From assembly GCF_016811235.1 (NCBI RefSeq), contig NZ_JAFBID010000013.1:1-64000 (forward strand): a stretch of 64,000 nt of DNA, written 5' to 3'. Shown piece after piece: positions 1 through 64,000 of this stretch. The position numbers and the translations under genes were made by a program. Position 1 is the stretch's first letter. Each line of letters opens with the position of its first letter. The stretch comes from Microvirga arabica. GTDB taxonomy: Bacteria > Pseudomonadota > Alphaproteobacteria > Rhizobiales > Beijerinckiaceae. Below the pieces are notes generated by a model. That model was given only the letters and a program-made list of their open reading frames with translations. It was not told where the DNA came from and did no database searches.

Positions 1-26
1 GCGTCCGTCAAGACATAGCGATCCAT
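1..26 (-). CDS. IS5-like transposase, N-terminal fragment cut by window edge
   Basis: Reading leftward from the ATG at 26-24, the nine visible residues are MDRYVLTDA. This matches the usual opening of IS5-family transposases, where M-x-R-Y-x-L-T/S-D is followed by a W motif. The rest lies outside the window, so identity rests on nine residues plus position. The 70 bases upstream carry no other gene and probably hold the IS end, but I cannot define the terminal repeat. Assignment to IS5 rather than another transposase family is tentative. Confidence 0.4.
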
Positions 27-414
27 CAAGAGCTTGAATCATAAGCCCAACCTCATGTGAATCCCCACAGACCTTAGGCGGGAAGTCCTTTCAACAGCTT
101 ATGCTTTGAAGCGTTTGCGGGAGTGGCTCTGAGACAAATCAGGAGACTTCGATCCTTCTCCCGATGCCTGGCCTGCACGAAACCGCTGCTCTCCTCCGGT
201 AGGGCCTTCCTGTCTGATAATTGGCCGGTATGGCTTTTCTGAAAGATTGATCGTGATCTGACAGCCGGAGATGGGATCGAAGATCGTCATGAAGGTCTGC
301 TCTCGTCGCGGCGCGAGGATCTCGCGGCCTGCATGAGAGAAACGGCCGGACCTGAACTCTGTTCGGGTGACTCATCCTGCGGTGTGCGCTCCAGCACCAG
401 GATGAATGAGGGCT
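27..414. other. No recognisable gene
   Basis: This stretch lies between the transposase start and the Pmp3-like gene. Two short overlapping minus-strand reading frames exist (99-290 and 139-375), but neither gives a recognisable protein. They share the same DNA in different frames and neither has a clear ribosome binding site. Part of 27-100 is probably the end of the insertion element. Confidence 0.4.
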
Positions 415-594
415 TCAGCGATAGGGCGATGGGTTCCGGCGCGCGATGATCCAGACCGCGTGGACGATGCCGGGAATGTAGCCCAGGATCGTCAGCAGGA
501 TGTTGAGCCAGAATTGACCGCCGAGGCCTACGGTGAAGAACACGCCGACCGGTGGCAGGAGGATGGCGAGGATGATACGGAGCAGGTTTCCCAT
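415..594 (-). CDS. Pmp3/YqaE (UPF0057) family small membrane protein
   Basis: This 59-residue protein starts at the ATG at 594-592. It has two hydrophobic helices (about residues 4-22 and 27-51) joined by the short G-L-G-G-Q-F-W loop, and ends in a basic RRNPSPYR tail. The second helix carries the family pattern NILLTILGYIPGIVHAVW. Pmp3/YqaE proteins are inner-membrane proteolipids often linked to salt and membrane-potential stress. The function here is inferred from the family only. It lies 76 bases downstream of the SDR gene on the same strand and may be read through from that operon or have its own promoter. Confidence 0.85.
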   Translation of the reverse strand: MGNLLRIILAILLPPVGVFFTVGLGGQFWLNILLTILGYIPGIVHAVWIIARRNPSPYR

Positions 595-670
595 AGGTCA
601 GATCATTGGGCTCAGGTCTTGATGAGGGTCATCAGTGGAACGGTATCGCGCCCCTCCTGTTCCACCCTCG

Positions 671-1435
671 TCACGCAATCGTCACGCCGCCGTCCACGAC
701 CACGGTCTGCCCCGTCATGAAGCTCGATGCCGACGAGGCCAGGAAGGCGGCCACGGGGCCGATCTCGTCGGGCGTGCCGATCCGGCGCAGGGGTGTCTGG
801 CTGTTGCGCTGCTCCAGCGCCTGCGGATCTTCCCAGAGGGCGCGGGCGAAATCCGTTTTGACCAAGCCCGGCGCGATGCAGTTGATGCGCACGTTTTGCG
901 GGCCCCACTCCACCGCGAGATTGCGGGCGAGGGCAAAGTCCGCCGCCTTCGAGATGCCGTACCCGCCGATCACGCCGGTGCCGCGCAGGCCCGCAATCGA
1001 CGAGACGATCACCACCGACCCGCCGCCACGCGCGGCCATCTCCGGCATGACGAGGTTGCAGAGCCAGAGATTGCTCTTCACGTTGGCGCCCATGATCTTG
1101 TCGAAGGCCTCATCGGTGAGGCTGCTCATGGGACCGTAGACCGGATTGACGGCGGCGTTGCAGACCAGGACATCCACTGGCCCGAGCCGCTCCCGCGTCT
1201 GAGCGACGAGCGCTTCGACTTCCGCTTTGCGCGAGATGTTGCAGGCAATGGCAATGGCCTCGCCCCCTCTCGCGCAGATACCCTCGACCACAGGCTCGCA
1301 GGCCTCGATCTTGCGGCTCGACACCACAACCCTGGCTCCGAGCGACGCCATAGTTTCCGCAATGGAACGGCCGATGCCGCGGCTCGATCCAGTGACGATG
1401 GCCACTTTTCCGGAGAGGTCGAAAGGGTTGGTCAT
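671..1435 (-). CDS. SDR family oxidoreductase (DHRS4-like)
   Basis: A 254-residue classical short-chain dehydrogenase/reductase. The N-terminal dinucleotide-binding motif TGSSRGIG is at about residues 14-21. It has the NAA motif in the middle, the catalytic Y-x-x-x-K (YGISK) and a C-terminal VVVDGG. It resembles DHRS4-type carbonyl and 3-oxoacyl reductases. The ATG (1435-1433) overlaps the stop of the upstream acyl-CoA dehydrogenase in an ATGA junction, so the two are probably translationally coupled. It likely oxidises or reduces a hydroxy/oxo acyl intermediate made by its neighbours. The substrate cannot be read from sequence. Confidence 0.9.
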
Positions 1436-2673
1436 GCGGCAGGCCCTGCATTGTGCGGCCGGTCGGCCGTCTTGTATTTGGCGAGCTCGATCTTGGCGAC
1501 GGTCTCGCGATGCACTTCGTCGGGACCGTCCGCGAGTCTCAGCACGCGGGCGCGGGCATAGGCGTAAGCCAAGTGGAAGTCTTGGCTGACGCCGCCGCCG
1601 CCGCAAACCTGGATCGCCCGGTCCACCACCTTCTGCGCCACGTTCGGCGCCACCACCTTGATCATGGCGATCTCGGCGCGCGCCGCCTTGTTGCCGACCT
1701 CGTCCATCATGCGGGCGGCCTGAAGCGTCAGCAGGCGTGCCTGGTCGATCTCCATGCGCGACTCGGCAATCCAGTGGCGCGTCACCCCATGGTCGGCCAC
1801 TGGCCTGCCGAAGGTGCTGCGGGACATTGCACGCTTGCATAGGGTCTCCAGCGCACGCTCGGCCAAGCCGATGGAGCGCATGCAGTGGTGGATGCGGCCA
1901 GGGCCGAGCCTGCCTTGAGCGATCTCGAAGCCGCGTCCCTCGCCGAGCAGGATGTTGGAGGCGGGCACGCGCACGTTCTCGAACACAACCTCCGCATGGC
2001 CGTGCGGCGCGTCGTCATAGCCGAACACGGTGAGCGGCCGAACCACCGTCACGCCGGGCGTGTCCATCGGCACCAGGATCATCGATTGCTGCTGGTGCTT
2101 GGACGCATCAGGGTTCGTCTTGCCCATGACGATGGCGATCTTGCAGCGCGGGTCCATGGCGCCAGAGGTCCACCACTTGCGACCGTTGATCACGTATTCG
2201 TCGCCCTCGCGGCGGATCTCGGTGCGGATATTGGTGGCGTCCGACGAGGCAACTTCCGGCTCGGTCATGGCAAAGCACGAGCGGATCTCGCCGTTCATCA
2301 GAGGCTTGAGCCAGCGCTCCTTGTGCTCCTCCGTGCCGTAGAGGATGAGCGTTTCCATGTTGCCGGTATCGGGCGCGGAGCAGTTGAACGGCTCGGCTCC
2401 GATGGGCGAGCGCCCCATGATCTCGCACACCATGGCGTATTCCAGATTCGATAGGGAATCCGGGTAGTGGCGCTTAGGGAGAAACAGGTTCCACAAGCCT
2501 TGAGCCTTGGCGCGCGCCTTCAGGTCCTCCATGACCGGCGCCACGCCCCAGCGGTTCGGCATGGCGTTGAGCTGCTGCTCGAAGATCTCTTCAGCCGGAT
2601 AGACATGGGCCTCCATGAATTCCGTGACGCGGTGGCGCAATTCTTGAGCCCGCGGGCTTATGGGAAACAGCAT
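1432..2673 (-). CDS. ACAD10/ACAD11-type acyl-CoA dehydrogenase
   Basis: A 413-residue acyl-CoA dehydrogenase with the hallmark segments of the ACAD10/ACAD11 clade: [11 protein letters not shown] at about 98-108, then [47 protein letters not shown] and the C-terminal [11 protein letters not shown] and [10 protein letters not shown]. In animals this domain is fused behind an APH-type kinase and acts on 4-hydroxyacyl-CoAs through phosphorylated intermediates. Here it stands alone, and the matching kinase-like protein is encoded at 22289-23329. A strong AGGAGG lies upstream of the ATG. It follows the PimD-like gene by 12 bases and overlaps the SDR start. Family placement is from remembered sequence and is confident; the substrate is inferred. 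Confidence 0.92.
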
Positions 2674-2685
2674 CGGTCCCTCCTA

Positions 2686-3834
2686 TCAGGCCGCAATCAG
2701 ACCACCGGTTTCGGCAAGCTTGGAGAGATGATGATCGGCATCGCCGAACAGGGTGTCGATCATCGTCACGCGCTTGAAGAGGTGGCCGACCTTGTATTCC
2801 ATGGTCATGCCGACGCCGCCATGCAGCTGGATCGCCTGCTGGCCGACGAAGCGGCCGGAGCGGCCGATCTGCACTTTCGCGGCCGAGATCGCCTTGCGGC
2901 GCTCCTCGGCATTCTTCTCCTGCGCCATCATGGCGGCGAACATTGCCATGCTGCGCCCTTGCTCGACGGCAATGAACATCTCGGAGGAGCGGTGCTGCAG
3001 CACCTGGAAGGATCCGATGGTGGTGTTGAACTGCTTTCGGGTCTTGAGGTAGTCGACCGTGAGCTTGAGCATCTCGTCCATGGCGCCAATGGCCTCGGCG
3101 GCGAGAGCCGCGATGGCGATGTCGGTCACCTTCTCCACGACCGGCAGGGCGCCTTCCGGATTGCCGATGACGTTCCCGGTATCGACGCGCACGGATTCCA
3201 GCGTCACCTCGGCGGCGCGCTGCCCGTCCTGCGTCGGGTAGCCCCGGCAGGAAACCCCAGGTGCATTCGCATCGACGAGAAAGAGCCCTATGCCTTCCCG
3301 GTCGCGGCGCGAGCCCGCGACGCGTGCCGTCACCAGGATCTTGTCGGCGGTGTCGCCGTGCAGCACGACGCTCTTCTGCCCGTTGAGGATGAAGCTGCCG
3401 CCGTCACGTTGTGCCGTTGTGCCGACGTCGAAGAGATCGTAGCGCGACTGCCGCTCCGTGTGCGCGAAGGCGAGGCGAAGATCGCCTGCAGCAACTTGAG
3501 GCAGGTAAGCCGTCTTCTGCTCCTCGCTGCCGCCGTGATGCAGCAGGCCGCCGCCGAGAATGACGGTGGCGAGATAGGGCTCGAGTGCAAGCGAGCGCCC
3601 GAACGCCTCCATGATCGTCATTGTTTCCACGGGCCCGCCGCCGAAGCCGCCATGGGCCTCGTCGAAGGGAAGTGCGAGAAGGCCCAACTCCGCATAGGCG
3701 CTCCACAGCGCCTGACTCCAGCCCTCCGGCTCCTTGGCGTAGCGCTGGCGCCTTTCGAAGTCGTAGCGGTCCGCCATCAGGCGATCGACGCTGTCCTTCA
3801 AAAGGCGCTGTTCTTCGCTGAGATCAAAGTCCAT
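2686..3834 (-). CDS. Acyl-CoA dehydrogenase, PimD-like small subunit
   Basis: A 382-residue acyl-CoA dehydrogenase fold protein beginning MDFDLSEEQ. The ATG at 3834 is preferred over an upstream in-frame ATG at 3852 because AAGGAG sits just before it. The C-terminus ends in KRVTMIDTLFGDADHH and lacks the E-G-T/G-x-N-E segment that carries the catalytic glutamate in many members. This fits the partner subunit of a heteromeric dehydrogenase, as in the pimeloyl-CoA dehydrogenase PimC/PimD of Rhodopseudomonas palustris. A repeat element (3848-3946) separates it from the PimC-like gene upstream. Confidence 0.88.
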   Translation of the reverse strand: MDFDLSEEQRLLKDSVDRLMADRYDFERRQRYAKEPEGWSQALWSAYAELGLLALPFDEAHGGFGGGPVETMTIMEAFGRSLALEPYLATVILGGGLLHHGGSEEQKTAYLPQVAAGDLRLAFAHTERQSRYDLFDVGTTAQRDGGSFILNGQKSVVLHGDTADKILVTARVAGSRRDREGIGLFLVDANAPGVSCRGYPTQDGQRAAEVTLESVRVDTGNVIGNPEGALPVVEKVTDIAIAALAAEAIGAMDEMLKLTVDYLKTRKQFNTTIGSFQVLQHRSSEMFIAVEQGRSMAMFAAMMAQEKNAEERRKAISAAKVQIGRSGRFVGQQAIQLHGGVGMTMEYKVGHLFKRVTMIDTLFGDADHHLSKLAETGGLIAA

Positions 3835-3847
3835 GTCGTGTCTCCTT

Positions 3848-3946
3848 GTCATTCCCGGCCGGAGCGCAGCGGAGGGGAAGGAAATCCATCAATTCGAGTG
3901 TACGGGTGGATCCCCTTCCCGGTCCTTTCGAACCGCCGGGGATGAC
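3848..3946. repeat. GTCATYCC-ended palindromic repeat, copy 1
   Basis: A 99 bp element bounded by GTCATTCC and GGGGATGAC. GGAAGGAAATCCAT and TGGATCCCCTTCC form the inner arms of an imperfect long hairpin. It fills almost the whole gap between two acyl-CoA dehydrogenase genes of the same operon, so any transcript linking them must run through the hairpin. Related copies lie at 31391-31636, 31447-31571, 37328-37470, 57917-58016, 59560-59702 and 63215-63319. Confidence 0.75.
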
Positions 3947-3954
3947 ATTCATCG

Positions 3955-5151
3955 TCAGAACCCCAGGATCGCCTTGGCGATGATGTTCTTCTGAATTTCG
4001 TTCGAGCCGCCGTAGATCGAGATCTTGCGCCAGTTGAAATAGGTCGGCGCCGCGGTGCTCGCCCAGTCCGGCCCGTCGGTGGGCTCGTTGCGGCCCTCTT
4101 CCTCCGGGTGGTAGGGCATGGCGAAGGGACCGACGACCTCCATCAGCAGCTCGGTCGTGGCCTGCTGAATCTCCGAGCCCTTGATCTTCAGGATCGAGGA
4201 GGCCGGGTCGGGTTTGCCCTTCTCGCGCCGGCTCTCGGCAGCCACCACGCGCAGCTGCGTCATCTCGAGCGCCTTCAGCTCCACCTCGACGGCCGCGAGC
4301 TTCTCGCGGAAGCGGGGGACATCGATCAGCGGCACGTCGCCGATGCGCTCCAGGCTTGCGAGTTCGCGCACGCGCTTCAGGCGCGCCTTCGAGATGCCGA
4401 TGCGGGCAATACCCACGCGCTCGTTGCCGAGCAGGAACTTGGCGTAGTCCCAGCCCTTGTTCTCCTGGCCGACAAGATTCTCGACCGGCACGCGCACGTC
4501 GTCGAAGAACACCTCGTTGACCTCGTGTCCGCCGTCGATGGTCTGGATCGGACGCACGGTGATTCCCAGCGTCTTCATGTCGATGAGCAGGAACGAGATG
4601 CCCTCCTGCTTCTTCACGGCGGAATCCGTGCGCGCGAGGCAGAAGATCCAGTCCGCATGCTGGGCCAGCGTTGTCCAGGTCTTCTGGCCGTTGACGATGT
4701 AGACGTCGCCCTCGCGTTTCGCCGTGGTCTTGAGCGAAGCGAGATCCGAACCGGCGCCCGGCTCCGAGAAGCCCTGGCACCACCAGTCGTCGAGATTGGC
4801 GATGCGCGGCAGGAAGCGGCGCTTCTGATCCTCGTTGCCGAAGGTGTAGATCACCGGTCCGACCATGCTGACGCCGAAGGCAAGCGGTTCAGGAGCTGGC
4901 GCCTGCTGCAGCTCGTCACGGAAGATATATTGCTTCACCGGGCTCCAGCCCGTGCCGCCCCATTCCACCGGCCAATGCGGCACGGCCCAGCCTTTGGCAT
5001 TGAGGATGCGGCTCCAGGTGACGAGGTCGTCCTTGCTCGGATGATGGCCCTCGATCATCTTGCGGCGGATCGAGTCGGGCAGGGCGGTGCGGAAGAATTC
5101 ACGAACCTCGTCGCGGAAGGCGAGCTCCTCATCGGTGAAGCGCAGATCCAT
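3955..5151 (-). CDS. Acyl-CoA dehydrogenase, PimC-like large subunit
   Basis: A 398-residue acyl-CoA dehydrogenase starting MDLRFTDEE. It has the FAD/substrate motifs GFSEPGAGSDLASLKT and GQKTWTT, and a C-terminal IYGGSNEIQKNII. It resembles PimC, the large subunit of the dicarboxylyl-CoA dehydrogenase. Together with the downstream PimD-like protein it probably forms a heteromeric enzyme that introduces the 2,3-double bond into a CoA thioester. It lies 47 bases after the CoA ligase stop, with AGAGGAT before the start. Chain length and substrate are not determined by sequence. Confidence 0.9.
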   Translation of the reverse strand: MDLRFTDEELAFRDEVREFFRTALPDSIRRKMIEGHHPSKDDLVTWSRILNAKGWAVPHWPVEWGGTGWSPVKQYIFRDELQQAPAPEPLAFGVSMVGPVIYTFGNEDQKRRFLPRIANLDDWWCQGFSEPGAGSDLASLKTTAKREGDVYIVNGQKTWTTLAQHADWIFCLARTDSAVKKQEGISFLLIDMKTLGITVRPIQTIDGGHEVNEVFFDDVRVPVENLVGQENKGWDYAKFLLGNERVGIARIGISKARLKRVRELASLERIGDVPLIDVPRFREKLAAVEVELKALEMTQLRVVAAESRREKGKPDPASSILKIKGSEIQQATTELLMEVVGPFAMPYHPEEEGRNEPTDGPDWASTAAPTYFNWRKISIYGGSNEIQKNIIAKAILGF

Positions 5152-5198
5152 GGGCGATATCCTCTAGGCAGAGAAATGAAGGGAATGGGGGCGGCTGG

Positions 5199-6872
5199 TC
5201 ATGGAGCGGCGTTTTCCGCCTTGCGCCGTTCGTCATCGCGCAGCTCGATCTTCGACAGCTTGCCGACGGAAGTGCGCGGAAGCGCGTCGCGGATTTCGAG
5301 AGCTGCCGGCATTTCGTGCTTGCCGACCTTGTCGGCGAGAAACGCCTGCAGCTCTTCCAGGGTGAAGCCTGGGGAATCGTTCTTCAGCTTCACGAACACC
5401 TTGGCGGCTTCGCCCCGATAAGTGTCCGGAATGCCGATCACGAGAGCTTCCTCGACCTGCGGGTGCTCGTAGACCGCCTGCTCGATCATCTGCGGGTAAA
5501 CGTTGAAGCCGCCGGAAATGATCATGTCCTTGCGGCGATCGACGATGAAGAAGTAGCCGTCCTCGTCGCGATAGCCGATGTCGCCGGTGAGAAAGCCCTC
5601 GGGGGTGAAGGCCTCGGCCGTCTCCTGCGGCTTGTTCCAGTAGCCGCGGCTGACGTTGAGTCCCCGGACGCGAAGCTCGCCCGTCTCGCGCACCCCGAGC
5701 ACGCGGCGGGGCTCGTCGAGAGACACGATGTCGAGCTCGACCCCCGGCATGGGGATGCCGATGGAGCCGGGCTTCGGTGGCCCGTTCATCGGCAGGTTCG
5801 TGCCGGCAGGAGACGTTTCCGTCATGCCCCAGCCGCCGAGAAGCCGCTGCCCTGTGAGACGATGGAAGCGCTCCCCGACCTCGACCGGCAGGGGCGCTCC
5901 GCCTGAGCTGAGATGGATCACCGAGGAGAAGTCGCGGGTCTCGATCCCCGGATAATTGGCCAGCGCGATCCACATGGTGGGAACGCCCGGAAAGGCGGTC
6001 GCCCGCTTCACCTCGATGTCGCGCAGCGTGGTCTCGGGGTCGAAGCGCAGGCGCAGCAGGATCTGGTTGCCGTTCCGGATCTGGCGCAGCAGGATCGTGG
6101 TCAGGGCGAAGATGTGGAACAGCGGCAGGACGCAGATCACCTTCTGCTCGCCGGGCCGCGTGTTGAGCTGCGGGCCGAACCACACCTCGTACATGGCGAC
6201 AGCCGCCGTGAGATTCCCGTGAGTGAGAATGGCGCCTTTCGGCGTGCCCGTGGTGCCGCCGGTATATTGCAGAAGCGCAATGTCGTCCGGCGTGATCCTG
6301 GGCCATTGCGGCGGTGCAGCCGTATCGCGCGTGAAACCCTCGAAGGTGACGACGTCGGGCCGCTCCGGAATCGGCATCGTGAGTGCCAGGCACGGCCCCC
6401 ACACAGCATCCTCGCCGACGATCAACCGATCCACATGTCCGGCATCCAGGAGCTTGAGCGCCATGGACAGCATGCCGGCGAGATTGGTCGTCACGAGAAC
6501 GCGCGCGCCGCTGTCGTGCAGCTTGTGCGCCAGCTCCCGTTCGGCATCGAGCGGGCTCAGGTGAGCGAGCCTGATTCCGGCCTTGGCGGCGCCGAAGAAG
6601 GCATATGGGTGATAGGGCGTGTTCGGCAGATAGAGCGCGACCGCTCCCGTGACGTCGATTGCCGAGCGGAGGAGGGCGGCGGCGAACGCATCGGCCTGGC
6701 GGCCGATTTCGGTGTAGCTGATGGGCCGGTCCCGGTATTCGATGGCAGGCCTGTCGCCATAGGCCGCCACTGCCTCATCGAGGAGCTTGGGCAGCGTCGA
6801 CGGCACGATGGGAGCATCCCAGCGGACGCCGGGCGGATAGGAGCGCTCCCAGGGAAAGGCCGTCCGGCTCAT
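5199..6872 (-). CDS. AMP-forming CoA ligase (PimA-like, dicarboxylate/long-chain acid)
   Basis: A 557-residue ANL-superfamily ligase. The N-terminus FPWERSYPPGVRWD is typical of PimA/FadD-like ligases. The ATP-binding P-loop YTGGTTGTPKG is at 203-213, GWGMTETSP comes later, and the C-terminal lysine motif is SVGKLSK. It should convert a carboxylic acid, ATP and CoA to acyl-CoA, AMP and PPi, feeding the dehydrogenases downstream. Its ATG overlaps the stop of the oxidoreductase upstream (ATGA). The PimA assignment rests on N-terminal pattern and on the neighbouring PimB/C/D/F-like genes. Confidence 0.9.
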   Translation of the reverse strand: MSRTAFPWERSYPPGVRWDAPIVPSTLPKLLDEAVAAYGDRPAIEYRDRPISYTEIGRQADAFAAALLRSAIDVTGAVALYLPNTPYHPYAFFGAAKAGIRLAHLSPLDAERELAHKLHDSGARVLVTTNLAGMLSMALKLLDAGHVDRLIVGEDAVWGPCLALTMPIPERPDVVTFEGFTRDTAAPPQWPRITPDDIALLQYTGGTTGTPKGAILTHGNLTAAVAMYEVWFGPQLNTRPGEQKVICVLPLFHIFALTTILLRQIRNGNQILLRLRFDPETTLRDIEVKRATAFPGVPTMWIALANYPGIETRDFSSVIHLSSGGAPLPVEVGERFHRLTGQRLLGGWGMTETSPAGTNLPMNGPPKPGSIGIPMPGVELDIVSLDEPRRVLGVRETGELRVRGLNVSRGYWNKPQETAEAFTPEGFLTGDIGYRDEDGYFFIVDRRKDMIISGGFNVYPQMIEQAVYEHPQVEEALVIGIPDTYRGEAAKVFVKLKNDSPGFTLEELQAFLADKVGKHEMPAALEIRDALPRTSVGKLSKIELRDDERRKAENAAP

Positions 6873-7882
6873 GATGCGTCCGCCCCGTTCATGGTGACGA
6901 CGATCTTGCCAAGAGCCTTGCGCGCGCTCAAGGCCGCAATGGCCTCGCCGGCGCGGGCGAGGGGCACGCGCTCGGAGATCACCGGCTTGATTTTTCCGTC
7001 TGCATAGAGATCGAGAAGTTCTCTCAGATTGGCTGCGTTGGCCTTCGGGTCGCGCTTGGCGAAGGCACCCCAGAACACGCCGACGATCTGGCAGGATTTC
7101 AGGAGCGGCAGGTTGAGAGGAAGCTTCGGGATCCCGGCCGGAAAGCCGACCACGAGGAAGCGCCCTTCCCAGGCGATGGCGCGCAAGGCCGCTTCCGAGT
7201 AATCGCCGCCTACGGGGTCATAGATCACGTCGGCACCGTTCGGACCGCAGGCTGCCTTGAACTGCTCGGCCAGAGCCTTGACGCCATCCTTGTCGAAGGG
7301 ACCGGACGCATAAACGAGGCTCTCGTCGGCGCCGTGCTGTTTTGCAAGGGTCGCCTTCTCGTCCGACGAGACGGCGGCGATGACTCTCGCGCCCATTGCC
7401 TTGCCAAGTTCTACAGCCGCGAGCCCGACGCCTCCGGCTGCGCCCAGCACCAGCAGGGTCTCGCCTGCCTTCAGCCCGGCCCGGTCCTTGAGGGCATGGT
7501 AAGTGGTGCCATAGGTCATGACGAAGGCGGCTGCTTCGTCGAAGGGCATGGCGTCCGGCATCGGGATGCAGCGGTCGGCCGAGAGGGTGAGCTTCTCGGC
7601 CATGCCGCCCCAGCCGCAGGAGCCGATCACCCGGTCGCCGGCTTTCAGGAACGACACGCCTTCGCCCACCGCCTCGACGATGCCGGAGACCTCGCTGCCG
7701 GGGGCAAAGGGGCGCTCGGGCTTGAACTGGTAGCGGTCCTCGATGATCAGCGCGTCGGGATAGTTCACCCCGCAGGCCTTGACGGCCAGCAGGATTTCGC
7801 CCGGCTTCGGGCTGGGCTCGGCCACGGATTCCAGCACGAGCGTATCGGGTCCGCCCGGCTGTTTGCTGAGTAGGGCCAGCAT
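6869..7882 (-). CDS. NADPH:quinone oxidoreductase-like medium-chain dehydrogenase
   Basis: A 337-residue MDR-superfamily protein beginning MLALLSKQPGG. The ATG at 7882 is preferred over the upstream ATG because GGGGAGGAAG precedes it. It has GVNYPDALI, PGSEVSGIV, and the NADPH-binding LGAAGGVGLAAVELGK. Zinc-ligand cysteines are absent, as in the QOR/crotonyl-reductase-like branch. It is the first gene of the minus-strand operon and overlaps the CoA ligase. It may reduce an enoyl-CoA or enone intermediate, but the substrate is unknown. Confidence 0.88.
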   Translation of the reverse strand: MLALLSKQPGGPDTLVLESVAEPSPKPGEILLAVKACGVNYPDALIIEDRYQFKPERPFAPGSEVSGIVEAVGEGVSFLKAGDRVIGSCGWGGMAEKLTLSADRCIPMPDAMPFDEAAAFVMTYGTTYHALKDRAGLKAGETLLVLGAAGGVGLAAVELGKAMGARVIAAVSSDEKATLAKQHGADESLVYASGPFDKDGVKALAEQFKAACGPNGADVIYDPVGGDYSEAALRAIAWEGRFLVVGFPAGIPKLPLNLPLLKSCQIVGVFWGAFAKRDPKANAANLRELLDLYADGKIKPVISERVPLARAGEAIAALSARKALGKIVVTMNGADAS

Positions 7883-7958
7883 CCTTCGCTTCCTCCCCAG
7901 AAAGCGCATAATCTTTATGAGAGGTAGGGTATCCGGGCCGTCTCCAGATGCAAGCCGA

Positions 7959-7970
7959 TTTTTCGAAAAA
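7959..7970. promoter_or_regulatory. 12 bp perfect palindrome in the divergent promoter region
   Basis: TTTTTCGAAAAA is self-complementary. It lies about 80 bases upstream of the oxidoreductase start, in the 262-base gap between the divergent operons. It may be part of the minus-strand promoter or an operator. There is no independent evidence. Confidence 0.35.
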
Positions 7971-8017
7971 ATTTGGAGGCGTGAATTTTCCTCATATTTT
8001 CAAAAGGATTTGGGCTA

Positions 8018-8040
8018 GACAAAAACATACCGCTTTTGTC
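8018..8040. promoter_or_regulatory. Candidate operator: GACAAAA-N9-TTTTGTC
   Basis: A perfect 7+7 inverted repeat with a 9-base spacer lies in the AT-richer centre of the region between the two divergent acyl-CoA operons, about 105 bases before the thiolase start. The size and symmetry suit a dimeric regulator of TetR or MarR type. In Rhodopseudomonas the pim genes are controlled by a local regulator, but no such gene is adjacent here. The nearest regulator is the tandem TetR protein at 12414-13706. Confidence 0.5.
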
Positions 8041-8144
8041 ATTAATAGCACCAGACAAGGTCAGGAGCGCTCGCCGCCGCCGGCGCCGGGTGGCTTGGAA
8101 TGAAGGGGCTGCAACCGCCCCAGCGATCCAGGGAGGATCCCAAG

Positions 8145-9347
8145 ATGCGTGAAGCTGTCATCGTTTCCACCGCCCGCACCCCCATCGGAAAAGCCTATCG
8201 CGGCGCCTTCAACGACACCCAGGCTCAGGCGCTGGGCGGCCATGCCATCGCCGAGGCGGTCAAGCGCGCCGGCATCGATCCGGGCGAGATCGGCGACGTG
8301 GTGATGGGCGCGGCGCTGCAGCAGGGCTCGACCGGGTCGAACATCGCCCGCCAGGCGGCCCTGCGCGCGGGCCTGCCGACAACCGTCGCCGGCATGAGCA
8401 TGGACCGGCAATGCGCTTCGGGGCTCATGGCGATCGCAACCGCCGCCAAAGAGATCGTCGTCGACGGGGTCGGCATCGCAGTGGGCGGCGGCCTCGAATC
8501 GATTTCCCTGGTCCAGAACGAGCATGCCAATCGCTATCGCGCCAAGGACCCGGCGCTCGTGGAGACGGTTCCGGCGCTCTACATGAGCATGCTCGAGACG
8601 GCCGAGACGGTGGCCGATCGCTATGGCATCTCCCGCGAAGCGCAGGACGAATACGCCTTGCAGTCGCAGCAGCGCACAGCTCAAGCCCAGGCCGAGGGTC
8701 GCTTCGCCGCCGAGATCGTGCCCATGACGACCAACATGGTCGTGGTCGACAAAGCCACTGGCGCCACCTCCCAGCGGGAGATCACGCTCTCGCAGGACGA
8801 GGGCAACCGGCCCCAGACGCGGCTCGAGGACCTCAAGGCGCTGAACCCGGTCTTCAAGGATGGGCTGCGCGTGAAGGAAGGCCGCTTCATCACGGCAGGC
8901 AACGCCTCGCAATTGTCCGATGGCGCGTCGGCGGCCGTCCTGATGGAAGCCAAGGAGGCAGAGCGTCGTGGCCTGCAGCCCCTCGGCGCCTATCGCGGCA
9001 TGGCGGTGGCCGGCTGTGATCCGGACGAGATGGGCATCGGGCCCGTCTTCGCCGTACCGAAGCTGCTCAAGCAGCATGGCCTGACGGTGGACGACATCGA
9101 CATTTGGGAATTGAACGAGGCCTTCGCCTGCCAGGTGCTCTATTGCCGCGACCGGCTCGGCATACCCAACGAGAAGCTCAATGTGAGCGGCGGCGCCATC
9201 TCCATCGGCCATCCCTATGGCATGTCGGGGGCGCGCATGACCGGGCACATCCTCATCGAGGGCAAGCGCCGCGGCGCGAAATACGGCGTCGTCACCATGT
9301 GCGTGGGCGGCGGCATGGGGGCTGCCGGTCTCTTCGAGATCTACTAA
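8145..9347 (+). CDS. Thiolase (acetyl-CoA C-acyltransferase, PimB-like)
   Basis: A 400-residue thiolase starting [15 protein letters not shown], with GGGAGG upstream of the ATG. The nucleophile C90 is in MDRQCASG, H356 in [10 protein letters not shown], and the second catalytic cysteine is C386 in CVGGGMG. It cleaves 3-oxoacyl-CoA to acetyl-CoA and a shortened acyl-CoA, the last step of beta-oxidation. It is first in a plus-strand operon with the fused hydratase/dehydrogenase, divergent from the ligase/dehydrogenase operon. Length and residues are normal for the family. Confidence 0.94.
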
Positions 9348-9393
9348 GACACGTCCTCAAGACAAGCGCACCGAATCAGGGGAGGAGAGCAGC

Positions 9394-11499
9394 ATGAGCA
9401 GCGCGGCCGAGACGAGTTCCGCAACCCGCATCAATCCCGTCGTCGAGCTGAGACGCGACGGCGAGATCGCCGTGCTCGCCGTCAACTCGCCTCCCGTGAA
9501 TGCGCTCTCGGCGCAGGTGCGCGAGGGCATCGTGGAAGGCATCCGGCAAGCCGGAGCGGATGCGAGCGTCAAGGCCGTGGTGCTGCATTGCGAGGGACGC
9601 ACCTTCTTCGCCGGCGCCGACATCAGCGAGTTCGGCAAGCCGCCGAAGCAGCCAATGCTGCCGGAGGTGGTGGACTTCATCGAGGCTTCGTCGAAGCCGG
9701 TGATCGCCGCCCTTCACGGCACGGCGCTCGGCGGCGGTCTCGAGACGGCACTCGCCTGCCATTACCGCGTGGCCGTGCCCTCAGCCAAATGCGGCTTTCC
9801 GGAAGTGAAGCTGGGGTTGCTCCCGGGTGCCGGCGGCACGCAGCGCCTGCCGCGCCTCGTGGGGCCGGAGCGGGCCATGGAGATGGTCACCTCTGGCAGC
9901 CCGATCTCGGCGAAAGCCGCAAAAGAGATGGGCATCGTCGACGAACTCGTGGACGAGAGTGATCTTCTGGCGAGCGCTATTGCCTTCGCGCGCAAGGTGG
10001 TCGCCGAGAACCGTCCGCTCAAGAAGGTGCGCGACCTCGACGACAAGATTGCTGTGGCCCGCGGCAAGCCCGAAATCTTCGATGCATTCCGCAAGGCGAA
10101 CGCGCGCAAGTTCCGCGGCTTCCAGGCGCCGGAATACAACGTCCGCTGCATCGAGGCGGCCGTGAACCAGCCCTTCGACGAGGGCATCAGATTAGAGCGC
10201 CAGCTGTTTCAGGAACTCGTGAGCGGCGAGCAGTCGGCGGCCCAGCGCCACGTGTTCTTCGCCGAGCGCCAGGTCTGGAAAATTCCGGATATCTCCGACG
10301 ACACGCCCACCCTGCCGGTGAAGAAGGTCGGCGTCATCGGCGCCGGCACCATGGGCGGCGGTATCTCGATGAACTTTGCCAATGCAGGCCTGCCCGTCAC
10401 CATCGTCGAGGCGAAGCCCGAGGCGCTGGAGCGGGGCCTTGGTGTGATTCGCCGCAATTACGAGAGCACGGCCAAGAAGGGCCGCATGAGCATGGAGGAT
10501 GTGGAGCGCCGCATGGGGCTCCTCACCGGCAGCCTCAAGCTCGAAGACCTCGCCGATTGTGATCTCATCATCGAGGCGGTGTTCGAGAACATGGCGATCA
10601 AGAAGGAGATCTTCTCCAAGCTCGATGCCATCGCCAAGCCCGGGGCGATTCTGGCCAGCAACACGTCTTATCTCAACGTGAACGAGATCGCCGCGATGAC
10701 GAAGCGGCCGGAATACGTTCTCGGCATGCACTTCTTCTCGCCGGCGAACATCATGCGCCTGCTGGAGGTCGTGCGCGGGGAGAAGACCGACAAGCGCGTG
10801 GTCGCCACCGCCATGCAGCTCGGCCGTCAGATCGGCAAGATCGCCGTGCTGGTGGGCGTCTGCCACGGCTTCGTCGGCAACCGCATGCTCGAGCCGCGCC
10901 AGCGCGAGGCCAATCGCCTGATTCTTGAGGGCGCGATGCCGTGGGATGTGGACCGCGTTCTCTACGAGTTCGGCTTCCCCATGGGGCCCTTCGCCATGGC
11001 CGACCTTGCCGGCCTCGACATCGGCTGGTCGCGCGAGACCTCTAAGGGCGAGACGGCCCGCGAAATCCTGTGCGAGCAGGACCGTCGCGGCCAGAAGACG
11101 GGCGCGGGCTTCTACGATTACGACGAGAACCGCAACGCCAAGCCGTCAAAACTCGTGGAGCAGATCATCCTCGACCTCTCGGCCAAGAAGGGCATCACGC
11201 GCCGGGAGATTTCCGATCAGGAGATCCTGGAGCGCTGCGTCTATACGATGATCAACGAGGGCGCGAAGATCCTGGAGGAGGGCATTGCCATCCGCTCCTC
11301 CGACATCGATATCGTGTGGATCAACGGCTACGGTTGGCCGGTCTATCGCGGCGGGCCGATGTTCTATGGCGAGCAGGTGGGCTTGGGCAAAGTGCTCGAC
11401 CGGTTGCGCGCCTACGAGGCCAAGTTCGGAGCTGACTTCAAGCCGGCCGCGCTGCTCGAACGTCTCGTTGCCGAAGGCAAGGGGTTTCGCGATCTCTGA
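9394..11499 (+). CDS. Fused enoyl-CoA hydratase / 3-hydroxyacyl-CoA dehydrogenase (FadJ/PimF-like)
   Basis: A 701-residue bifunctional protein. Residues about 15-190 form a crotonase domain with the oxyanion segments [12 protein letters not shown] and [10 protein letters not shown] and the glutamate region [16 protein letters not shown]. From about 308 comes the NAD-binding [11 protein letters not shown] Rossmann motif, then two C-terminal 3HCDH domains with HFFSPANIM and [11 protein letters not shown]. It should hydrate enoyl-CoA and oxidise the 3-hydroxyacyl-CoA, supplying the thiolase. GGGGAGG precedes the ATG. The order with the thiolase and the opposing CoA ligase resembles the pimFABCD gene set. 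Confidence 0.93.
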
Positions 11500-11517
11500 C
11501 CAGGGATCGCGCCTGCC

Positions 11518-12516
11518 ATGAACGACACGGCTCCCAACCTGCGGCGTCAGACGCTGCTTGCATCGCTGGCCGGTGCACGCCCGAGCGCGCCGCCTTGGTT
11601 CGATCAGGCCTTGGCGGATGCGCCGGAGCGCGGCTTTACCGAGGCAGCGGGCGCCCGGATCGAGACGCTCACCTGGGGCGAGCGCGGCAGGCCCGGGCTC
11701 CTGTTCCTGCATGGCAATGGGGCGCATGCGGATTGGTGGAGCTTCATCGCGCCGTTCTTCTCAAGTGAGTATCGTTGCACGGCTCTGTCCTGGTCGGGCA
11801 TGGGCGGGTCGGACCGGCGCGAGCGCTATTCTTTCGATATCTTCGTCAAAGAGGCGATGACGATTGCCGAGGCGACAGGGTTGTTCGAGAACGGAGCTAA
11901 GCCTGTCTTCATCGGCCATTCCTTCGGAGGCTTTCCCATCATCGAGGCGGCCGCGCGGCATGGGGAGCGTCTCGGCGGCGGGATCATCATCGACACGCCG
12001 ATCTTCTCCCCCGAGAGGCGCAAGGAGCGCAAGGAGAAGGGCGCCGCCTGGGAGATGCGCCCGCACAAAATCTATCCGACCCTGGAGGATGCCCTGCAGC
12101 GCTTCCGACTGGTGCCCGCTCAGCCCTGCGAAAACCTCTTCATTGCGGACTTCATTGCCCGGACGTCGCTGACACAGGTTGAAACCGCGGAGGAAGCCGG
12201 CTGGACCTGGCGCTTCGATCCGTATCTGTGGCGTGACTACGAATGGGAGGATCCGGCTCCGGCTCTGTCGGCTCCGAAATGCCCCCTCGCGGTTCTGCTG
12301 GGCGCCCGGTCCACCCTGATGCAGGAGGGGGACATCGCGCGGATGCGGAAGCTTCTGCCGCCCGGCACCCCGGTTATCGACATCCCCGAGGCCTACCACC
12401 ATGTGCCGATCGATCAGCCTCTCGCGCTGGTCGCGGCGCTTCGTGCCGTGCTGGCCGGCTGGGCCTCGGCTTCCGCTTCCGGCGAGAACACGCCGATGAA
12501 CAGCGGTCTGGCATAG
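11518..12516 (+). CDS. Alpha/beta hydrolase
   Basis: A 332-residue alpha/beta-hydrolase-fold protein. It has the oxyanion HGNG at 65-68, the nucleophile elbow GHSFGG with S135 as probable catalytic serine, and a late histidine in AYHHVPIDQP. It starts 19 bases after the hydratase/dehydrogenase and is likely co-transcribed with it. It may hydrolyse an ester or thioester at the entry of the pathway. The last 103 bases overlap the 3' end of the convergent TetR gene. The substrate is unknown. Confidence 0.85.
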   Translation: MNDTAPNLRRQTLLASLAGARPSAPPWFDQALADAPERGFTEAAGARIETLTWGERGRPGLLFLHGNGAHADWWSFIAPFFSSEYRCTALSWSGMGGSDRRERYSFDIFVKEAMTIAEATGLFENGAKPVFIGHSFGGFPIIEAAARHGERLGGGIIIDTPIFSPERRKERKEKGAAWEMRPHKIYPTLEDALQRFRLVPAQPCENLFIADFIARTSLTQVETAEEAGWTWRFDPYLWRDYEWEDPAPALSAPKCPLAVLLGARSTLMQEGDIARMRKLLPPGTPVIDIPEAYHHVPIDQPLALVAALRAVLAGWASASASGENTPMNSGLA

Positions 12517-13706
12517 ATATCCGCGGCCGTTTCCCGCGTGACGCCCGAGATCCAGCGCTCAAGCTCGGCCGCCGCGTTGATGGCGCTGTCGACCACATGG
12601 GCGGCCACGAAGGGATCGAGCGGACGGATCGAGCCGTCCACCATACCGTCGACCACGAAGCTGCCGAATCGCTGCGCCAAGCGATCCATGGTGCGCTTCG
12701 TCTGGCCTCTCAGGCCCTCTGGCAGGGCGCTGAAGGCGGAGATGCGCAGCAGCGGCCCCTGATCGGAGAGCTGGTAGCGGATCAACTCGCTCGTTGCGGC
12801 GCACAGACGATCCCAGCCCGTCTCCCCGTCCGCCTCTGCAGCCTGCTGGACCTGCCGCACCACCGCGAAGGTGCGCTCGAAGCAGGCGGTCACGAGATCG
12901 TCCTTGTTGTCGTTGTGATGATAGAACGAGCCTTTGGTGACGTTCAGCCGGGCCGAGATCTTCTCCACGGAGGCGCCCCGATAGCCCTGTTCGTTGATCA
13001 GGATGGTGGCCGAGCGCAGGAACGCCTCGGGTGAAACCTCCTCGACGGAGGGCCAGGTCATCTGCGGCAGCACTGACGGGCGCCAGGCCGATTGCGGCGC
13101 GGCAAGCCCGTGGATCAGGATATCGCTGATCCTGTCGGCGACGCGTCGGTAATCCTGGGGCTCGTAATGATCGATCCAATGCCGGACGCCATGCATGACG
13201 GAAATCAGCAGATGGGCGCGTGCATTCTTCTGGGCCCGGCTCAAGGGCGGCGCGCCGTCGATATCGTACAGGCTGCGCAGGTGCCGGAACATCTGGTTGT
13301 AGGTGTCGAACACCAGCTCCACATGCGGGCTGGTCAGGGACCGCATGTCGCTGAAGCTCATGAGCGGCGGCCGGTCTCCCGAGGCGCTCTCCGCCAGCCT
13401 CTCGCAATAGAGCCGCAGGACCGTCCGCAGGCGCTCCTCCGGCGTCTTCCGCTGCAGGGCGGTGGCGATGAGCGCCTCCAGCGCTTCGATGGAGCGCAGG
13501 AGGCAGGCCGTCGCCAGCTCCTCCTTCTTACGGTAGTAATAGGTGACGCTGTTGGTGATCAGCCCGACGCTCTGGGCCACATCGGCCAGGGTCGTCCCCT
13601 TCAACCCTTTCTGATTGAAGAGCTGGACGGCCCCGTCGAGGATGGCCTGTCGCTTCTGCTCGTACCGCTTGGTCTGGCGCGGAAGAGCGTTGGAGGTCGG
13701 CGTCAT
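12414..13706 (-). CDS. Tandem TetR-family transcriptional regulator (two DNA-binding domains)
   Basis: A 430-residue protein made of two TetR units. The first helix-turn-helix region is at about residues 15-66 (GTTLADVAQSVGLITNSVTYYY) shifted slightly toward the N-terminus. The second is at about 226-280 (GASVEKISARLNVTKGSFYHH). Normal TetR proteins are about 200 residues with one such domain and act as dimers, so this chain could act as a built-in pseudo-dimer. The start at 13706 is chosen because translation upstream reads as low-complexity non-coding sequence. It is divergent from the Liv transporter operon and probably controls it through the repeats at 13809 and 13977. Confidence 0.9.
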   Translation of the reverse strand: MTPTSNALPRQTKRYEQKRQAILDGAVQLFNQKGLKGTTLADVAQSVGLITNSVTYYYRKKEELATACLLRSIEALEALIATALQRKTPEERLRTVLRLYCERLAESASGDRPPLMSFSDMRSLTSPHVELVFDTYNQMFRHLRSLYDIDGAPPLSRAQKNARAHLLISVMHGVRHWIDHYEPQDYRRVADRISDILIHGLAAPQSAWRPSVLPQMTWPSVEEVSPEAFLRSATILINEQGYRGASVEKISARLNVTKGSFYHHNDNKDDLVTACFERTFAVVRQVQQAAEADGETGWDRLCAATSELIRYQLSDQGPLLRISAFSALPEGLRGQTKRTMDRLAQRFGSFVVDGMVDGSIRPLDPFVAAHVVDSAINAAAELERWISGVTRETAADIYARPLFIGVFSPEAEAEAQPASTARSAATSARG

Positions 13707-13808
13707 GGCAGTTTCGTGGCTCCTGGCCGAGGGCAGGCCCAAAGCCGCCCATGGTTGAGCTCCTAACACGAATTGATGCCGGGAGCGATGCCGCGCGTGC
13801 AACAGTTC

Positions 13809-13825
13809 GACTGTACCGGTTATTC
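13809..13825. promoter_or_regulatory. Candidate operator site A (direct repeat)
   Basis: GACTGTACCGGTTATTC matches 14 of 17 positions of the second site at 13977-13993, in the same orientation. Both lie in the 429-base gap between the tandem TetR gene and livH. This copy is about 103 bases from the TetR start, so it may mediate autoregulation. Confidence 0.45.
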
Positions 13826-13976
13826 TAAGAGGGAGTCGAGGGTGAATTCCAGGCTGCCGGAAATCGGTGCAATTCTGCTTCCATGATCCGTTGACGAGGC
13901 CATGGTCTCGTGTCAGTCTCCTATCAGACACAGGACAGGGCCAATGAAGCCCTGCCAGCGGTGCGACCCTAAAAAG

Positions 13977-13993
13977 GACCGTACCGTTCATTC
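13977..13993. promoter_or_regulatory. Candidate operator site B (direct repeat)
   Basis: GACCGTACCGTTCATTC is a 14/17 match to site A, 168 bases away, and lies about 143 bases before livH. The flanks are also similar (TAAGAGGGA versus CGAGAGGAA). The rest of 13707-14135 holds no gene, only this regulatory region and the ribosome binding site of livH. Confidence 0.45.
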
Positions 13994-14135
13994 GAGAGGA
14001 AACGATCCGAGGAGTCCGGTTCGTCCGGTTTGAGGGTCCGGTGCCGCAAGTCACAGGTCCTCAGTTCCTGCCCCAGCCAGGCGGGAATCGCGGTCGAGCA
14101 CGGGAGCCCGGAGCCCAGGAGGAGGACGTGGCTCC

Positions 14136-15002
14136 TTGAACATCTTTTTTCAGCAGGTTCTGAACGGGCTGACGCTCGGGAGCGTCTATGCGCTCGTGGC
14201 CCTTGGCCTCACGCTCGTCTATGGGATTCTTCATATCCCCAACTTCGCCCATGGCGCCCTGTATATGGTTGGCGCCTACATGGCCTTCTATCTCGTGGGC
14301 TCGCTCGGCGCGAACTACTGGGTCGCCATGGCGGGAGCGGCACTCGTGGTGGCTCTTCTCGCCGTCCTGTCGGATCGCCTCATCTTCCATCGACTTAGAA
14401 ATGCACCGCCACTGCACGACATGATCGCGGCGATCGGCCTTCTCCTGTTTCTGGAAGCGGGCATTCAGGCAATCTGGGGTGCGGAATTCCACCGCCTTGC
14501 GCCGCCTTACCCGCAGATCGTGCGCATCTTCGATCTCGTCGCGCCCGCGCAGCGCCTTATCATCATCGCGGCGGCGTTCGGCCTGATGTTCGTGCTTCAT
14601 CTCTTCCTCACCCGCACGCTCACCGGCTCCACGATCATCGCCATGGCGCAGAACCGGGAAGGCGCCTCCCTGGTCGGCATCGATGCCACTAGGGTGTCGG
14701 TTCTCACCTTCGCGATTTCCGGGGCCCTTGCTGCGGTGGCCGCAACGCTCTTCGCGCCGATTAACCTGATCTACCCGTCCATGGGCCATCTGGTGATCAT
14801 GAAGGCTTTCGTAATCATCATCCTGGGCGGCATGGGCAGCATTCCCGGCGCCATTGTGGGTGGGTTGGTGATCGGCTTCGCCGAGAGCTTCGGGGCCTTC
14901 TATGTCTCCACGAACTACAAGGACATCATCGCCTTCGCGCTGCTCGTCCTGATCCTGTCGTTCCGGCCCCAGGGCCTCTTTCCCAGCGGAGCCCGGGCAT
15001 GA
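14136..15002 (+). CDS. livH: Branched-chain amino acid-type ABC transporter permease LivH
   Basis: A 288-residue permease with about eight membrane segments and the LivH signature ILGGMGSIPGAIVGG near the C-terminus. The start codon appears to be TTG (14136) because GGAGGAGGA lies upstream and no in-frame ATG fits. The stop overlaps the livM start by four bases. It forms the membrane channel of a hydrophobic-amino-acid-type (HAAT) importer. In this context the cargo may be a carboxylic acid rather than an amino acid, since ligase and beta-oxidation genes follow. Confidence 0.9.
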   Translation: MNIFFQQVLNGLTLGSVYALVALGLTLVYGILHIPNFAHGALYMVGAYMAFYLVGSLGANYWVAMAGAALVVALLAVLSDRLIFHRLRNAPPLHDMIAAIGLLLFLEAGIQAIWGAEFHRLAPPYPQIVRIFDLVAPAQRLIIIAAAFGLMFVLHLFLTRTLTGSTIIAMAQNREGASLVGIDATRVSVLTFAISGALAAVAATLFAPINLIYPSMGHLVIMKAFVIIILGGMGSIPGAIVGGLVIGFAESFGAFYVSTNYKDIIAFALLVLILSFRPQGLFPSGARA

Positions 15003-16015
15003 TGTCGAAGACCTGGCAGAAGCCTCTTCTCGCCGTCCTGCTCGCTTTGGCCATCATCTTCCCGATGTTCGCAGCGAACGACTATTACATCTACGTGATG
15101 TCGCTCGCCTACATCATGGCGATTGCCGCGGTGGGCCTGAACCTCATCCTGGGCTACACGGGCCAGCTCAACCTGGCGCATGCGGGCTTCATGGCCATCG
15201 GTGCGTACACGGTCGGCATCCTAACCGTCGATTACGGGGTGCCCTATTGGGTCGCTTTCGTGATCGCCGGGCTTTTGAGTGCCGTCATCGGCTTCTTCGC
15301 GGGCCTGCTTTCGCTGCGGCTGAAAGGGCACTTCTTCTCGATCTTCACCCTTTGCGTGGGCTTCATGATCTATCTGATCATCGAGAAGTGGGACACGCTG
15401 ACCCATGGAACGGTGGGCATCATCGACATTCCGGCGCCTACCGGCATCGGTCCGATCCGCTTCGACAACACTTGGTCGCAGTATTACCTCGTGCTGTTCT
15501 TCCTGGTGGTAAGCCTGTGGCTCATGAGCCGGATCGTGCATTCGCTGCTCGGCCGTGCCTTCATCGCCATCCGCAACGGTGAGGACCTCGCCGAGACGCT
15601 GGGCATCAACCTGATGCGCACCAAGGTGCTCGCCTTCGTGCTCTCCACCTTCTACGCCGGCATGGCCGGCGCGCTCTATGCCGGTTTCGTGCGCTTCATC
15701 GGCCCGGCCATGGCGCTGGAGAGCCACACCTTCGACATGATCGCCTTCATTCTCGTCGGCGGCATCGGCACCCTGTTCGGGCCGCTGCTCGGGGCGATCC
15801 TGCTCACCTGGCTCACCCAGTCGCTGCAGTTCCTGCAGGACTTCCGCATGATCGTGTTCGGTCCGCTCCTGATCCTCCTGGTCATGTACTTTCCGCAAGG
15901 CCTCATCGGCTACTGGCGCGAACGGCAGGCGCGGCGGGCCGCGGCTTCCATGCAGGACAGGCGCCTTCAGCGATCCGTGATCGGCTCGCAGCAGGAGGTC
16001 GGCACCAATGCTTGA
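14999..16015 (+). CDS. livM: Branched-chain amino acid-type ABC transporter permease LivM
   Basis: A 338-residue polytopic permease with the family segments GYTGQLNLAHAGFMAIGAY and GGIGTLFGPLLGA. It has about nine to ten membrane spans and a basic cytoplasmic tail. Its ATGATG start overlaps the livH stop and its end overlaps livG by eight bases, showing tight translational coupling. It pairs with LivH to form the translocation pore. Confidence 0.92.
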   Translation: MMSKTWQKPLLAVLLALAIIFPMFAANDYYIYVMSLAYIMAIAAVGLNLILGYTGQLNLAHAGFMAIGAYTVGILTVDYGVPYWVAFVIAGLLSAVIGFFAGLLSLRLKGHFFSIFTLCVGFMIYLIIEKWDTLTHGTVGIIDIPAPTGIGPIRFDNTWSQYYLVLFFLVVSLWLMSRIVHSLLGRAFIAIRNGEDLAETLGINLMRTKVLAFVLSTFYAGMAGALYAGFVRFIGPAMALESHTFDMIAFILVGGIGTLFGPLLGAILLTWLTQSLQFLQDFRMIVFGPLLILLVMYFPQGLIGYWRERQARRAAASMQDRRLQRSVIGSQQEVGTNA

Positions 16016-16772
16016 GATCCAGGGATTGACCAAGCGCTTCGGCGGCCTCACCGCCGTGCGTGACGTGACCACCACCTTCGAGAAGAATCGGATCAATGCG
16101 ATCATCGGCCCGAATGGCGCCGGCAAGACTACGTTCTTCAATCTGGTGAGCGGCTATCACAAGCCCACCACCGGGCGCATCATCTTCGACGGGCAGGACG
16201 TGACGGGGCTGCGGCCCGATCAGGTCGCAACGCTCGGTGTTGCGCGCACCTTCCAGTCGACCACCCTGTTCGACAAGGCGACGGTGCTCGACAATCTCAT
16301 CGTCGGGCATCGGCTGCGCACCACCTCCACCTTCTGGGACGTGGTGCTCAACACGCGCCGTCTGAAAGAGGACGAGCATCGCTGCCGCGCCAAGGCCGAA
16401 GAGGTGCTCGATTTCGTTGGCCTCTCCTCGGTGGCGCATCACTTGGCGGCGGACATCTCTCAGGAAGAGCGTAAGCGTGTGGCGTTTGCCCTGGCGCTCG
16501 CCACCGACCCAAAGATCGTGCTGCTCGACGAGCCTGCCGGCGGCGTCAACCCGGAGGAGACGCTGGGTTTGGCCGAACTTATCCGAAAGATGATCCGCAA
16601 GGGCCTGACCGTGTGCCTGATCGAGCACAAGATGGACATGATCATGAGCCTCGCCGACAAGATCGTGGTGCTCGACCACGGCGAGATGATCGCCGAGGGC
16701 ACGCCCGCGCAGATCCGGTCCGACCAGCGCGTCATCGAAGCCTATCTGGGAGCTGACTATGCTGCGGCTTGA
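16008..16772 (+). CDS. livG: ABC transporter ATP-binding protein LivG
   Basis: A 254-residue ATPase. Walker A GPNGAGKTT is at 34-42, Walker B is VLLDEPAGGV, and the H-loop is in CLIEHKMD. The signature region reads ISQEERKRVAFA instead of the canonical LSGGQ, a common LivG variation. It overlaps both livM and livF. It powers the LivHM importer together with LivF. Confidence 0.92.
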   Translation: MLEIQGLTKRFGGLTAVRDVTTTFEKNRINAIIGPNGAGKTTFFNLVSGYHKPTTGRIIFDGQDVTGLRPDQVATLGVARTFQSTTLFDKATVLDNLIVGHRLRTTSTFWDVVLNTRRLKEDEHRCRAKAEEVLDFVGLSSVAHHLAADISQEERKRVAFALALATDPKIVLLDEPAGGVNPEETLGLAELIRKMIRKGLTVCLIEHKMDMIMSLADKIVVLDHGEMIAEGTPAQIRSDQRVIEAYLGADYAAA

Positions 16773-17466
16773 GGGAGCACAGCTCAATTACGGCAGCTTC
16801 CGCGCGCTCGATGGAATCTCCATTCATGCGGAGCCCGGCGAACTTGTGGTGATGCTCGGTGCCAATGGCGCCGGCAAAAGCTCGCTGTTTCTCGCCATCA
16901 GCGGGTTGCGCAAGCTCACCCGCGGCAACATCTGGTTCAGGGATCAGAACATCGCCGGGCGCAAGCCGTCGCAGATCGTGCAGTCCGGCGTGGTGCATTG
17001 CCCGGAGGGGCGCAAGCTCTTCCCGGAAATGTCCGTGCGCAAGAACCTGCTTCTCGGCGCCTATGTGCATCGCCAGGACAAAAAGGAATCCGAGAAGATC
17101 CTCGATCAGGTCTTCGAGATGTTCCCGATCCTCTACGAGAAGCGCCACGACATGGCCGGCTCCTTGAGCGGCGGCCAGCAGCAGATGGTGGCCATCGGCC
17201 GTGCCCTGATGGGACGGCCGCAGGTCCTGCTGCTGGACGAGCCGTCGCTCGGTCTTGCGCCCCTGGTGGTCAAGCAGGTGCTCGGCGTCATCAAGGCGAT
17301 CAACGACAAGGGCACGACGGTGCTGCTTGCCGAGCAGAATGCCTATGCAGCCCTGCAGATCGCCCACCGCGCCTACGTCATCGAGAGCGGCCGGATCGTC
17401 ATGGAAGGCGATCGCGATACCCTGCTCAACGACGAGCGTGTTCGAAAAGCCTATATCGGCGCCTGA
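16759..17466 (+). CDS. livF: ABC transporter ATP-binding protein LivF
   Basis: A 235-residue ATPase with Walker A GANGAGKSS, signature LSGGQQQM, Walker B LLLDEPSLGLAP and LLAEQN containing the switch region. It starts 14 bases inside the end of livG. It is the second nucleotide-binding subunit of the importer. The 117 bases after it lead to the binding-protein gene and contain no clear terminator. Confidence 0.92.
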   Translation: MLRLEGAQLNYGSFRALDGISIHAEPGELVVMLGANGAGKSSLFLAISGLRKLTRGNIWFRDQNIAGRKPSQIVQSGVVHCPEGRKLFPEMSVRKNLLLGAYVHRQDKKESEKILDQVFEMFPILYEKRHDMAGSLSGGQQQMVAIGRALMGRPQVLLLDEPSLGLAPLVVKQVLGVIKAINDKGTTVLLAEQNAYAALQIAHRAYVIESGRIVMEGDRDTLLNDERVRKAYIGA

Positions 17467-17583
17467 TCCGGCGCCGGTTGTGGAAGCCTGCGAGCCTTAA
17501 AAAAGTTCGCCAACAGAGAGACGGGAGCCGACCACGGTCGAACTCCCGCCCCATGAAGAAAAAACAAGAGGAGAGGAAAACAA

Positions 17584-18750
17584 ATGGCTCTTTGGAAACA
17601 CTTGGTTCACACCGCAGGCGCAGTGACGCTTGCGGCCGGCTTCGCGTCCGTGGCATCGGCTCAGGAGACCGTCAATATCGGCTATACCGGCCCGCTCAGC
17701 GGCGGCGCTGCGCTCTACGGCAAGAATACCCTGGTCGGCCTTGAGATGGCCGCGAAGGAGATCAACGACGCCGGCGGCTTCGATGTCGGCGGCAAGAAGT
17801 ACAAGTTCAACATCGTGGCGCTCGACGACAAGTACTCGCCCAGCGAAGCGGCCGTCAACGCCAAGCGCCTGAAGGCGCAGAACAACACGCCCATGGTCTT
17901 CACCCCCCATTCCGGCGGCGCCTTCGCGATCCAGGCTTTCAACGAGCAGGACAACTTCATTCTCGGCGCCTATACCAGCGTGCCGAACATGACCGAGCGC
18001 GGCAACAAGCTGACCCTGCGCATCCCGCCATCCTTCGCAGGTTACGTGCAACCCTTCATCAGCGTGCAGATGAAGACCTTCGGCAAGAAGCTCGCCATGG
18101 CCGGCGGCGATCATGACTATGCCAAGGCCTGGGCTCAGCTCTTCGGCCCCGCCTGGACTAAGGCCGGCGGCCAGATCGTTGCCGAGAACCCGATGTCCTA
18201 CAACAAGGACACGGATTTCTACAGCGGCGTCAGCCGCGTGCTGGCAGCGAGCCCCGACGTGCTGTTCGTCGGCGGCGCCTCGGAGCCGACAGCTCTGGTC
18301 GCCAAGCAGGCGCGCGAGCTCGGCTTCAAGGGTGGCTTCGCCGTGATGGATCAGGCCAAGCTCGACGAGATGGCAGCCGTCATCGGCGGCATGGAGATGC
18401 TGGAGGGCGCGGTCGGCGTTCTGCCGCTGATCTACGACAAGCGTCCGGGCACGGAAAGCTTCATCGCCAAGTTCAAGAAGCAATACGACCGCAATCCGGG
18501 CACGGAAGCCTCCTACCACTACTCGACCCTGAATGCCGTGGCAGAGGCCATGAAGCTTGCGGGCTCCGTCTCCGACCCGAAGGCGATCCACGCCAAGCTC
18601 AGCGAAGCCTATGGCAAGCTGCCTCCGGAGAAGAACCCGGCGCGTATCACCAGCGTCGATGACCGCGGCGGCACCAACGCCAACATCGTGGTCGGCGTGG
18701 TCAAGGGCGGCAAGGTCGAGACCGTCGAGGCGGCAAGCCTCGGCCAGTAA
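17584..18750 (+). CDS. ABC transporter substrate-binding protein (LivK-like)
   Basis: A 388-residue periplasmic binding protein of the HAAT family. Residues 1-26 form a signal peptide ending ASA before QETVNIGYTGPLSGG. The motif GPLSGGAALYG is typical of the Leu/Ile/Val-binding fold. It follows LivHMGF and completes the importer. AGAGGAAAACAA precedes the ATG. The ligand is not predictable from the motif; downstream CoA ligase and hydratase genes suggest an aliphatic or hydroxy acid. Confidence 0.92.
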   Translation: MALWKHLVHTAGAVTLAAGFASVASAQETVNIGYTGPLSGGAALYGKNTLVGLEMAAKEINDAGGFDVGGKKYKFNIVALDDKYSPSEAAVNAKRLKAQNNTPMVFTPHSGGAFAIQAFNEQDNFILGAYTSVPNMTERGNKLTLRIPPSFAGYVQPFISVQMKTFGKKLAMAGGDHDYAKAWAQLFGPAWTKAGGQIVAENPMSYNKDTDFYSGVSRVLAASPDVLFVGGASEPTALVAKQARELGFKGGFAVMDQAKLDEMAAVIGGMEMLEGAVGVLPLIYDKRPGTESFIAKFKKQYDRNPGTEASYHYSTLNAVAEAMKLAGSVSDPKAIHAKLSEAYGKLPPEKNPARITSVDDRGGTNANIVVGVVKGGKVETVEAASLGQ

Positions 18751-18763
18751 GAGCCTTGATGAA

Positions 18764-18797
18764 CAGGGCCGGCCTTAGAGCCGGCCCTGCTTCTTCC
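18764..18797 (+). terminator. Hairpin after the binding-protein gene
   Basis: A 10-base-pair stem, CAGGGCCGGC paired with GCCGGCCCTG, has a 6-base loop and is followed by CTTCTTCC. The poor T-tract suggests a weak or partial terminator that would let some transcripts continue into the thioesterase gene. Confidence 0.55.
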
Positions 18798-18817
18798 GCA
18801 GAGGGCAAGCGACCTGC

Positions 18818-19297
18818 ATGGATGCAATCCCATTTGAGAGCCGCGCCGCCGGCATCCGGGAGCGAGTGGCCCTCCAGGGCTTCATGCATCTCATTGGCGC
18901 GCAGATCGATGATCTGGCGCCTGGCTCCGCAACGATCTCCGTCAACCGTCGCAATGATCTGCTTCAGCAGCACGGCCTATTTCACGGAGGCGTCACGGCT
19001 TTCCTGATCGACAATGGCACAACCATTGCGGCCGCGACCGTTCTCAAGCCCGGCCAGGGCGTCCTCACGGCCGAATATAAGCTCAACCTGTTCTCGCCCG
19101 CCGATGGCGACCGGCTCATCTGCCGCTCGCGGGTGGTCAAGCCCGGCAACCGCATGATCATCGTGGCGGCGGACGTGTTCACCGAAAAGGACGGGCGCGA
19201 GAAGCAGACGGCAGTTGCGCTCGCCACCATCGCGGTCCTCGACCAGGCCTCAATGCCGCCTCTGCGGCAGGCTGGACAAGTCGCGAGCGGCCGATAA
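18818..19297 (+). CDS. PaaI-family (hotdog) thioesterase
   Basis: A 159-residue single hotdog-domain protein with the PaaI-type active-site stretch QQHGLFHGGVTAFLID at about 48-63 and the following GQGVLTAEYKLNL sheet. It probably hydrolyses an acyl-CoA and releases CoA when intermediates accumulate. It lies between the binding protein and the acyl-CoA ligase in the same direction, with only 37 bases before the ligase start. Confidence 0.85.
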   Translation: MDAIPFESRAAGIRERVALQGFMHLIGAQIDDLAPGSATISVNRRNDLLQQHGLFHGGVTAFLIDNGTTIAAATVLKPGQGVLTAEYKLNLFSPADGDRLICRSRVVKPGNRMIIVAADVFTEKDGREKQTAVALATIAVLDQASMPPLRQAGQVASGR

Positions 19298-19334
19298 ATT
19301 CCTGACAATAAGCAAAAATCGGAGGGAAGAAACG

Positions 19335-20978
19335 ATGTTGAAGGGAATGATGATGGATCGGCAGCTGTCGATCCCGGCAATCATCGATCTGGCAGCGGAG
19401 GTGCACGCCAATACGGAGATCGTCTCGGTCGCGACCGAAGGCGGCATCCACCGCACCACCTACAAGGATATTCATAAGCGCGTCGCTCAGCTGGCGCATG
19501 GTCTGCGGGCGCTTGGCGTCAAGCCGGGCGATCGCGTGGCAACGCTGGCCTGGAACGGCTACCGGCATTTCGAGCTCTATTACGCCATCTCCGGCATTGG
19601 CGCGGTATGCCACACCATCAACCCGCGCCTGTTCCCCGAGCAGCTCGTCTACATCATCAACCACGCGCAGGACACGGTCTTCTTCTTCGACATCACCTTC
19701 GCGCCGCTCGTCGCCGCCCTGCGGCCGAAGCTGCCCCAGAACATCACCTTCGTGGCGATGACCGGCCGCGAAACCATGCCGGCGCAGGAGGGGCTCGATG
19801 GTCTCCAGTGCTACGAGGATCTGCTCACCGGGCAGCCGGACACCATCACCTGGCCCGATCTCGACGAGAACACCGCGGCGGCGCTGAGCTACACCTCCGG
19901 CACCACGGGCGAGCCCAAGGGCGTGCTCTACTCGCATCGCTCGCAGGTGATCCACGCCATGACGTCCGTGATCGGCGCCTCGCGCTATTTCGGCATGGGC
20001 AAGAAGATCCTGCCCGTCGTCCCGCTCTTCCACGTCAATGCCTGGGCGCTGCCCTACTCGGCCCCGATCTCCGGCACGTCGTTGATCTTTCCGGGGGCGA
20101 AGCTCGATGGCGCGAGCCTCTTCAACCTCCTGGATGCCGAGAAGGTCGACAACACCTGGGGTGTGCCCACCGTGTGGCTCGGACTTCTGCACGAAATGAA
20201 GCAGAGAGGGTGCAAGCCGGAAGGTCTGACCGATGTGATCATCGGCGGCTCCGCGGCGCCGCAGCCGATGATCGAGGCTTTCGAGCGCGATTACGGCATC
20301 AGCGTGTGCCACGGCTGGGGCATGACCGAGATGAGCCCCATCGGCACCTTCGGCATGCTGAGCCCCGAGATGGAGCAACTGCCGCTTGACGAGAAGGTCG
20401 CACTCAAGGTTCGCCAGGGGCGTCGTCTTTTCAGCGTAGACATGAAGATCGTCGACGAAAACGGCAAGGAACTGCCAAAGGACGGCGAGGTCTTTGGCGA
20501 GCTCTGCGTGCGCGGTCCTGCGGTCGCCTCAGGCTACTACAACAACGAGGCTGCCACAGCACAGGCGCTTGATCCCGAAGGTTGGTTCAAGACGGGCGAC
20601 GTCGCCAAGATCACGCCGGACGGTTTCTTGCAGATCGTGGACCGCACCAAGGATCTGGTGAAGTCCGGCGGCGAGTGGATCTCCTCCATCGATCTGGAGA
20701 ACGCAGCCCTGGGTGCGCCTGGCGTTGCCAACTGCGCCGTGCTCGCCATGCCGCATCCGCGCTGGGGCGAGCGGCCGCTTCTCGTCGTGGTTCCGAAGCC
20801 CGATGCGAGTCCTGCCAAGGAGGACATCCTGGCCTATCTCACCACCAAGGTCGCCAGCTGGCAGGTGCCCGATGATGTGCTTTTCGTCGAGAGCATTCCG
20901 CTGACGGCGACGGGCAAGATCTCCAAGCTCGAGCTGCGCAAGATCCTGAAGGACTATGTCCTTCCCACGGCCGCGTGA
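19335..20978 (+). CDS. Medium/long-chain acyl-CoA ligase (AlkK-like)
   Basis: A 547-residue ANL-superfamily enzyme. The P-loop [11 protein letters not shown] is at 186-196, [10 protein letters not shown] comes later, and the C-terminal lysine motif is ATGKISK. The ATG at 19335 follows GGAGGGAAGAAACG. It should activate a fatty or hydroxy acid imported by the upstream transporter to its CoA ester. It is eight bases upstream of the SDR start. It is distinct in sequence from the PimA-like ligase at 5199-6872. Confidence 0.9.
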
Positions 20979-20985
20979 GCGGACG

Positions 20986-21816
20986 ATGACGGAAGCTTAC
21001 CTGAACTTCCTGTTCTCGGTCGCGGGCAAGACGGCGCTCGTGACCGGGGGCGCCACCGGGATCGGCCGCATGATCGCCGAGGCTCTTGTGCGGGCCGGAG
21101 CCCGGGTGCTGATCGCCTCGCGCAAGGGCGAGGCCTGCGAAGCTGTGGCGCGGGAGCTGAATGCGCTTGATGCCGGCGGCAAGGCGGAAGGTTTCGCCGG
21201 CGATGTGGGGACAGAAGCCGGCGTGATGGCGCTAGCTTCCGAGGTGAAGGCACGCACGGCGCACCTTCACATCCTCGTCAACAATGCGGGCAAGACCTGG
21301 GGCGAGCCGCTGGATACCTTTCCGCACAAGGCTTGGGACGGCGTGTTCTCCGTCAATGTGGCCGGTCTCTTCACGCTGACCCAGCGGTTGCTGCCCCTGC
21401 TGGAGGCTGCAGCCAGTGACGACGATCCCGCCCGTGTCGTCAATCTCGGCTCCGTCATGGGGTCGGCGCCCATCGGCGACAATGCCTATTCCTATGCGGC
21501 GTCAAAGGCCGCCGTGCATCATCTCACGCGAATCCTGGCGAAGGAATTCGCCGAGCGCCGGATCACGGTGAATGCCTTTGCGCCGGGGCCCTTCCAGAGC
21601 CGCATGACGGCTTTCGCCACGGCTGACGAGCACAAACGTGCATTGGTCGCTGCCAGCATCCCGTTCGGCCGCATCGGTCGGCCTGACGACATCGCAGGGG
21701 CGCTGCTGTTCCTCTGCGGTCGCGGCGGAGCCTACACGACCGGCGCCATCATCCCGCTCGACGGCGGCATCGGCGTGGAGACAGGTCACAAGATCTTCGG
21801 CGAGGCATCGCTATGA
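20986..21816 (+). CDS. SDR family oxidoreductase (RhlG-like)
   Basis: A 276-residue short-chain dehydrogenase. It has TGGATGIG for nucleotide binding, NNAG, the catalytic Y-x-x-x-K (YAASK) and the C-terminal LDGGIGVETG. It resembles RhlG/3-oxoacyl reductase-type SDRs. The start at 20986 sits just after the ligase stop and its end overlaps the MaoC gene by four bases (ATGA). It probably interconverts a hydroxyacyl and oxoacyl intermediate. Confidence 0.88.
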   Translation: MTEAYLNFLFSVAGKTALVTGGATGIGRMIAEALVRAGARVLIASRKGEACEAVARELNALDAGGKAEGFAGDVGTEAGVMALASEVKARTAHLHILVNNAGKTWGEPLDTFPHKAWDGVFSVNVAGLFTLTQRLLPLLEAAASDDDPARVVNLGSVMGSAPIGDNAYSYAASKAAVHHLTRILAKEFAERRITVNAFAPGPFQSRMTAFATADEHKRALVAASIPFGRIGRPDDIAGALLFLCGRGGAYTTGAIIPLDGGIGVETGHKIFGEASL

Positions 21817-22289
21817 ATGTGCATGCGCCGCTCTCCGTCCCCATCGACGAGTTGAAGAACCGGGTCGGACAGGAGGTCGGAGTCTCGTCCTGGAAGGTGA
21901 TCGATCAGGACAGGATCGACCGCTTCGCAGCCGTCACGGAAGACCTCCAGTTCATCCACATCGACCCCGAACGTGCCCTCGCGGAGACGCCCTTCGGCGG
22001 TACCATCGCGCATGGCTTCCTCACCCTGTCGCTTCTGTCAGCCATGGGCCAGGAGGCGCTGCCGGTGCTCAGGAACCGGACTATGGGCATCAATTACGGC
22101 CTGGAGCGTGTCCGCTTTCTCTCGCCGGTGGCGGTGGAAGCGCGGGTGAGGGGACGCTTCACCCTGTCCGAGGTTTCCATGCGTTCCGACACACAGGCCA
22201 TGCTGCGCTATCAGGTGACTGTCGAGATCGAGGGCGCGGAAAAGCCGGCCCTTGCGGCCGAGTGGATCACCTTGGCCGTGCTCGGATAA
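21813..22289 (+). CDS. MaoC/NodN-like (R)-specific acyl-CoA hydratase
   Basis: A 158-residue single hotdog-fold hydratase. The hydratase-2 region reads TEDLQFIHIDPERA, followed by FGGTIAHGFLTLSL, with D and H at the positions usually used for catalysis. The usual G-D-x-N-P is replaced by E-D-L-Q-F, as in NodN-type members. It likely adds water to, or removes water from, an enoyl-CoA. It is coupled to the SDR upstream and the kinase-like gene downstream by overlapping start and stop codons. Confidence 0.85.
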   Translation: MNVHAPLSVPIDELKNRVGQEVGVSSWKVIDQDRIDRFAAVTEDLQFIHIDPERALAETPFGGTIAHGFLTLSLLSAMGQEALPVLRNRTMGINYGLERVRFLSPVAVEARVRGRFTLSEVSMRSDTQAMLRYQVTVEIEGAEKPALAAEWITLAVLG

Positions 22290-23329
22290 TGCTCATGACA
22301 GCGCAGGCAGCAGCCCATCTCGACACGGAGCGTCTCGGCCCCTATCTCGCCGCGCATGTTCCGGGCTTCGGTCAACTGGTTAGCGCGGAAAAATTTGCCG
22401 GTGGGCAATCAAATCCAACATTCCTGATTACTTCCACGAAAGGTCGTTTTGTCCTGCGGCGCAAGCCGCCCGGAGCGCTGCTGAAATCGGCTCATGCCGT
22501 GGACCGCGAGTACCGGGTCATGGCGGCGCTTGCCCACAGCGACGTGCCGGTGCCGCGCGTCCTGCACCTGTGCGAGGACGAGACGATCATCGGCTCCATG
22601 TTCTATGTGATGGACTATATCGAGGGGCGCATCTTCTGGGACGGCAAGCTGCCGGATCTCCAGATCGCCGAACGCAGCGCGATCTACGATTCCATGAACG
22701 CGGCGCTTGCCGCCTTGCACAAGGTCGATCCCGCAAGCGTCGGCCTTGCCGACTACGGCAAGCCGGGCAGCTATTTCGAGCGCCAGATCGCCCGATGGAC
22801 GGGCCAGTACCGCGCCTCCGAGACGCACCCGATCCATGAGATGGACGACCTCATCGCATGGCTGGAAGGCAACACGCCGGAGGATGATGGGCGGGTGAGC
22901 CTCGTCCATGGCGACTACCGGCTCGACAACATGATCTTCGAGCCGGCTGGCACACGCATCCTGGCGGTGCTCGACTGGGAGTTGTCCACCCTGGGCCATC
23001 CCCTGGCCGATCTCGCGTACCAATGCATGCAGTGGCGGCTGCCCTCCGAGGGAGCGTTCCGCGGCTTGGGCGGCATCGACAGGAAGGCTCATGGCATTCC
23101 CACAGAAGCCGAGTATGTGGAGCTTTATTGCCGACGGACAGGAACCGAAGTGATCGGCAATTGGCCCTTCTACCTCGCCTTCAGCTTCTTCCGCCTCGCC
23201 GCCATCCTGCAGGGCGTCTACAAGCGCTCCCTCGACGGCAATGCCTCCAACCCCGAGCGTGCCCGCCGCATGGGCGAGGCCGTGCCGATGATGGCCGGAA
23301 TGGCCCTGGAGGTAGTTGGCGCCCGCTGA
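22289..23329 (+). CDS. APH-family kinase of the ACAD10/ACAD11 N-terminal type
   Basis: A 346-residue APH-fold phosphotransferase. The N-terminal FAGGQSNPTF and FVLRRKPPG are the hallmarks of the kinase half of ACAD10/ACAD11. The catalytic loop HGDYRLDN is at 207-214 (D209, N214) and the metal-binding DWE at 229-231 in LDWELSTLGHPL. Members of this clade phosphorylate a hydroxyl on 4-hydroxyacyl-CoA (as known for LvaA in Pseudomonas levulinate catabolism). It is unlikely to be an antibiotic-resistance enzyme. The ATG overlaps the MaoC stop (TAATG); a second in-frame ATG lies at 22295. Its dehydrogenase partner is encoded at 1432-2673. Confidence 0.9.
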   Translation: MLMTAQAAAHLDTERLGPYLAAHVPGFGQLVSAEKFAGGQSNPTFLITSTKGRFVLRRKPPGALLKSAHAVDREYRVMAALAHSDVPVPRVLHLCEDETIIGSMFYVMDYIEGRIFWDGKLPDLQIAERSAIYDSMNAALAALHKVDPASVGLADYGKPGSYFERQIARWTGQYRASETHPIHEMDDLIAWLEGNTPEDDGRVSLVHGDYRLDNMIFEPAGTRILAVLDWELSTLGHPLADLAYQCMQWRLPSEGAFRGLGGIDRKAHGIPTEAEYVELYCRRTGTEVIGNWPFYLAFSFFRLAAILQGVYKRSLDGNASNPERARRMGEAVPMMAGMALEVVGAR

Positions 23330-23333
23330 TTGG

Positions 23334-23531
23334 TCAGCGGTCCCACTTGATGTTGAGAGCGCTGGTCACGAGGCGGTCGACGAGGATCGGCGCATCAGCG
23401 GCCATGCGCTCAATGCCAGTCACGGCTTGGCGCGTCATGCGCCCGTTCAGGAACGCGTAGTCCATCACGATGGCGCTGACGAGCGCGATCACGGTCTTGA
23501 AGGCGCGCGAGGCGAGATCGGACCAGGTCAT
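23334..23531 (-). CDS. Small hypothetical protein
   Basis: A 65-residue frame with GAGAGG just before its ATG. It contains a hydrophobic stretch at about 11-29 (FKTVIALVSAIVMDYAFL) and a polar C-terminal half. It is convergent with the kinase gene, with four bases between the stops. I do not recognise the family and it could be a spurious frame. Confidence 0.4.
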   Translation of the reverse strand: MTWSDLASRAFKTVIALVSAIVMDYAFLNGRMTRQAVTGIERMAADAPILVDRLVTSALNIKWDR

Positions 23532-23609
23532 GAGGCCTCTCAGGGAAACGATGTTCGCCTCATGCCCGAAAGGCTCAGGCAGATCAAGCGACAGACGGTC
23601 TCAGGCTTA

Positions 23610-23658
23610 GCGCATCGTGCGGAGAAGTGGTTCCGGTTCTCCGCTCTCGACGATGCGC
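23610..23658. repeat. Palindromic unit at the 3' end of the inositol operon
   Basis: Nested arms GCGCATCGT/ACGATGCGC and CGGAGAA/TTCTCCG make a 49-base hairpin, five bases beyond the iolB stop codon. The sequence type is reminiscent of short interspersed palindromes in rhizobial genomes. It could also end or stabilise the iolB transcript. Confidence 0.5.
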
Positions 23659-23662
23659 CAAG

Positions 23663-24463
23663 TCAAGATTTCAGCATCCACTCGTGATCCGGGTCGTTGT
23701 GGAACTTCCAGACCCGCTTCGGGCCGGCCATAACGTTGAGGTAGTAGAGCTCGTAGCCATGGGGCGCACCGACCGGGTGATAGCCCTTGGGCACCAGCAC
23801 CACGTCACCGTTGGCTGCCGCCAGGGTCTCGTCGAGGGAGCGGTCGTCCGTATAGACCCGCTGCAGGGCGAAGCCCGAGGGCGGGTTGAGGCGGTGGTAA
23901 TAGGTTTCCTCGAGCAGCGACTCATGGGGCAGCATGTCCCGGTCGTGCTTGTGCGGCGGGTAGCTCGACCAGTGGCCGGATGGCGTGATGACCTCGACCA
24001 CGAGGAGGCTCTCCGCCGTCTCCGTTTCGGGCAGGATGTTGCGCACATGGCGCGTGTTCGTGCCCTTGCCGCGGGTTTCCTGACCCACCTGATCGGGACG
24101 GATCACGCGCGCCGGCAGCTTGCCCTCAGCCGGCGCGGTGCAGACAGCGATCTCGCAATCCGTCTCCGCTGTCAGAGACCACTCCGAGCGAGCCGGCGCA
24201 TAGAGCGACCACGGATCCGGCTCGAACGGCGAGGATCGCCCGCCGATGGTGCCGAAGTCCTGGCCGGCGCCGCCGACATGTGCGCGGCCTGAGAGCATGA
24301 CGATGCAGGCCTCTCGTTCTCCCGTCGCTTGTTTCAGGCTCTGCCCGCTTTTCAGCCCGTAGACCTCAAACCCCACATAGGTCCAGCCGGCGGATTCCGG
24401 CGTGATCGCGTGGATGCGTCCGTTATCATTGGGCGCCGACGGTTTGACGAGAAGCTTCGACAT
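23663..24463 (-). CDS. iolB: 5-deoxy-glucuronate isomerase IolB
   Basis: A 266-residue bicupin of normal IolB length. Putative metal ligands are H171 and H173 in PPHKHD, E185/E186 in LLEETYYH, and H229 in PKGYHPV. It converts 5-deoxy-glucuronate to 5-dehydro-2-deoxy-gluconate in myo-inositol breakdown. It is the last gene of the minus-strand iol operon, 12 bases after iolE. Confidence 0.95.
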   Translation of the reverse strand: MSKLLVKPSAPNDNGRIHAITPESAGWTYVGFEVYGLKSGQSLKQATGEREACIVMLSGRAHVGGAGQDFGTIGGRSSPFEPDPWSLYAPARSEWSLTAETDCEIAVCTAPAEGKLPARVIRPDQVGQETRGKGTNTRHVRNILPETETAESLLVVEVITPSGHWSSYPPHKHDRDMLPHESLLEETYYHRLNPPSGFALQRVYTDDRSLDETLAAANGDVVLVPKGYHPVGAPHGYELYYLNVMAGPKRVWKFHNDPDHEWMLKS

Positions 24464-24475
24464 CGCATGTGGTCC

Positions 24476-25360
24476 TTATCGCAGGCCGGCTTCCTTGAGG
24501 TACCGGGTGAGATTGGCATAGCCCATCTTGGCATAGGTGAGCGGATGCGCCTTCTTCGGATCCTGCTCCGCCTCGATCACCACCCAGCCGCTGTAGCCCG
24601 GCAGTTCTTTGAACACGGAAACGAAATCCACTATGCCGTCACCCGGCACGGTGTAGACGCCCTCGATGACCGAATCGAGAAAGCTCCAACCTTCCGCGCG
24701 CGAGCGCTCCATCACGCTTTTGCGCACATCCTTCGTGTGCACGTGGCTGATGCGGCTGCGGTAGCGGCGGGCGAGCGCTGCCGGATCAGCCCCGCCCCAG
24801 GTGGCGTGGCCCGTATCGAGGAGGAGATGAACCGCCTCGCCCGTTGAGCGCATAAAGGCGTCGATGTCGGCTTCCGATTCCACGATGGTGCCCATGTGGT
24901 GGTGGTAGACCACGCGCACCCCCTCCTGCAGCGTACGCTCCGCCACTTGCGTAATGCGGCGGCCGAACTCGGCCCAGTCGCCGTCCTTCATGACGGGACG
25001 CTGCGACAGGGGCTTGGAACGGTCGCCATGAATGGCGTTCGAGGTCTCGGCGAAGACGAGGACGTTCGAACCCATGGACTTCAACAGGTCGAGATGTGGG
25101 CGCAAGGCCTTCATCTCCGCGTCGGCGTCGCGCATGAGAAGCTCGGCGGAATACCACCCGGACACGCAGGCCATGTCGAACGGCGCGAGCGCCTTCTTCA
25201 GGGCTTCCGGCTGGCGCGGAAACTTATTGCCGAGTTCCATGCCCTCGAAGCCTGCTTCCTTGGCCTCAGCCAGGCACACCTCCAGCGGCGTCTCGCCGCC
25301 GAGCTCCGGCATGTCGTCGTTGGACCAGCCGATGGGATTGGCCCCGATGCGGATCGTCAT
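24476..25360 (-). CDS. iolE: Inosose (scyllo-inosose) dehydratase IolE
   Basis: A 294-residue xylose-isomerase-like TIM-barrel protein starting MTIRIGANPIGWSNDDMPELGG, of the usual IolE length. Segments MELGNKFPR, LLLDTGHATWGG and HVHTKDVR carry the acidic and histidine metal ligands. It dehydrates 2-keto-myo-inositol to the trihydroxycyclohexane-dione used by IolD. It lies between iolD and iolB with short gaps and the same direction. Confidence 0.95.
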   Translation of the reverse strand: MTIRIGANPIGWSNDDMPELGGETPLEVCLAEAKEAGFEGMELGNKFPRQPEALKKALAPFDMACVSGWYSAELLMRDADAEMKALRPHLDLLKSMGSNVLVFAETSNAIHGDRSKPLSQRPVMKDGDWAEFGRRITQVAERTLQEGVRVVYHHHMGTIVESEADIDAFMRSTGEAVHLLLDTGHATWGGADPAALARRYRSRISHVHTKDVRKSVMERSRAEGWSFLDSVIEGVYTVPGDGIVDFVSVFKELPGYSGWVVIEAEQDPKKAHPLTYAKMGYANLTRYLKEAGLR

Positions 25361-25381
25361 GTTCTTAATCCCTTTGTTGTG

Positions 25382-27229
25382 TCAGTCGCCCACCCGCTGC
25401 GCGGCGAGGGCTGCCTCATAATCCTTGCGCGCGGCTTTTACCTGATCGCGCGACGAGACCTCCGGCACCGCCACATCCCACCAGTGGCCGCCTTCATCCG
25501 TGGAGGCGAGGGGGTCGGTGTCGATGACGATCACGGTGCTTCGCTCGGCGTTCCGCGCCTTCTTCAGCGCATCCTCCAGCTCGCCGATGCCCTTCACCTT
25601 CACGGCCTGCGCACCGAGGCTTGCGGCGTGCGCGGCGAAGTCGATGTCGGGCAGCGTCACGTGGTTGGTGTGCTGCAGGAGATTGTTGAAGCTCTCGCCG
25701 CCTGTGGCGCGCTGCAGACGGTTGATGCAGCCATAGCCGCGATTGTCGAGGAGTACGACAGTGAGCTTCCGGCCCAACATCACGGAGGTGGCGAGTTCCG
25801 AATTCATCATGAGGTAGGAGCCGTCGCCCACCATCACGATCACCTCGCGGGAAGGGTCGGCCATCTTCACGCCGAGCCCGCCGGCGATCTCGTAGCCCAT
25901 GCAGGAATAGCCATATTCCATGTGGTAGCCCAGCGCGGTGCTCGCCTTCCAGTGCTTGTGCAGTTCGCCCGGCAGGCCGCCGGCCGCGCAGACCACCACG
26001 TCGGTCGGCTGCGAATTGCGCTGCACAGCGCCGATCACCTGCGCGTCGGAGGGCAGTTCCGCGTTGGTCGGGTCGGTGAAGCGCGCAGCGGTATCGAACC
26101 AGCGGGTCTTTTCCTCGCGCGCCTTCCCAGTCAAAGCTTCCGGTGCCTTCCAAGTGCCGAGCGCCCGGCTCAGCTCTTCGAGGCCCACGCGGGCGTCAGC
26201 GACGAGCGGCAGCGCATTGTGCTTTGTTGCGTCGAAGGCCTGCACGTTGAGGCCGACGATGCGCCGGTTCGGGTTCTTGAACAGAGCCCAGGAGCCGGTG
26301 GTGAAGTCCTGCAGGCGGGTTCCGACTGCGATCACCACGTCGGCATCCTCCGCGAGCGCATTGGCAGCCCCCGTGCCGGTGACGCCGACCGCACCGAGAT
26401 TAGCCTGATGGTCATGGGGCAGGCTCGACTTGCCGGCCTGCGTTTCGCCCACGAAGAGGCCGTGCTTCTCGGCGAACGCCGCCAGCGCCTGCTCCGCGCC
26501 CGAATAGAGCACACCGCCTCCGGCCACGATGAAGGGCTTCTTCGCGTTTCGAATGAGATCGGCGGCTTCGGCAAGTTCCGTCTCGTCCGGGCGGATGCGG
26601 CGCGGCGTCCAGATCTTCCCTGCGAAGAAGCTTTCCGGATAATCGTAGGCCTCGGCCTGGGTATCCTGACACAGCGCGAGCGTCACCGGACCGCAATCGG
26701 CAGGATCCGTGAGCACGGCCATGGCGCGCTGGAGCGCCGGGATGATCTGCTCCGGGCGCGCGATGCGGTCGAAGTAGCGCGAGACAGGCCGGAAGCAGTC
26801 ATTGGCCGAAACCGTTCCATCGGAGAAGCTCTCGATCTGCTGCAGCACCGGATCGGGCCTGCGGTTGGCGAAGACGTCCCCGGGCAGAAGCAGCACCGGC
26901 AGGCGGTTCACATGCGCCACGGCTGCCGCCGTCACCATGTTGGTGGCGCCGGGACCGATGGAGGTGGTGCAGGCCATCATACGCCGGCGACGCGACGCCT
27001 TGGCGAAGGCGATGGCCGCATGGGCCATGCCCTGCTCGTTATGCGCGCGGAAGGTGGGAAGCGTCTCGCGAACTCCGTGCAGGGCCTCGCCCATGCCCGC
27101 CACGTTGCCGTGGCCGAAGATGGCCCAGACGCCGCCGAAGAGCGGCATCACCTGTCCGTCGATCTCCGTCTTCTGTGCCGTCAGGAACCGGGCGACGGCT
27201 TGCGCCATGGTCAGGCGGATCGTGCTCAT
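25382..27229 (-). CDS. iolD: 3D-(3,5/4)-trihydroxycyclohexane-1,2-dione acylhydrolase IolD
   Basis: A 615-residue ThDP-dependent enzyme. The ThDP motif begins GDGSYLMMNSELAT and ends LLDNRGYGC at about residues 475-510. TSIGPGATNMVTAA is in the N-terminal domain. It opens the inositol-derived ring to 5-deoxy-glucuronate. Its ATG overlaps the stop of the membrane protein upstream (ATGA), showing translational coupling. Confidence 0.95.
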   Translation of the reverse strand: MSTIRLTMAQAVARFLTAQKTEIDGQVMPLFGGVWAIFGHGNVAGMGEALHGVRETLPTFRAHNEQGMAHAAIAFAKASRRRRMMACTTSIGPGATNMVTAAAVAHVNRLPVLLLPGDVFANRRPDPVLQQIESFSDGTVSANDCFRPVSRYFDRIARPEQIIPALQRAMAVLTDPADCGPVTLALCQDTQAEAYDYPESFFAGKIWTPRRIRPDETELAEAADLIRNAKKPFIVAGGGVLYSGAEQALAAFAEKHGLFVGETQAGKSSLPHDHQANLGAVGVTGTGAANALAEDADVVIAVGTRLQDFTTGSWALFKNPNRRIVGLNVQAFDATKHNALPLVADARVGLEELSRALGTWKAPEALTGKAREEKTRWFDTAARFTDPTNAELPSDAQVIGAVQRNSQPTDVVVCAAGGLPGELHKHWKASTALGYHMEYGYSCMGYEIAGGLGVKMADPSREVIVMVGDGSYLMMNSELATSVMLGRKLTVVLLDNRGYGCINRLQRATGGESFNNLLQHTNHVTLPDIDFAAHAASLGAQAVKVKGIGELEDALKKARNAERSTVIVIDTDPLASTDEGGHWWDVAVPEVSSRDQVKAARKDYEAALAAQRVGD

Positions 27230-28323
27230 GCGTGCTCCAATCGAAGGGCGTCGGCGTGGGGCGGACGCAGTTTCTTAAGGGTATCCGGCAGGTGATCTGC
27301 CATCCAGTTCGAAAGAGTCTCGTGATACCGGTGCAGGAGCAAGCCAGCGGCGATGACCAGAATGCCGATGAAGGACAGGGCAAAGGGGAAAAGCAGCGAA
27401 TCGGCAAAAACCTTGCTGGCTAAATGGCCGAGATAGAGGCAAACGCCGATGGCGCCGAACAAAGCATAGGCCCGCCGCATCAGGAAGACCGACAGAAGGA
27501 TGAGACCCACGTTGATGAGGCAGTAAATGGCCTTGGCGACCTCGCTGTCGCTGCTCGAAAAGGTTAGGCCTCCCCAAAACGCCATGAGCCCCGACAGGTG
27601 AAGCCAGAAGGCGAAATCATGATCCTTGCTGCGCTTCACATCCACGACCCATGCCGTGAGCATGACCACAAGGCCGAACGCCATCGAGACGTTCTTCCGC
27701 GCCCCCCAGTTCAAATCGTCGTTCTGGAACAGCCAAGGAGTCAGATCCATGGACATGAACCAGAGCGCATAGGCGATGACGAAGACGATGAAGGAAAAAG
27801 GATAGAACCGCAGGGCCAGGAGGCCGACCAAGATGGTGACAATCTCCATAGGCAGCCAGCTGCTTTTGATCCAGACGTGAAAGCCCTGGTAGCGGCCAGG
27901 TGCGCCCGCTTCATCCCACCAGCCCATGGCATCTTGGATGCCGAAAACCACGAGCGGAGCCATGGCCACCGCAACGGTCACCAGCAGCCCAGCGGGCGTC
28001 TTCAGGTTGCGACCGTGCCACAGGACGTGTCCGCCTAACGTGAACAGGGCAGCGTAGATGATGCCAATGATCGCGAGAGCGCCTCCGCCCAGCATGTTGA
28101 AGGCAAGGGTCGTGAAGAGGCTCATGGCCCCCATGATGATCAGCGCGCCGGCATACCAGAGCAGACGCGCGAGATCGAAGCGGACCTGCTCGTGAGATGG
28201 CTGAACGGCCTTTTGCGGAACGGAGGCCCGGGCACGCAGCACGGCGAGGAGGCCGCTGATCTGGTCGTCCCGGAGTGCGATGGCGCGTCCTGCTGCTTTG
28301 ACGTCATCTTCCGAATAAGCCAT
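27226..28323 (-). CDS. Multi-pass membrane protein of unknown function inside the iol operon
   Basis: A 365-residue protein. A soluble N-terminus of about 55 residues (MAYSEDDVKAAGRAIALRDD) is followed by about ten hydrophobic spans separated by short loops. A basic C-terminal tail ends RLEHA. It lacks transporter motifs I can recognise. The architecture loosely recalls DUF2157-type membrane proteins, but I am not certain. It starts 12 bases after iolC and overlaps the iolD start, so it is made with the inositol enzymes. A role in inositol transport, sensing or membrane adaptation is only inference from position. Confidence 0.88.
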   Translation of the reverse strand: MAYSEDDVKAAGRAIALRDDQISGLLAVLRARASVPQKAVQPSHEQVRFDLARLLWYAGALIIMGAMSLFTTLAFNMLGGGALAIIGIIYAALFTLGGHVLWHGRNLKTPAGLLVTVAVAMAPLVVFGIQDAMGWWDEAGAPGRYQGFHVWIKSSWLPMEIVTILVGLLALRFYPFSFIVFVIAYALWFMSMDLTPWLFQNDDLNWGARKNVSMAFGLVVMLTAWVVDVKRSKDHDFAFWLHLSGLMAFWGGLTFSSSDSEVAKAIYCLINVGLILLSVFLMRRAYALFGAIGVCLYLGHLASKVFADSLLFPFALSFIGILVIAAGLLLHRYHETLSNWMADHLPDTLKKLRPPHADALRLEHA

Positions 28324-28335
28324 GGCCGCCTCCGG

Positions 28336-30249
28336 TCACGCAGCTTTTGCGCGGCCGGACACCCGCTGCCAGGCGTCCACGAGGCGCTGGAACCGGGCAG
28401 CCATGTCGGCGATGGCCGCCTCGTCGTTGATCTCACCTTTCAGCCAGCGGCGCGCGGCGTCGTTGAAGATCGTGCGACCGACGGCGAAGCCCTTTACCTG
28501 CTTCTCGCTCGCAGCGGCCGCAAACGCTGCTTCCAGCTCGTGCTCCGGCGCTTCGAGGCCGAGCAGCACGATGCCGCGGCAATACGGGTCGTTCACTGTG
28601 ATCACTTCGCCGATAGCATGCCAGGCGGCATCGTCGCGCTGCGGCTCGAGCTTCCACCAATCGGGCTTGATGCCGAGATCGTAAAGGCGCTGCAGGATAA
28701 CCGCAAGGGTATCGGTCTTGAGTGCCCCATGCTTGCCGGCGATGATCTCGACCAGCAATTCGCGGCCGATGCGGCGCGCGGCATCGTGGAGGCGCAGCAG
28801 GTCGCGCTCCTGGCGCTCCTTCAGCTCCGGCGGATCGTCGGGATGGTAGAAGCACAGGCACTTGATGGTGTGCCCCACCGGCCATTCCACGAGCTTCGCG
28901 CCGAGCGAGCCGCCGCCCTCGAAATCGAGCGGGCGCGAGCCCGGCAGTTCCACCGGACGGCCGATCCAGAACGGGTGGTCGGCAGCGCGGAACAGGGCCT
29001 CGCGGCCATAGGTGCCGTCGATCAGCATGCCGAAGCCGGGGCGGCCATCCGCCACCCGCGCTGCGGCATGTACAGCCAGCACCTTGAAGTCGGGGATGCG
29101 CTCGACCGGCGCGCCGATCTCCTGGGCCATCGCTTCCAGCTGCATGCGGTGATCGATGGCAAGCGCCATGAGGGTGTCGGGTTGCGGCCGACGTGTGGTC
29201 GCCCAGTGAATGTGGTTGATCTCCTGGTCGAAGCGCAGCGCCTTGTGCCGGCTGCCCGTTTTCAGGAAATGCTGCAACTCCGGGAAGGTCGGGATCTCGG
29301 GTGAGCAGAGCAGGCGCGAGACTGCAAAGGCGCCGCTCGCATTGGCATAGGCGCAGCAGGTCTCGAGCGGTTCGTTGCGCAGCCACCCGCGCAGGAAGCC
29401 GGACAGGAAGGCGTCGCCGGCACCCAGCACGTTGTAGACCTCGACCGGGAAGCCGGGCCCCTTCACCCCATCATCAAGCGAATCCGGAATGGCATCGGGA
29501 AAGACTACGCAACCCATGGGGCCGCGCTTGCACACGATGGTCGCTTTCGAGGCTGTGCGGATGGCACGGATCGCCTCCAGCGTATCCTCGGATCCGCCCG
29601 CGATGTGCAATTCTTCTTCCGTGCCGACGATGAGATCGCAATCGGCCAGGATCGGCTGCAGATGCTCTGTGACTGCATCGGAGCGCACATAGCGCGACTC
29701 ACCCGCGCCATGGCCGAGCAGGCCCCAGAGATTGGGGCGGTAATCCACGTCGAACACGACCTTGCGTCCATTCGCTTTCGCCACGCGAATAGCCTTCTTC
29801 TGCGCGGCGGCGGTCGTTTCCCGGGAAAAATGCGTGCCTGTGACGACAATGGCTGCCGCCGAAGCGATGAAGGTCTCGTCGATGTCCTCTTCCGTCAGCG
29901 CCATATCGGCGCAGTTGTCGCGGTAGAAGATGAGCGGGAACGAGTCCTCATCGCGCACGCCGAGGATCACGAGCGCCGTCAGGTGCTGCTTGTCCGTGAT
30001 GATGCCTTGCGTGGAGACGCCCTCGCGCTCCATCTGCTCGCGGATGAAGCGGCCCATGGCCTCGTCCCCGACGCGGGTGACGAGGCCGGATTTCAGGCCG
30101 AGCCGGGCCGTGCCGATGGCGATGTTGGCCGGGCAGCCGCCGACTGCCTTGGAGAAGGAGGCCATGTCCTCCAGCCGCCCGCCCACCTGCTGGCCATAGA
30201 GATCGACCGAGGAGCGGCCGATGGTGATGACATCGAGGGCTGGCTTCAT
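28336..30249 (-). CDS. iolC: 5-dehydro-2-deoxygluconokinase IolC fused to a DUF2090 (aldolase-like) domain
   Basis: A 637-residue fusion. Residues 1 to about 325 are a PfkB-type sugar kinase with the catalytic motif GAGDAF at 276-281 (base D279). Residues about 335-637 form a DUF2090 domain, proposed in such fusions to cleave the phosphorylated product, replacing IolJ. The start at 30249 is supported by GGGAGGAA upstream; an in-frame ATG 30 bases earlier has no such site. It is first in the minus-strand operon, behind the IolR-type sites at 30311-30354. No separate iolJ is seen in the window. Confidence 0.94.
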   Translation of the reverse strand: MKPALDVITIGRSSVDLYGQQVGGRLEDMASFSKAVGGCPANIAIGTARLGLKSGLVTRVGDEAMGRFIREQMEREGVSTQGIITDKQHLTALVILGVRDEDSFPLIFYRDNCADMALTEEDIDETFIASAAAIVVTGTHFSRETTAAAQKKAIRVAKANGRKVVFDVDYRPNLWGLLGHGAGESRYVRSDAVTEHLQPILADCDLIVGTEEELHIAGGSEDTLEAIRAIRTASKATIVCKRGPMGCVVFPDAIPDSLDDGVKGPGFPVEVYNVLGAGDAFLSGFLRGWLRNEPLETCCAYANASGAFAVSRLLCSPEIPTFPELQHFLKTGSRHKALRFDQEINHIHWATTRRPQPDTLMALAIDHRMQLEAMAQEIGAPVERIPDFKVLAVHAAARVADGRPGFGMLIDGTYGREALFRAADHPFWIGRPVELPGSRPLDFEGGGSLGAKLVEWPVGHTIKCLCFYHPDDPPELKERQERDLLRLHDAARRIGRELLVEIIAGKHGALKTDTLAVILQRLYDLGIKPDWWKLEPQRDDAAWHAIGEVITVNDPYCRGIVLLGLEAPEHELEAAFAAAASEKQVKGFAVGRTIFNDAARRWLKGEINDEAAIADMAARFQRLVDAWQRVSGRAKAA

Positions 30250-30310
30250 GCTATTCCTCCCGCTCTCGGGTGTAAGCACCGGTCGAGGGCCGTTCGGCCC
30301 TTGCGGCTAT

Positions 30311-30354
30311 AGAACGTTTATTCTATTAGCAAGTTATGTTGGAATATCAATTCT
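30311..30354. promoter_or_regulatory. Two IolR-type half-palindromic operators between iolC and iolG
   Basis: AGAA-N6-TTCT lies at 30311-30324 and GGAA-N6-TTCT at 30341-30354. Their starts are exactly 30 bases apart, about three helical turns. They resemble the GGAA-N6-TTCC motif described for alphaproteobacterial inositol genes. Both lie in the AT-rich 143-base gap between divergent iolC and iolG, where an RpiR-type repressor could cover both promoters. Confidence 0.65.
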
Positions 30355-30392
30355 AAATATTGCCGTAGCCGGCAAAGGATCTGAGGGGAAGC

Positions 30393-31382
30393 ATGATCAG
30401 GATCGCCGTTCTGGGCGCTGGCCGAATTGGCCGTATTCACGGGCGCAATGCCGCCAGCCATCCCGATGCCCGCCTCGTGGCGGTCGCCGATCCACATGCT
30501 CCTGCGGCGCAGGAGCTGGCGGCAGCGACAGGCGCGGAGGTCGCGTCCCTGGACGAGATCGTCGAGCGCTCCGATGTGGACGCCATCCTCGTCTGCACCC
30601 CGACCACCACCCACGCCGACCTGATCGAGCGCGGGGCGCGTGCCGGCAAGGCGGTGTTCTGCGAGAAGCCGGTTGATCTGTCGAGCGCCCGCATCGAGGC
30701 CTGCCTCGCCACGGTGGAGAAGGCCGGCACGCCGCTGATGATCGGCTTCAACCGCCGCTTCGATCCGAACTTCGCCGCCTTGCGCCGCCGCCTTGCCGAC
30801 GGCGAGGTGGGCGAGGTGGAGCTTGTGACGATCCTCTCCCGCGATCCCGGCCCGCCGCCGGTGAGCTACATCGCCACCTCGGGCGGCCTGTTCCGAGACA
30901 TGATGATCCACGACCTCGACATGGCCCGCTTCCTGCTGCTCGGCGACGAGCCGGTGGAGGTGCATGCGGTCGGCTCATCCCTGGTGGACCCGGCCATCGG
31001 CCAGGCGGGCGACGTGGACACTGCTGCCGTGATGCTCAAGACCGCCAAGGGCCGGATCGTCCAGATCTCCAACTCCCGCCGCGCCACCTATGGCTACGAC
31101 CAGCGCATCGAGGTCCACGGGTCGAAGGGCATGATCCGCGCCGGCAACATCCATCGCACCACCGTGGAGGTGGCGAACGCGTCCGGCGTCACCGCCGATC
31201 CGGTGCAGGACTTCTTCCTTGAGCGCTATGCGGATGCCTATCGCGACGAGCTCACCACGTTCCTGAACGCCATCCGTGACGGCAAGCCGTGCAATCCCAC
31301 CGGGCACGACGGCCTCATGGCGCAGCGCCTCGCGGATGCGGCGACTGAGTCAGCTCAGAGCGGCAAGCCTGTGCGGCTGTAA
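30393..31382 (+). CDS. iolG: Inositol 2-dehydrogenase IolG
   Basis: A 329-residue Gfo/Idh/MocA enzyme. The NAD-binding motif GAGRIGRIH is at 8-16, E91-K92-P93 holds the catalytic lysine, and D169 and H173 lie in FRDMMIHD, with the D/H spacing of known inositol dehydrogenases. It oxidises myo-inositol to scyllo-inosose. It is transcribed divergently from iolC. Its 3' side is a nested palindromic repeat. Confidence 0.92.
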   Translation: MIRIAVLGAGRIGRIHGRNAASHPDARLVAVADPHAPAAQELAAATGAEVASLDEIVERSDVDAILVCTPTTTHADLIERGARAGKAVFCEKPVDLSSARIEACLATVEKAGTPLMIGFNRRFDPNFAALRRRLADGEVGEVELVTILSRDPGPPPVSYIATSGGLFRDMMIHDLDMARFLLLGDEPVEVHAVGSSLVDPAIGQAGDVDTAAVMLKTAKGRIVQISNSRRATYGYDQRIEVHGSKGMIRAGNIHRTTVEVANASGVTADPVQDFFLERYADAYRDELTTFLNAIRDGKPCNPTGHDGLMAQRLADAATESAQSGKPVRL

Positions 31383-31390
31383 TCCCACGC

Positions 31391-31636
31391 GTCATCCCGG
31401 ACGAAGCGCAGCGAAGATCCGGGATCGCGCAAACCAATCTGGCACTGTCATCCCGGGGCGGCGCAGCCCAGCCCGGGATCCAAAACCGCTGACGGTGCAG
31501 AACAAGTCGCGACGCTGTTCGACCTCTCCTGAGACGTCGTGTTTATGGATCCCCGCCTGCGCGGGGATGACAGCGTTGAGTTTCAGGCGCCACATCCATC
31601 AATCGATCCCGGATCGGCTTCGCCGTCCGGGATGAC
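31391..31636. repeat. GTCATYCC-ended repeat, copy 2, interrupted by another copy
   Basis: The outer arms GTCATCCCGGACGAAGC (31391) and its inverted partner ending CGTCCGGGATGAC (31636) are separated by a second complete element at 31447-31571. This looks like one element inserted in another. It fills the gap between iolG and iolR, which are convergent. Confidence 0.7.
31447..31571. repeat. GTCATYCC-ended repeat, copy 3 (inner)
   Basis: A 125-base element from GTCATCCCGGGGC to GCGGGGATGAC. Inside it, AACCGCTGACGGTGCA and CTGAGACGTCGTGTTTATGGA are shared with the 143-base copies at 37328 and 59560, which shows that the middle part, not only the ends, is conserved. Confidence 0.7.
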
Positions 31637-31645
31637 ACCCTGTCC

Positions 31646-32509
31646 CTACCCCTCCGCCCGCTTCTCTGCCGTACCCACGGCAAGCGCCATCGCCAGCGCG
31701 AACGATGCTGAGAGCGACCGGAACGCACCGAAATCGGCCTCCGCCACTTCAAGCCAAACATCGGCGCTCGTCACCAGCGGGCTGAAGGCGGAATCCGTGA
31801 TCGCCACCACGGGCACGTCGCGCTGCGCCGCTGCGGACGCGAGGTCGGCGGTAACAGGCGCATAGGGCGTGAAGCTGATGGCGAGCACCGCGTCGCGCTT
31901 GGTGGCGATGGCGAGCTGCTCCGGGCCGAGCTGGCCCACATGGTCGATGAGAATGGCCCGCACCCCCAGCTTGCCGAAGGCATAGGCACAATAGGCGATG
32001 ACGGGAAACACCCGGCGAGCGCCGAGCAGATAGATCGTATCCGCCTTGGCGAGCGTCTCGATGGCGCGGGACAACTCCTCCAGGCGTACGGAATCGCTCA
32101 TCCGCTCCAGCGACACGGTGGCCGCATGGGTAAAGCCCTCGAGCAGGGACGCGGCGTGCACATGGTGCCCCTCCGCCTCGCGCAGACCCTTCAGCCGCTC
32201 GCGATAATCGGGAAACCGCTCCCGTAACCGGTCGCGAAAAATCTGCTGCAGGTGGGAAAAGCCGTCATAGCCCAGGCTCTTGGCAAAGCGCACAAGGGTG
32301 GAGGGCTGCACGCCGGCATGCTCGGCAATGCCCGCTACCGTGCCGAAGGCCACGTCCTCCGGGTGTTCGAGTGCGAAGGCGGCGAGCTGCTTCAGGCGTT
32401 TGGGCATCGCATCGCGACGGCCGAGCAGAAGCGCCTTGAGCCCTTCGTAGTCGCCCGGGGCTTCGCTCACCTGCGCGTCTGCGCCGTTCATGCTGTCCCC
32501 TGGCTCCAT
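31646..32509 (-). CDS. iolR: RpiR/MurR-family regulator, probable IolR
   Basis: A 287-residue RpiR-type regulator. The N-terminal helix-turn-helix is in VAGIAEHAGVQPSTLVRFAK and the C-terminal SIS domain holds YLLGARRVF and ISFTPYAP. In rhizobia and Caulobacter an RpiR-family IolR represses inositol genes and responds to a pathway intermediate. The start at 32509 (MEPGDSMNG) is chosen; an ATG six codons later, behind AGGGGA, is possible. It lies between iolG and the ABC transporter genes, downstream of a perfect GGAA-N6-TTCC. Confidence 0.88.
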   Translation of the reverse strand: MEPGDSMNGADAQVSEAPGDYEGLKALLLGRRDAMPKRLKQLAAFALEHPEDVAFGTVAGIAEHAGVQPSTLVRFAKSLGYDGFSHLQQIFRDRLRERFPDYRERLKGLREAEGHHVHAASLLEGFTHAATVSLERMSDSVRLEELSRAIETLAKADTIYLLGARRVFPVIAYCAYAFGKLGVRAILIDHVGQLGPEQLAIATKRDAVLAISFTPYAPVTADLASAAAQRDVPVVAITDSAFSPLVTSADVWLEVAEADFGAFRSLSASFALAMALAVGTAEKRAEG

Positions 32510-32557
32510 GCGCTCACCCCAGGTCCAGATCGGACCTTGACCCGATCCTACAAAAAT

Positions 32558-32571
32558 GGAATAAAAATTCC
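32558..32571. promoter_or_regulatory. IolR operator, perfect GGAA-N6-TTCC
   Basis: GGAATAAAAATTCC lies 49 bases upstream of the iolR start and about 200 bases upstream of the binding-protein gene. It matches the published inositol-regulon motif exactly. It probably mediates autoregulation and may also repress the transporter operon. Confidence 0.7.
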
Positions 32572-32591
32572 AATATATAAAGAAAAAGGTT

Positions 32592-32639
32592 CTGGCGTTC
32601 CGCACAGCGGGATGACCGAACTGGAAGAGGGAACGCCAG
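32592..32639. repeat. Inverted repeat in the leader of the transporter operon
   Basis: CTGGCGTTCC (32592-32601) is perfectly complementary to GGAACGCCAG (32630-32639), with 28 bases between. It may form a hairpin in the 5' leader of the binding-protein mRNA or be a second binding site. No T-tract follows it. Confidence 0.45.
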
Positions 32640-32773
32640 GAAACGGACGATTCGCTCTCGAATCTCTGGTGTTTCCCTGACAACCCATACCAGCGGCCCT
32701 GGAAGCCGCAGCGCTCGGACAGGCCAAATCTCTGGCAGATCGCGCGTATGAAATACCAGTTGGGAGGAAGCAC

Positions 32774-33715
32774 ATGAAATCACTTGTCACAGGCCTTGCC
32801 GCAGCCGCCGCTCTGACCCTCGCGGCGATGGCGCCGGCTGCCGCGCAGCAGAATTCCCGCATCATCGTGGTCAGCCACGGCCAAGCCAACGATCCCTTCT
32901 GGTCGGTGGTCAAAAACGGCGTGGCGGCAGGCGGCCAGGACATGAAGGTCCAGGTCGATTACCGCGCGCCCGAGACCTTCGACATGGTCGCCATGAGCCA
33001 GCTCATCGACGCCGCCGTGAACCAGAAGCCGGCCGGCCTCATCGTGTCGATCCCCGATGCCTCGGCGCTCGGGCCGTCGATCCAGAAGGCGGTGGCGGCC
33101 GGCATTCCGGTGATCTCCATGAACTCGGGCTCCGACGTGTCGAAGAAGCTCGGCGCTCTGCTCCATGTGGGGCAGGACGAGGTCGAGGCCGGGCGCATCG
33201 CCGGCGCCAAGCTCAAGGAGATGGGCGGCAAGGTCGGCCTGTGCGTGAACCAGGAGGTCGGCAACGTCTCGCTCGACCTGCGCTGCAAGGGCTTCACGGA
33301 AGGGTTCGGCGGCAAGGTGACGGTTCTGCCGGTCTCCAACGATCCGGCGGATATCCGCGCCAAGGTGAAGGCGGCGGTTGCGGCTGATGCCTCCATCGAC
33401 ACGATCCTGGCGCTGGGCGCCGGCACGGCCGGTGAGCCGTCGGTTGCGGCCGTGAAGGAAGCAGGCAAGACCGGCGCCATTCGGGTTGCCACCTTCGACA
33501 TGTCGGCGGGCTTCCTCAAGTCGGTATCCGCCGGCGAGGCTGTTTTCGCCATCGACCAGCAGCAGTACCTCCAGGGCTATCTGCCGGTGGTGTTCCTGGC
33601 CAATTACGCCAAGTACGGCCTGATGCCGGGCGGCGACGTGGCCTCGGGTCCGAACCTGATCACCAAGGAGAAGGCCGCTCAGGTGGTCGACCTGTCCGCC
33701 AAGGGCATCCGCTAA
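32774..33715 (+). CDS. Sugar ABC transporter substrate-binding protein, probably inositol (IbpA-like)
   Basis: A 313-residue periplasmic binding protein of the ribose/fructose type. The signal peptide (1-24, ending PAAA) is followed by NSRIIVVSHGQANDPFW and a VSIPDASAL hinge region. GGGAGGAAGCAC precedes the ATG. The substrate is inferred to be inositol from its place in the iol regulon next to iolR. Fructose or another polyol cannot be excluded from sequence. Confidence 0.9.
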   Translation: MKSLVTGLAAAAALTLAAMAPAAAQQNSRIIVVSHGQANDPFWSVVKNGVAAGGQDMKVQVDYRAPETFDMVAMSQLIDAAVNQKPAGLIVSIPDASALGPSIQKAVAAGIPVISMNSGSDVSKKLGALLHVGQDEVEAGRIAGAKLKEMGGKVGLCVNQEVGNVSLDLRCKGFTEGFGGKVTVLPVSNDPADIRAKVKAAVAADASIDTILALGAGTAGEPSVAAVKEAGKTGAIRVATFDMSAGFLKSVSAGEAVFAIDQQQYLQGYLPVVFLANYAKYGLMPGGDVASGPNLITKEKAAQVVDLSAKGIR

Positions 33716-33724
33716 ACGATACTC

Positions 33725-33762
33725 AAAGCCCGCGGTTCACGTGGATCGCGGGCTTTTCTTTT
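33725..33762 (+). terminator. Intrinsic terminator/attenuator after the binding-protein gene
   Basis: AAAGCCCGCG pairs with CGCGGGCTTT around a 12-base loop and is followed by TCTTTTC. It sits between binding-protein and permease genes. In such operons a partial terminator gives more binding protein than membrane subunits. Confidence 0.75.
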
Positions 33763-33788
33763 CAATGTATTTATTCGGGGAGGCGCCC

Positions 33789-34931
33789 ATGGTGAACACC
33801 ACTCAGCCGACCGCAGATCTCAGCCCGCCTCCAACGGTCAAGCAAATTCAGGACGAGCGCCTGAGGGATGTCTCCCTCGTCACCAAGATCATGCGACGTC
33901 CCGAACTCGGCGCCTTGGCCGGCCTCATCCTGGTCGCGATCTTCTTCGTCTCCACGGCTGATGCGTCCATGTTCACGCTCGCCGGCATCATGAACATCCT
34001 CTCGCCGGCAGCGCAGCTCGGGATTCTCGCCATCGCGGCGGCGCTCTTGATGATCGGCGGCGAGTTCGATCTCTCCATCGGCTCGATGGTCGCCTTCACC
34101 GGGCTCATCTTCGGCGCGTTCCTCACCCTCAACAGCTGGCCTCTGCTGCTGGCGATCGCTGCCACCTTCGTTGTTGCAGCCCTGCTTGGGGGGCTCAACG
34201 GCCAGATCGTTATCCGCAGCCGGCTGCCATCCTTTATCGTGACGCTGGCTTTCCTGTTCATCCTGCGCGGGCTCTCGCTGGTGGGCTTGAAATGGGCCAC
34301 CGGAGGCTCGACCCAGATGCGCGGCATCGGCGATCAGGCCGGTGAGGGCATCATACGAGAGCTGTTCTCCGGCGTTGCCTTCGAGGGCGTGTTCGCGTGG
34401 CTCGCCGCCAACGACCTCATCGGCAAATTCCCCAATGGCACACCGACGGTCACGGGCGTTCCGGTCTCCATTGTCTGGTTCGTCGGCTTCGCGCTTCTCG
34501 CCACCTGGGTTCTCCTGCGCACGCGCGCGGGCAACTGGATTTTTGCAGCCGGTGGTGATCCCAATGCGGCACGCAATTCCGGCGTCCCGGTGGATCGGGT
34601 CAAGACCGCGCTCTTCATGCTCACCGCCGTTGCGGCCGCGCTCGTGGCCGTTCTCACAGTGCTCGATGCGGGCTCCACCGATGCGCGGCGCGGCTTCCAG
34701 AAGGAGTTCGAGGCGATCATCGCGGCGGTGATCGGCGGCTGCCTGCTCACGGGCGGCTACGGCTCGGCCATCGGTGCGTTCTTCGGCGCCATCATCTTCG
34801 GCATGGTGTCCATCGGCCTCACCTACACGCGGTTCGACTCCGATTGGTTCCAGGTGTTCCTCGGCGCCATGCTGCTGCTCGCGGTGCTGTTCAACAACTT
34901 CATCCGCCGGAAAGTCACGGGAGAGCGCTGA
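33789..34931 (+). CDS. Sugar ABC transporter permease (RbsC/FrcC-like)
   Basis: A 380-residue permease with about nine to ten spans. It includes [14 protein letters not shown] in the early part and the later [14 protein letters not shown], the BPD_transp_2 signature loop. The start at 33789 follows GGGGAGGCGCCC. It overlaps the ATPase gene through TGATG. It forms the channel for the probable inositol importer. Confidence 0.9.
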
Positions 34932-35716
34932 TGGATAGCCAAGTTCCGCTCATCGAGATCCGCAACCTCGTCAAGCATTTCGGCTCGGTGATCGCGCTCT
35001 CCGGCGTGTCGCTCAGCGTCCATCGCGGCGAGGTCATGTGCCTGCTCGGCGACAACGGTGCCGGCAAGTCAACGCTGATCAAGACCCTCGCCGGCGTTCA
35101 CCGCCCGACCTCGGGCGACTTCCTGGTGGAAGGAAAACCTGTGAGCTTCGCCAGCCCGCGCGATGCGCTCGATGCGGGCATTGCTACGGTCTACCAGGAC
35201 CTCGCGATGATCCCGCTCATGTCGGTGACGCGCAACTTCTTCATGGGCCGCGAGCCGGTAAAGGGCGTCTGGCCATTCCGCCGGGTCGACTTCGATCATT
35301 GCGACGAGGTCACCCGCGAGGAGATGCACCGGATCGGCATCGACGTGCGCGACCCGCATCAGGCGGTCGGCACCCTGTCGGGCGGCGAGCGCCAATGCGT
35401 GGCGATTGCCCGCGCGGTCTATTTCGGCGCCAAGGTGCTGATCCTCGACGAGCCGACTTCGGCGCTCGGCGTGGCACAGACCTCCATGGTGCTGAAATAC
35501 ATCCATCAGGTGCGCCAGAAGGGGCTGGGCGTCATCTTCATCACCCACAACGTGCGCCACGCCTATGCGGTGGGCGACCGCTTCACGGTGCTCAACCGCG
35601 GCAAGACGCTCGGCACATACGAAAAGTCGGGAATCCAGATCGACGAGCTGCAGAACCTCATGGCTGGCGGCAAGGAGCTGCAGGCGGTGTCGGCGGAACT
35701 CGGCGGGATGGTGTGA
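34931..35716 (+). CDS. Sugar ABC transporter ATP-binding protein, single domain (FrcA-like)
   Basis: A 261-residue ATPase. Walker [10 protein letters not shown] is at 40-48, the signature is LSGGERQ and Walker B is [12 protein letters not shown]. Many sugar importers of this class use a 500-residue double ATPase (RbsA type). This is the short single-domain FrcA type, so two copies should assemble. It starts at the permease stop (TGATG). Confidence 0.9.
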
Positions 35717-35745
35717 GAGGTGATCGAGTCTGAACGAGCAGCCGC

Positions 35746-36111
35746 ATGAGGAGAATGCTGCGTATTGCTGAGAGCGGATTTCTCTTGTGGTGGCTCTTAG
35801 CTTTGAGCGTGACGAATCTGTTCACACACTCCTTACCCTCATGGAAGGTGGACTACCAAGGCTGCGTTCGAGTGCCCGATATGATTTCATATGTTGAATG
35901 TGGGCAGTCCTGGTTAGGGCAGATTTTGGGCGGCTTTCTGACATGGGCCGCGATGTGGACAGACGCCGCATATGTAATCATGGACATTCTATCGGTCCCT
36001 GTCCTGTTACCCCTGGGGCTGGTCTGGATAGCATCCGTCATTCTCGCTTTGGCTTGTTTGGTACGCTTGATACTCGCTCTGGTCCGAGCCTATCGGGGCG
36101 TGAAGGCATGA
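35746..36111 (+). CDS. Small membrane protein of unknown function
   Basis: A 121-residue protein. The first span is at about 9-28 (ESGFLLWWLLALSVTNLF), a central loop with two cysteines (VRVPDMISYVECGQ) follows, and two further spans are at about 57-75 and 78-112. Base composition is visibly lower in GC than in flanking genes, which may mean recent acquisition. It lies between the transporter ATPase and the second dehydrogenase in the same direction. A second possible start is at 35755. I do not recognise the family. Confidence 0.65.
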   Translation: MRRMLRIAESGFLLWWLLALSVTNLFTHSLPSWKVDYQGCVRVPDMISYVECGQSWLGQILGGFLTWAAMWTDAAYVIMDILSVPVLLPLGLVWIASVILALACLVRLILALVRAYRGVKA

Positions 36112-36180
36112 TGTCCTTTCAACGGATCTAGCGCCTCTAGTGCGGTGCAGCCTTACCCACAGACCTGTAAGGAGAAGGGA

Positions 36181-37305
36181 ATGCAATCTCTCGGTATCGG
36201 CCTCATCGGCACAGGCTACATGGGCAAGTGCCACGCGCTCGCCTGGAATGCCGTCGCGGCGGTGTTTGGCGACGTAGCCCGACCGCGCCTTGCGGTGCTG
36301 GCCGAGCACTCGCAGGAGCTGGCCGAGCGAAAAGCGCGCGAGCTCGGCTTTGATCGCGCCACCGGCGATTGGCGCACGCTTGTTGCCGATCCGGGTGTCG
36401 ATGTGGTGTCGATCACCACGCCCAACGCCTTTCATCCCGAGATGGCCATCGCAGCGCTTGAAGCGGGCAAGCATGTGTGGTGCGAGAAGCCGATGGCGAC
36501 ACGCTTGGAAGATGCGGAGCGCATGCTGGCGGCGGCCCGCGCGTCGGGCAAGGTGGCGGCGCTGGGCTACAACTACATCCAGAACCCGGTTATCCGTCTG
36601 ATCCGGCGCCTGCTCGACGAAGGTGTGATCGGGGATGTGAACCATGTGCGCCTCGAGATGGACGAGGATTTCATGGCGGACCCGGAGGCGCTGTTCTACT
36701 GGAAGAGCGAGGCGAATTCGGGCCATGGCGCGCTCGACGATTTCGGCGTTCACGCCTTGAGCCTGATCCGGGTTCTGTTCGGCGGCGTGCGCCGCGTCTG
36801 CGGCCACATGGCCAAGCCCTATGCCGATCGGCCGGTGCAGGGCGGCGGACGCCGCGCGGTCGAGACCTATGACATCGCCACGACCCTGATCGAGTTGGAG
36901 ACCGGCGCCTCCGGGGTGATCGCGCTCAACCGTTCCGCCTGGGGCCGCAAGGGGCGCATCTTCGTGCAGCTTTTCGGCGCGAAGGGAACCATCGTGTACG
37001 ACCAGGAGCGCATGAACGAGGTGCAGCTCTATACAGTGGATGGAGCCAAGGAGACCCAGGGCTTCCGCACCATTCTCACCGGGCCGCAGCATCCGCCCTA
37101 CGACACGTTCATTCCGGCGCCCGGCCATGGGCTCGGCTTCAACGACCTGAAGATCATCGAATGCCGCGAGCTGATCCGGCGCATTTCAGGCGAGGCGGCG
37201 CACCTGATCACGTTCGAGGACGGCATCCGCATCGAGCGCACGGTGAATGCGATTGCGCGCAGCGCGCATGACGGGCGGTGGGTGGAGGTGGAGGGCGGGA
37301 ACTGA
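36181..37305 (+). CDS. Gfo/Idh/MocA family dehydrogenase (inositol-related)
   Basis: A 374-residue oxidoreductase. GTGYMGKCH is near the N-terminus, E102-K103-P104 carries the catalytic lysine, and D187 and H191 lie in DDFGVHA. The ATG at 36181 follows TAAGGAGAAGG. It resembles the second dehydrogenases of rhizobial inositol clusters that act on scyllo-inositol, other inositol isomers or related sugars. It ends the transporter gene set and is followed by a repeat. Confidence 0.9.
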   Translation: MQSLGIGLIGTGYMGKCHALAWNAVAAVFGDVARPRLAVLAEHSQELAERKARELGFDRATGDWRTLVADPGVDVVSITTPNAFHPEMAIAALEAGKHVWCEKPMATRLEDAERMLAAARASGKVAALGYNYIQNPVIRLIRRLLDEGVIGDVNHVRLEMDEDFMADPEALFYWKSEANSGHGALDDFGVHALSLIRVLFGGVRRVCGHMAKPYADRPVQGGGRRAVETYDIATTLIELETGASGVIALNRSAWGRKGRIFVQLFGAKGTIVYDQERMNEVQLYTVDGAKETQGFRTILTGPQHPPYDTFIPAPGHGLGFNDLKIIECRELIRRISGEAAHLITFEDGIRIERTVNAIARSAHDGRWVEVEGGN

Positions 37306-37327
37306 GTTCAGTGAAAGCCTCACCGCT

Positions 37328-37470
37328 GTCATTCCGGGGCGAGCGTCAGCGAGAGCCCGGAATCCATAACCGCTAACAGTGCAAGAGGAGGCGAAACGCT
37401 GCCCGTCCCTTCTTGAGACATGCCGTTTTATGGATTCCGGGCTCCGCTCAGAAAGCCGCTCCGGAATGAC
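37328..37470. repeat. GTCATYCC-ended repeat, copy 4
   Basis: A 143-base element from GTCATTCCGGGGC to GCTCCGGAATGAC. CGGAATCCATAACCGC and TTTTATGGATTCCGGGC form the inner arms. It has exactly the same length as the copy at 59560-59702. It lies between the dehydrogenase and recQ genes, which are convergent. Confidence 0.75.
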
Positions 37471-37478
37471 AGTGGTGT

Positions 37479-39277
<1,799 letters not shown>

Positions 39278-39281
<4 letters not shown>

Positions 39282-40549
39282 GATTGCCGTGTGGCCGATG
39301 AGGGCTCCAAGGTCAATGCGGCATCGGGAATCTGAAGAGAGGCCAGCACCCCACGGGCGGCCGCGATCCCCGAGGCGAAGGTGGCCTGGAGCAGATAGCC
39401 GCCGGTGGGCGCCTCCCAGTCCAGCATCTCGCCGGCCACGAATACGCCCGGGATCCGGCGCAGCATCAGGTGTTCGTCGAGCTCGCTGAACGGCACGCCG
39501 CCGGCGGTGGAAATGGCACGCTCCAGGGATTTCGCGCCAGTCAGAGTGACGGGCACGGCCTTGATCAGACGGGCCAGCGCCTCGGGCTCGGCCGGCAGGG
39601 CCGGGGAGGCCTCCCGCAACAGCGCGATGCCGACCGGGCTTAAAGACGCTGCTTTCCGCAGGAAGGTGGAGGCGGATTGGCCTTTTCGCGGCGTGTCGAG
39701 CTTTCTCAGCAGGGACTCGGGCGAAAGGTCGGGCCGGAGATCGATGTGCAGGAGGGCGCTGCCATCCTGTTCGATGGCATCGCGTAAGCGTGCCGACAGG
39801 GCATAGACCGCCCCCCCCTCGATGCCGTCCTGCGTGACGATGGCCTCTCCCTTCACGGTGGCGCCCTGGAAGGTGAGGGCGATCCGCTTCAGGGGCTCGC
39901 CCGCAAAGCGGCTGCGCATGATCTCGGACCAGGGGCAGGTGAAGCCCATATTGGCCGGGCGCAGGGCCGAGACCGCTATGCCCCGTTGGGCGAGAAGCTC
40001 CACCCAGGTCCCATCGGAGCCGAGGCGGGGCCAGCTGGCGCCGCCGAGCGCCAGGATCGTGGCGTCGGGCTTGGCCCGCATGGACTTGCCCGCCGCATCG
40101 GTGAAGACCAAGCGGCCCTCCTCGTCCCAGCCCTGCCAGCTTTGGCGCAGGGCGAAGCGCACCTCCAGGATCTCGAGCCGCGAAAGCCAGGCGCGCAGCA
40201 GCGGCGAGGCCTTGAAGGCTTTGGGGAACACCCGTCCGCTCGAGCCCACGAAGGTTTCCTGGCCCAGTTCCTCGCACCAGGCGCGCAGGTCTTCGGGACG
40301 AAAGGCCTCGATCAAGGGTTCGAGCTGCGGCCGGGCCTCGGCGTAGCGGGCGACGAATCGCGCGAACTCCTCCGAATGGGTCAGGTTCAGCCCGCCCCGG
40401 CCCGCCATAAGCAGCTTGCGGCCCACCGACGGCATCCGGTCGTAGACCGTGACGGCAACACCGGCGCGCGCCAAAACCTCCGCGGCGATCAGGCCGGCAG
40501 GGCCGCCGCCGATGACGGCGGCTTCGGGAGATGTGGCGGACGGGAGCAT
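39278..40549 (-). CDS. HI0933/YhiN-like NAD(P)/FAD-dependent flavoprotein
   Basis: A 423-residue flavoprotein. It has an N-terminal FAD-binding GGGPAGLIAAEVLA, GRGGLNLTHSE in the family-typical position, and a C-terminal FVAGEMLDWEAPTGGYLLQ. It belongs to the HI0933-like (TIGR03862-type) oxidoreductases, whose substrate is unknown. It is immediately upstream of recQ with a four-base overlap, so the two are co-translated. Confidence 0.88.
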
Positions 40550-40700
40550 GCGGTCAGCTGACGCGGGTTGATGAGGAATCTGGACCCTCACGCTGCAACA
40601 TGGCATGCAGCGGCATCGGGTTCATGGCTCCTGCACATGAACGCCACAGGTCTTTTTTTCAAGGGGAGCGGCGCCTCAACGCCGCCCGAAGGGGAATGCG

Positions 40701-41165
40701 ATGCGTGCTCTTTTCATCCTCGGCTTGATCGCCCTGGGGCTGGCCGGCTGCGCGGGCGATTCCGCGCTCACGCCCACCGATACCGTCCTGGCGAGTTCGA
40801 CAAACGATGCAGCCCAGGCGGCCGCCCTCATCTCGGCCTATCGCGTGTCGAAGGGCCTGAGCCCGGTGACGGTGGATCCTCGCCTCAACAAGGCGGCGGA
40901 GCACCAGGCGCGGGTCGTGGCGGCGGCCGGCCGGCTCAGCCACGGAAGCTTCGTGAGCCGCATGGATCAGTACGGGATCAGCGGCTATTCCGCCGAGAAC
41001 CTGTCGGCGGGCTCGGCCTCCGTGGATGGCGCCATCAGCCGCTGGAAGGCCTCGCCCGGCCATAACAGCAACCTCCTGATGCCCCAGGCCCGCAAGATCG
41101 GGCTGGCCCGCGCGGATGCCAACAACCGCTACGGCCGCTACTGGGCGCTCGTTCTCGGGCAATAA
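40701..41165 (+). CDS. CAP/SCP-domain lipoprotein
   Basis: A 154-residue protein. A lipoprotein signal (LGLAGC, C17) is followed by a CAP domain with LNKAAEHQARVVAAAGRLSH, GYSAENL and WKASPGHNSNLL. CAP-domain proteins in bacteria are secreted or envelope-anchored, with no settled enzyme activity. GAAGGGGAATGCG precedes the ATG. Confidence 0.88.
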   Translation: MRALFILGLIALGLAGCAGDSALTPTDTVLASSTNDAAQAAALISAYRVSKGLSPVTVDPRLNKAAEHQARVVAAAGRLSHGSFVSRMDQYGISGYSAENLSAGSASVDGAISRWKASPGHNSNLLMPQARKIGLARADANNRYGRYWALVLGQ

Positions 41166-41226
41166 CAAAGGCACTAATGTGGAGGTGACGCGTTAGGACT
41201 CCGGTTCCTCTCGCTTCGCGCTCTCC

Positions 41227-43005
41227 ATGACCCAGCCACAAATGCTTTCCTTCGCCATCGTCGCCGGGATGATGGCCCTCTTCGTCTGGGGTCGTTTCCG
41301 CTACGATCTCGTGGCGGTCCTGTCGCTTCTCGCGGCCGTGCTGGTCGGCATCGTGCCGGCCGACAAGGCCTTCGAGGGTTTCAGCGACGACATCGTCATC
41401 ATCGTGGCGAGCGCCCTCCTGGTCAGCGCCGCGGTGGCGAAGTCAGGCATTCTCGAAGCAGGCCTCAACCACGTCGGGCCATATTTACGCACCACGCAGA
41501 TCCAGATCGTGGTGCTGGTGGGCGTCGTGACGGTGCTGTCCGCCTTCGTGAAGAACATCGGCGCGCTCGCCATGATGATCCCGGTGGCGTTCCAGATCGC
41601 GCGGCGCACCAACACGCCGCCATCGAGCTTCCTCATGCCGATGGCGTTCGGTTCGCTTCTCGGCGGCATTGTGACCCTGGTGGGCACCTCGCCCAACATC
41701 ATCGTGTCGCGGGTCAGGGGCGAATTGCTGGGCGAGCCCTTCGGCATGTTCGACTTCACGCCCGTGGGCATCGGCATCGCGCTGGCGGGCGTGGTCTTCC
41801 TGGCCTTCGGCTACCGCCTGCTGCCACAGGGCCGCAAAGGAGCCGCATCCCTCGATGCCGCCCTCGACATCAAGGACTACGTGACCGAGGCCCGCGTGAC
41901 GGCGGAGTCCGACGTGGTCGGCCAGACGGTGGCGGACCTGCACAAGCTCGCCAACGGGGAGGTCAAGGTCGCGTCGATCATCCGCAACGAGACCCGCAGC
42001 TCGAGTCCGCTGCCCGATGCCACCATCCGCGAGAACGACGTGCTGATGCTGGAGGGCGAATCGGACGCTCTCGAGAGCGCCGTCTCGCGGGCCGGGCTGA
42101 AGCTCAGCCGCGACCACCGGCTGCCGGAAACCGACGAGGCCACGGACGAGATCGGCGCCATCGAGGCCATCGTCGGGCCCGGCTCGGTGCTGACCGGGCT
42201 GTCGGCGGAGCGCATCGCCCTCTACGAGCGCTTCGGCGTCAACCTCATTGCGGTGAGCCGCAGCGGCGAGCGCTTCAAGGAGCGCCTGCGCACTATCACC
42301 CTGCGGGCCGGCGACGTGATCGTGCTGCAGGGCAATCTCAAGCGGCTGCCCGATACCCTGCGGGACCTCGGCTGCCTGCCGCTCGCGGAGCGCGAGATCC
42401 GTCTGGGGAGCGCGCGCCGGAGCCTGCTCCCCGCCGCCATCCTGATGGGCACCATGGTGCTGGTCGCATTCAATATCCTGCCGGTGGCCATCGCGTTCTT
42501 CGGGGCCGGCGTGCTTCTCATGCTGTTCGGCTCGCTGACCCTGCGCGAGGCCTACGAGACCGTGGAGTGGCCGATTATCGTGATGCTCGGCGCCCTGATC
42601 CCGGTCAGCGAATCGATCCGCACCACGGGCGGAACGGACCTGATCGCCGGCTGGCTCTCCACCGCGGCCAACATGCTGCCGCCGACAGGCGCCCTCGTGC
42701 TCATCATGGTGGCCGCCATGGCGGTGACGCCGTTCCTCAACAATGCCGCGACCGTGCTGGTGATGGCCCCCATCGCAGCGAGCTTCGCCACTCAGCTCGG
42801 CTTCCGGCCGGATGCCTTCCTGATGGCGGTGGCCATCGGAGCGGCCTGCGACTTCCTCACGCCCATCGGGCACCAGTGCAACACCCTGGTCATGGGGCCG
42901 GGCGGCTACCGGTTCGGGGATTACTGGCGGCTCGGGCTGCCCTTGTCGATCATCGTGGTGGTGGTCGGCATCCCGCTGATCATGCTGGTCTGGCCTCTAA
43001 ACTGA
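41227..43005 (+). CDS. SLC13/DASS-family permease with two TrkA-C domains
   Basis: A 592-residue membrane transporter with about 11-12 spans. Two RCK_C (TrkA-C) regulatory domains sit in the middle, at about 222-290 and 312-385. The motif VGTSPNIIVS in the N-terminal half and TPIGHQCNTLVMGPGGY near the C-terminus are the paired substrate/sodium-site segments. It probably imports a divalent anion such as sulfate or a dicarboxylate. It is followed by a small convergent gene. Confidence 0.9.
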   Translation: MTQPQMLSFAIVAGMMALFVWGRFRYDLVAVLSLLAAVLVGIVPADKAFEGFSDDIVIIVASALLVSAAVAKSGILEAGLNHVGPYLRTTQIQIVVLVGVVTVLSAFVKNIGALAMMIPVAFQIARRTNTPPSSFLMPMAFGSLLGGIVTLVGTSPNIIVSRVRGELLGEPFGMFDFTPVGIGIALAGVVFLAFGYRLLPQGRKGAASLDAALDIKDYVTEARVTAESDVVGQTVADLHKLANGEVKVASIIRNETRSSSPLPDATIRENDVLMLEGESDALESAVSRAGLKLSRDHRLPETDEATDEIGAIEAIVGPGSVLTGLSAERIALYERFGVNLIAVSRSGERFKERLRTITLRAGDVIVLQGNLKRLPDTLRDLGCLPLAEREIRLGSARRSLLPAAILMGTMVLVAFNILPVAIAFFGAGVLLMLFGSLTLREAYETVEWPIIVMLGALIPVSESIRTTGGTDLIAGWLSTAANMLPPTGALVLIMVAAMAVTPFLNNAATVLVMAPIAASFATQLGFRPDAFLMAVAIGAACDFLTPIGHQCNTLVMGPGGYRFGDYWRLGLPLSIIVVVVGIPLIMLVWPLN

Positions 43006-43006
43006 T

Positions 43007-43270
43007 TCAATTCAGGAAGGCCGTGAGCAGCAGGGTGGTGCCCGCCGCCGAGGTCGAGAGAGCCACGATCATGGCCCAGATGTGCAGCCGGTCCCGCTCC
43101 TCCTGGTTGAGGAGCGGGCGGTAGCGCGAGTCCGACCGGCCGAAGATGAAGCTCGTGTTCCGCGCCGGACGCGGATCGTGAGGCATCACGCAGAAGCTCG
43201 ACCGGGCTACGGATCGCACCGGCTGATGGTGGGCGCTGTAGGACGGCTCGCGAGACATCGGCAGGGTCAT
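43007..43270 (-). CDS. Small hypothetical protein with C-terminal membrane helix
   Basis: An 87-residue frame with a polar, arginine-rich N-terminal region and a hydrophobic C-terminal helix (IWAMIVALSTSAAGTTLLLTAFL). LLNQEERDRLHIW just before the helix looks like a cytoplasmic anchor. No convincing ribosome binding site precedes any start, so the true start is uncertain (43270, 43258 or a later one). The family is unrecognised. Confidence 0.45.
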   Translation of the reverse strand: MTLPMSREPSYSAHHQPVRSVARSSFCVMPHDPRPARNTSFIFGRSDSRYRPLLNQEERDRLHIWAMIVALSTSAAGTTLLLTAFLN

Positions 43271-43448
43271 GGCTTACGCAACACAGGAAAAATCGTGAGC
43301 CAGACGCTCGCCCCCAAGCCATGAACGCGAGGTAAAGATGCCGTGTCACTTGCCGGCGTCGTAAACCAAACCTTTATGGAGACCTAATCTTGCCGGTGGA
43401 CAAGTGTGACCGCTGCAAGCCGCTCGTCCACTTTTCCTGCACCCCTTC

Positions 43449-43469
43449 TTACGTTACTACGTAGCGTAA
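43449..43469. promoter_or_regulatory. Palindromic operator candidate upstream of the lipoprotein gene
   Basis: TTACGTTAC-TAC-GTAGCGTAA has arms that match at 8 of 9 positions, with a 3-base spacer, centred 27 bases before the ATG at 43486. The position would overlap the promoter or leader. Confidence 0.45.
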
Positions 43470-43485
43470 ACGTGCGGAGCGAATC

Positions 43486-44232
43486 ATGATCAAGATCTTG
43501 AACCCGGCAGTCGTACTGGTAGTGGCGCTCTCTCTGGCGGCCTGCAATCAGACGGGCGCTGGCGGGTCTATCGCGGCCGGAGCTGCAGCGGCCTTGGACC
43601 CGACGGGATTGTCCGGCGCAGCCCTCGACATGGCCCAGGCTCAGGCCGATGCCGACGCCAGTGCGTCCATGGATTTCAGCTCCTTCGCACCGCGCCTGTC
43701 CGACATCGCGGCAGGCAATATCGCGCCACCGAACTACATGGGCGAGGTCAACAAGATGACGGGCCGGATCATGGCCAGAGAGAGCGCCAGAATGGCCCGA
43801 AACGTCGCTCAGGCTGGTGTCGACGCAGCTCTCTCCGGTGGCCTCAGTCTGGCGGGCGCTGGCCCGCAGCTCGCCATGCAGGGCATCGGAACCGGCGTTG
43901 TGGCGGCCCAGGTTGCCGCCGCACAAAGCCAAGCCGGCGCCAGCGCCGCCATGGCCTCGGCTCAATTCGCCGCTTCGCGCTTTCTCCCGGATGCGGATCT
44001 CCCGGCCGAGGCCCAGGCCGCTCTGTCGGTGCTCAATGGAGGGGGCAGCTCTGCCTCCTGGCAGAGCCCATCGGGAGCTTCAGGCAAGGTCAGCCTGAAA
44101 ACCTCGAACCGCAAACTGTTCGGCGGCATGGATTGCCGGATCCTGCGGCGGGAGGCGCGAAGCGGTGGCCAAGTGCGCACCGGCGAGATGCTGGCCTGCC
44201 GCAACAATGGAGAATGGTACGACCTCTCCTGA
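43486..44232 (+). CDS. Envelope lipoprotein with surface-antigen-like C-terminus
   Basis: A 248-residue protein. The lipoprotein signal ends SLAAC (C20). A long Ala/Gly/Ser/Gln-rich middle follows, then a C-terminal region reading W-x-x-P-x-G-x-x-G-x-V, C-R and G-E-M-L-A-C-R-N-N-G-x-W. That spacing resembles the C-terminal domain of 17-kDa surface-antigen (RT0821-like) proteins. The low-complexity middle suggests a helical or extended spacer. Function is unknown. Confidence 0.75.
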   Translation: MIKILNPAVVLVVALSLAACNQTGAGGSIAAGAAAALDPTGLSGAALDMAQAQADADASASMDFSSFAPRLSDIAAGNIAPPNYMGEVNKMTGRIMARESARMARNVAQAGVDAALSGGLSLAGAGPQLAMQGIGTGVVAAQVAAAQSQAGASAAMASAQFAASRFLPDADLPAEAQAALSVLNGGGSSASWQSPSGASGKVSLKTSNRKLFGGMDCRILRREARSGGQVRTGEMLACRNNGEWYDLS

Positions 44233-44300
44233 CCGCAGGAAACGGGTCGCCGAGCGGCTGAACCTGTGTCATCCGTCATCGAGCAAGAGAGACACGGGAT

Positions 44301-45260
44301 ATGACGCAGGCACCCATCCATAAGACCATGACGGCGTCCGACTGGGCGCTTCTGATCGCCCTCTCGGTTGTGTGGGGCGGATCATTTCTCTTTGTCGGCA
44401 TTGCCGTGAAGGAGCTGCCGCCGCTGACCATCGTGGCATCCCGCGTGGGGATGGGAGCCGTGGCGCTGCTAGCCGTGTTGCGCCTCATGGGCCTTCAACT
44501 CCCCCGCACCCGTCAGGCCTGGGCAGCCTTCCTGGGCATGAGCATTCTCAACAACGTCATACCCTTCACCCTGATCGTCTGGGGGCAGAGTCACATCGCC
44601 AGCGGGCTGGCTTCGATTCTCAACGCAACTACGCCGCTCTTCACGGTGATCGTGGCGCATTACCTGACGGCGGACGAGCACCTCACAGGGCAGAAATTCG
44701 CAGGCGTCCTCGTGGGCTTCTTCGGCGTGGCGGTCATGATCGGTGCTGCGGCCATGGCCGCCTGGGATACGAGCATCCTGGCGCAGCTCGCCATCCTCGG
44801 AGCCGCCCTGTCCTACGGCTTTTCCGGCGTGTTCGGGCGGCGGTTCAAGACCCTGGGCATTCCGCCGCTCGCCACTGCCGCCGGGCAGGTGACGGTGTCG
44901 AGCGCGCTGCTGCTGCCGGTGGCGCTGATCGTCGACCGGCCCTGGACTCTCGGTCTGCCGAGCACGGAAGCCATCCTGTCGCTTGCGGCCCTCGGTCTCG
45001 TCTCGACGGCCTTTGCCTACCTGATCTTCTTCCGCCTGCTGGCGCGGGCGGGAGCCACCAATGTGGGGCTCGTGACCTTCCTCATCCCGGTGAGCGCCAT
45101 CCTGCTCGGCGTGCTGGTTCTCGGCGAGACACTGGCCGCGCGCCACGTCGCCGGCATGGCGTTGATCGGCGCGGGGCTCATCCTCATCGACGGCCGCGCG
45201 GTGTCGGCGCTGAACGCCCGATTCACCGGGAAGCGGCTGGCTCCGCGCGGAAACGGTTGA
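44301..45260 (+). CDS. EamA-family (DMT superfamily) transporter
   Basis: A 319-residue protein of about ten spans forming two EamA repeats, with SVVWGGSFLFVGIAVKELPP in the first. It is probably an exporter of amino acids or metabolites. Its last 38 bases overlap the 3' end of the convergent periplasmic protein gene. Confidence 0.88.
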   Translation: MTQAPIHKTMTASDWALLIALSVVWGGSFLFVGIAVKELPPLTIVASRVGMGAVALLAVLRLMGLQLPRTRQAWAAFLGMSILNNVIPFTLIVWGQSHIASGLASILNATTPLFTVIVAHYLTADEHLTGQKFAGVLVGFFGVAVMIGAAAMAAWDTSILAQLAILGAALSYGFSGVFGRRFKTLGIPPLATAAGQVTVSSALLLPVALIVDRPWTLGLPSTEAILSLAALGLVSTAFAYLIFFRLLARAGATNVGLVTFLIPVSAILLGVLVLGETLAARHVAGMALIGAGLILIDGRAVSALNARFTGKRLAPRGNG

Positions 45261-46176
45261 ACATCATGTCCGGCGCGCTGGTGTTGTGGCGCGACGGCAC
45301 GAGCCGGCCCATCCATGCATCGGTGGCCTTGCCGCCCCGGAAATTCATGATCATGTCCTCGCGCCAGGAACGGGCGCGTTCCTCCCGCACGGCAACGCGG
45401 GCCACGTCCGCGTTGAACTCGGTCACGTACATGGACCTGAGCCCCGCGAAAGGCAGGCCGGAGACCGCCTGATCGAAGGCGACGTCGAGGGTCATGCGCT
45501 CCTCGCTGAGCGCCTTCATGGCAACACTCGCCTTGCCGCCCCTGGCCAGGGTGAGGGTGAAGGTCATGGTTGCCGGATCGAAGGCGACATCCTTCAGGTT
45601 CACCACGGGGCGCTGGTCGAACTCCACCGGGCCGACCAAGAAGGACGAGCCGTAGGAGGTCCAGTCGAGATGCTTAGGCGGCAGCGGCTTGATGCGCCAG
45701 TAGCCGTCGCCCGGATAGATCACGAGCACCTCCACGGCCTTGTCGCCGCGCTTCTTGAGCAGCTGGAGCATGTGGATGTTGCGCTCGACCTGCGTGCCGA
45801 TGGTCACGGTCACGTCGCTGGGGCGCCAGAACTCCGTGAAGGACAGGCCGATGATCCGCACGTTGCCGTCCTCGTGGAGGGTCGACATGGTCGGGTGCGG
45901 CTTGGTGGAGGTCTCCTCGGAAATATCCTCGCAGGCGGTCCAGTCCGGCTCCCAGCGATCCTGCTGCAGGGCGCCCATATAGGCCGGATGCACGGCCTCG
46001 ATCTGGAAGTGGCGTACCTCGGATGACGCGAAGTTGATCGCCACATTGTCCTTTTCGGCGCAGAGCACCGGCTCGCTGGTGTTCGTCACCTCGACCGCCA
46101 GGCCGTCGAGGGTGGCGGCATGGGCCGCACTGGCAAGGCCGAGAAAGCCGAGAGCGAGGAGCCTGGGAAAAAGCAT
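45223..46176 (-). CDS. Periplasmic protein of unknown function
   Basis: A 317-residue protein with a signal peptide (MLFPRLLALGFLGLASAAHA). The mature part is rich in beta-strand-like alternation with few cysteines. The start at 46176 places the signal directly at the N-terminus; an in-frame ATG nine codons earlier would add MRRHTGRIP. I do not recognise the family. The last 38 bases overlap the EamA gene on the opposite strand. Confidence 0.75.
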   Translation of the reverse strand: MLFPRLLALGFLGLASAAHAATLDGLAVEVTNTSEPVLCAEKDNVAINFASSEVRHFQIEAVHPAYMGALQQDRWEPDWTACEDISEETSTKPHPTMSTLHEDGNVRIIGLSFTEFWRPSDVTVTIGTQVERNIHMLQLLKKRGDKAVEVLVIYPGDGYWRIKPLPPKHLDWTSYGSSFLVGPVEFDQRPVVNLKDVAFDPATMTFTLTLARGGKASVAMKALSEERMTLDVAFDQAVSGLPFAGLRSMYVTEFNADVARVAVREERARSWREDMIMNFRGGKATDAWMGRLVPSRHNTSAPDMMFNRFRAEPAASR

Positions 46177-46284
46177 GGGAATTCGTCCGGTGTGTCTGCG
46201 CAAGCGGGGCTGGTAGATAGCGCGGACCGACTATGCCGTCGAGCCAGGAGACGTTTGCACGAGGGCGCGTTGATCCGACATGGC

Positions 46285-46297
46285 AGATGTCACATCT
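46285..46297. promoter_or_regulatory. Small palindrome upstream of ribA
   Basis: AGATGT-C-ACATCT with wider partial symmetry (TGGCAGATGT / ACATCTCTGGCA) lies about 130 bases before ribA, in the gap between divergent genes. It could be an operator. No FMN-riboswitch-like consensus is visible. Confidence 0.3.
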
Positions 46298-46424
46298 CTG
46301 GCATTAGAGATCGGACCGTGCCTGTGCTAGGGTGCCGGCGAGACCTGAAGCTTGGCTTAATGAGCCTGTGGCTCCGATACACCCGATTGTCCGCCAGATG
46401 TGAGGCTGTTTGCCCGAGTTTTCG

Positions 46425-47540
46425 ATGATGCGCCTGACCTTGAGCCTGTCCGACAACCCCGCCACGACCCTGGTCGAGCGGGCGATCATGGAGTTCCGCA
46501 GCGCCCGTCCCGTCGTGATCGACGGGGGTAAGGGCAGCGCGCTCGTGATCGGTGTCGAGGATCTGGACGAGGCCAGGGCCACGGAGATCGGCGCCGTTGC
46601 CGGCGGCCATGCCCATCTCGTGCTGCCGGCGGCCAGGCTTCGCCGCCTCGGCCTCGAGCGGGAGGTTCCCGGGCGCGTGGCCCTGCCCGTGGTCGATGGA
46701 AGCCGCGTGGAGGCGCTCGCCCTCAAGGTGGACGGCCGCATCGATGCGCCGGTTCGGGCGATCGACGCCCTCGACGAGGAGGCGCTGGAACTCGCCCGTC
46801 TATCCCTGGTCCTGCCGGCCGTGATCGTGGTGCCGCTGGCTCAAGGCATCGAGATCGATCCGTCGCTGATCCGCGTCCCGGGCGAAGCCATTCGCAGCTA
46901 CCGCCGTGTCAAGGCGGCCGATCTTGCCATCGTCAGCCGCGCACCTGTGCCGCTTGAAGGCGCGCCCACCAGCGAGTTCGTGGTGTTCCGCGGCGGCGAG
47001 GGCCTGCGCGATCAGGTGGCGATCATCGTCGGCAAGCCGGATCTCTCGAAGCCTGTGTCCGTACGGCTGCATTCGGCCTGCCTCACGGGCGATCTCTTCG
47101 GCAGCCTCAAATGCGATTGCGGCGACCAGTTGCGCGACACCGTGCGGTTCATGGCGCAAGCTGAGGGCGGCATCCTGCTCTATCTCGACCAGGAGGGGCG
47201 CGGGAACGGCATCAGTAACAAGATCCGGGCCTACAAGCTCCAGTCCCAAGGCTACGACACCTACGACGCCGACGAGGTGCTGGGCTTCGAGGCGGATCAG
47301 CGCCGGTTCGATTTTGCGGCCGTGATGCTAAAAGAATTAGGCGTCGGCAAGGTGCAGCTGATGACCAACAACCCCGAGAAGATCGCGGCCCTCAGCCAAG
47401 CCGGGCTCGAGGTGATCTCCGATCACCGCGTGCTGGGCCGCCCCACGGCGGAGAACGTGAGCTATCTTGCCGCCAAACGGGATCGGGCCGGGCACTATAT
47501 CGATCTCGAGGGCATGCTCGCCTGCTCGAGCAAGGACTGA
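46425..47540 (+). CDS. ribA: GTP cyclohydrolase II RibA with N-terminal extension
   Basis: A 371-residue protein. The C-terminal 200 residues carry the GTP cyclohydrolase II zinc ligands CLTGDLFGSLKCDCGDQL, YLDQEGRGNGI and MTNNPEKI. The N-terminal 165 residues resemble a degenerate DHBP-synthase (RibB) domain. It catalyses the first step of riboflavin synthesis, GTP to diaminohydroxyribosylaminopyrimidine phosphate. The start at 46425 is the first ATG; an upstream in-frame TTG at 46410 is possible. Confidence 0.9.
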   Translation: MMRLTLSLSDNPATTLVERAIMEFRSARPVVIDGGKGSALVIGVEDLDEARATEIGAVAGGHAHLVLPAARLRRLGLEREVPGRVALPVVDGSRVEALALKVDGRIDAPVRAIDALDEEALELARLSLVLPAVIVVPLAQGIEIDPSLIRVPGEAIRSYRRVKAADLAIVSRAPVPLEGAPTSEFVVFRGGEGLRDQVAIIVGKPDLSKPVSVRLHSACLTGDLFGSLKCDCGDQLRDTVRFMAQAEGGILLYLDQEGRGNGISNKIRAYKLQSQGYDTYDADEVLGFEADQRRFDFAAVMLKELGVGKVQLMTNNPEKIAALSQAGLEVISDHRVLGRPTAENVSYLAAKRDRAGHYIDLEGMLACSSKD

Positions 47541-47697
47541 GCCACCCGTTCAGAGCACAATCCGTTTGACCGCCTGCAGGACCTGAAGGTTCCTGTGGAT
47601 TTTGTGCGCTGAGCGTACGGTGCCGGTAGCTCAAGTCTCTGCAATCATTGCCTTTCACCTGCTGAAAAGCTCCCGCCTTGCAGCTCAAATCATCTGA

Positions 47698-47713
47698 GTA
47701 TAGTATACCATAC
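47698..47713. promoter_or_regulatory. AT-rich near-palindrome upstream of the DUF4198 gene
   Basis: GTATAGTATACCATAC, 31 bases before the ATG at 47744, has GTAT/ATAC outer arms. It could contain the -10 box or bind a metal regulator, since DUF4198 genes often follow metal-responsive promoters. This is only suggestive. Confidence 0.35.
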
Positions 47714-47743
47714 GTAGCTCATGAGGCGAGGAGACATCAACGC

Positions 47744-48463
47744 ATGCTGCGTCAACTAACGCTTGCCCTGGCAGTCGCCGGAACCCTGACAAGTACCGCC
47801 TACGCCCACGGAATCTGGACGGCCCAACGCCACGGCGATCTCGCCATCGTCTATGGCCATGGCGCTGGGGACGACGCGTACAAGCCGGAAAAGGTGAAAA
47901 GCGCCATCTCATATCTCGCCTCGGGCGAGAGGCGGGACAGCAAGGTCGTGCATCAGGCCAAGAACGCCCTGGTCGAGCCCGCTCAGGATGCGGTCGCCCT
48001 GACCGTAATCCTCGACAACGGCATCTGGACGAAAGGCCCCGATGGCAAGTCGGTCAACAAGCCGAAGAGCCAGGTGTCAGGCGCTCAGTCGGCGAGCCAT
48101 TCGATCAAGATCAACACGACGATCCTGAAAAGCGGTGCCGTGCTGAAGCCGACCGGGCAGGGGCTTGAGATCGTGGCCCTGGTCGATCCCATGACCCTGA
48201 AGATGGGCGACGATCTTCCCGTTCAGGTCTTCGCGGACGGCAAGCCGCTCGCGGGCGTTCCGCTCTACGTCGATTACGTGAACGACGGGCATGCTCAGAG
48301 CAACAAGACGGATCAGGATGGCAAGGTGACGCTGTTCGTCCGCAACGATGGGCTCAACGTGATCGGCGTGTCGCACGCAAAGAAGACGCCTGACAATGCG
48401 GAGATCGATCAGGTGAGCTACTTCGCGACCCTGTCCTTCACTCTGCCGCACGGCGAGGATTGA
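47744..48463 (+). CDS. DUF4198 family periplasmic protein
   Basis: A 239-residue protein. The signal peptide is cleaved after AYA (residue 21), giving a mature protein that starts with HGIW. The C-terminal VPLYVDYVND and QDGKVTLFVRNDGLNVI are typical of DUF4198, thought to bind nickel/cobalt or other ligands outside the membrane. The start at 47744 follows GAGGCGAGGAGA. Confidence 0.82.
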   Translation: MLRQLTLALAVAGTLTSTAYAHGIWTAQRHGDLAIVYGHGAGDDAYKPEKVKSAISYLASGERRDSKVVHQAKNALVEPAQDAVALTVILDNGIWTKGPDGKSVNKPKSQVSGAQSASHSIKINTTILKSGAVLKPTGQGLEIVALVDPMTLKMGDDLPVQVFADGKPLAGVPLYVDYVNDGHAQSNKTDQDGKVTLFVRNDGLNVIGVSHAKKTPDNAEIDQVSYFATLSFTLPHGED

Positions 48464-48497
48464 TCGCGGTAGAGCCGCACTGTTTCTGAAAAGAGAA

Positions 48498-48532
48498 GGC
48501 TGGCCTCTCCTGTGAGAGGCCAGCCGTTTTTG
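48498..48532. terminator. Strong intrinsic terminator (convergent genes)
   Basis: GGCTGGCCTCTC pairs perfectly with GAGAGGCCAGCC around the loop CTGT and is followed by GTTTTTGTT. It ends the DUF4198 transcript. The symmetry also allows use from the opposite side by the amidohydrolase gene, though its T-tract in that direction is weaker. Confidence 0.85.
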
Positions 48533-49702
48533 TTATCGCGCCGGCATGCCTGTCTCGACAATCTTCGCCCACAGCGAGACGCCATAGGGGCTCGCTTCGT
48601 CGTTGAAGTCGTAGGCCGGGTGATGGACGCCGGCCGTGTCGCCGTTGCCGAGGAAGATGTAGGCGCCCGGACGCTGCTCGAGCATGTAGGAGAAGTCCTC
48701 CGCGCCCATGAGCGGCGGCACGGTGGTGTCGACCGCGTTCTCGCCGGCCACCGCACGGGCGACGCGGGCCATGAACTCGGTCTTGTCGGGGTCGTTCATG
48801 GTCACCGGATAGCCGCGGTCGTAATCGACCTCGGCCTTCGCGCCGAAAGCGGCGCACACGTTCTCCACGATGGCGCGGATCCGGGTCTCGGCAAGGTCGC
48901 GCACCTCCGGCGAGAGGGTGCGCACGGTGCCGAGCAGCATTGCGGTCTGCGGGATCACGTTGAAGGCTTCGCCGGCCTTCACGGTGCAGACGGACACCAC
49001 CACGGATTCGAGTGGGTCGGCGTTGCGCGAGGCAATCGTCTGCAAGGCCGTGATCACCTGTGCGGAGATGACCACCGGGTCGATGCAGTCATGGGGCCGC
49101 GCCGCGTGGCCGCCCTTGCCCTCGATGGTGATGGTAAAGCGGTCGGCGGCCGCCATCATGGCGCCGGCCCGGATGGCGAACTGGCCCACGGGAATGCCCG
49201 GCATGTTGTGCATGCCATAGACCTCCTGCACGCCGAAGCGCTCCATGAGGCCGTCCTTCACCATCTCGTTGCCGCCGCCGCCGCCTTCCTCCGCGGGCTG
49301 GAAGATCACCACGGCAGTGCCGTCGAAATTGCGCGTTTCGGCGAGATATTTCGCGGCGCCGAGCAGCATGGCGGTGTGGCCGTCATGGCCGCAGGCATGC
49401 ATCTTGCCCGGCACCTTGGAGGCGTGCGGCACGTTCGTCGCTTCCTCGATGGGCAGGGCGTCCATGTCGGCCCGGAGGCCGATCACCCGGCCGGAGGTGT
49501 TCGTGCGGCCCTTGATCACGCCGACGACGCCGGTCCGTCCGAGACCCGTGACGACCTCGTCGCAGCCGAAGCTCTTGAGCTTGTCGGCCACGATGCCGGC
49601 GGTGCGGTGAACATCGAACAGGAGTTCCGGATTTTCGTGGAAGTCGCGACGCCAGGCGGTGATTTCATCGGCGAGATCGGCGACGCGGTTGATGATCGGC
49701 AT
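48533..49702 (-). CDS. M20-family amidohydrolase
   Basis: A 389-residue metallopeptidase-like enzyme of the hippurate hydrolase/IAA-amino-acid hydrolase type. It has RADMDALPI, HACGHDGHTAMLLGAA, QPAEEGGGGG with the catalytic glutamate pair, and MGAEDFSYML near the C-terminus. The start at 49702 (MPIINRV) follows CGAGGATC. It hydrolyses N-acyl amino acids or similar amides. Confidence 0.92.
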   Translation of the reverse strand: MPIINRVADLADEITAWRRDFHENPELLFDVHRTAGIVADKLKSFGCDEVVTGLGRTGVVGVIKGRTNTSGRVIGLRADMDALPIEEATNVPHASKVPGKMHACGHDGHTAMLLGAAKYLAETRNFDGTAVVIFQPAEEGGGGGNEMVKDGLMERFGVQEVYGMHNMPGIPVGQFAIRAGAMMAAADRFTITIEGKGGHAARPHDCIDPVVISAQVITALQTIASRNADPLESVVVSVCTVKAGEAFNVIPQTAMLLGTVRTLSPEVRDLAETRIRAIVENVCAAFGAKAEVDYDRGYPVTMNDPDKTEFMARVARAVAGENAVDTTVPPLMGAEDFSYMLEQRPGAYIFLGNGDTAGVHHPAYDFNDEASPYGVSLWAKIVETGMPAR

Positions 49703-49793
49703 GAGGGATCCTCGAGCAGGGAAGCAGGAACCCTCAGCCAAGCAGAGGCAGGGGCCTTCCGTCAACCGTTACGGCATGGTCTGCTGCAGGATG

Positions 49794-51005
49794 TCAGAAC
49801 TTCTTGCGCAGGACGGCCTTGGGCCGGGTGGTGCGGAACTGGCCCCGCTCAATGGCCACGAAAATCAGCACGAGAACCACCAGCGCGGTGAACCACCACA
49901 CCTGCGTCGTGCCGATGCCGAGGCAGCCGAGCGCATAGGCGCAGGCAAAGGCCGCCATGATGCCGGGGGCTACGGTGGCGCGGTGGCTCTGGATTCCCAC
50001 CACGGCCCGGTAGAGCAGCAGGCTTGCCGCCACGGCCCCTACGAGGCCGAGCTCGTACCAGATCTCGAACAGCAGGGTGGAGGGGGCGTTGCGGGGAACC
50101 AGACCGAAATACCGGCCGCGCAGGGCGGTTTCCAGCCCATGCCCCGTGAGCAGCCGCAGGGGCTCGCTGAGGATGATCTGGCGCCAGGCTTCAAGACTCG
50201 CGGTGACCGGAGCCCTCGCACCGAGCAGGGCTGCAGACAGCGGCTTCAGGAGAAAGGGCAGGAGCGGGGCCAGCAGCAGGAGGCCCGCCATGACCATTCC
50301 AACCAGGCGCGGCCCGAGCCGGGGGCTGGCCGCTGTCAGCACGAACACGACGGCGCCGGCGGCAAGGCCGTAGAGGGGCAGCCCCTCCCGGGTGAGAAGG
50401 GCCGCAACCGCCACGGCGAGCGCCAGGGCGACGGCCTCCAGGTTCCTGCCACGGGAATGGAGCCAGGCGAGCGCCGGCCAGACCAGCAGGGCCAGCATGA
50501 GCATGCCGCGCTCGAGGCTCAGGCCCTCCGGGTCGAAACGGCTGCCGCCTTGGATCGCCAGGAGGATGCCGATCACGGCGGCCAGACCCACGCCCACGGG
50601 CAGGAGGTAGAGATTGGCCGCACGCATCCGCTCCGGCACGGCCAGATAGCCGCCGAGCCCCATGAGAATCATGCCCGCGATGTTGAACAGGCGCTCCGAC
50701 GCCTCGGGCAGGAACGGGGTCCAGACCAGGGACAGCCCGGCCCAGAACAGCAGGACCAGTCCGGCAATCCCGCCCGTGGAGGTCGCGAGCGCCAGCATCT
50801 TCTCCCGGGCATGCCTGGCGCTGCCGTCCAGCACGGAAGCCAGAACGAGGAGAATCACCGCGAGCGGCGCCATCACCACGAGGGCGCGCCGCGTGAACAG
50901 GGCCGCCAGGGGAACGGCGAAGAACAGGGTCGCGAAACCGAGGCGCCGCAGCATGGCGGCGGCATCGGCGGAAGGATTGGCCGTCTGGGAAACGGGGCGG
51001 ACCAT
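49794..51005 (-). CDS. O-antigen ligase-like membrane protein
   Basis: A 403-residue membrane protein with about 11-12 spans and the Wzy_C/O-antigen ligase type motif LTGHGLETALRG near residue 300. It ends in a basic KAVLRKKF tail. Such proteins polymerise or transfer cell-surface glycans. No other polysaccharide genes are adjacent. The start at 51005 (MVRPVSQ) is chosen; a longer reading lacks support. Confidence 0.78.
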   Translation of the reverse strand: MVRPVSQTANPSADAAAMLRRLGFATLFFAVPLAALFTRRALVVMAPLAVILLVLASVLDGSARHAREKMLALATSTGGIAGLVLLFWAGLSLVWTPFLPEASERLFNIAGMILMGLGGYLAVPERMRAANLYLLPVGVGLAAVIGILLAIQGGSRFDPEGLSLERGMLMLALLVWPALAWLHSRGRNLEAVALALAVAVAALLTREGLPLYGLAAGAVVFVLTAASPRLGPRLVGMVMAGLLLLAPLLPFLLKPLSAALLGARAPVTASLEAWRQIILSEPLRLLTGHGLETALRGRYFGLVPRNAPSTLLFEIWYELGLVGAVAASLLLYRAVVGIQSHRATVAPGIMAAFACAYALGCLGIGTTQVWWFTALVVLVLIFVAIERGQFRTTRPKAVLRKKF

Positions 51006-51130
51006 GCGGTGGGCTATCGACCTTGGGACATTCAGGGACCGGGAGCCTAATGGACGAAAGGGCCAAAAGCTGTAGGTGTCATGCAACACATCCTGTTCCT
51101 GTGTGTCCCCTCCGGGAGAGCACGACCCTC

Positions 51131-52264
51131 ATGGCATCGAGCGACAAGAAAGCCGGCAAGCGCCTCCTCCTGGTGGGCGGCGGGCACGCTCATGTTCTGG
51201 TGCTCGAAACCTTTGCCCGAAAGCCTGAGCCCGGCCTGACCATCACCCTGGTCAGCAAGGATTGCCTGACCCCCTATTCAGGCATGCTGCCGGGGCATCT
51301 GGCTGGAGCCTACACAAGAGACGAGATCCATATCGACCTGGAGCGCCTCGCCCGAGCGGCCCGCGCTGGATTGATTCTCGATGAGGCTGTCGGGTTCGAC
51401 AGGGCGGGCCGGCGCGTGCGGCTGAAGGGCGGCGGGGAACTGACTTACGACATCGTCTCGGTCGATATCGGCATCACGCCGGACCTGTCGGGGATCGCCG
51501 GAGCGGAGGAGCATGCACTCGCGGTCAAACCCATCGGCAGCCTGCTGGACAAATGGGACAGTCTCGTAGACAGCGCTCTCGCGCCGAACGGCCCGCGCCG
51601 CGTCGCCATCGTTGGAGGTGGGGCAGCGGGAATCTGTCTCGCCTTTGCGGTTGCCGCCTTTTTCAGGAATCGATTGAGCGATGCGATCAAGGTCTCGCTG
51701 ATCGGTGCATCCAACGCGCCGGGCATCAATGCCGGCATGCAAAGACGCATCGCACGGGCGCTCAAGCGCCGCGGAATTGCGGTGCATGCCGATGATCCAG
51801 CCTTGCGCATCGATCAGAACGGCGTGACTCTCGCGAGCGGCCGGTTCGTGCCGGCCGATGCCGTGCTGGTCTCGACCCATGCGGCGCCCCCGCCGGTGCT
51901 CGCCACAGCAGACTGGGCCAAGGACGAGAGCGGCTTCCTGGCCATCGGTCCCACGCTTCAGATCCTGAACGATAAGGCTGCTTTCGCCGCCGGCGACTGC
52001 GCAATCATGGTGGCGCATCCGCGCCCCAAAGCCGGCGTCTTCGCCGTGCGGCAGGGGCCGGTGCTGGCGCGCAACCTGAGACGGGTTGTGCGCGGCGAGG
52101 CTCTCGAAACCACCATCCCGCAGCGCGATCACCTGCTGCTGATCGCAACGGGCGACGGCCGCGCCATCGGCGGTCGCGGCCGGTTGCTCGCCTTCGGGGG
52201 CCGCCTCGCGTGGCGGCTGAAGGATTTCATCGACCGGCGCTTCATGCGCCGGTTCGAGCTTTAG
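51131..52264 (+). CDS. Pyridine nucleotide-disulfide oxidoreductase-like protein (SelD N-terminal type)
   Basis: A 377-residue FAD/NAD(P)-binding protein. [15 protein letters not shown] near the N-terminus, SGMLPGHLAGAY, and a second Rossmann motif VAIVGGGAAGICLAF at about 158-172 match the family that is fused in front of SelD in some bacteria. Here it stands alone and no selD is in the window. The substrate is unknown. Confidence 0.82.
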   Translation: MASSDKKAGKRLLLVGGGHAHVLVLETFARKPEPGLTITLVSKDCLTPYSGMLPGHLAGAYTRDEIHIDLERLARAARAGLILDEAVGFDRAGRRVRLKGGGELTYDIVSVDIGITPDLSGIAGAEEHALAVKPIGSLLDKWDSLVDSALAPNGPRRVAIVGGGAAGICLAFAVAAFFRNRLSDAIKVSLIGASNAPGINAGMQRRIARALKRRGIAVHADDPALRIDQNGVTLASGRFVPADAVLVSTHAAPPPVLATADWAKDESGFLAIGPTLQILNDKAAFAAGDCAIMVAHPRPKAGVFAVRQGPVLARNLRRVVRGEALETTIPQRDHLLLIATGDGRAIGGRGRLLAFGGRLAWRLKDFIDRRFMRRFEL

Positions 52265-53151
52265 CTCTTCTGCCCGCGCAGGAAGTTGACTATGCCAGAA
52301 AAGTCGTCGCCGTCATGGCCCGCATTGGCGAAGAGCGCGTACAATTGCGCCGCTTCGGCACCCAGCGGCGTCGAAGCGCCGGAGGCGAGCGCCGCTTCTT
52401 GCGCGAGCTTGAGATCCTTCAGCATCAGGGCGGCGGCAAATCCCGGCTTGTAGTCGTTGTTCGCCGGCGAGGTCGGCACCGGGCCCGGCACCGGGCAATA
52501 GGTGGTAAGCGACCAGCACTGGCCTGAGGATGTGGAGGCGACGTCGAACAGCGCCTGATGCGACAGCCCGAGTTTCTCCGCCAGCACGAAGGCTTCCGAC
52601 ACGCCGATCATTGAGATGCCGAGAATCATGTTGTTGCAGATCTTCGCCGCCTGACCGGCGCCCGCTTCGCCGCAATGGACCACCTTCTTGCCCATCCTGG
52701 ACAGGATCGGCTCGGCGCGGTCGAACGCCACTTTCGCCCCGCCTGCCATGAAGGTGAGCGTGGCGCCCTTCGCGCCGCCGACGCCGCCGGATACCGGCGC
52801 GTCGAGGCTCGTGAGGTTGCGGTTCTGCTCGCTGGCCAACCCATGCGCCTTGCGGGCGCTTTCGACATCGATGGTGGAGCAGTCGATCAGCAGCGTGCCG
52901 TCCTTCACCGCAGGCAGGATTTCGGTCCAGACCGAGAACACGTGCTTGCCGGCAGGCAGCATGGTGACGACGATCTCCGCATCCCGCACGGCCTCGACCG
53001 TCGAGGACGCAACGGTCACGCCGTCGTTCTTCGCCTGATCGCAGGAGGCGGGCGACAGGTCGAAGCCGGTGACGCTATGCCCCGCCTTGACGAGATTGGC
53101 CGCCATGGGTCCGCCCATGTTGCCGAGGCCGATGAACGCGATGCTAGTCAT
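52261..53151 (-). CDS. mmsB: 3-hydroxyisobutyrate dehydrogenase MmsB
   Basis: A 296-residue beta-hydroxyacid dehydrogenase. It has GLGNMGGPMAANL at the N-terminus, the substrate loop DAPVSGGVGGA and the catalytic lysine in GQAAKICNN. It oxidises 3-hydroxyisobutyrate to methylmalonate semialdehyde in valine breakdown, which MmsA then uses. GGGAGGAAC precedes the ATG at 53151. It overlaps the small membrane protein upstream as ATGA. Confidence 0.93.
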   Translation of the reverse strand: MTSIAFIGLGNMGGPMAANLVKAGHSVTGFDLSPASCDQAKNDGVTVASSTVEAVRDAEIVVTMLPAGKHVFSVWTEILPAVKDGTLLIDCSTIDVESARKAHGLASEQNRNLTSLDAPVSGGVGGAKGATLTFMAGGAKVAFDRAEPILSRMGKKVVHCGEAGAGQAAKICNNMILGISMIGVSEAFVLAEKLGLSHQALFDVASTSSGQCWSLTTYCPVPGPVPTSPANNDYKPGFAAALMLKDLKLAQEAALASGASTPLGAEAAQLYALFANAGHDGDDFSGIVNFLRGQKS

Positions 53152-53582
53152 GATGTTCCTCCCGTGTTGTCGTGTGATGATTGGCGGAGCAGCCACAGCG
53201 CGCTTGCCGCCATGACGAAGCCGCTGCCCGCGTGCAGCAGAAGATGTTTTGGGCTCTCGAAACCCTGTTCCAGCAAGACGAGAATCACGTCACCCGCCGG
53301 GATCAGAACCGTCAGCCCGAGCACGGTGCCCACCGCGCGGCGTGTCGACAGGCGCGACAGCGCGGCGAGATAGCCTCCAAACGCAAGGTCGCGCAGGCCG
53401 ATGGCCGAGACATAGGACAGCCCCGGCCCTTCGGGCGCCGGGATTCCGAACACGGCAGCGCCGACGCGCGGGGCGAAGACGAACAGCAGCCCGAGGAGAA
53501 CGAAAACAGCGGACAGGGCGAGCACGAGCCAGGTGCTGGGTGCGGAGAGGGGCAGTCCCGATCCTTCGCTCCGCCTCGTCAT
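53148..53582 (-). CDS. DUF4267-like small membrane protein
   Basis: A 144-residue protein with four hydrophobic spans and the segment AIGLRDLAFGGYLAAL typical of DUF4267. Its ATG overlaps the stop of the preceding gene and its stop overlaps the mmsB start, so the three are translated in a chain. The function is unknown. Confidence 0.72.
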   Translation of the reverse strand: MTRRSEGSGLPLSAPSTWLVLALSAVFVLLGLLFVFAPRVGAAVFGIPAPEGPGLSYVSAIGLRDLAFGGYLAALSRLSTRRAVGTVLGLTVLIPAGDVILVLLEQGFESPKHLLLHAGSGFVMAASALWLLRQSSHDNTGGTS

Positions 53583-53959
53583 GCGCGCCGCGCCACCCAT
53601 AGGGCTCCCGCGAGCGAGAAGCCGTAGAACCACAGCATTAGGGATCCGAAGACCTTGTCGAGGGCAGGATCGAGCCGCGGAAAGAACACGGCGAAATGCG
53701 AGCCGACGGCGGCCATGATCAGCATGCCGGGAACAGCAGTGAGACCCATGGCCGGCACGGCGGCCTTTCGTGGCACCTGCAGGATGCGGGCGATCATCAG
53801 ACCAAGCCCCAGACCGAGCGCGGCACCAGCCGTGAAGTTAAGCTGGAACGGCCGCCGCCCGTCGAGAAAGAACCACGGGCCTGCAAAGTGGAACAGCGCG
53901 AAGATCGCAGCAGTGATGCCGAAGCCGAGGATGAGGGATCTAAGAGCGACACTTGTCAT
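53579..53959 (-). CDS. Small four-helix membrane protein (possibly DUF5367-like)
   Basis: A 126-residue protein of four hydrophobic segments with short loops. FHFAGPWFFLDGRRPFQLNF follows the first span. It opens the coupled trio with the DUF4267-like gene and mmsB. The DUF5367 assignment is a guess from size and topology. Confidence 0.65.
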   Translation of the reverse strand: MTSVALRSLILGFGITAAIFALFHFAGPWFFLDGRRPFQLNFTAGAALGLGLGLMIARILQVPRKAAVPAMGLTAVPGMLIMAAVGSHFAVFFPRLDPALDKVFGSLMLWFYGFSLAGALWVARRA

Positions 53960-53966
53960 GCTCCAA

Positions 53967-54071
53967 CCTCATCCTGAGGAGCAGACGCAGTCTGCGTCTC
54001 GAAGGAGCCTCCAGAGAGCACTGAAGACGCCCTGATCCTTAGAGACGGCCTGCGGCCTCCTCAGGATGAGG
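53967..54071. repeat. CCTCATCCTGAGG-ended palindromic repeat
   Basis: A 105-base element bounded by CCTCATCCTGAGG and CCTCAGGATGAGG, with an inner AGACGCAGTCTGCGTCTC hairpin and a GGCCTGCGGCC hairpin. It differs in sequence from the GTCATYCC family. It lies between the dehydrogenase at 54100 and the small membrane gene. Similar palindromes are common in rhizobial genomes. Confidence 0.75.
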
Positions 54072-54099
54072 GCTGGGGAAGAGAGCACGTCTCTCACCA

Positions 54100-55251
54100 T
54101 CACCGATTCCCGCGCCCCACCAGATCGCGCGCCACGATCAGGCGCATGATCTCGTTAGTGCCTTCCAGGATCTGGTGCACGCGCAGATCGCGCACGATCT
54201 TCTCCACGCCGTAATCGGCGAGATAGCCATAGCCGCCATGGAGCTGCAGGGCGTCGTTCGCCACCTGGAAGCCCACATCGGTGGCCATGCGCTTGGCCAT
54301 GGCGCAGAGCTTCGTGGCGTCGAGCGCTTTGGCATCGAGCGCTGAGGCCGCGCGCCACAGGAAGGTGCGCGCGCATTCGAGTTCGGTCGCCATGTCGGCG
54401 AGCTTGAACTGCAGCGCCTGGAAGTCCGCGATGCGCTTGCCGAAGGCCTTGCGGTCGCCCGTATAGGCGAGCGCCTTGTCGAGAGCGGCCTGCGCACCGC
54501 CGAGCGAACAGGCGCCGATATTGATGCGCCCGCCGTCAAGGCCAGACATGGCGATCTTGAAGCCCTGGCCCTCGTCCGAGAGCCGGTTGGCCACGGGCAC
54601 GCGTACGTCCTCGAAGATCACGGCGGCGGTGGGCTGCGCGTTCCAGCCCATCTTCTTCTCCTGAGCCCCGAAGGACACGCCCGGCATATCCTTGTCGATC
54701 ACCAGGGTCGAGATTCCGGAGGCGCCTTCCTCGCCGGTGCGCACCATGGTCACGTAGATGTCCGAGGTGCCGGCGCCCGAGATGAACTGCTTGACGCCGT
54801 TGACGATGTAATGGTCGCCGTCGCGCACCGCCCTGGTCTTGAGCGCCGCCGCGTCGGAACCGGAGCCCGGCTCCGTTAGGCAGTAGCTCGCGATCAGCTC
54901 CATGGTGGCGAGGCGTGGGATGTAGCGCTGGCGCTGCTCCTCATTGCCATAGCGGTCGATCATCCAGGCGGCCATGTTGTGGATCGACAGATAGGCCGAC
55001 ACCGCCGGGCATCCGGTGGCGAGCGCCTCGAAGATCAGCGCCGCGTCGAGCCGCGTCATGCCGGATCCGCCGACATCGTCGCGGGTGTAGATCGCCGCCA
55101 TGCCGAGGGAGGCGGCCTCCCGCATCACGTCCACGGGAAAATGCTTCTTCTCATCCCATTCGAGGGCATGGGGCGCGAGGTTGTCCGCCGCGAAGGCCAG
55201 CGCCATGTCGCGGACGGCGATTTGATCGTCGGTGAGGGAAAACTGGGTCAT
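54100..55251 (-). CDS. Acyl-CoA dehydrogenase, isobutyryl-CoA dehydrogenase-like
   Basis: A 383-residue acyl-CoA dehydrogenase. It has CLTEPGSGSDAAALKTRA and QLHGGYGYLADYG, and the C-terminal ILEGTNEIMRLIV holds the conserved glutamate position. The gene set with mmsA and mmsB indicates isobutyryl-CoA to methacrylyl-CoA oxidation in valine catabolism. The hydratase and hydrolase for the next two steps are not in the window. Confidence 0.9.
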   Translation of the reverse strand: MTQFSLTDDQIAVRDMALAFAADNLAPHALEWDEKKHFPVDVMREAASLGMAAIYTRDDVGGSGMTRLDAALIFEALATGCPAVSAYLSIHNMAAWMIDRYGNEEQRQRYIPRLATMELIASYCLTEPGSGSDAAALKTRAVRDGDHYIVNGVKQFISGAGTSDIYVTMVRTGEEGASGISTLVIDKDMPGVSFGAQEKKMGWNAQPTAAVIFEDVRVPVANRLSDEGQGFKIAMSGLDGGRINIGACSLGGAQAALDKALAYTGDRKAFGKRIADFQALQFKLADMATELECARTFLWRAASALDAKALDATKLCAMAKRMATDVGFQVANDALQLHGGYGYLADYGVEKIVRDLRVHQILEGTNEIMRLIVARDLVGRGNR

Positions 55252-55304
55252 GGTCCTAAATCGTCACGGCAGAGGCGGTTGTGCACCCCGACTTTGGATC
55301 TAGA

Positions 55305-55349
55305 GCATCTTTCGGCGAAATGGTCTCAGGTGCCGTTGGAAAAAGATGC
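55305..55349. repeat. GCATCTTT inverted repeat
   Basis: GCATCTTT (55305-55312) and AAAGATGC (55342-55349) bracket 29 bases in the gap between mmsA and the dehydrogenase gene. This pattern is like the third, short palindromic family near 63124. It could also act as a weak terminator. Confidence 0.4.
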
Positions 55350-55359
55350 GACTCTGAAA

Positions 55360-55387
55360 ACAAAAAGGCCGGGGTGAACCCCCGGCC
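55360..55387 (-). terminator. Intrinsic terminator after mmsA
   Basis: On the minus strand GGCCGGGG pairs with CCCCGGCC around GTTCA and is followed by TTTTTGTTTT. It sits 14 bases past the mmsA stop, so mmsA is probably transcribed separately from the downstream dehydrogenase. Confidence 0.85.
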
Positions 55388-55401
55388 ATGACTGTGTTGT
55401 T

Positions 55402-56898
<1,497 letters not shown>

Positions 56899-57016
56899 GG
56901 CGTCTCTCCTCCTGAAGGGATGTTTTTCGTAAGACCTCTTCTATCATTGTTGAAATCGCACGACTATGGGTGAAGCTGAGGCACCGTTGTGCGAAAACGC
57001 CCATATGAAGGGGTTC

Positions 57017-57907
57017 ATGAGCGCATTCGATTGGGACGATCTCCGCTTCTTCCTGGCCGTCGCCCGCGCCGGCCGGCTCACCGCTGCCGCCCGGCAGCTG
57101 GAGGCGGACCACACCACCGTGTCGCGCCGGATCTCGGCCCTCGAAGCGTCGCTGAAGGCCAAGCTCTTCGAGCGCAGCCCTCAAGGGTACACCCTCACCG
57201 AGCCGGGGGAGCGGCTGCTCCGGCACGCGGAGGCCATGGAGACTCAGGCGCTGTCCGTGGCGAGCGAACTGGGAGGCGCGGATCTCGCCCTGTCCGGCAC
57301 CGTCCGCATCGGCGCGCCGGACGGGATCGGCACCTACTTTTTGGCGCCGGAACTCGGGGCCTTGGCCGAGCGACATCCGGGGCTCACCCTCCAGCTTGTT
57401 GCCCTGCCGCGCACCTTCTCGCTCTCCAAGCGTGAGGCTGACATTGCGGTTACGCTGGAGCAGCCCACAGAAGGGCGACTCGTGTCGCGCAAGCTCACGG
57501 ATTATCGGCTCAGGCTCTACGCATCGAAGGATTATCTCAAGCGCCACGGGCCAATTGCGGACCTTTCGGACCTCTCGGGCAAAACCCTGGTGACCTATGT
57601 GGCGGACCTGCTCTACAGCCCGGTGCTCGACTATTTTTCAGGTCTCGAGAAATACACCGCCCGCCGCTTCGAATGCGCCAGCGTGGTGGCGCAGGCCGAG
57701 GCCGTTCGGGCCGGAATTGGCATCGGCATCCTGCACGATTACGCGGTGCGGCAGTTCCCGGAGCTCGAGGTGGTGCTGCCGGAAATATCGTATCTCCGCA
57801 CCTACTGGCTCGTGACCCACGCGGATGTGCGGTCCTTACGCCGTGTGGAGGAGGTTTATTCCTTCATTCTGAGCCGCGTGAGAGCGAACCGGGGGCTGTT
57901 CGTGTGA
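57017..57907 (+). CDS. LysR-family regulator, probable mms regulator
   Basis: A 296-residue LysR protein. The N-terminal HTH is LTAAARQLEADHTTVSRRI and the substrate-binding domain follows. The start at 57017 is chosen because GAAGGGG precedes it; an ATG at 57005 is possible. It is divergent from mmsA with a 118-base gap, the usual LysR arrangement, so it probably controls valine catabolism genes. Confidence 0.9.
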   Translation: MSAFDWDDLRFFLAVARAGRLTAAARQLEADHTTVSRRISALEASLKAKLFERSPQGYTLTEPGERLLRHAEAMETQALSVASELGGADLALSGTVRIGAPDGIGTYFLAPELGALAERHPGLTLQLVALPRTFSLSKREADIAVTLEQPTEGRLVSRKLTDYRLRLYASKDYLKRHGPIADLSDLSGKTLVTYVADLLYSPVLDYFSGLEKYTARRFECASVVAQAEAVRAGIGIGILHDYAVRQFPELEVVLPEISYLRTYWLVTHADVRSLRRVEEVYSFILSRVRANRGLFV

Positions 57908-57916
57908 CCCCTCCGT

Positions 57917-58016
57917 GTCATCCCCGGCGGTCCGCAGGACCGGGAAGGGGATCCACCCACAGACGCTGAGCTAATGGATTCCCTTCCTCTCCGCTTTCGC
58001 TCCGACCGGGAATGAC
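57917..58016. repeat. GTCATYCC-ended repeat, copy 5
   Basis: A 100-base element from GTCATCCCCGGCGG to CCGGGAATGAC. GGAAGGGGATCC and GGATTCCCTTCC form the inner arms. It belongs to the short variant, like 3848-3946 and 63215-63319. It lies between the LysR and transaldolase genes. Confidence 0.75.
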
Positions 58017-58094
58017 AGCGCGGATGATCCTTTGCCCTTCACGAAGCCCCCTGAACCCACTAAGTCAAATCCAAACAAACCCACGGAGATCCCG

Positions 58095-59066
58095 ATGCCC
58101 TCCAAGCTCGACCAACTGCGCGCCATGACGGTCGTCGTCGCCGATACCGGCGACCTCGATGCGGTGCGCCGCCTGAAGCCCCAGGACTGCACCACCAACC
58201 CGACCCTGCTCCTGAAGGCGGTCGAGACCCCGGCCTATGGCCACATCATCGATGAGGCCCTGGCCTGGGGCCGCTCTCAGGGTGGCTCCCGCGAGGGTGT
58301 GATCGCGGCGATCTGCGACCGGCTTGCCGTGGCCTTCGGTGCGGAGCTCGCCGGCATCGTGCCGGGTCGGGTCTCGACGGAGGTGGACGCGGACCTCTCC
58401 TTCGACACGGACGCGACCCTCGCTAAGGCGCGGGCCATCATCAAGGCCTACGAGGAGCGCGGCATCGGGCGCGAGCGGATTCTCATCAAGATCGCCGCCA
58501 CCTGGGAGGGCATCCGCGCGGCGGAAGTGCTCCAGAAGGAAGGCATCGACTGCAACCTCACCCTTCTCTTCAGCCAGGTGCAGGCCCAGGCCTGCGCGGA
58601 AGCCGGCGTGTTCCTGATCTCGCCTTTCGTCGGCCGCATCCTCGACTGGCACGTGAAGGCGGGCGGCGGACCCTACACGGGCGAGACCGATCCGGGCGTG
58701 CTCTCCGTGCGCAAGATCTACGCCTCGTACAAGGCTCAAGGGATCAAGACCGTGGTGATGGGCGCCTCCTTCCGCTATACGGCTGAGATCGAAGCACTCG
58801 CGGGATGCGATCGCCTCACCATCTCGCCTGCGCTCCTCGACGAACTTGCGGGCTCGCAGGGCGAACTGCCGCGCAAGCTCTCGCCCGACAATGTCGAGAC
58901 GATCGCGCCGCTGCCGCGCACGGACGAGAAGAGCTTCCGCTTCGCCATGAACGAGGATGCGATGGCGTCCGAAAAGCTCTCCGAAGGCATCCGCTCCTTC
59001 GTGAAGGATCTGCGGTCCCTGCGCAGCCTCGTGGCGCAGCGGCTGGAGGAGAAGGAGGCGGCCTGA
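58095..59066 (+). CDS. tal: Transaldolase TalB type
   Basis: A 323-residue class-I transaldolase. D17, E96 and the Schiff-base lysine K132 ([11 protein letters not shown]) fall exactly at the numbers known for Escherichia coli TalB. It moves dihydroxyacetone units between sugar phosphates in the pentose phosphate pathway. The ATG at 58095 follows ACGGAGATCCC. A small hairpin (59054-59076) spans the stop codon. Confidence 0.95.
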
Positions 59067-59099
59067 CACCGCCTCCCGCTTTAGCATACCAGAGCCGGC

Positions 59100-59357
59100 T
59101 CAACGATTGTCGGGCCGGCTTCTCACTGCCTGCAATCCCTGCCGCGTGATGCGGTAGGGGCCGCCGTTCATTGATGCGATCAGCCCTTTCTGGCGCAGCG
59201 CCTTGAACAGGTCGAGCGTGCAGAGGGTGAGCAGCCACCCTTCGCGGGTGAGGCATTCGATATCGGAGATGCGGCCGTTGTCGTCCTTGTAGTGATGGAT
59301 GACGCCGCCTTGCGCGAGCACGTGGAGCACGCGCTGCCCATTGCGTGAAACGTTCAC
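59100..59357 (-). CDS. YjhX/TopAI (UPF0386) family toxin-like protein
   Basis: An 85-residue protein, the same length as Escherichia coli YjhX (TopAI). It opens MNVSRNGQRVLHVLAQGG, then has GRISDIECLTREGWLLT, LFKALRQKGLI and the C-terminal GGPYRITRQGL. YjhX inhibits topoisomerase I and is neutralised by the acetyltransferase-like YjhQ. No yjhQ homologue is nearby, so this may be a solitary member, possibly without toxicity. It is convergent with the transaldolase gene. Confidence 0.85.
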   Translation of the reverse strand: MNVSRNGQRVLHVLAQGGVIHHYKDDNGRISDIECLTREGWLLTLCTLDLFKALRQKGLIASMNGGPYRITRQGLQAVRSRPDNR

Positions 59358-59499
59358 GGGAATAACCTGAAGCTTTGATGATAGTGTCGGAGGGTGCGCG
59401 CACGTGCGCGTTCGGCTGAACGGTCAGCCGCTGCCCGCTGTACTGCCAGCGGGCCTTACCGGGTCTCGGTCTCTCCGCGCATAAAAGCTCCAAAAGGAA

Positions 59500-59524
59500 A
59501 CGGCGGCGTTATAAGCGCCGCCGT
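59500..59524. repeat. Perfect GC-rich hairpin upstream of the yjhX-like gene
   Basis: ACGGCGGCG pairs with CGCCGCCGT around a 7-base TTATAAG loop. No T-tract follows on either side. The 354-base region 59358-59711 contains this hairpin and a repeat (59560-59702), but no gene I can support. Confidence 0.55.
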
Positions 59525-59559
59525 ATCGTGTCGTCAAGATTGCGCGAATTGCCACCACT

Positions 59560-59702
59560 GTCATTCCGGGGCCGCGCAGCGGAGCCCGGAATCCATAACC
59601 GCCAACGGAATGAACAAAGGCGCTGCGGTACATGCAGCGCCTTTTTCTTGAGATGTCGTGTTTATGGATTCCGGGCTCGGCCTATGGCCGCCTCGGAATG
59701 AC
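59560..59702. repeat. GTCATYCC-ended repeat, copy 6, carrying an internal terminator-like hairpin
   Basis: A 143-base element from GTCATTCCGGGGC to CCTCGGAATGAC. GGAATCCATAACCGC and GTGTTTATGGATTCC form the inner arms. Its middle holds AAAGGCGCTGC-N7-GCAGCGCCTTTTT, a good rho-independent terminator in the plus direction, about 25 bases upstream of the end of the ThDP enzyme gene. Confidence 0.75.
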
Positions 59703-59711
59703 AGTGGAGAG

Positions 59712-61391
59712 CTATTTCTTCTCCGCCAGCGCCTTCTCGCGGATGGCCGAAAGCGACATGCTGGGCGTAATCGCTTCCGGGTCGAGGATGCAGTGCAGGA
59801 TCGCGGGCTTGCTGGAGGTGAGCGCCCGCTGGAGGGCCGGGGCGAAGTCCTCCGTCATCTCGACGCGCTCGCCGTAGCCGCCGAAGGCGCGGGCATAGGC
59901 GGCGAAGTCCGGGTTCTGCAGCATGGTGGCCGAGACGCGGCCGGGATATTCGCGTTCCTGGTGCATGCGGATCGTGCCGTACATGCCGTTGTCGAGCAGC
60001 ACCACCAGGATCGGCAGATCGTATTGCACGGCGGTGGCGAATTCCTGCCCGTTCATGAGGAAGTCGCCGTCGCCGGCGAACACCACCACGGGACTGTCGG
60101 GCCGCAGGCGCTTGGCGCCCACCGCTGCCGGCACGCCATAGCCCATGGAGCCGGAGGTGGGCGCGAGCTGCGTGCCGTACTCCCGGAAGGGCCAGAAGCG
60201 GTGCACCCAGGTGGCGAAGTTGCCTGCCCCGTTGCAGAAGACCGTGTCGGTTGGCATCACCTCGCGCAGGTGCCGCATCACCTGGCCCATCTGAAGCGCG
60301 CCGGGATGCTTGATCTCGCTCGGGTCGCTCCAGGCGAGATAGCTTTCATGCGCCGCCTTCGTGCCCGCGCTCCAGGGCAGCGAAGCCGGCGGATGCACGG
60401 CCTCGAGCGCTGCCGTGAAGGCGTTGGGCGAGGCGTTGATGGCGAGATGCGGCGCATAGACCCGCCCGAGCTCGCTCGAATCGGGATGGATGTGCACCAG
60501 CGTCTGCTTGGGAGCCGGAATGTCGAGCAGCGTGTAGGCCTGGCTCGGGATCTCGGAGAGACGCCCGCCGACGAGCAGGACGAGATCCGCGTCCTTGATG
60601 CACGCCAAAAGCTTCGGATTCACGCCGAGCCCGAGATCGCCGATGTAGGAGGCGTGGTCGGCGGGAAACAGCATCTGGCGACGGAACGTGCAGGCGACCG
60701 GCAGCTCGAAACGCTCGGCAAAACGCACGAAGCGCTGCACGGCCGCTTCCGACCAGCGACTGCCGCCGAGGAGTGCAATCGGGTTCTTCGCGCCGTGAAG
60801 GAGCTTCTGCAATTCGGCCATCTGCGCGGGACCGGGATGCGTCTCGATCACCTGGTAGCGCGGCGCGTCGGCCACAGTTGCCATCTCGGTGAGCACGTCT
60901 TCCGGCAGCGCGATCACCACGGGGCCGGGACGGCCCGAGGTGGCCACATGGAAGGCGCGGGAGACGATCTCGGGAAAGCGTGCCGGATCGTCCACTTCCG
61001 TGGCCCATTTGGCCAGCGGGCCGAAGGCGGCGCGGTAGTCGAGCTCCTGGAACGCCTCGCGCTCGCGCATGCCGCGCTCGATCTGGCCGACGAACAGGAT
61101 CATCGGCGTCGAATCCTGCTTGGCGATGTGGATGCCCGGCGAGGCGTTGGTGGCACCGGGGCCGCGGGTGACGAAGCAGATGCCAGGCCGGCCCGTGAGC
61201 TTGCCGTAGGCCTCCGCCATCATGGCCGCGCCGCCTTCCTGGCGGCAGACCGTGATACTGATGTTCGCGTCATGCAGCGCGTCGAGCGCCGCGAGATAGC
61301 TCTCGCCCGGAACGCAGAAGATGTGATCGACTCCGTGCAGAGTCAGCTGATCGACAAGAATCTGGCCGCCGGTGCGGGAGGGCGCTGTCAT
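59712..61391 (-). CDS. ThDP-dependent enzyme, acetolactate synthase-like
   Basis: A 559-residue ThDP enzyme. The N-terminal part has CVPGESYLAALDAL, CRQEGGAAMMAEAYG with the catalytic glutamate, and TRGPGATNA. The C-terminal cofactor motif is GDGDFLMNGQEFAT ... LLDNGMYGT. It resembles IlvB-type but is not obviously a true acetohydroxyacid synthase, since no small subunit (ilvH) is nearby. It lies after an aldehyde dehydrogenase; a role in lysine or other catabolism is possible. Confidence 0.88.
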   Translation of the reverse strand: MTAPSRTGGQILVDQLTLHGVDHIFCVPGESYLAALDALHDANISITVCRQEGGAAMMAEAYGKLTGRPGICFVTRGPGATNASPGIHIAKQDSTPMILFVGQIERGMREREAFQELDYRAAFGPLAKWATEVDDPARFPEIVSRAFHVATSGRPGPVVIALPEDVLTEMATVADAPRYQVIETHPGPAQMAELQKLLHGAKNPIALLGGSRWSEAAVQRFVRFAERFELPVACTFRRQMLFPADHASYIGDLGLGVNPKLLACIKDADLVLLVGGRLSEIPSQAYTLLDIPAPKQTLVHIHPDSSELGRVYAPHLAINASPNAFTAALEAVHPPASLPWSAGTKAAHESYLAWSDPSEIKHPGALQMGQVMRHLREVMPTDTVFCNGAGNFATWVHRFWPFREYGTQLAPTSGSMGYGVPAAVGAKRLRPDSPVVVFAGDGDFLMNGQEFATAVQYDLPILVVLLDNGMYGTIRMHQEREYPGRVSATMLQNPDFAAYARAFGGYGERVEMTEDFAPALQRALTSSKPAILHCILDPEAITPSMSLSAIREKALAEKK

Positions 61392-61423
61392 GGAAGGCTC
61401 ACGATGTAAGAGTGCTTGAACAG

Positions 61424-61449
61424 AAAAAAGGAGGGCATTGCTGCCCTCC
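61424..61449 (-). terminator. Intrinsic terminator after the aldehyde dehydrogenase
   Basis: On the minus strand GGAGGGCA pairs with TGCCCTCC around a 4-base loop and is followed by TTTTTT. It starts 19 bases past the aldehyde dehydrogenase stop, separating it from the ThDP enzyme gene downstream. Confidence 0.85.
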
Positions 61450-61467
61450 GTGTGTCGTTTCAGACGA

Positions 61468-63018
61468 TCAGGCGTCCACGTCGAACTTCACGCCCTGGGC
61501 GAGCGGAAGCGTGTTGCCGTAGTTCACCGTGTTGGTGGCGCGGCGCATATACGCCTTCCAGGAATCCGAGCCGGATTCGCGGCCGCCGCCCGTCTCCTTC
61601 TCGCCCCCGAAGGCTCCGCCGATCTCGGCGCCCGAGGGGCCGATATTCACGTTAGCGATGCCGCAATCGGAGCCCGTCGCCGAGATGAAGGCTTCGGCCT
61701 CGCGCATGTTGAGCGTGAAGATCGAGGAGGACAGGCCGGCGCCCACTGCGTTGTGCAGTTCGATCACCTCGTCGAAATCCGAATAGCGCATCACGTAGAG
61801 GATCGGCGCGAAGGTTTCGCGTGTCACCGGGCCGGTTTGGCCAGGCATCTCCACGAGGGCGGGACGGGCATAGACGCCGTCGCCCGCCACATCCGTGAAG
61901 CGTCCGCCGCCATGCACCTTGCCGCCGGCTGCACGGGCCTCGTCCAGCGCACGCTCCATGCCGTCGAAGGCAGCCTGATCGATCAGGGGGCCGACGAGCG
62001 TGCCGGGCTCGCGCGGATCGCCGATCTTCACGCTGCCATAGACCTTGGCGAGGCGCGGCACGAGGCTGTCATAGACGCTCTCATGCACGAAGAGGCGGCG
62101 CAGCGTGGTGCAGCGCTGGCCCGCCGTGCCCATGGCGGCAAACGCGATGCCGCGCAAGGCGAGGTCGAGATCGGCGGAAGGAGCGACGATGGCGGCGTTG
62201 TTGCCGCCGAGCTCCAGGATCGCCCGGGCAAAGCGTTCGGCGAGCTTGGGCGCGACCTGACGGCCCATGGCGGTGGAACCGGTGGCGGAGAGGATCGGCA
62301 CGCGGTGATCCTCGACCAGGATCTCGCCGACCTCGCGGCCGCCGAGCAGCACCTCGCACAGGCCCTCCGGCACGCCGCCGAAGCGCTTGGCCGCGCGCTC
62401 CACGATGGCCTGTGTGGCGAGCGCAGTCAGCAGGGTCTTCTCGGACGGCTTCCACACCACGCTGTCGCCGCACACGAGCGCAAGCGCCGCATTCCAGGAC
62501 CACACGGCCACGGGGAAGTTGAAGGCGGAGATCACGCCGCAGACGCCGAGCGGATGCCAGGTTTCCATCATGCGGTGATCGGCGCGCTCGGTGGCGATGG
62601 TGAGGCCATAGAGCTGGCGCGAGAGGCCGACGGCGAAATCGCAGATGTCGATCATCTCCTGCACCTCGCCGAGGCCCTCGGAGACGATCTTGCCGGCCTC
62701 AAGCGTCACGAGGCGGCCGAGATCGTCCTTGGCGGCGCGCAGCTCCTCGCCGAGAAGGCGGATGAACTCGCCGCGCCGGGGGGCCGGGATCTTGCGCCAG
62801 GTTTTGAAGGCGGCGTCGGCCCGGCCGATGGCGGCCTTGGACTCCTCCGGCGTGGTCTCGCGCACATGGGCGATCACCTCGCCGGTGATCGGGGAGCGGG
62901 CCGGGCGGCCACCGGCGGCAAAGGCGCTGTCCGGCACGCCGAGGCGCGCGAGAATGGCGCGGGCCTCGTCCGCCACGGAGGCAGGCGCGGAGGATACGGG
63001 TTTCAGGCTCGCGGTCAT
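61468..63018 (-). CDS. Aldehyde dehydrogenase, L-aminoadipate-semialdehyde/piperideine-6-carboxylate type
   Basis: A 516-residue ALDH of the ALDH7 type. N167 is in SAFNFP, the general-base E269 in LELGG, and the nucleophile C303 in AGQRCTT. C-terminal segments NVNIGPSGAEIGGAFGG and GRESGSDSWK are typical of aminoadipate-semialdehyde dehydrogenase (antiquitin). It oxidises the semialdehyde from lysine breakdown. The start at 63018 follows GAGGGAGATAACC. It lies just after a saccharopine-dehydrogenase-like gene, which supplies its substrate in the saccharopine pathway. Confidence 0.9.
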   Translation of the reverse strand: MTASLKPVSSAPASVADEARAILARLGVPDSAFAAGGRPARSPITGEVIAHVRETTPEESKAAIGRADAAFKTWRKIPAPRRGEFIRLLGEELRAAKDDLGRLVTLEAGKIVSEGLGEVQEMIDICDFAVGLSRQLYGLTIATERADHRMMETWHPLGVCGVISAFNFPVAVWSWNAALALVCGDSVVWKPSEKTLLTALATQAIVERAAKRFGGVPEGLCEVLLGGREVGEILVEDHRVPILSATGSTAMGRQVAPKLAERFARAILELGGNNAAIVAPSADLDLALRGIAFAAMGTAGQRCTTLRRLFVHESVYDSLVPRLAKVYGSVKIGDPREPGTLVGPLIDQAAFDGMERALDEARAAGGKVHGGGRFTDVAGDGVYARPALVEMPGQTGPVTRETFAPILYVMRYSDFDEVIELHNAVGAGLSSSIFTLNMREAEAFISATGSDCGIANVNIGPSGAEIGGAFGGEKETGGGRESGSDSWKAYMRRATNTVNYGNTLPLAQGVKFDVDA

Positions 63019-63123
63019 GGTTATCTCCCTCGATGCGGGCTTAAGGCTCGGCATGGAGCCCTGGCCGTCGCTGGTCCTTGGAACGAAACGACGGCGGCTG
63101 TCAGGCCACCGTCTTAAAGCATT

Positions 63124-63154
63124 TTCGGAAAAGCAGGGAACTGCTTTTCCCGAA
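63124..63154. repeat. Palindromic unit TTCGGAAAAGCAG / CTGCTTTTCCCGAA
   Basis: Arms of 13 and 14 bases pair with one bulge around a GGAA loop. It is similar in type to short palindromes common in Methylobacterium-like genomes. With the next repeat it makes up most of the 308-base gap 63019-63326, which holds no gene. Confidence 0.6.
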
Positions 63155-63214
63155 TAGGGTCATGCGGTTTTGGTAAGAAGCTTGGCTCAGAGCATCCTCC
63201 TCACAAGGGAAGCT

Positions 63215-63319
63215 GTCATCCCCGGCGAGCGTCAGCGAGGGAAGGGGATCCATGATTGCGCTCGGCGCTATGGATTCCCTCCCCCTCCGATGGCTGCGCC
63301 ATCTCCGGCCGGGAATGAC
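63215..63319. repeat. GTCATYCC-ended repeat, copy 7
   Basis: A 105-base element from GTCATCCCCGGCGAGC to GCCGGGAATGAC. GGAAGGGGATCCAT and ATGGATTCCCTCCCC form the inner arms. It lies between the aldehyde dehydrogenase and the saccharopine-dehydrogenase-like gene. Confidence 0.75.
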
Positions 63320-63326
63320 ATTCCCC

Positions 63327-64000
63327 TTACGCCACCGCGTCGAGGCGGATGTTCTTCACCGCCGGCTCGTGGCTCTCGTCCAGGCGCTCGCCCGCATAGA
63401 CGCGGCCGAAGCGGTTGGCCAGGAAGCTGTCGAGGTCGATCTCCTCCTGGCGGACGAAACCCTGTTTCGTCAGCTTGCCCTCGACCAGCAGGTCGAGCAT
63501 GGCGCAGATACCGGCAGCCGTCGTCACCTGAATGGCCGTGCGCTGGGTGCTGGCCACCTTTTGGCCATAGATGCTGCGGGCATAGGTCTCCTGCACGTAG
63601 CGGCCGCCGCGCTCGCCGGTCACCGTCACGAACACGATGACCATGTCCTGCATGGTGGCCGGCACGGCGTTCTCCAGGATGTCCTTGAGCACCTCGCGAC
63701 GGTTGCGCAGCTGCAGGTCGTTGAGCAGCACCCGCATGAGGGCGCAGTGGCCCGGATAGCGGATGGTCTTGTAGTTCAGGTTGCTCACCTTGCCTTCGAG
63801 CGTCTCGCACAGGGTGCCGAGGCCCCCGGAAGTGTTGAAGGCCTCGTAGCGCGTGCCGTCGAGAGAGAACTCTTCGAGTTCCTCCATGGCCGGGACCTCG
63901 CGCAGCTTGCCGTCGACCACGGCCTCGCAGCGCTCGATATACTCGTTGATGACGCCGTCCGTGCTCCAGGTGAGGTTGTAGGACAGGGCGTTCGACGGAT
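63327..64000 (-). CDS. Saccharopine dehydrogenase-like protein, C-terminal part cut by window edge
   Basis: About 224 C-terminal residues are visible, from PSNALSYNLTWSTDGV at the edge to NIRLDAVA. The segments YNLTWSTDGVINEY, FNTSGGLGTL, YKTIRYPGH and QVTTAAGICAML match saccharopine-dehydrogenase-family (Lys9-like) proteins. A GTG at 63920 is not a real start, because the reading frame continues upstream to the edge with conserved residues. It probably makes aminoadipate semialdehyde from saccharopine for the next gene. Confidence 0.88.
   Translation of the reverse strand, partial: PSNALSYNLTWSTDGVINEYIERCEAVVDGKLREVPAMEELEEFSLDGTRYEAFNTSGGLGTLCETLEGKVSNLNYKTIRYPGHCALMRVLLNDLQLRNRREVLKDILENAVPATMQDMVIVFVTVTGERGGRYVQETYARSIYGQKVASTQRTAIQVTTAAGICAMLDLLVEGKLTKQGFVRQEEIDLDSFLANRFGRVYAGERLDESHEPAVKNIRLDAVA

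Follow-up and report, generated by a model that had tools for sequence, protein, structure and literature searches.

MFS inositol transporters and ABC inositol importers are membrane proteins encoded together with inositol catabolic genes. The window analyzed here, a stretch of 64,000 nucleotides from Microvirga arabica, carries within its inositol (iol) operon a gene for another membrane protein, which differs from these transporters in matching no transporter profile. A large iol survey is in the literature (PMC9430895). The relatives of the window protein include matches to PF09925 (DUF2157), a group of uncharacterized membrane proteins. The window protein resembles these in having N-terminal soluble helices followed by membrane spans, but the match covers only about 80–110 residues near the N terminus. 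In those parts of the literature that were available, DUF2157 is mentioned only as part of LiaF. A further relative is a homologous protein of similar size that is also encoded inside a two-gene operon, but a different one, between hslV and hslU; our search of the literature found no membrane protein between these two genes.

EccD, a subunit of ESX (type VII) secretion, combines a soluble ubiquitin-like N-terminal domain with a multi-span membrane domain. The window protein is like EccD in having a soluble N-terminal domain and a multi-span membrane domain, and ESX chains, which appear to be EccD, are the best VIA matches of its model and of that of one relative. It differs in that EccD has at least 11 spans and is part of a secretion complex, according to the relevant portion of PMC6986878. 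The same portion describes, in the ESX-3 structure, an EccD3 dimer around a hydrophobic cavity that holds lipid-like densities (PMC6986878). With moderate confidence, we regard the gene of the window as a functional passenger that was inserted once between iolC and iolD and has a general membrane or envelope role, probably as a cavity-forming or scaffold protein, with no step in inositol metabolism.

The gene and its neighbors

The gene is an intact open reading frame at exactly 27226-28323 on the minus strand, with an ATG start, a TGA stop, and 365 codons for amino acids. The features around it are as follows.

23663-24463, minus strand, iolB (TIGR04378)
24476-25360, minus strand, iolE (TIGR04379)
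25382-27229, minus strand, iolD (TIGR04377, 972.6 bits)
27226-27229, minus strand, ATGA overlap of the TGA stop of the gene with the ATG of iolD
27226-28323, minus strand, membrane-protein gene for a probable ten-span protein of 365 amino acids from a DUF2157-related family (reading frame, alignment, and model)
28324-28335, minus strand, gap of 12 nt between the iolC stop and the gene, holding the GGAGG ribosome-binding site of the gene (sequence)
28336-30279, minus strand, iolC with a C-terminal DUF2090 domain (Pfam; NCBIfam NF047869, kinase/aldolase fusion, and TIGR04382)
30393-31382, plus strand, iolG, divergent (TIGR04380)
31646-32773, minus strand, RpiR-type regulator (HTH_6 and SIS, Pfam), start uncertain
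32774-35716, plus strand, ABC sugar importer with binding protein, permease, and ATPase (Peripla_BP_4, BPD_transp_2, ABC_tran)

The sequence-only reading had placed the gene between iolC and iolD, 12 nt behind the former and overlapping the latter by ATGA, and these coordinates confirm it. A GGAGG lies a few bases upstream of the ATG of the gene, and a GGAG within its final codons occupies the Shine-Dalgarno position for iolD. Co-translation with the inositol enzymes had also been proposed; cotranscription and probable translational coupling find support in the spacing, the overlap, and the conservation of both in six of six genomes. The ATGA overlap is no independent evidence, since ATGA stands at the iolD start in 47 of the 48 genomes of the genus; the alignment for the remaining one, G017, starts slightly within iolD, by a few residues. 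Beyond iolG, the reading frame of the RpiR-type regulator extends to the start of the next gene, and two of five relatives align to it only from residue 84 or 98. The ABC sugar importer may, by its position near iolG, be an inositol importer.

The protein and its family

The AlphaFold model of the window protein (mean pLDDT 84.4, pTM 0.79) has a soluble N terminus with two short helices (residues 5–34). The remaining helices of the model probably form ten membrane spans (residues 51–331), and a hydropathy scan gives eight clear peaks. A soluble N terminus followed by about ten spans, as had been read from the sequence, is thus borne out by the model. When the N terminus is assumed to be inside, Lys and Arg residues number 16 in the inner loops versus 2 in the outer loops, and both ends of the protein would therefore lie in the cytoplasm.

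The statement that the protein has no recognizable transporter motifs is true of the protein itself, as neither Pfam nor NCBIfam contains a match at E ≤ 1 and, hence, no transporter profile matches either. Searches elsewhere were similarly silent: PHROGs returned two weak matches at noise level (E 0.31 and 0.45), PADLOC gave nothing above noise, a sequence search of the PDB gave no match at E ≤ 10, and a plasmid collection gave no homologue at E ≤ 1e-5. Genome contigs, however, contain 62 homologous loci, in Bradyrhizobium, Methylocystis, cyanobacteria, Pseudomonas, Acidobacteria-type MAGs, and others. A family alignment of 55 proteins was built. It comprises the window protein with 5 others of the genus, plus 40 proteins from the 62 contig loci and 9 from the 11 loci of the order, leaving out near-duplicates, incomplete sequences (including L140), and sequences that were too distant (L134). 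It has 23 invariant columns, among them E160, D193, S213, N271, and R283 in or beside spans.

A comparison with membrane DUF families, which the sequence-only reading had suggested, gave a divided answer: 25 of the 55 members match DUF2157 at E ≤ 1 (best 6.7e-12), but the window protein itself does not. The family is therefore related to DUF2157, although under the Pfam rule the window protein falls outside it. Among 18 members scanned singly, the window protein included, 11 match; 10 of these fall below the cut-off, and only L041 exceeds the gathering score (45.8 bits versus 32.4). Scanned in this way, the window protein and L136, another member from the genus, give no match. When the 48 genomes of the genus were searched with DUF2157, none of the six iol-located genes was found; two genomes match, compared with 2 of 14 controls. 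The match in G017 exceeds the cut-off, and that in G002 is weak and falls on a gene of the type found between hslV and hslU. Other profiles were hit weakly by single relatives, each one of 55 (OST3_OST6, 0.0037; MerF, 0.015; ThrE, 0.089). An internal repeat between the first and second halves is unsupported (hhalign probability 0.2%). One overlapping split scored high in the repeat test, but only because both of its parts contain the same residues.

Distribution in the genus and history of the insertion

By protein search, the gene is present in 6 of 48 genomes of the genus, with one genome per species, whereas iolD is present in all 48, leaving 42 that carry iolD without the gene. The site is the same in all six carriers: the gene stands between iolC and iolD, 12–18 nt behind iolC and with the ATGA overlap with iolD. 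In the 42 genomes without it, 42–219 nt separate the end of the iolC alignment from iolD. Uniqueness to this strain, part of what the sequence-only reading had named as refuting its view, does not hold, as five other genomes of the genus have the insertion. The family profile matches 9 of the 48 genomes, finding the same six genes strongly and at full length and four weak places elsewhere, in G001, G012, G022, and G027 (E 9.7e-5 to 5.7e-4), with both genes present in G012. The four weak places are a different gene, located between hslV and hslU. A second site for the iol-type gene was not found by the family profile in any of the 48 genomes.

An IQ-TREE quick tree built from partial iolC, iolD, and iolE has the six hosts in three places, and a single host clade is rejected (p-AU 0.00167). 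Three changes are needed on this tree, and at least two are forced by well-supported branches; an earlier FastTree likewise had the hosts in three places, with different deep branches. In the tree of the gene (32 rows, 6 from the genus), by contrast, the six genus copies form one clade (100/100), which stands apart from the homologues that other genera in the family and the order possess.

A trace of the gene is found in one genome that lacks it. In G005, the end of the spacer aligns to the last codons of the gene of G000 as a 3′ remnant. Even when the 17 nt adjoining the ATG of iolD are excluded, the score in a local test is 51 versus a shuffle maximum of 29 (0 of 200 shuffles), and an anchored test gives an identity of 0.72 versus a shuffle maximum of 0.53 (0 of 500). 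Because the C-terminal motif LRPAHA also closes homologues elsewhere, in Methylocystis (L024), a Geminicoccaceae MAG (L028), and the MAGs L023, L025, and L031, the stretch in G005 derives from the gene rather than the end of the gene from a spacer. Among the 42 spacers, G005 alone stands out in the local test; the other 41 show nothing firm, and the next, G046 (7 of 200), matches away from the 3′ end of the gene. The tails of ten spacers (G001, G006, G010, G015, G024, G028, G031, G034, G039, and G042) read LRRLRP or a near variant, which resembles the LKKLRPPHADA of the gene, and each of these spacers gives 1–15 of 500 shuffles in the anchored test. These ten genomes are related and so are not independent, and spacers without the motif reach similar anchored values (9, 16, and 17 of 500 in G032, G037, and G009), while many show nothing. 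We do not claim a scar in the ten.

Reacquisition of the gene by G000 through recombination was examined by identity in successive windows. Over its first 100 nt, iolD of G000 has a mean identity of 0.95 to eight sisters without the insert versus 0.83 to five species with it, and the last 200 nt of iolC are at about equal distance (0.80 and 0.83 versus 0.79 and 0.86). The junction in G000 may reflect repeated loss or local exchange. Given that the hosts form no clade, that the gene does, and that G005 keeps a remnant, the gene probably came in a single time, with loss or exchange thereafter. On the trees and junctions, we infer the direction of events to be a single insertion followed by losses or exchange of the junction.

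A paralogue between hslV and hslU

In 11 of the 48 genomes of the genus, a distant paralogue of about 350–360 amino acids is encoded between hslV and hslU, at each of the 11 loci inspected; the names hslV and hslU are our reading of Pfam Proteasome and AAA_2 matches. It is absent from the genome of the window and is also found in G233, from another family. The hslVU-type genes of G002, G005, and G043 were reported with one TGA inside the match. Profile comparison of the hslVU-type proteins with the family aligns 325 columns (Prob 98.5, E 3.3e-15), and L134, the single hslVU-type example aligned by BLAST, is 27.5% identical to the window protein. Two branches of one family thus sit in two unrelated two-gene operons, which suggests that the site is a poor guide to the substrate and that lodging in an unrelated operon is not special to inositol.

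Relation to inositol catabolism

The gene had been described as locked into the inositol operon, with an implied inositol function. This view is not sustained, as 42 of 48 genomes with iolD do without the gene and no association was found in the DNA fetched outside the genus. In the DNA fetched, iolB, iolC, iolD, iolE, or iolG was found beside homologues from other genera at 0 of 62 contig loci, many with flanks of 8 kb each side and several with shorter ones, and at 0 of 11 loci of the order (0 of 73 together). A survey of iol operons, also proposed earlier, leads to the same conclusion, with the insertion in 6 of 48 genomes of the genus and 0 of 29 iolD loci outside it. These 29 are the best scoring of the loci in 155 order genomes other than G000 that have an iolD match (397 searched, with at most three candidates scored per genome). 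An iolC adjoins iolD at 26 of them, with gaps of 11–305 nt, and 3 show no iolC; the gene was not found within 1.5 kb on each side of any. Of the order genomes other than G000 that have a homologue, 5 of 11 have iolD at E ≤ 1e-180 (G129, G233, G311, G355, and G426), and it was not found at that threshold in the other 6 (G117, G153, G164, G221, G283, and G285). G233, among the five, has only the distant hslVU-type protein.

The three genes of the ABC importer near iolG are also present in the five other genomes with the insert. Among 13 stretches without the insert, 9 show the binding protein of the importer at this position; of the other four, three end before the importer position, and L115 extends a few hundred bases into it without a match. 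With an ABC sugar importer near iolG, a missing inositol importer is no evident gap for the window protein to fill. Outside the genus, we see no steady partner in the gene context. As neighbors, a Bradyrhizobium has an enolase-family protein and a TonB receptor, a Methylocystis has TrcR, one relative has a FabI-like protein, and a cyanobacterium has one serine-hydrolase-like protein and one that is P450-like; Pfam supports the enolase-family protein and TrcR, and the other names are our reading.

An inositol transporter or enzyme is rejected for want of a profile match and of an iol association in the DNA fetched outside the genus. It is unlikely, in our judgment, that the protein is instead an accessory inositol protein, one that would aid uptake, export, or sensing of an isomer or intermediate in those species that keep the gene. 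The strict position within the operon, with tight spacing in six of six genomes, and the purifying selection on the gene would fit such a role, but 42 of 48 congeners have iolD without the gene, relatives elsewhere have iol neighbors at 0 of 73 loci in the fetched DNA, and a search for iolD at E ≤ 1e-180 came up empty in 6 of the 11 order genomes that carry a homologue. The ABC importer near iolG in the window and in five other genomes with the insert, and the failure of the window protein to match any transporter family, also count against it.

A possible structural likeness to EccD

Two models were compared with the PDB: that of the window protein and that of a cyanobacterial member 44% identical to it. 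The alignments behind the models share members, so the two are not fully independent. In VIA, the top seven rows for the window model are ESX chains (Z 10.0–11.3, rmsd 5.5–9.4, 201–226 aligned), followed by a row at 7.1, and the top seven for the cyanobacterial model are likewise ESX chains (Z 9.9–11.1, rmsd 4.2–8.2, 186–229 aligned; next 7.5), values that for helical bundles can reflect a common arrangement when Z is under about 13. The alignments to these chains cover mostly about spans 1–7. By their length and multi-span region, the chains appear to be EccD, the entries being known to us by title. Foldseek ranks an ESX-3 chain first for the cyanobacterial model (E 0.032, prob 1.00). Its ranking for the window model is led by MFS proteins such as NorA (E 0.11), with an ESX-5 chain 34th (E 0.80), and neither model has a match at E ≤ 0.001. 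At the sequence level, the EccD profile (TIGR03920; cut-off 94.95 bits) does not match the window protein, reaches 2 of 55 members at noise level (best E 0.31), and matches none of 10 proteins rescanned. Other folds (NorA and other MFS, HGSNAT, rhodopsins) are insignificant or rank below the ESX chains in VIA.

From these models, the family may resemble EccD, which we treat as a lead. A more specific proposal is that the protein shares the EccD membrane fold and dimerizes around a lipid-filled cavity, where it would transport or store a lipid-like molecule or else act as the scaffold of a complex. We consider this improbable: the ESX chains in all top seven VIA rows for both models, and at Foldseek rank 1 for the cyanobacterial one, speak in its favor, but the Z values of 9.9–11.3 are under the 13 advised for helical bundles and mostly spans 1–7 align; moreover, Foldseek has no match at E ≤ 0.001 and places MFS above ESX for the window model, the PDB has no sequence hit, the EccD profile stays at noise level, and the two models are not independent. 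Equally doubtful is the wider picture in which this widespread family, with members in proteobacteria, cyanobacteria, and other phyla, is a free-standing relative of the membrane domain of EccD, which would form a cavity without a secretion machine and would twice have been placed in two-gene core operons (iolC/iolD and hslV/hslU), to be made in step with abundant soluble enzymes.

Selection and a model for the insertion

All six reading frames were reported without internal stops. Pairwise dN/dS over 15 pairs is 0.14–0.34 for the gene (0.14 for the closest pair) versus 0.06–0.11 for iolD, and identity among the six genomes is 64–90% versus 88–93%. Intact frames and purifying selection indicate that this is not a chance open reading frame, and the dN/dS values indicate a functional gene under looser constraint than iolD. 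A neutral relic with no current function, on its way to loss in each species, is very unlikely: the 42 of 48 genomes without the gene, the remnant in G005, and a protein that changes faster than IolD would agree with one, but six frames without internal stops and dN/dS of 0.14–0.34, with 0.14 in the closest pair, do not.

A functional passenger accounts for the contrast between 6 of 48 genomes with the gene and 48 of 48 with iolD, and for a gene that forms one clade in hosts that do not. It is also in keeping with the 0 of 73 loci with iol genes in the DNA fetched outside the genus, the 6 of 11 order genomes with a homologue and no iolD at E ≤ 1e-180, the 3′ remnant in G005, the dN/dS of 0.14–0.34, and the similar placement of the paralogue between hslV and hslU. 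Several observations weigh against it. The gene is at this single site with tight spacing in six of six genomes, where a passenger might also be expected at other places, which the family profile did not find in the genus. The same patchiness would arise if the insertion brought a benefit specific to inositol in only a few niches. The scar is statistically firm only in G005, with other spacers suggestive at best; iolD is present in 5 of the 11 order genomes that carry a homologue; the scaffold role is an indirect deduction; and selection is weaker than on iolD.

We predict that the gene product is a ten-span inner-membrane protein of a widespread, uncharacterized, DUF2157-related family, with a small helical N terminus in the cytoplasm. 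A single insertion would have placed its gene between iolC and iolD in some ancestor belonging to the genus, with the gap to iolC kept short and the iolD start made to overlap the stop of the gene. Because the insertion is inside the iol operon, the protein would be made when the inositol genes are on. It would nevertheless be no part of inositol breakdown or uptake, and its expression with the inositol genes would be an accident of insertion. Its role would be structural or lipid-handling in the envelope, probably that of a cavity-forming or scaffold protein rather than a classical transporter. In most species, the gene would later have been lost or exchanged. The passenger status is better supported than the envelope role.

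The locus draws attention to an uncharacterized membrane family that occurs in contigs from several phyla, MAG contigs (binning as deposited) among them. It also counsels caution in inferring function from operon position, as a conserved and tightly spaced gene can be a passenger.

Distant relatives of the membrane family, and a DUF2157 protein

In 11 of the 48 genus genomes (loci L182-L192), a gene for a membrane protein distantly related to this family lies between hslV and hslU, genes named here from their Pfam Proteasome and AAA_2 matches, and one internal TGA is reported in each of 3 of these 11 matches. G233 (locus L134), a genome of another taxonomic family, likewise carries a distant relative between hslV and hslU. 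No relative of this hslV/hslU type was found in the window's own genome. One genus genome, G017, encodes a DUF2157 protein (contig C8, 297879-298295; L180) that scores 110-114 bits, above the Pfam gathering score, and its gene and the iolD of that genome are on different contigs.

Inositol genes and the iolC-iolD spacer

A second iolD-like gene, 53% identical, is present in two genus genomes, G019 (L123) and G045 (L124), and is adjoined in both by an iolE-like gene; no iolC match of at least 45% was found in the 10 kb fetched around it at either locus. For the RpiR-type regulator ORF at window 31646-32773, the N-terminal stretch is unaligned in 2 of 5 relatives, and the true start of the regulator may be internal to the ORF.

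Among the genus genomes that lack the membrane-protein gene between iolC and iolD, the longest spacer between these two genes, 219 nt, is that of G038 (contig C2, L110), and a repeat-like or inverted-repeat-like stretch was judged by eye to be present in it. The spacer of G005 (contig C12, L076), another species without the gene, still holds the codons from the 3' end of that gene, and the iolD ribosome-binding site is part of the retained stretch. This remnant could be either an old junction or a trace of recombination.
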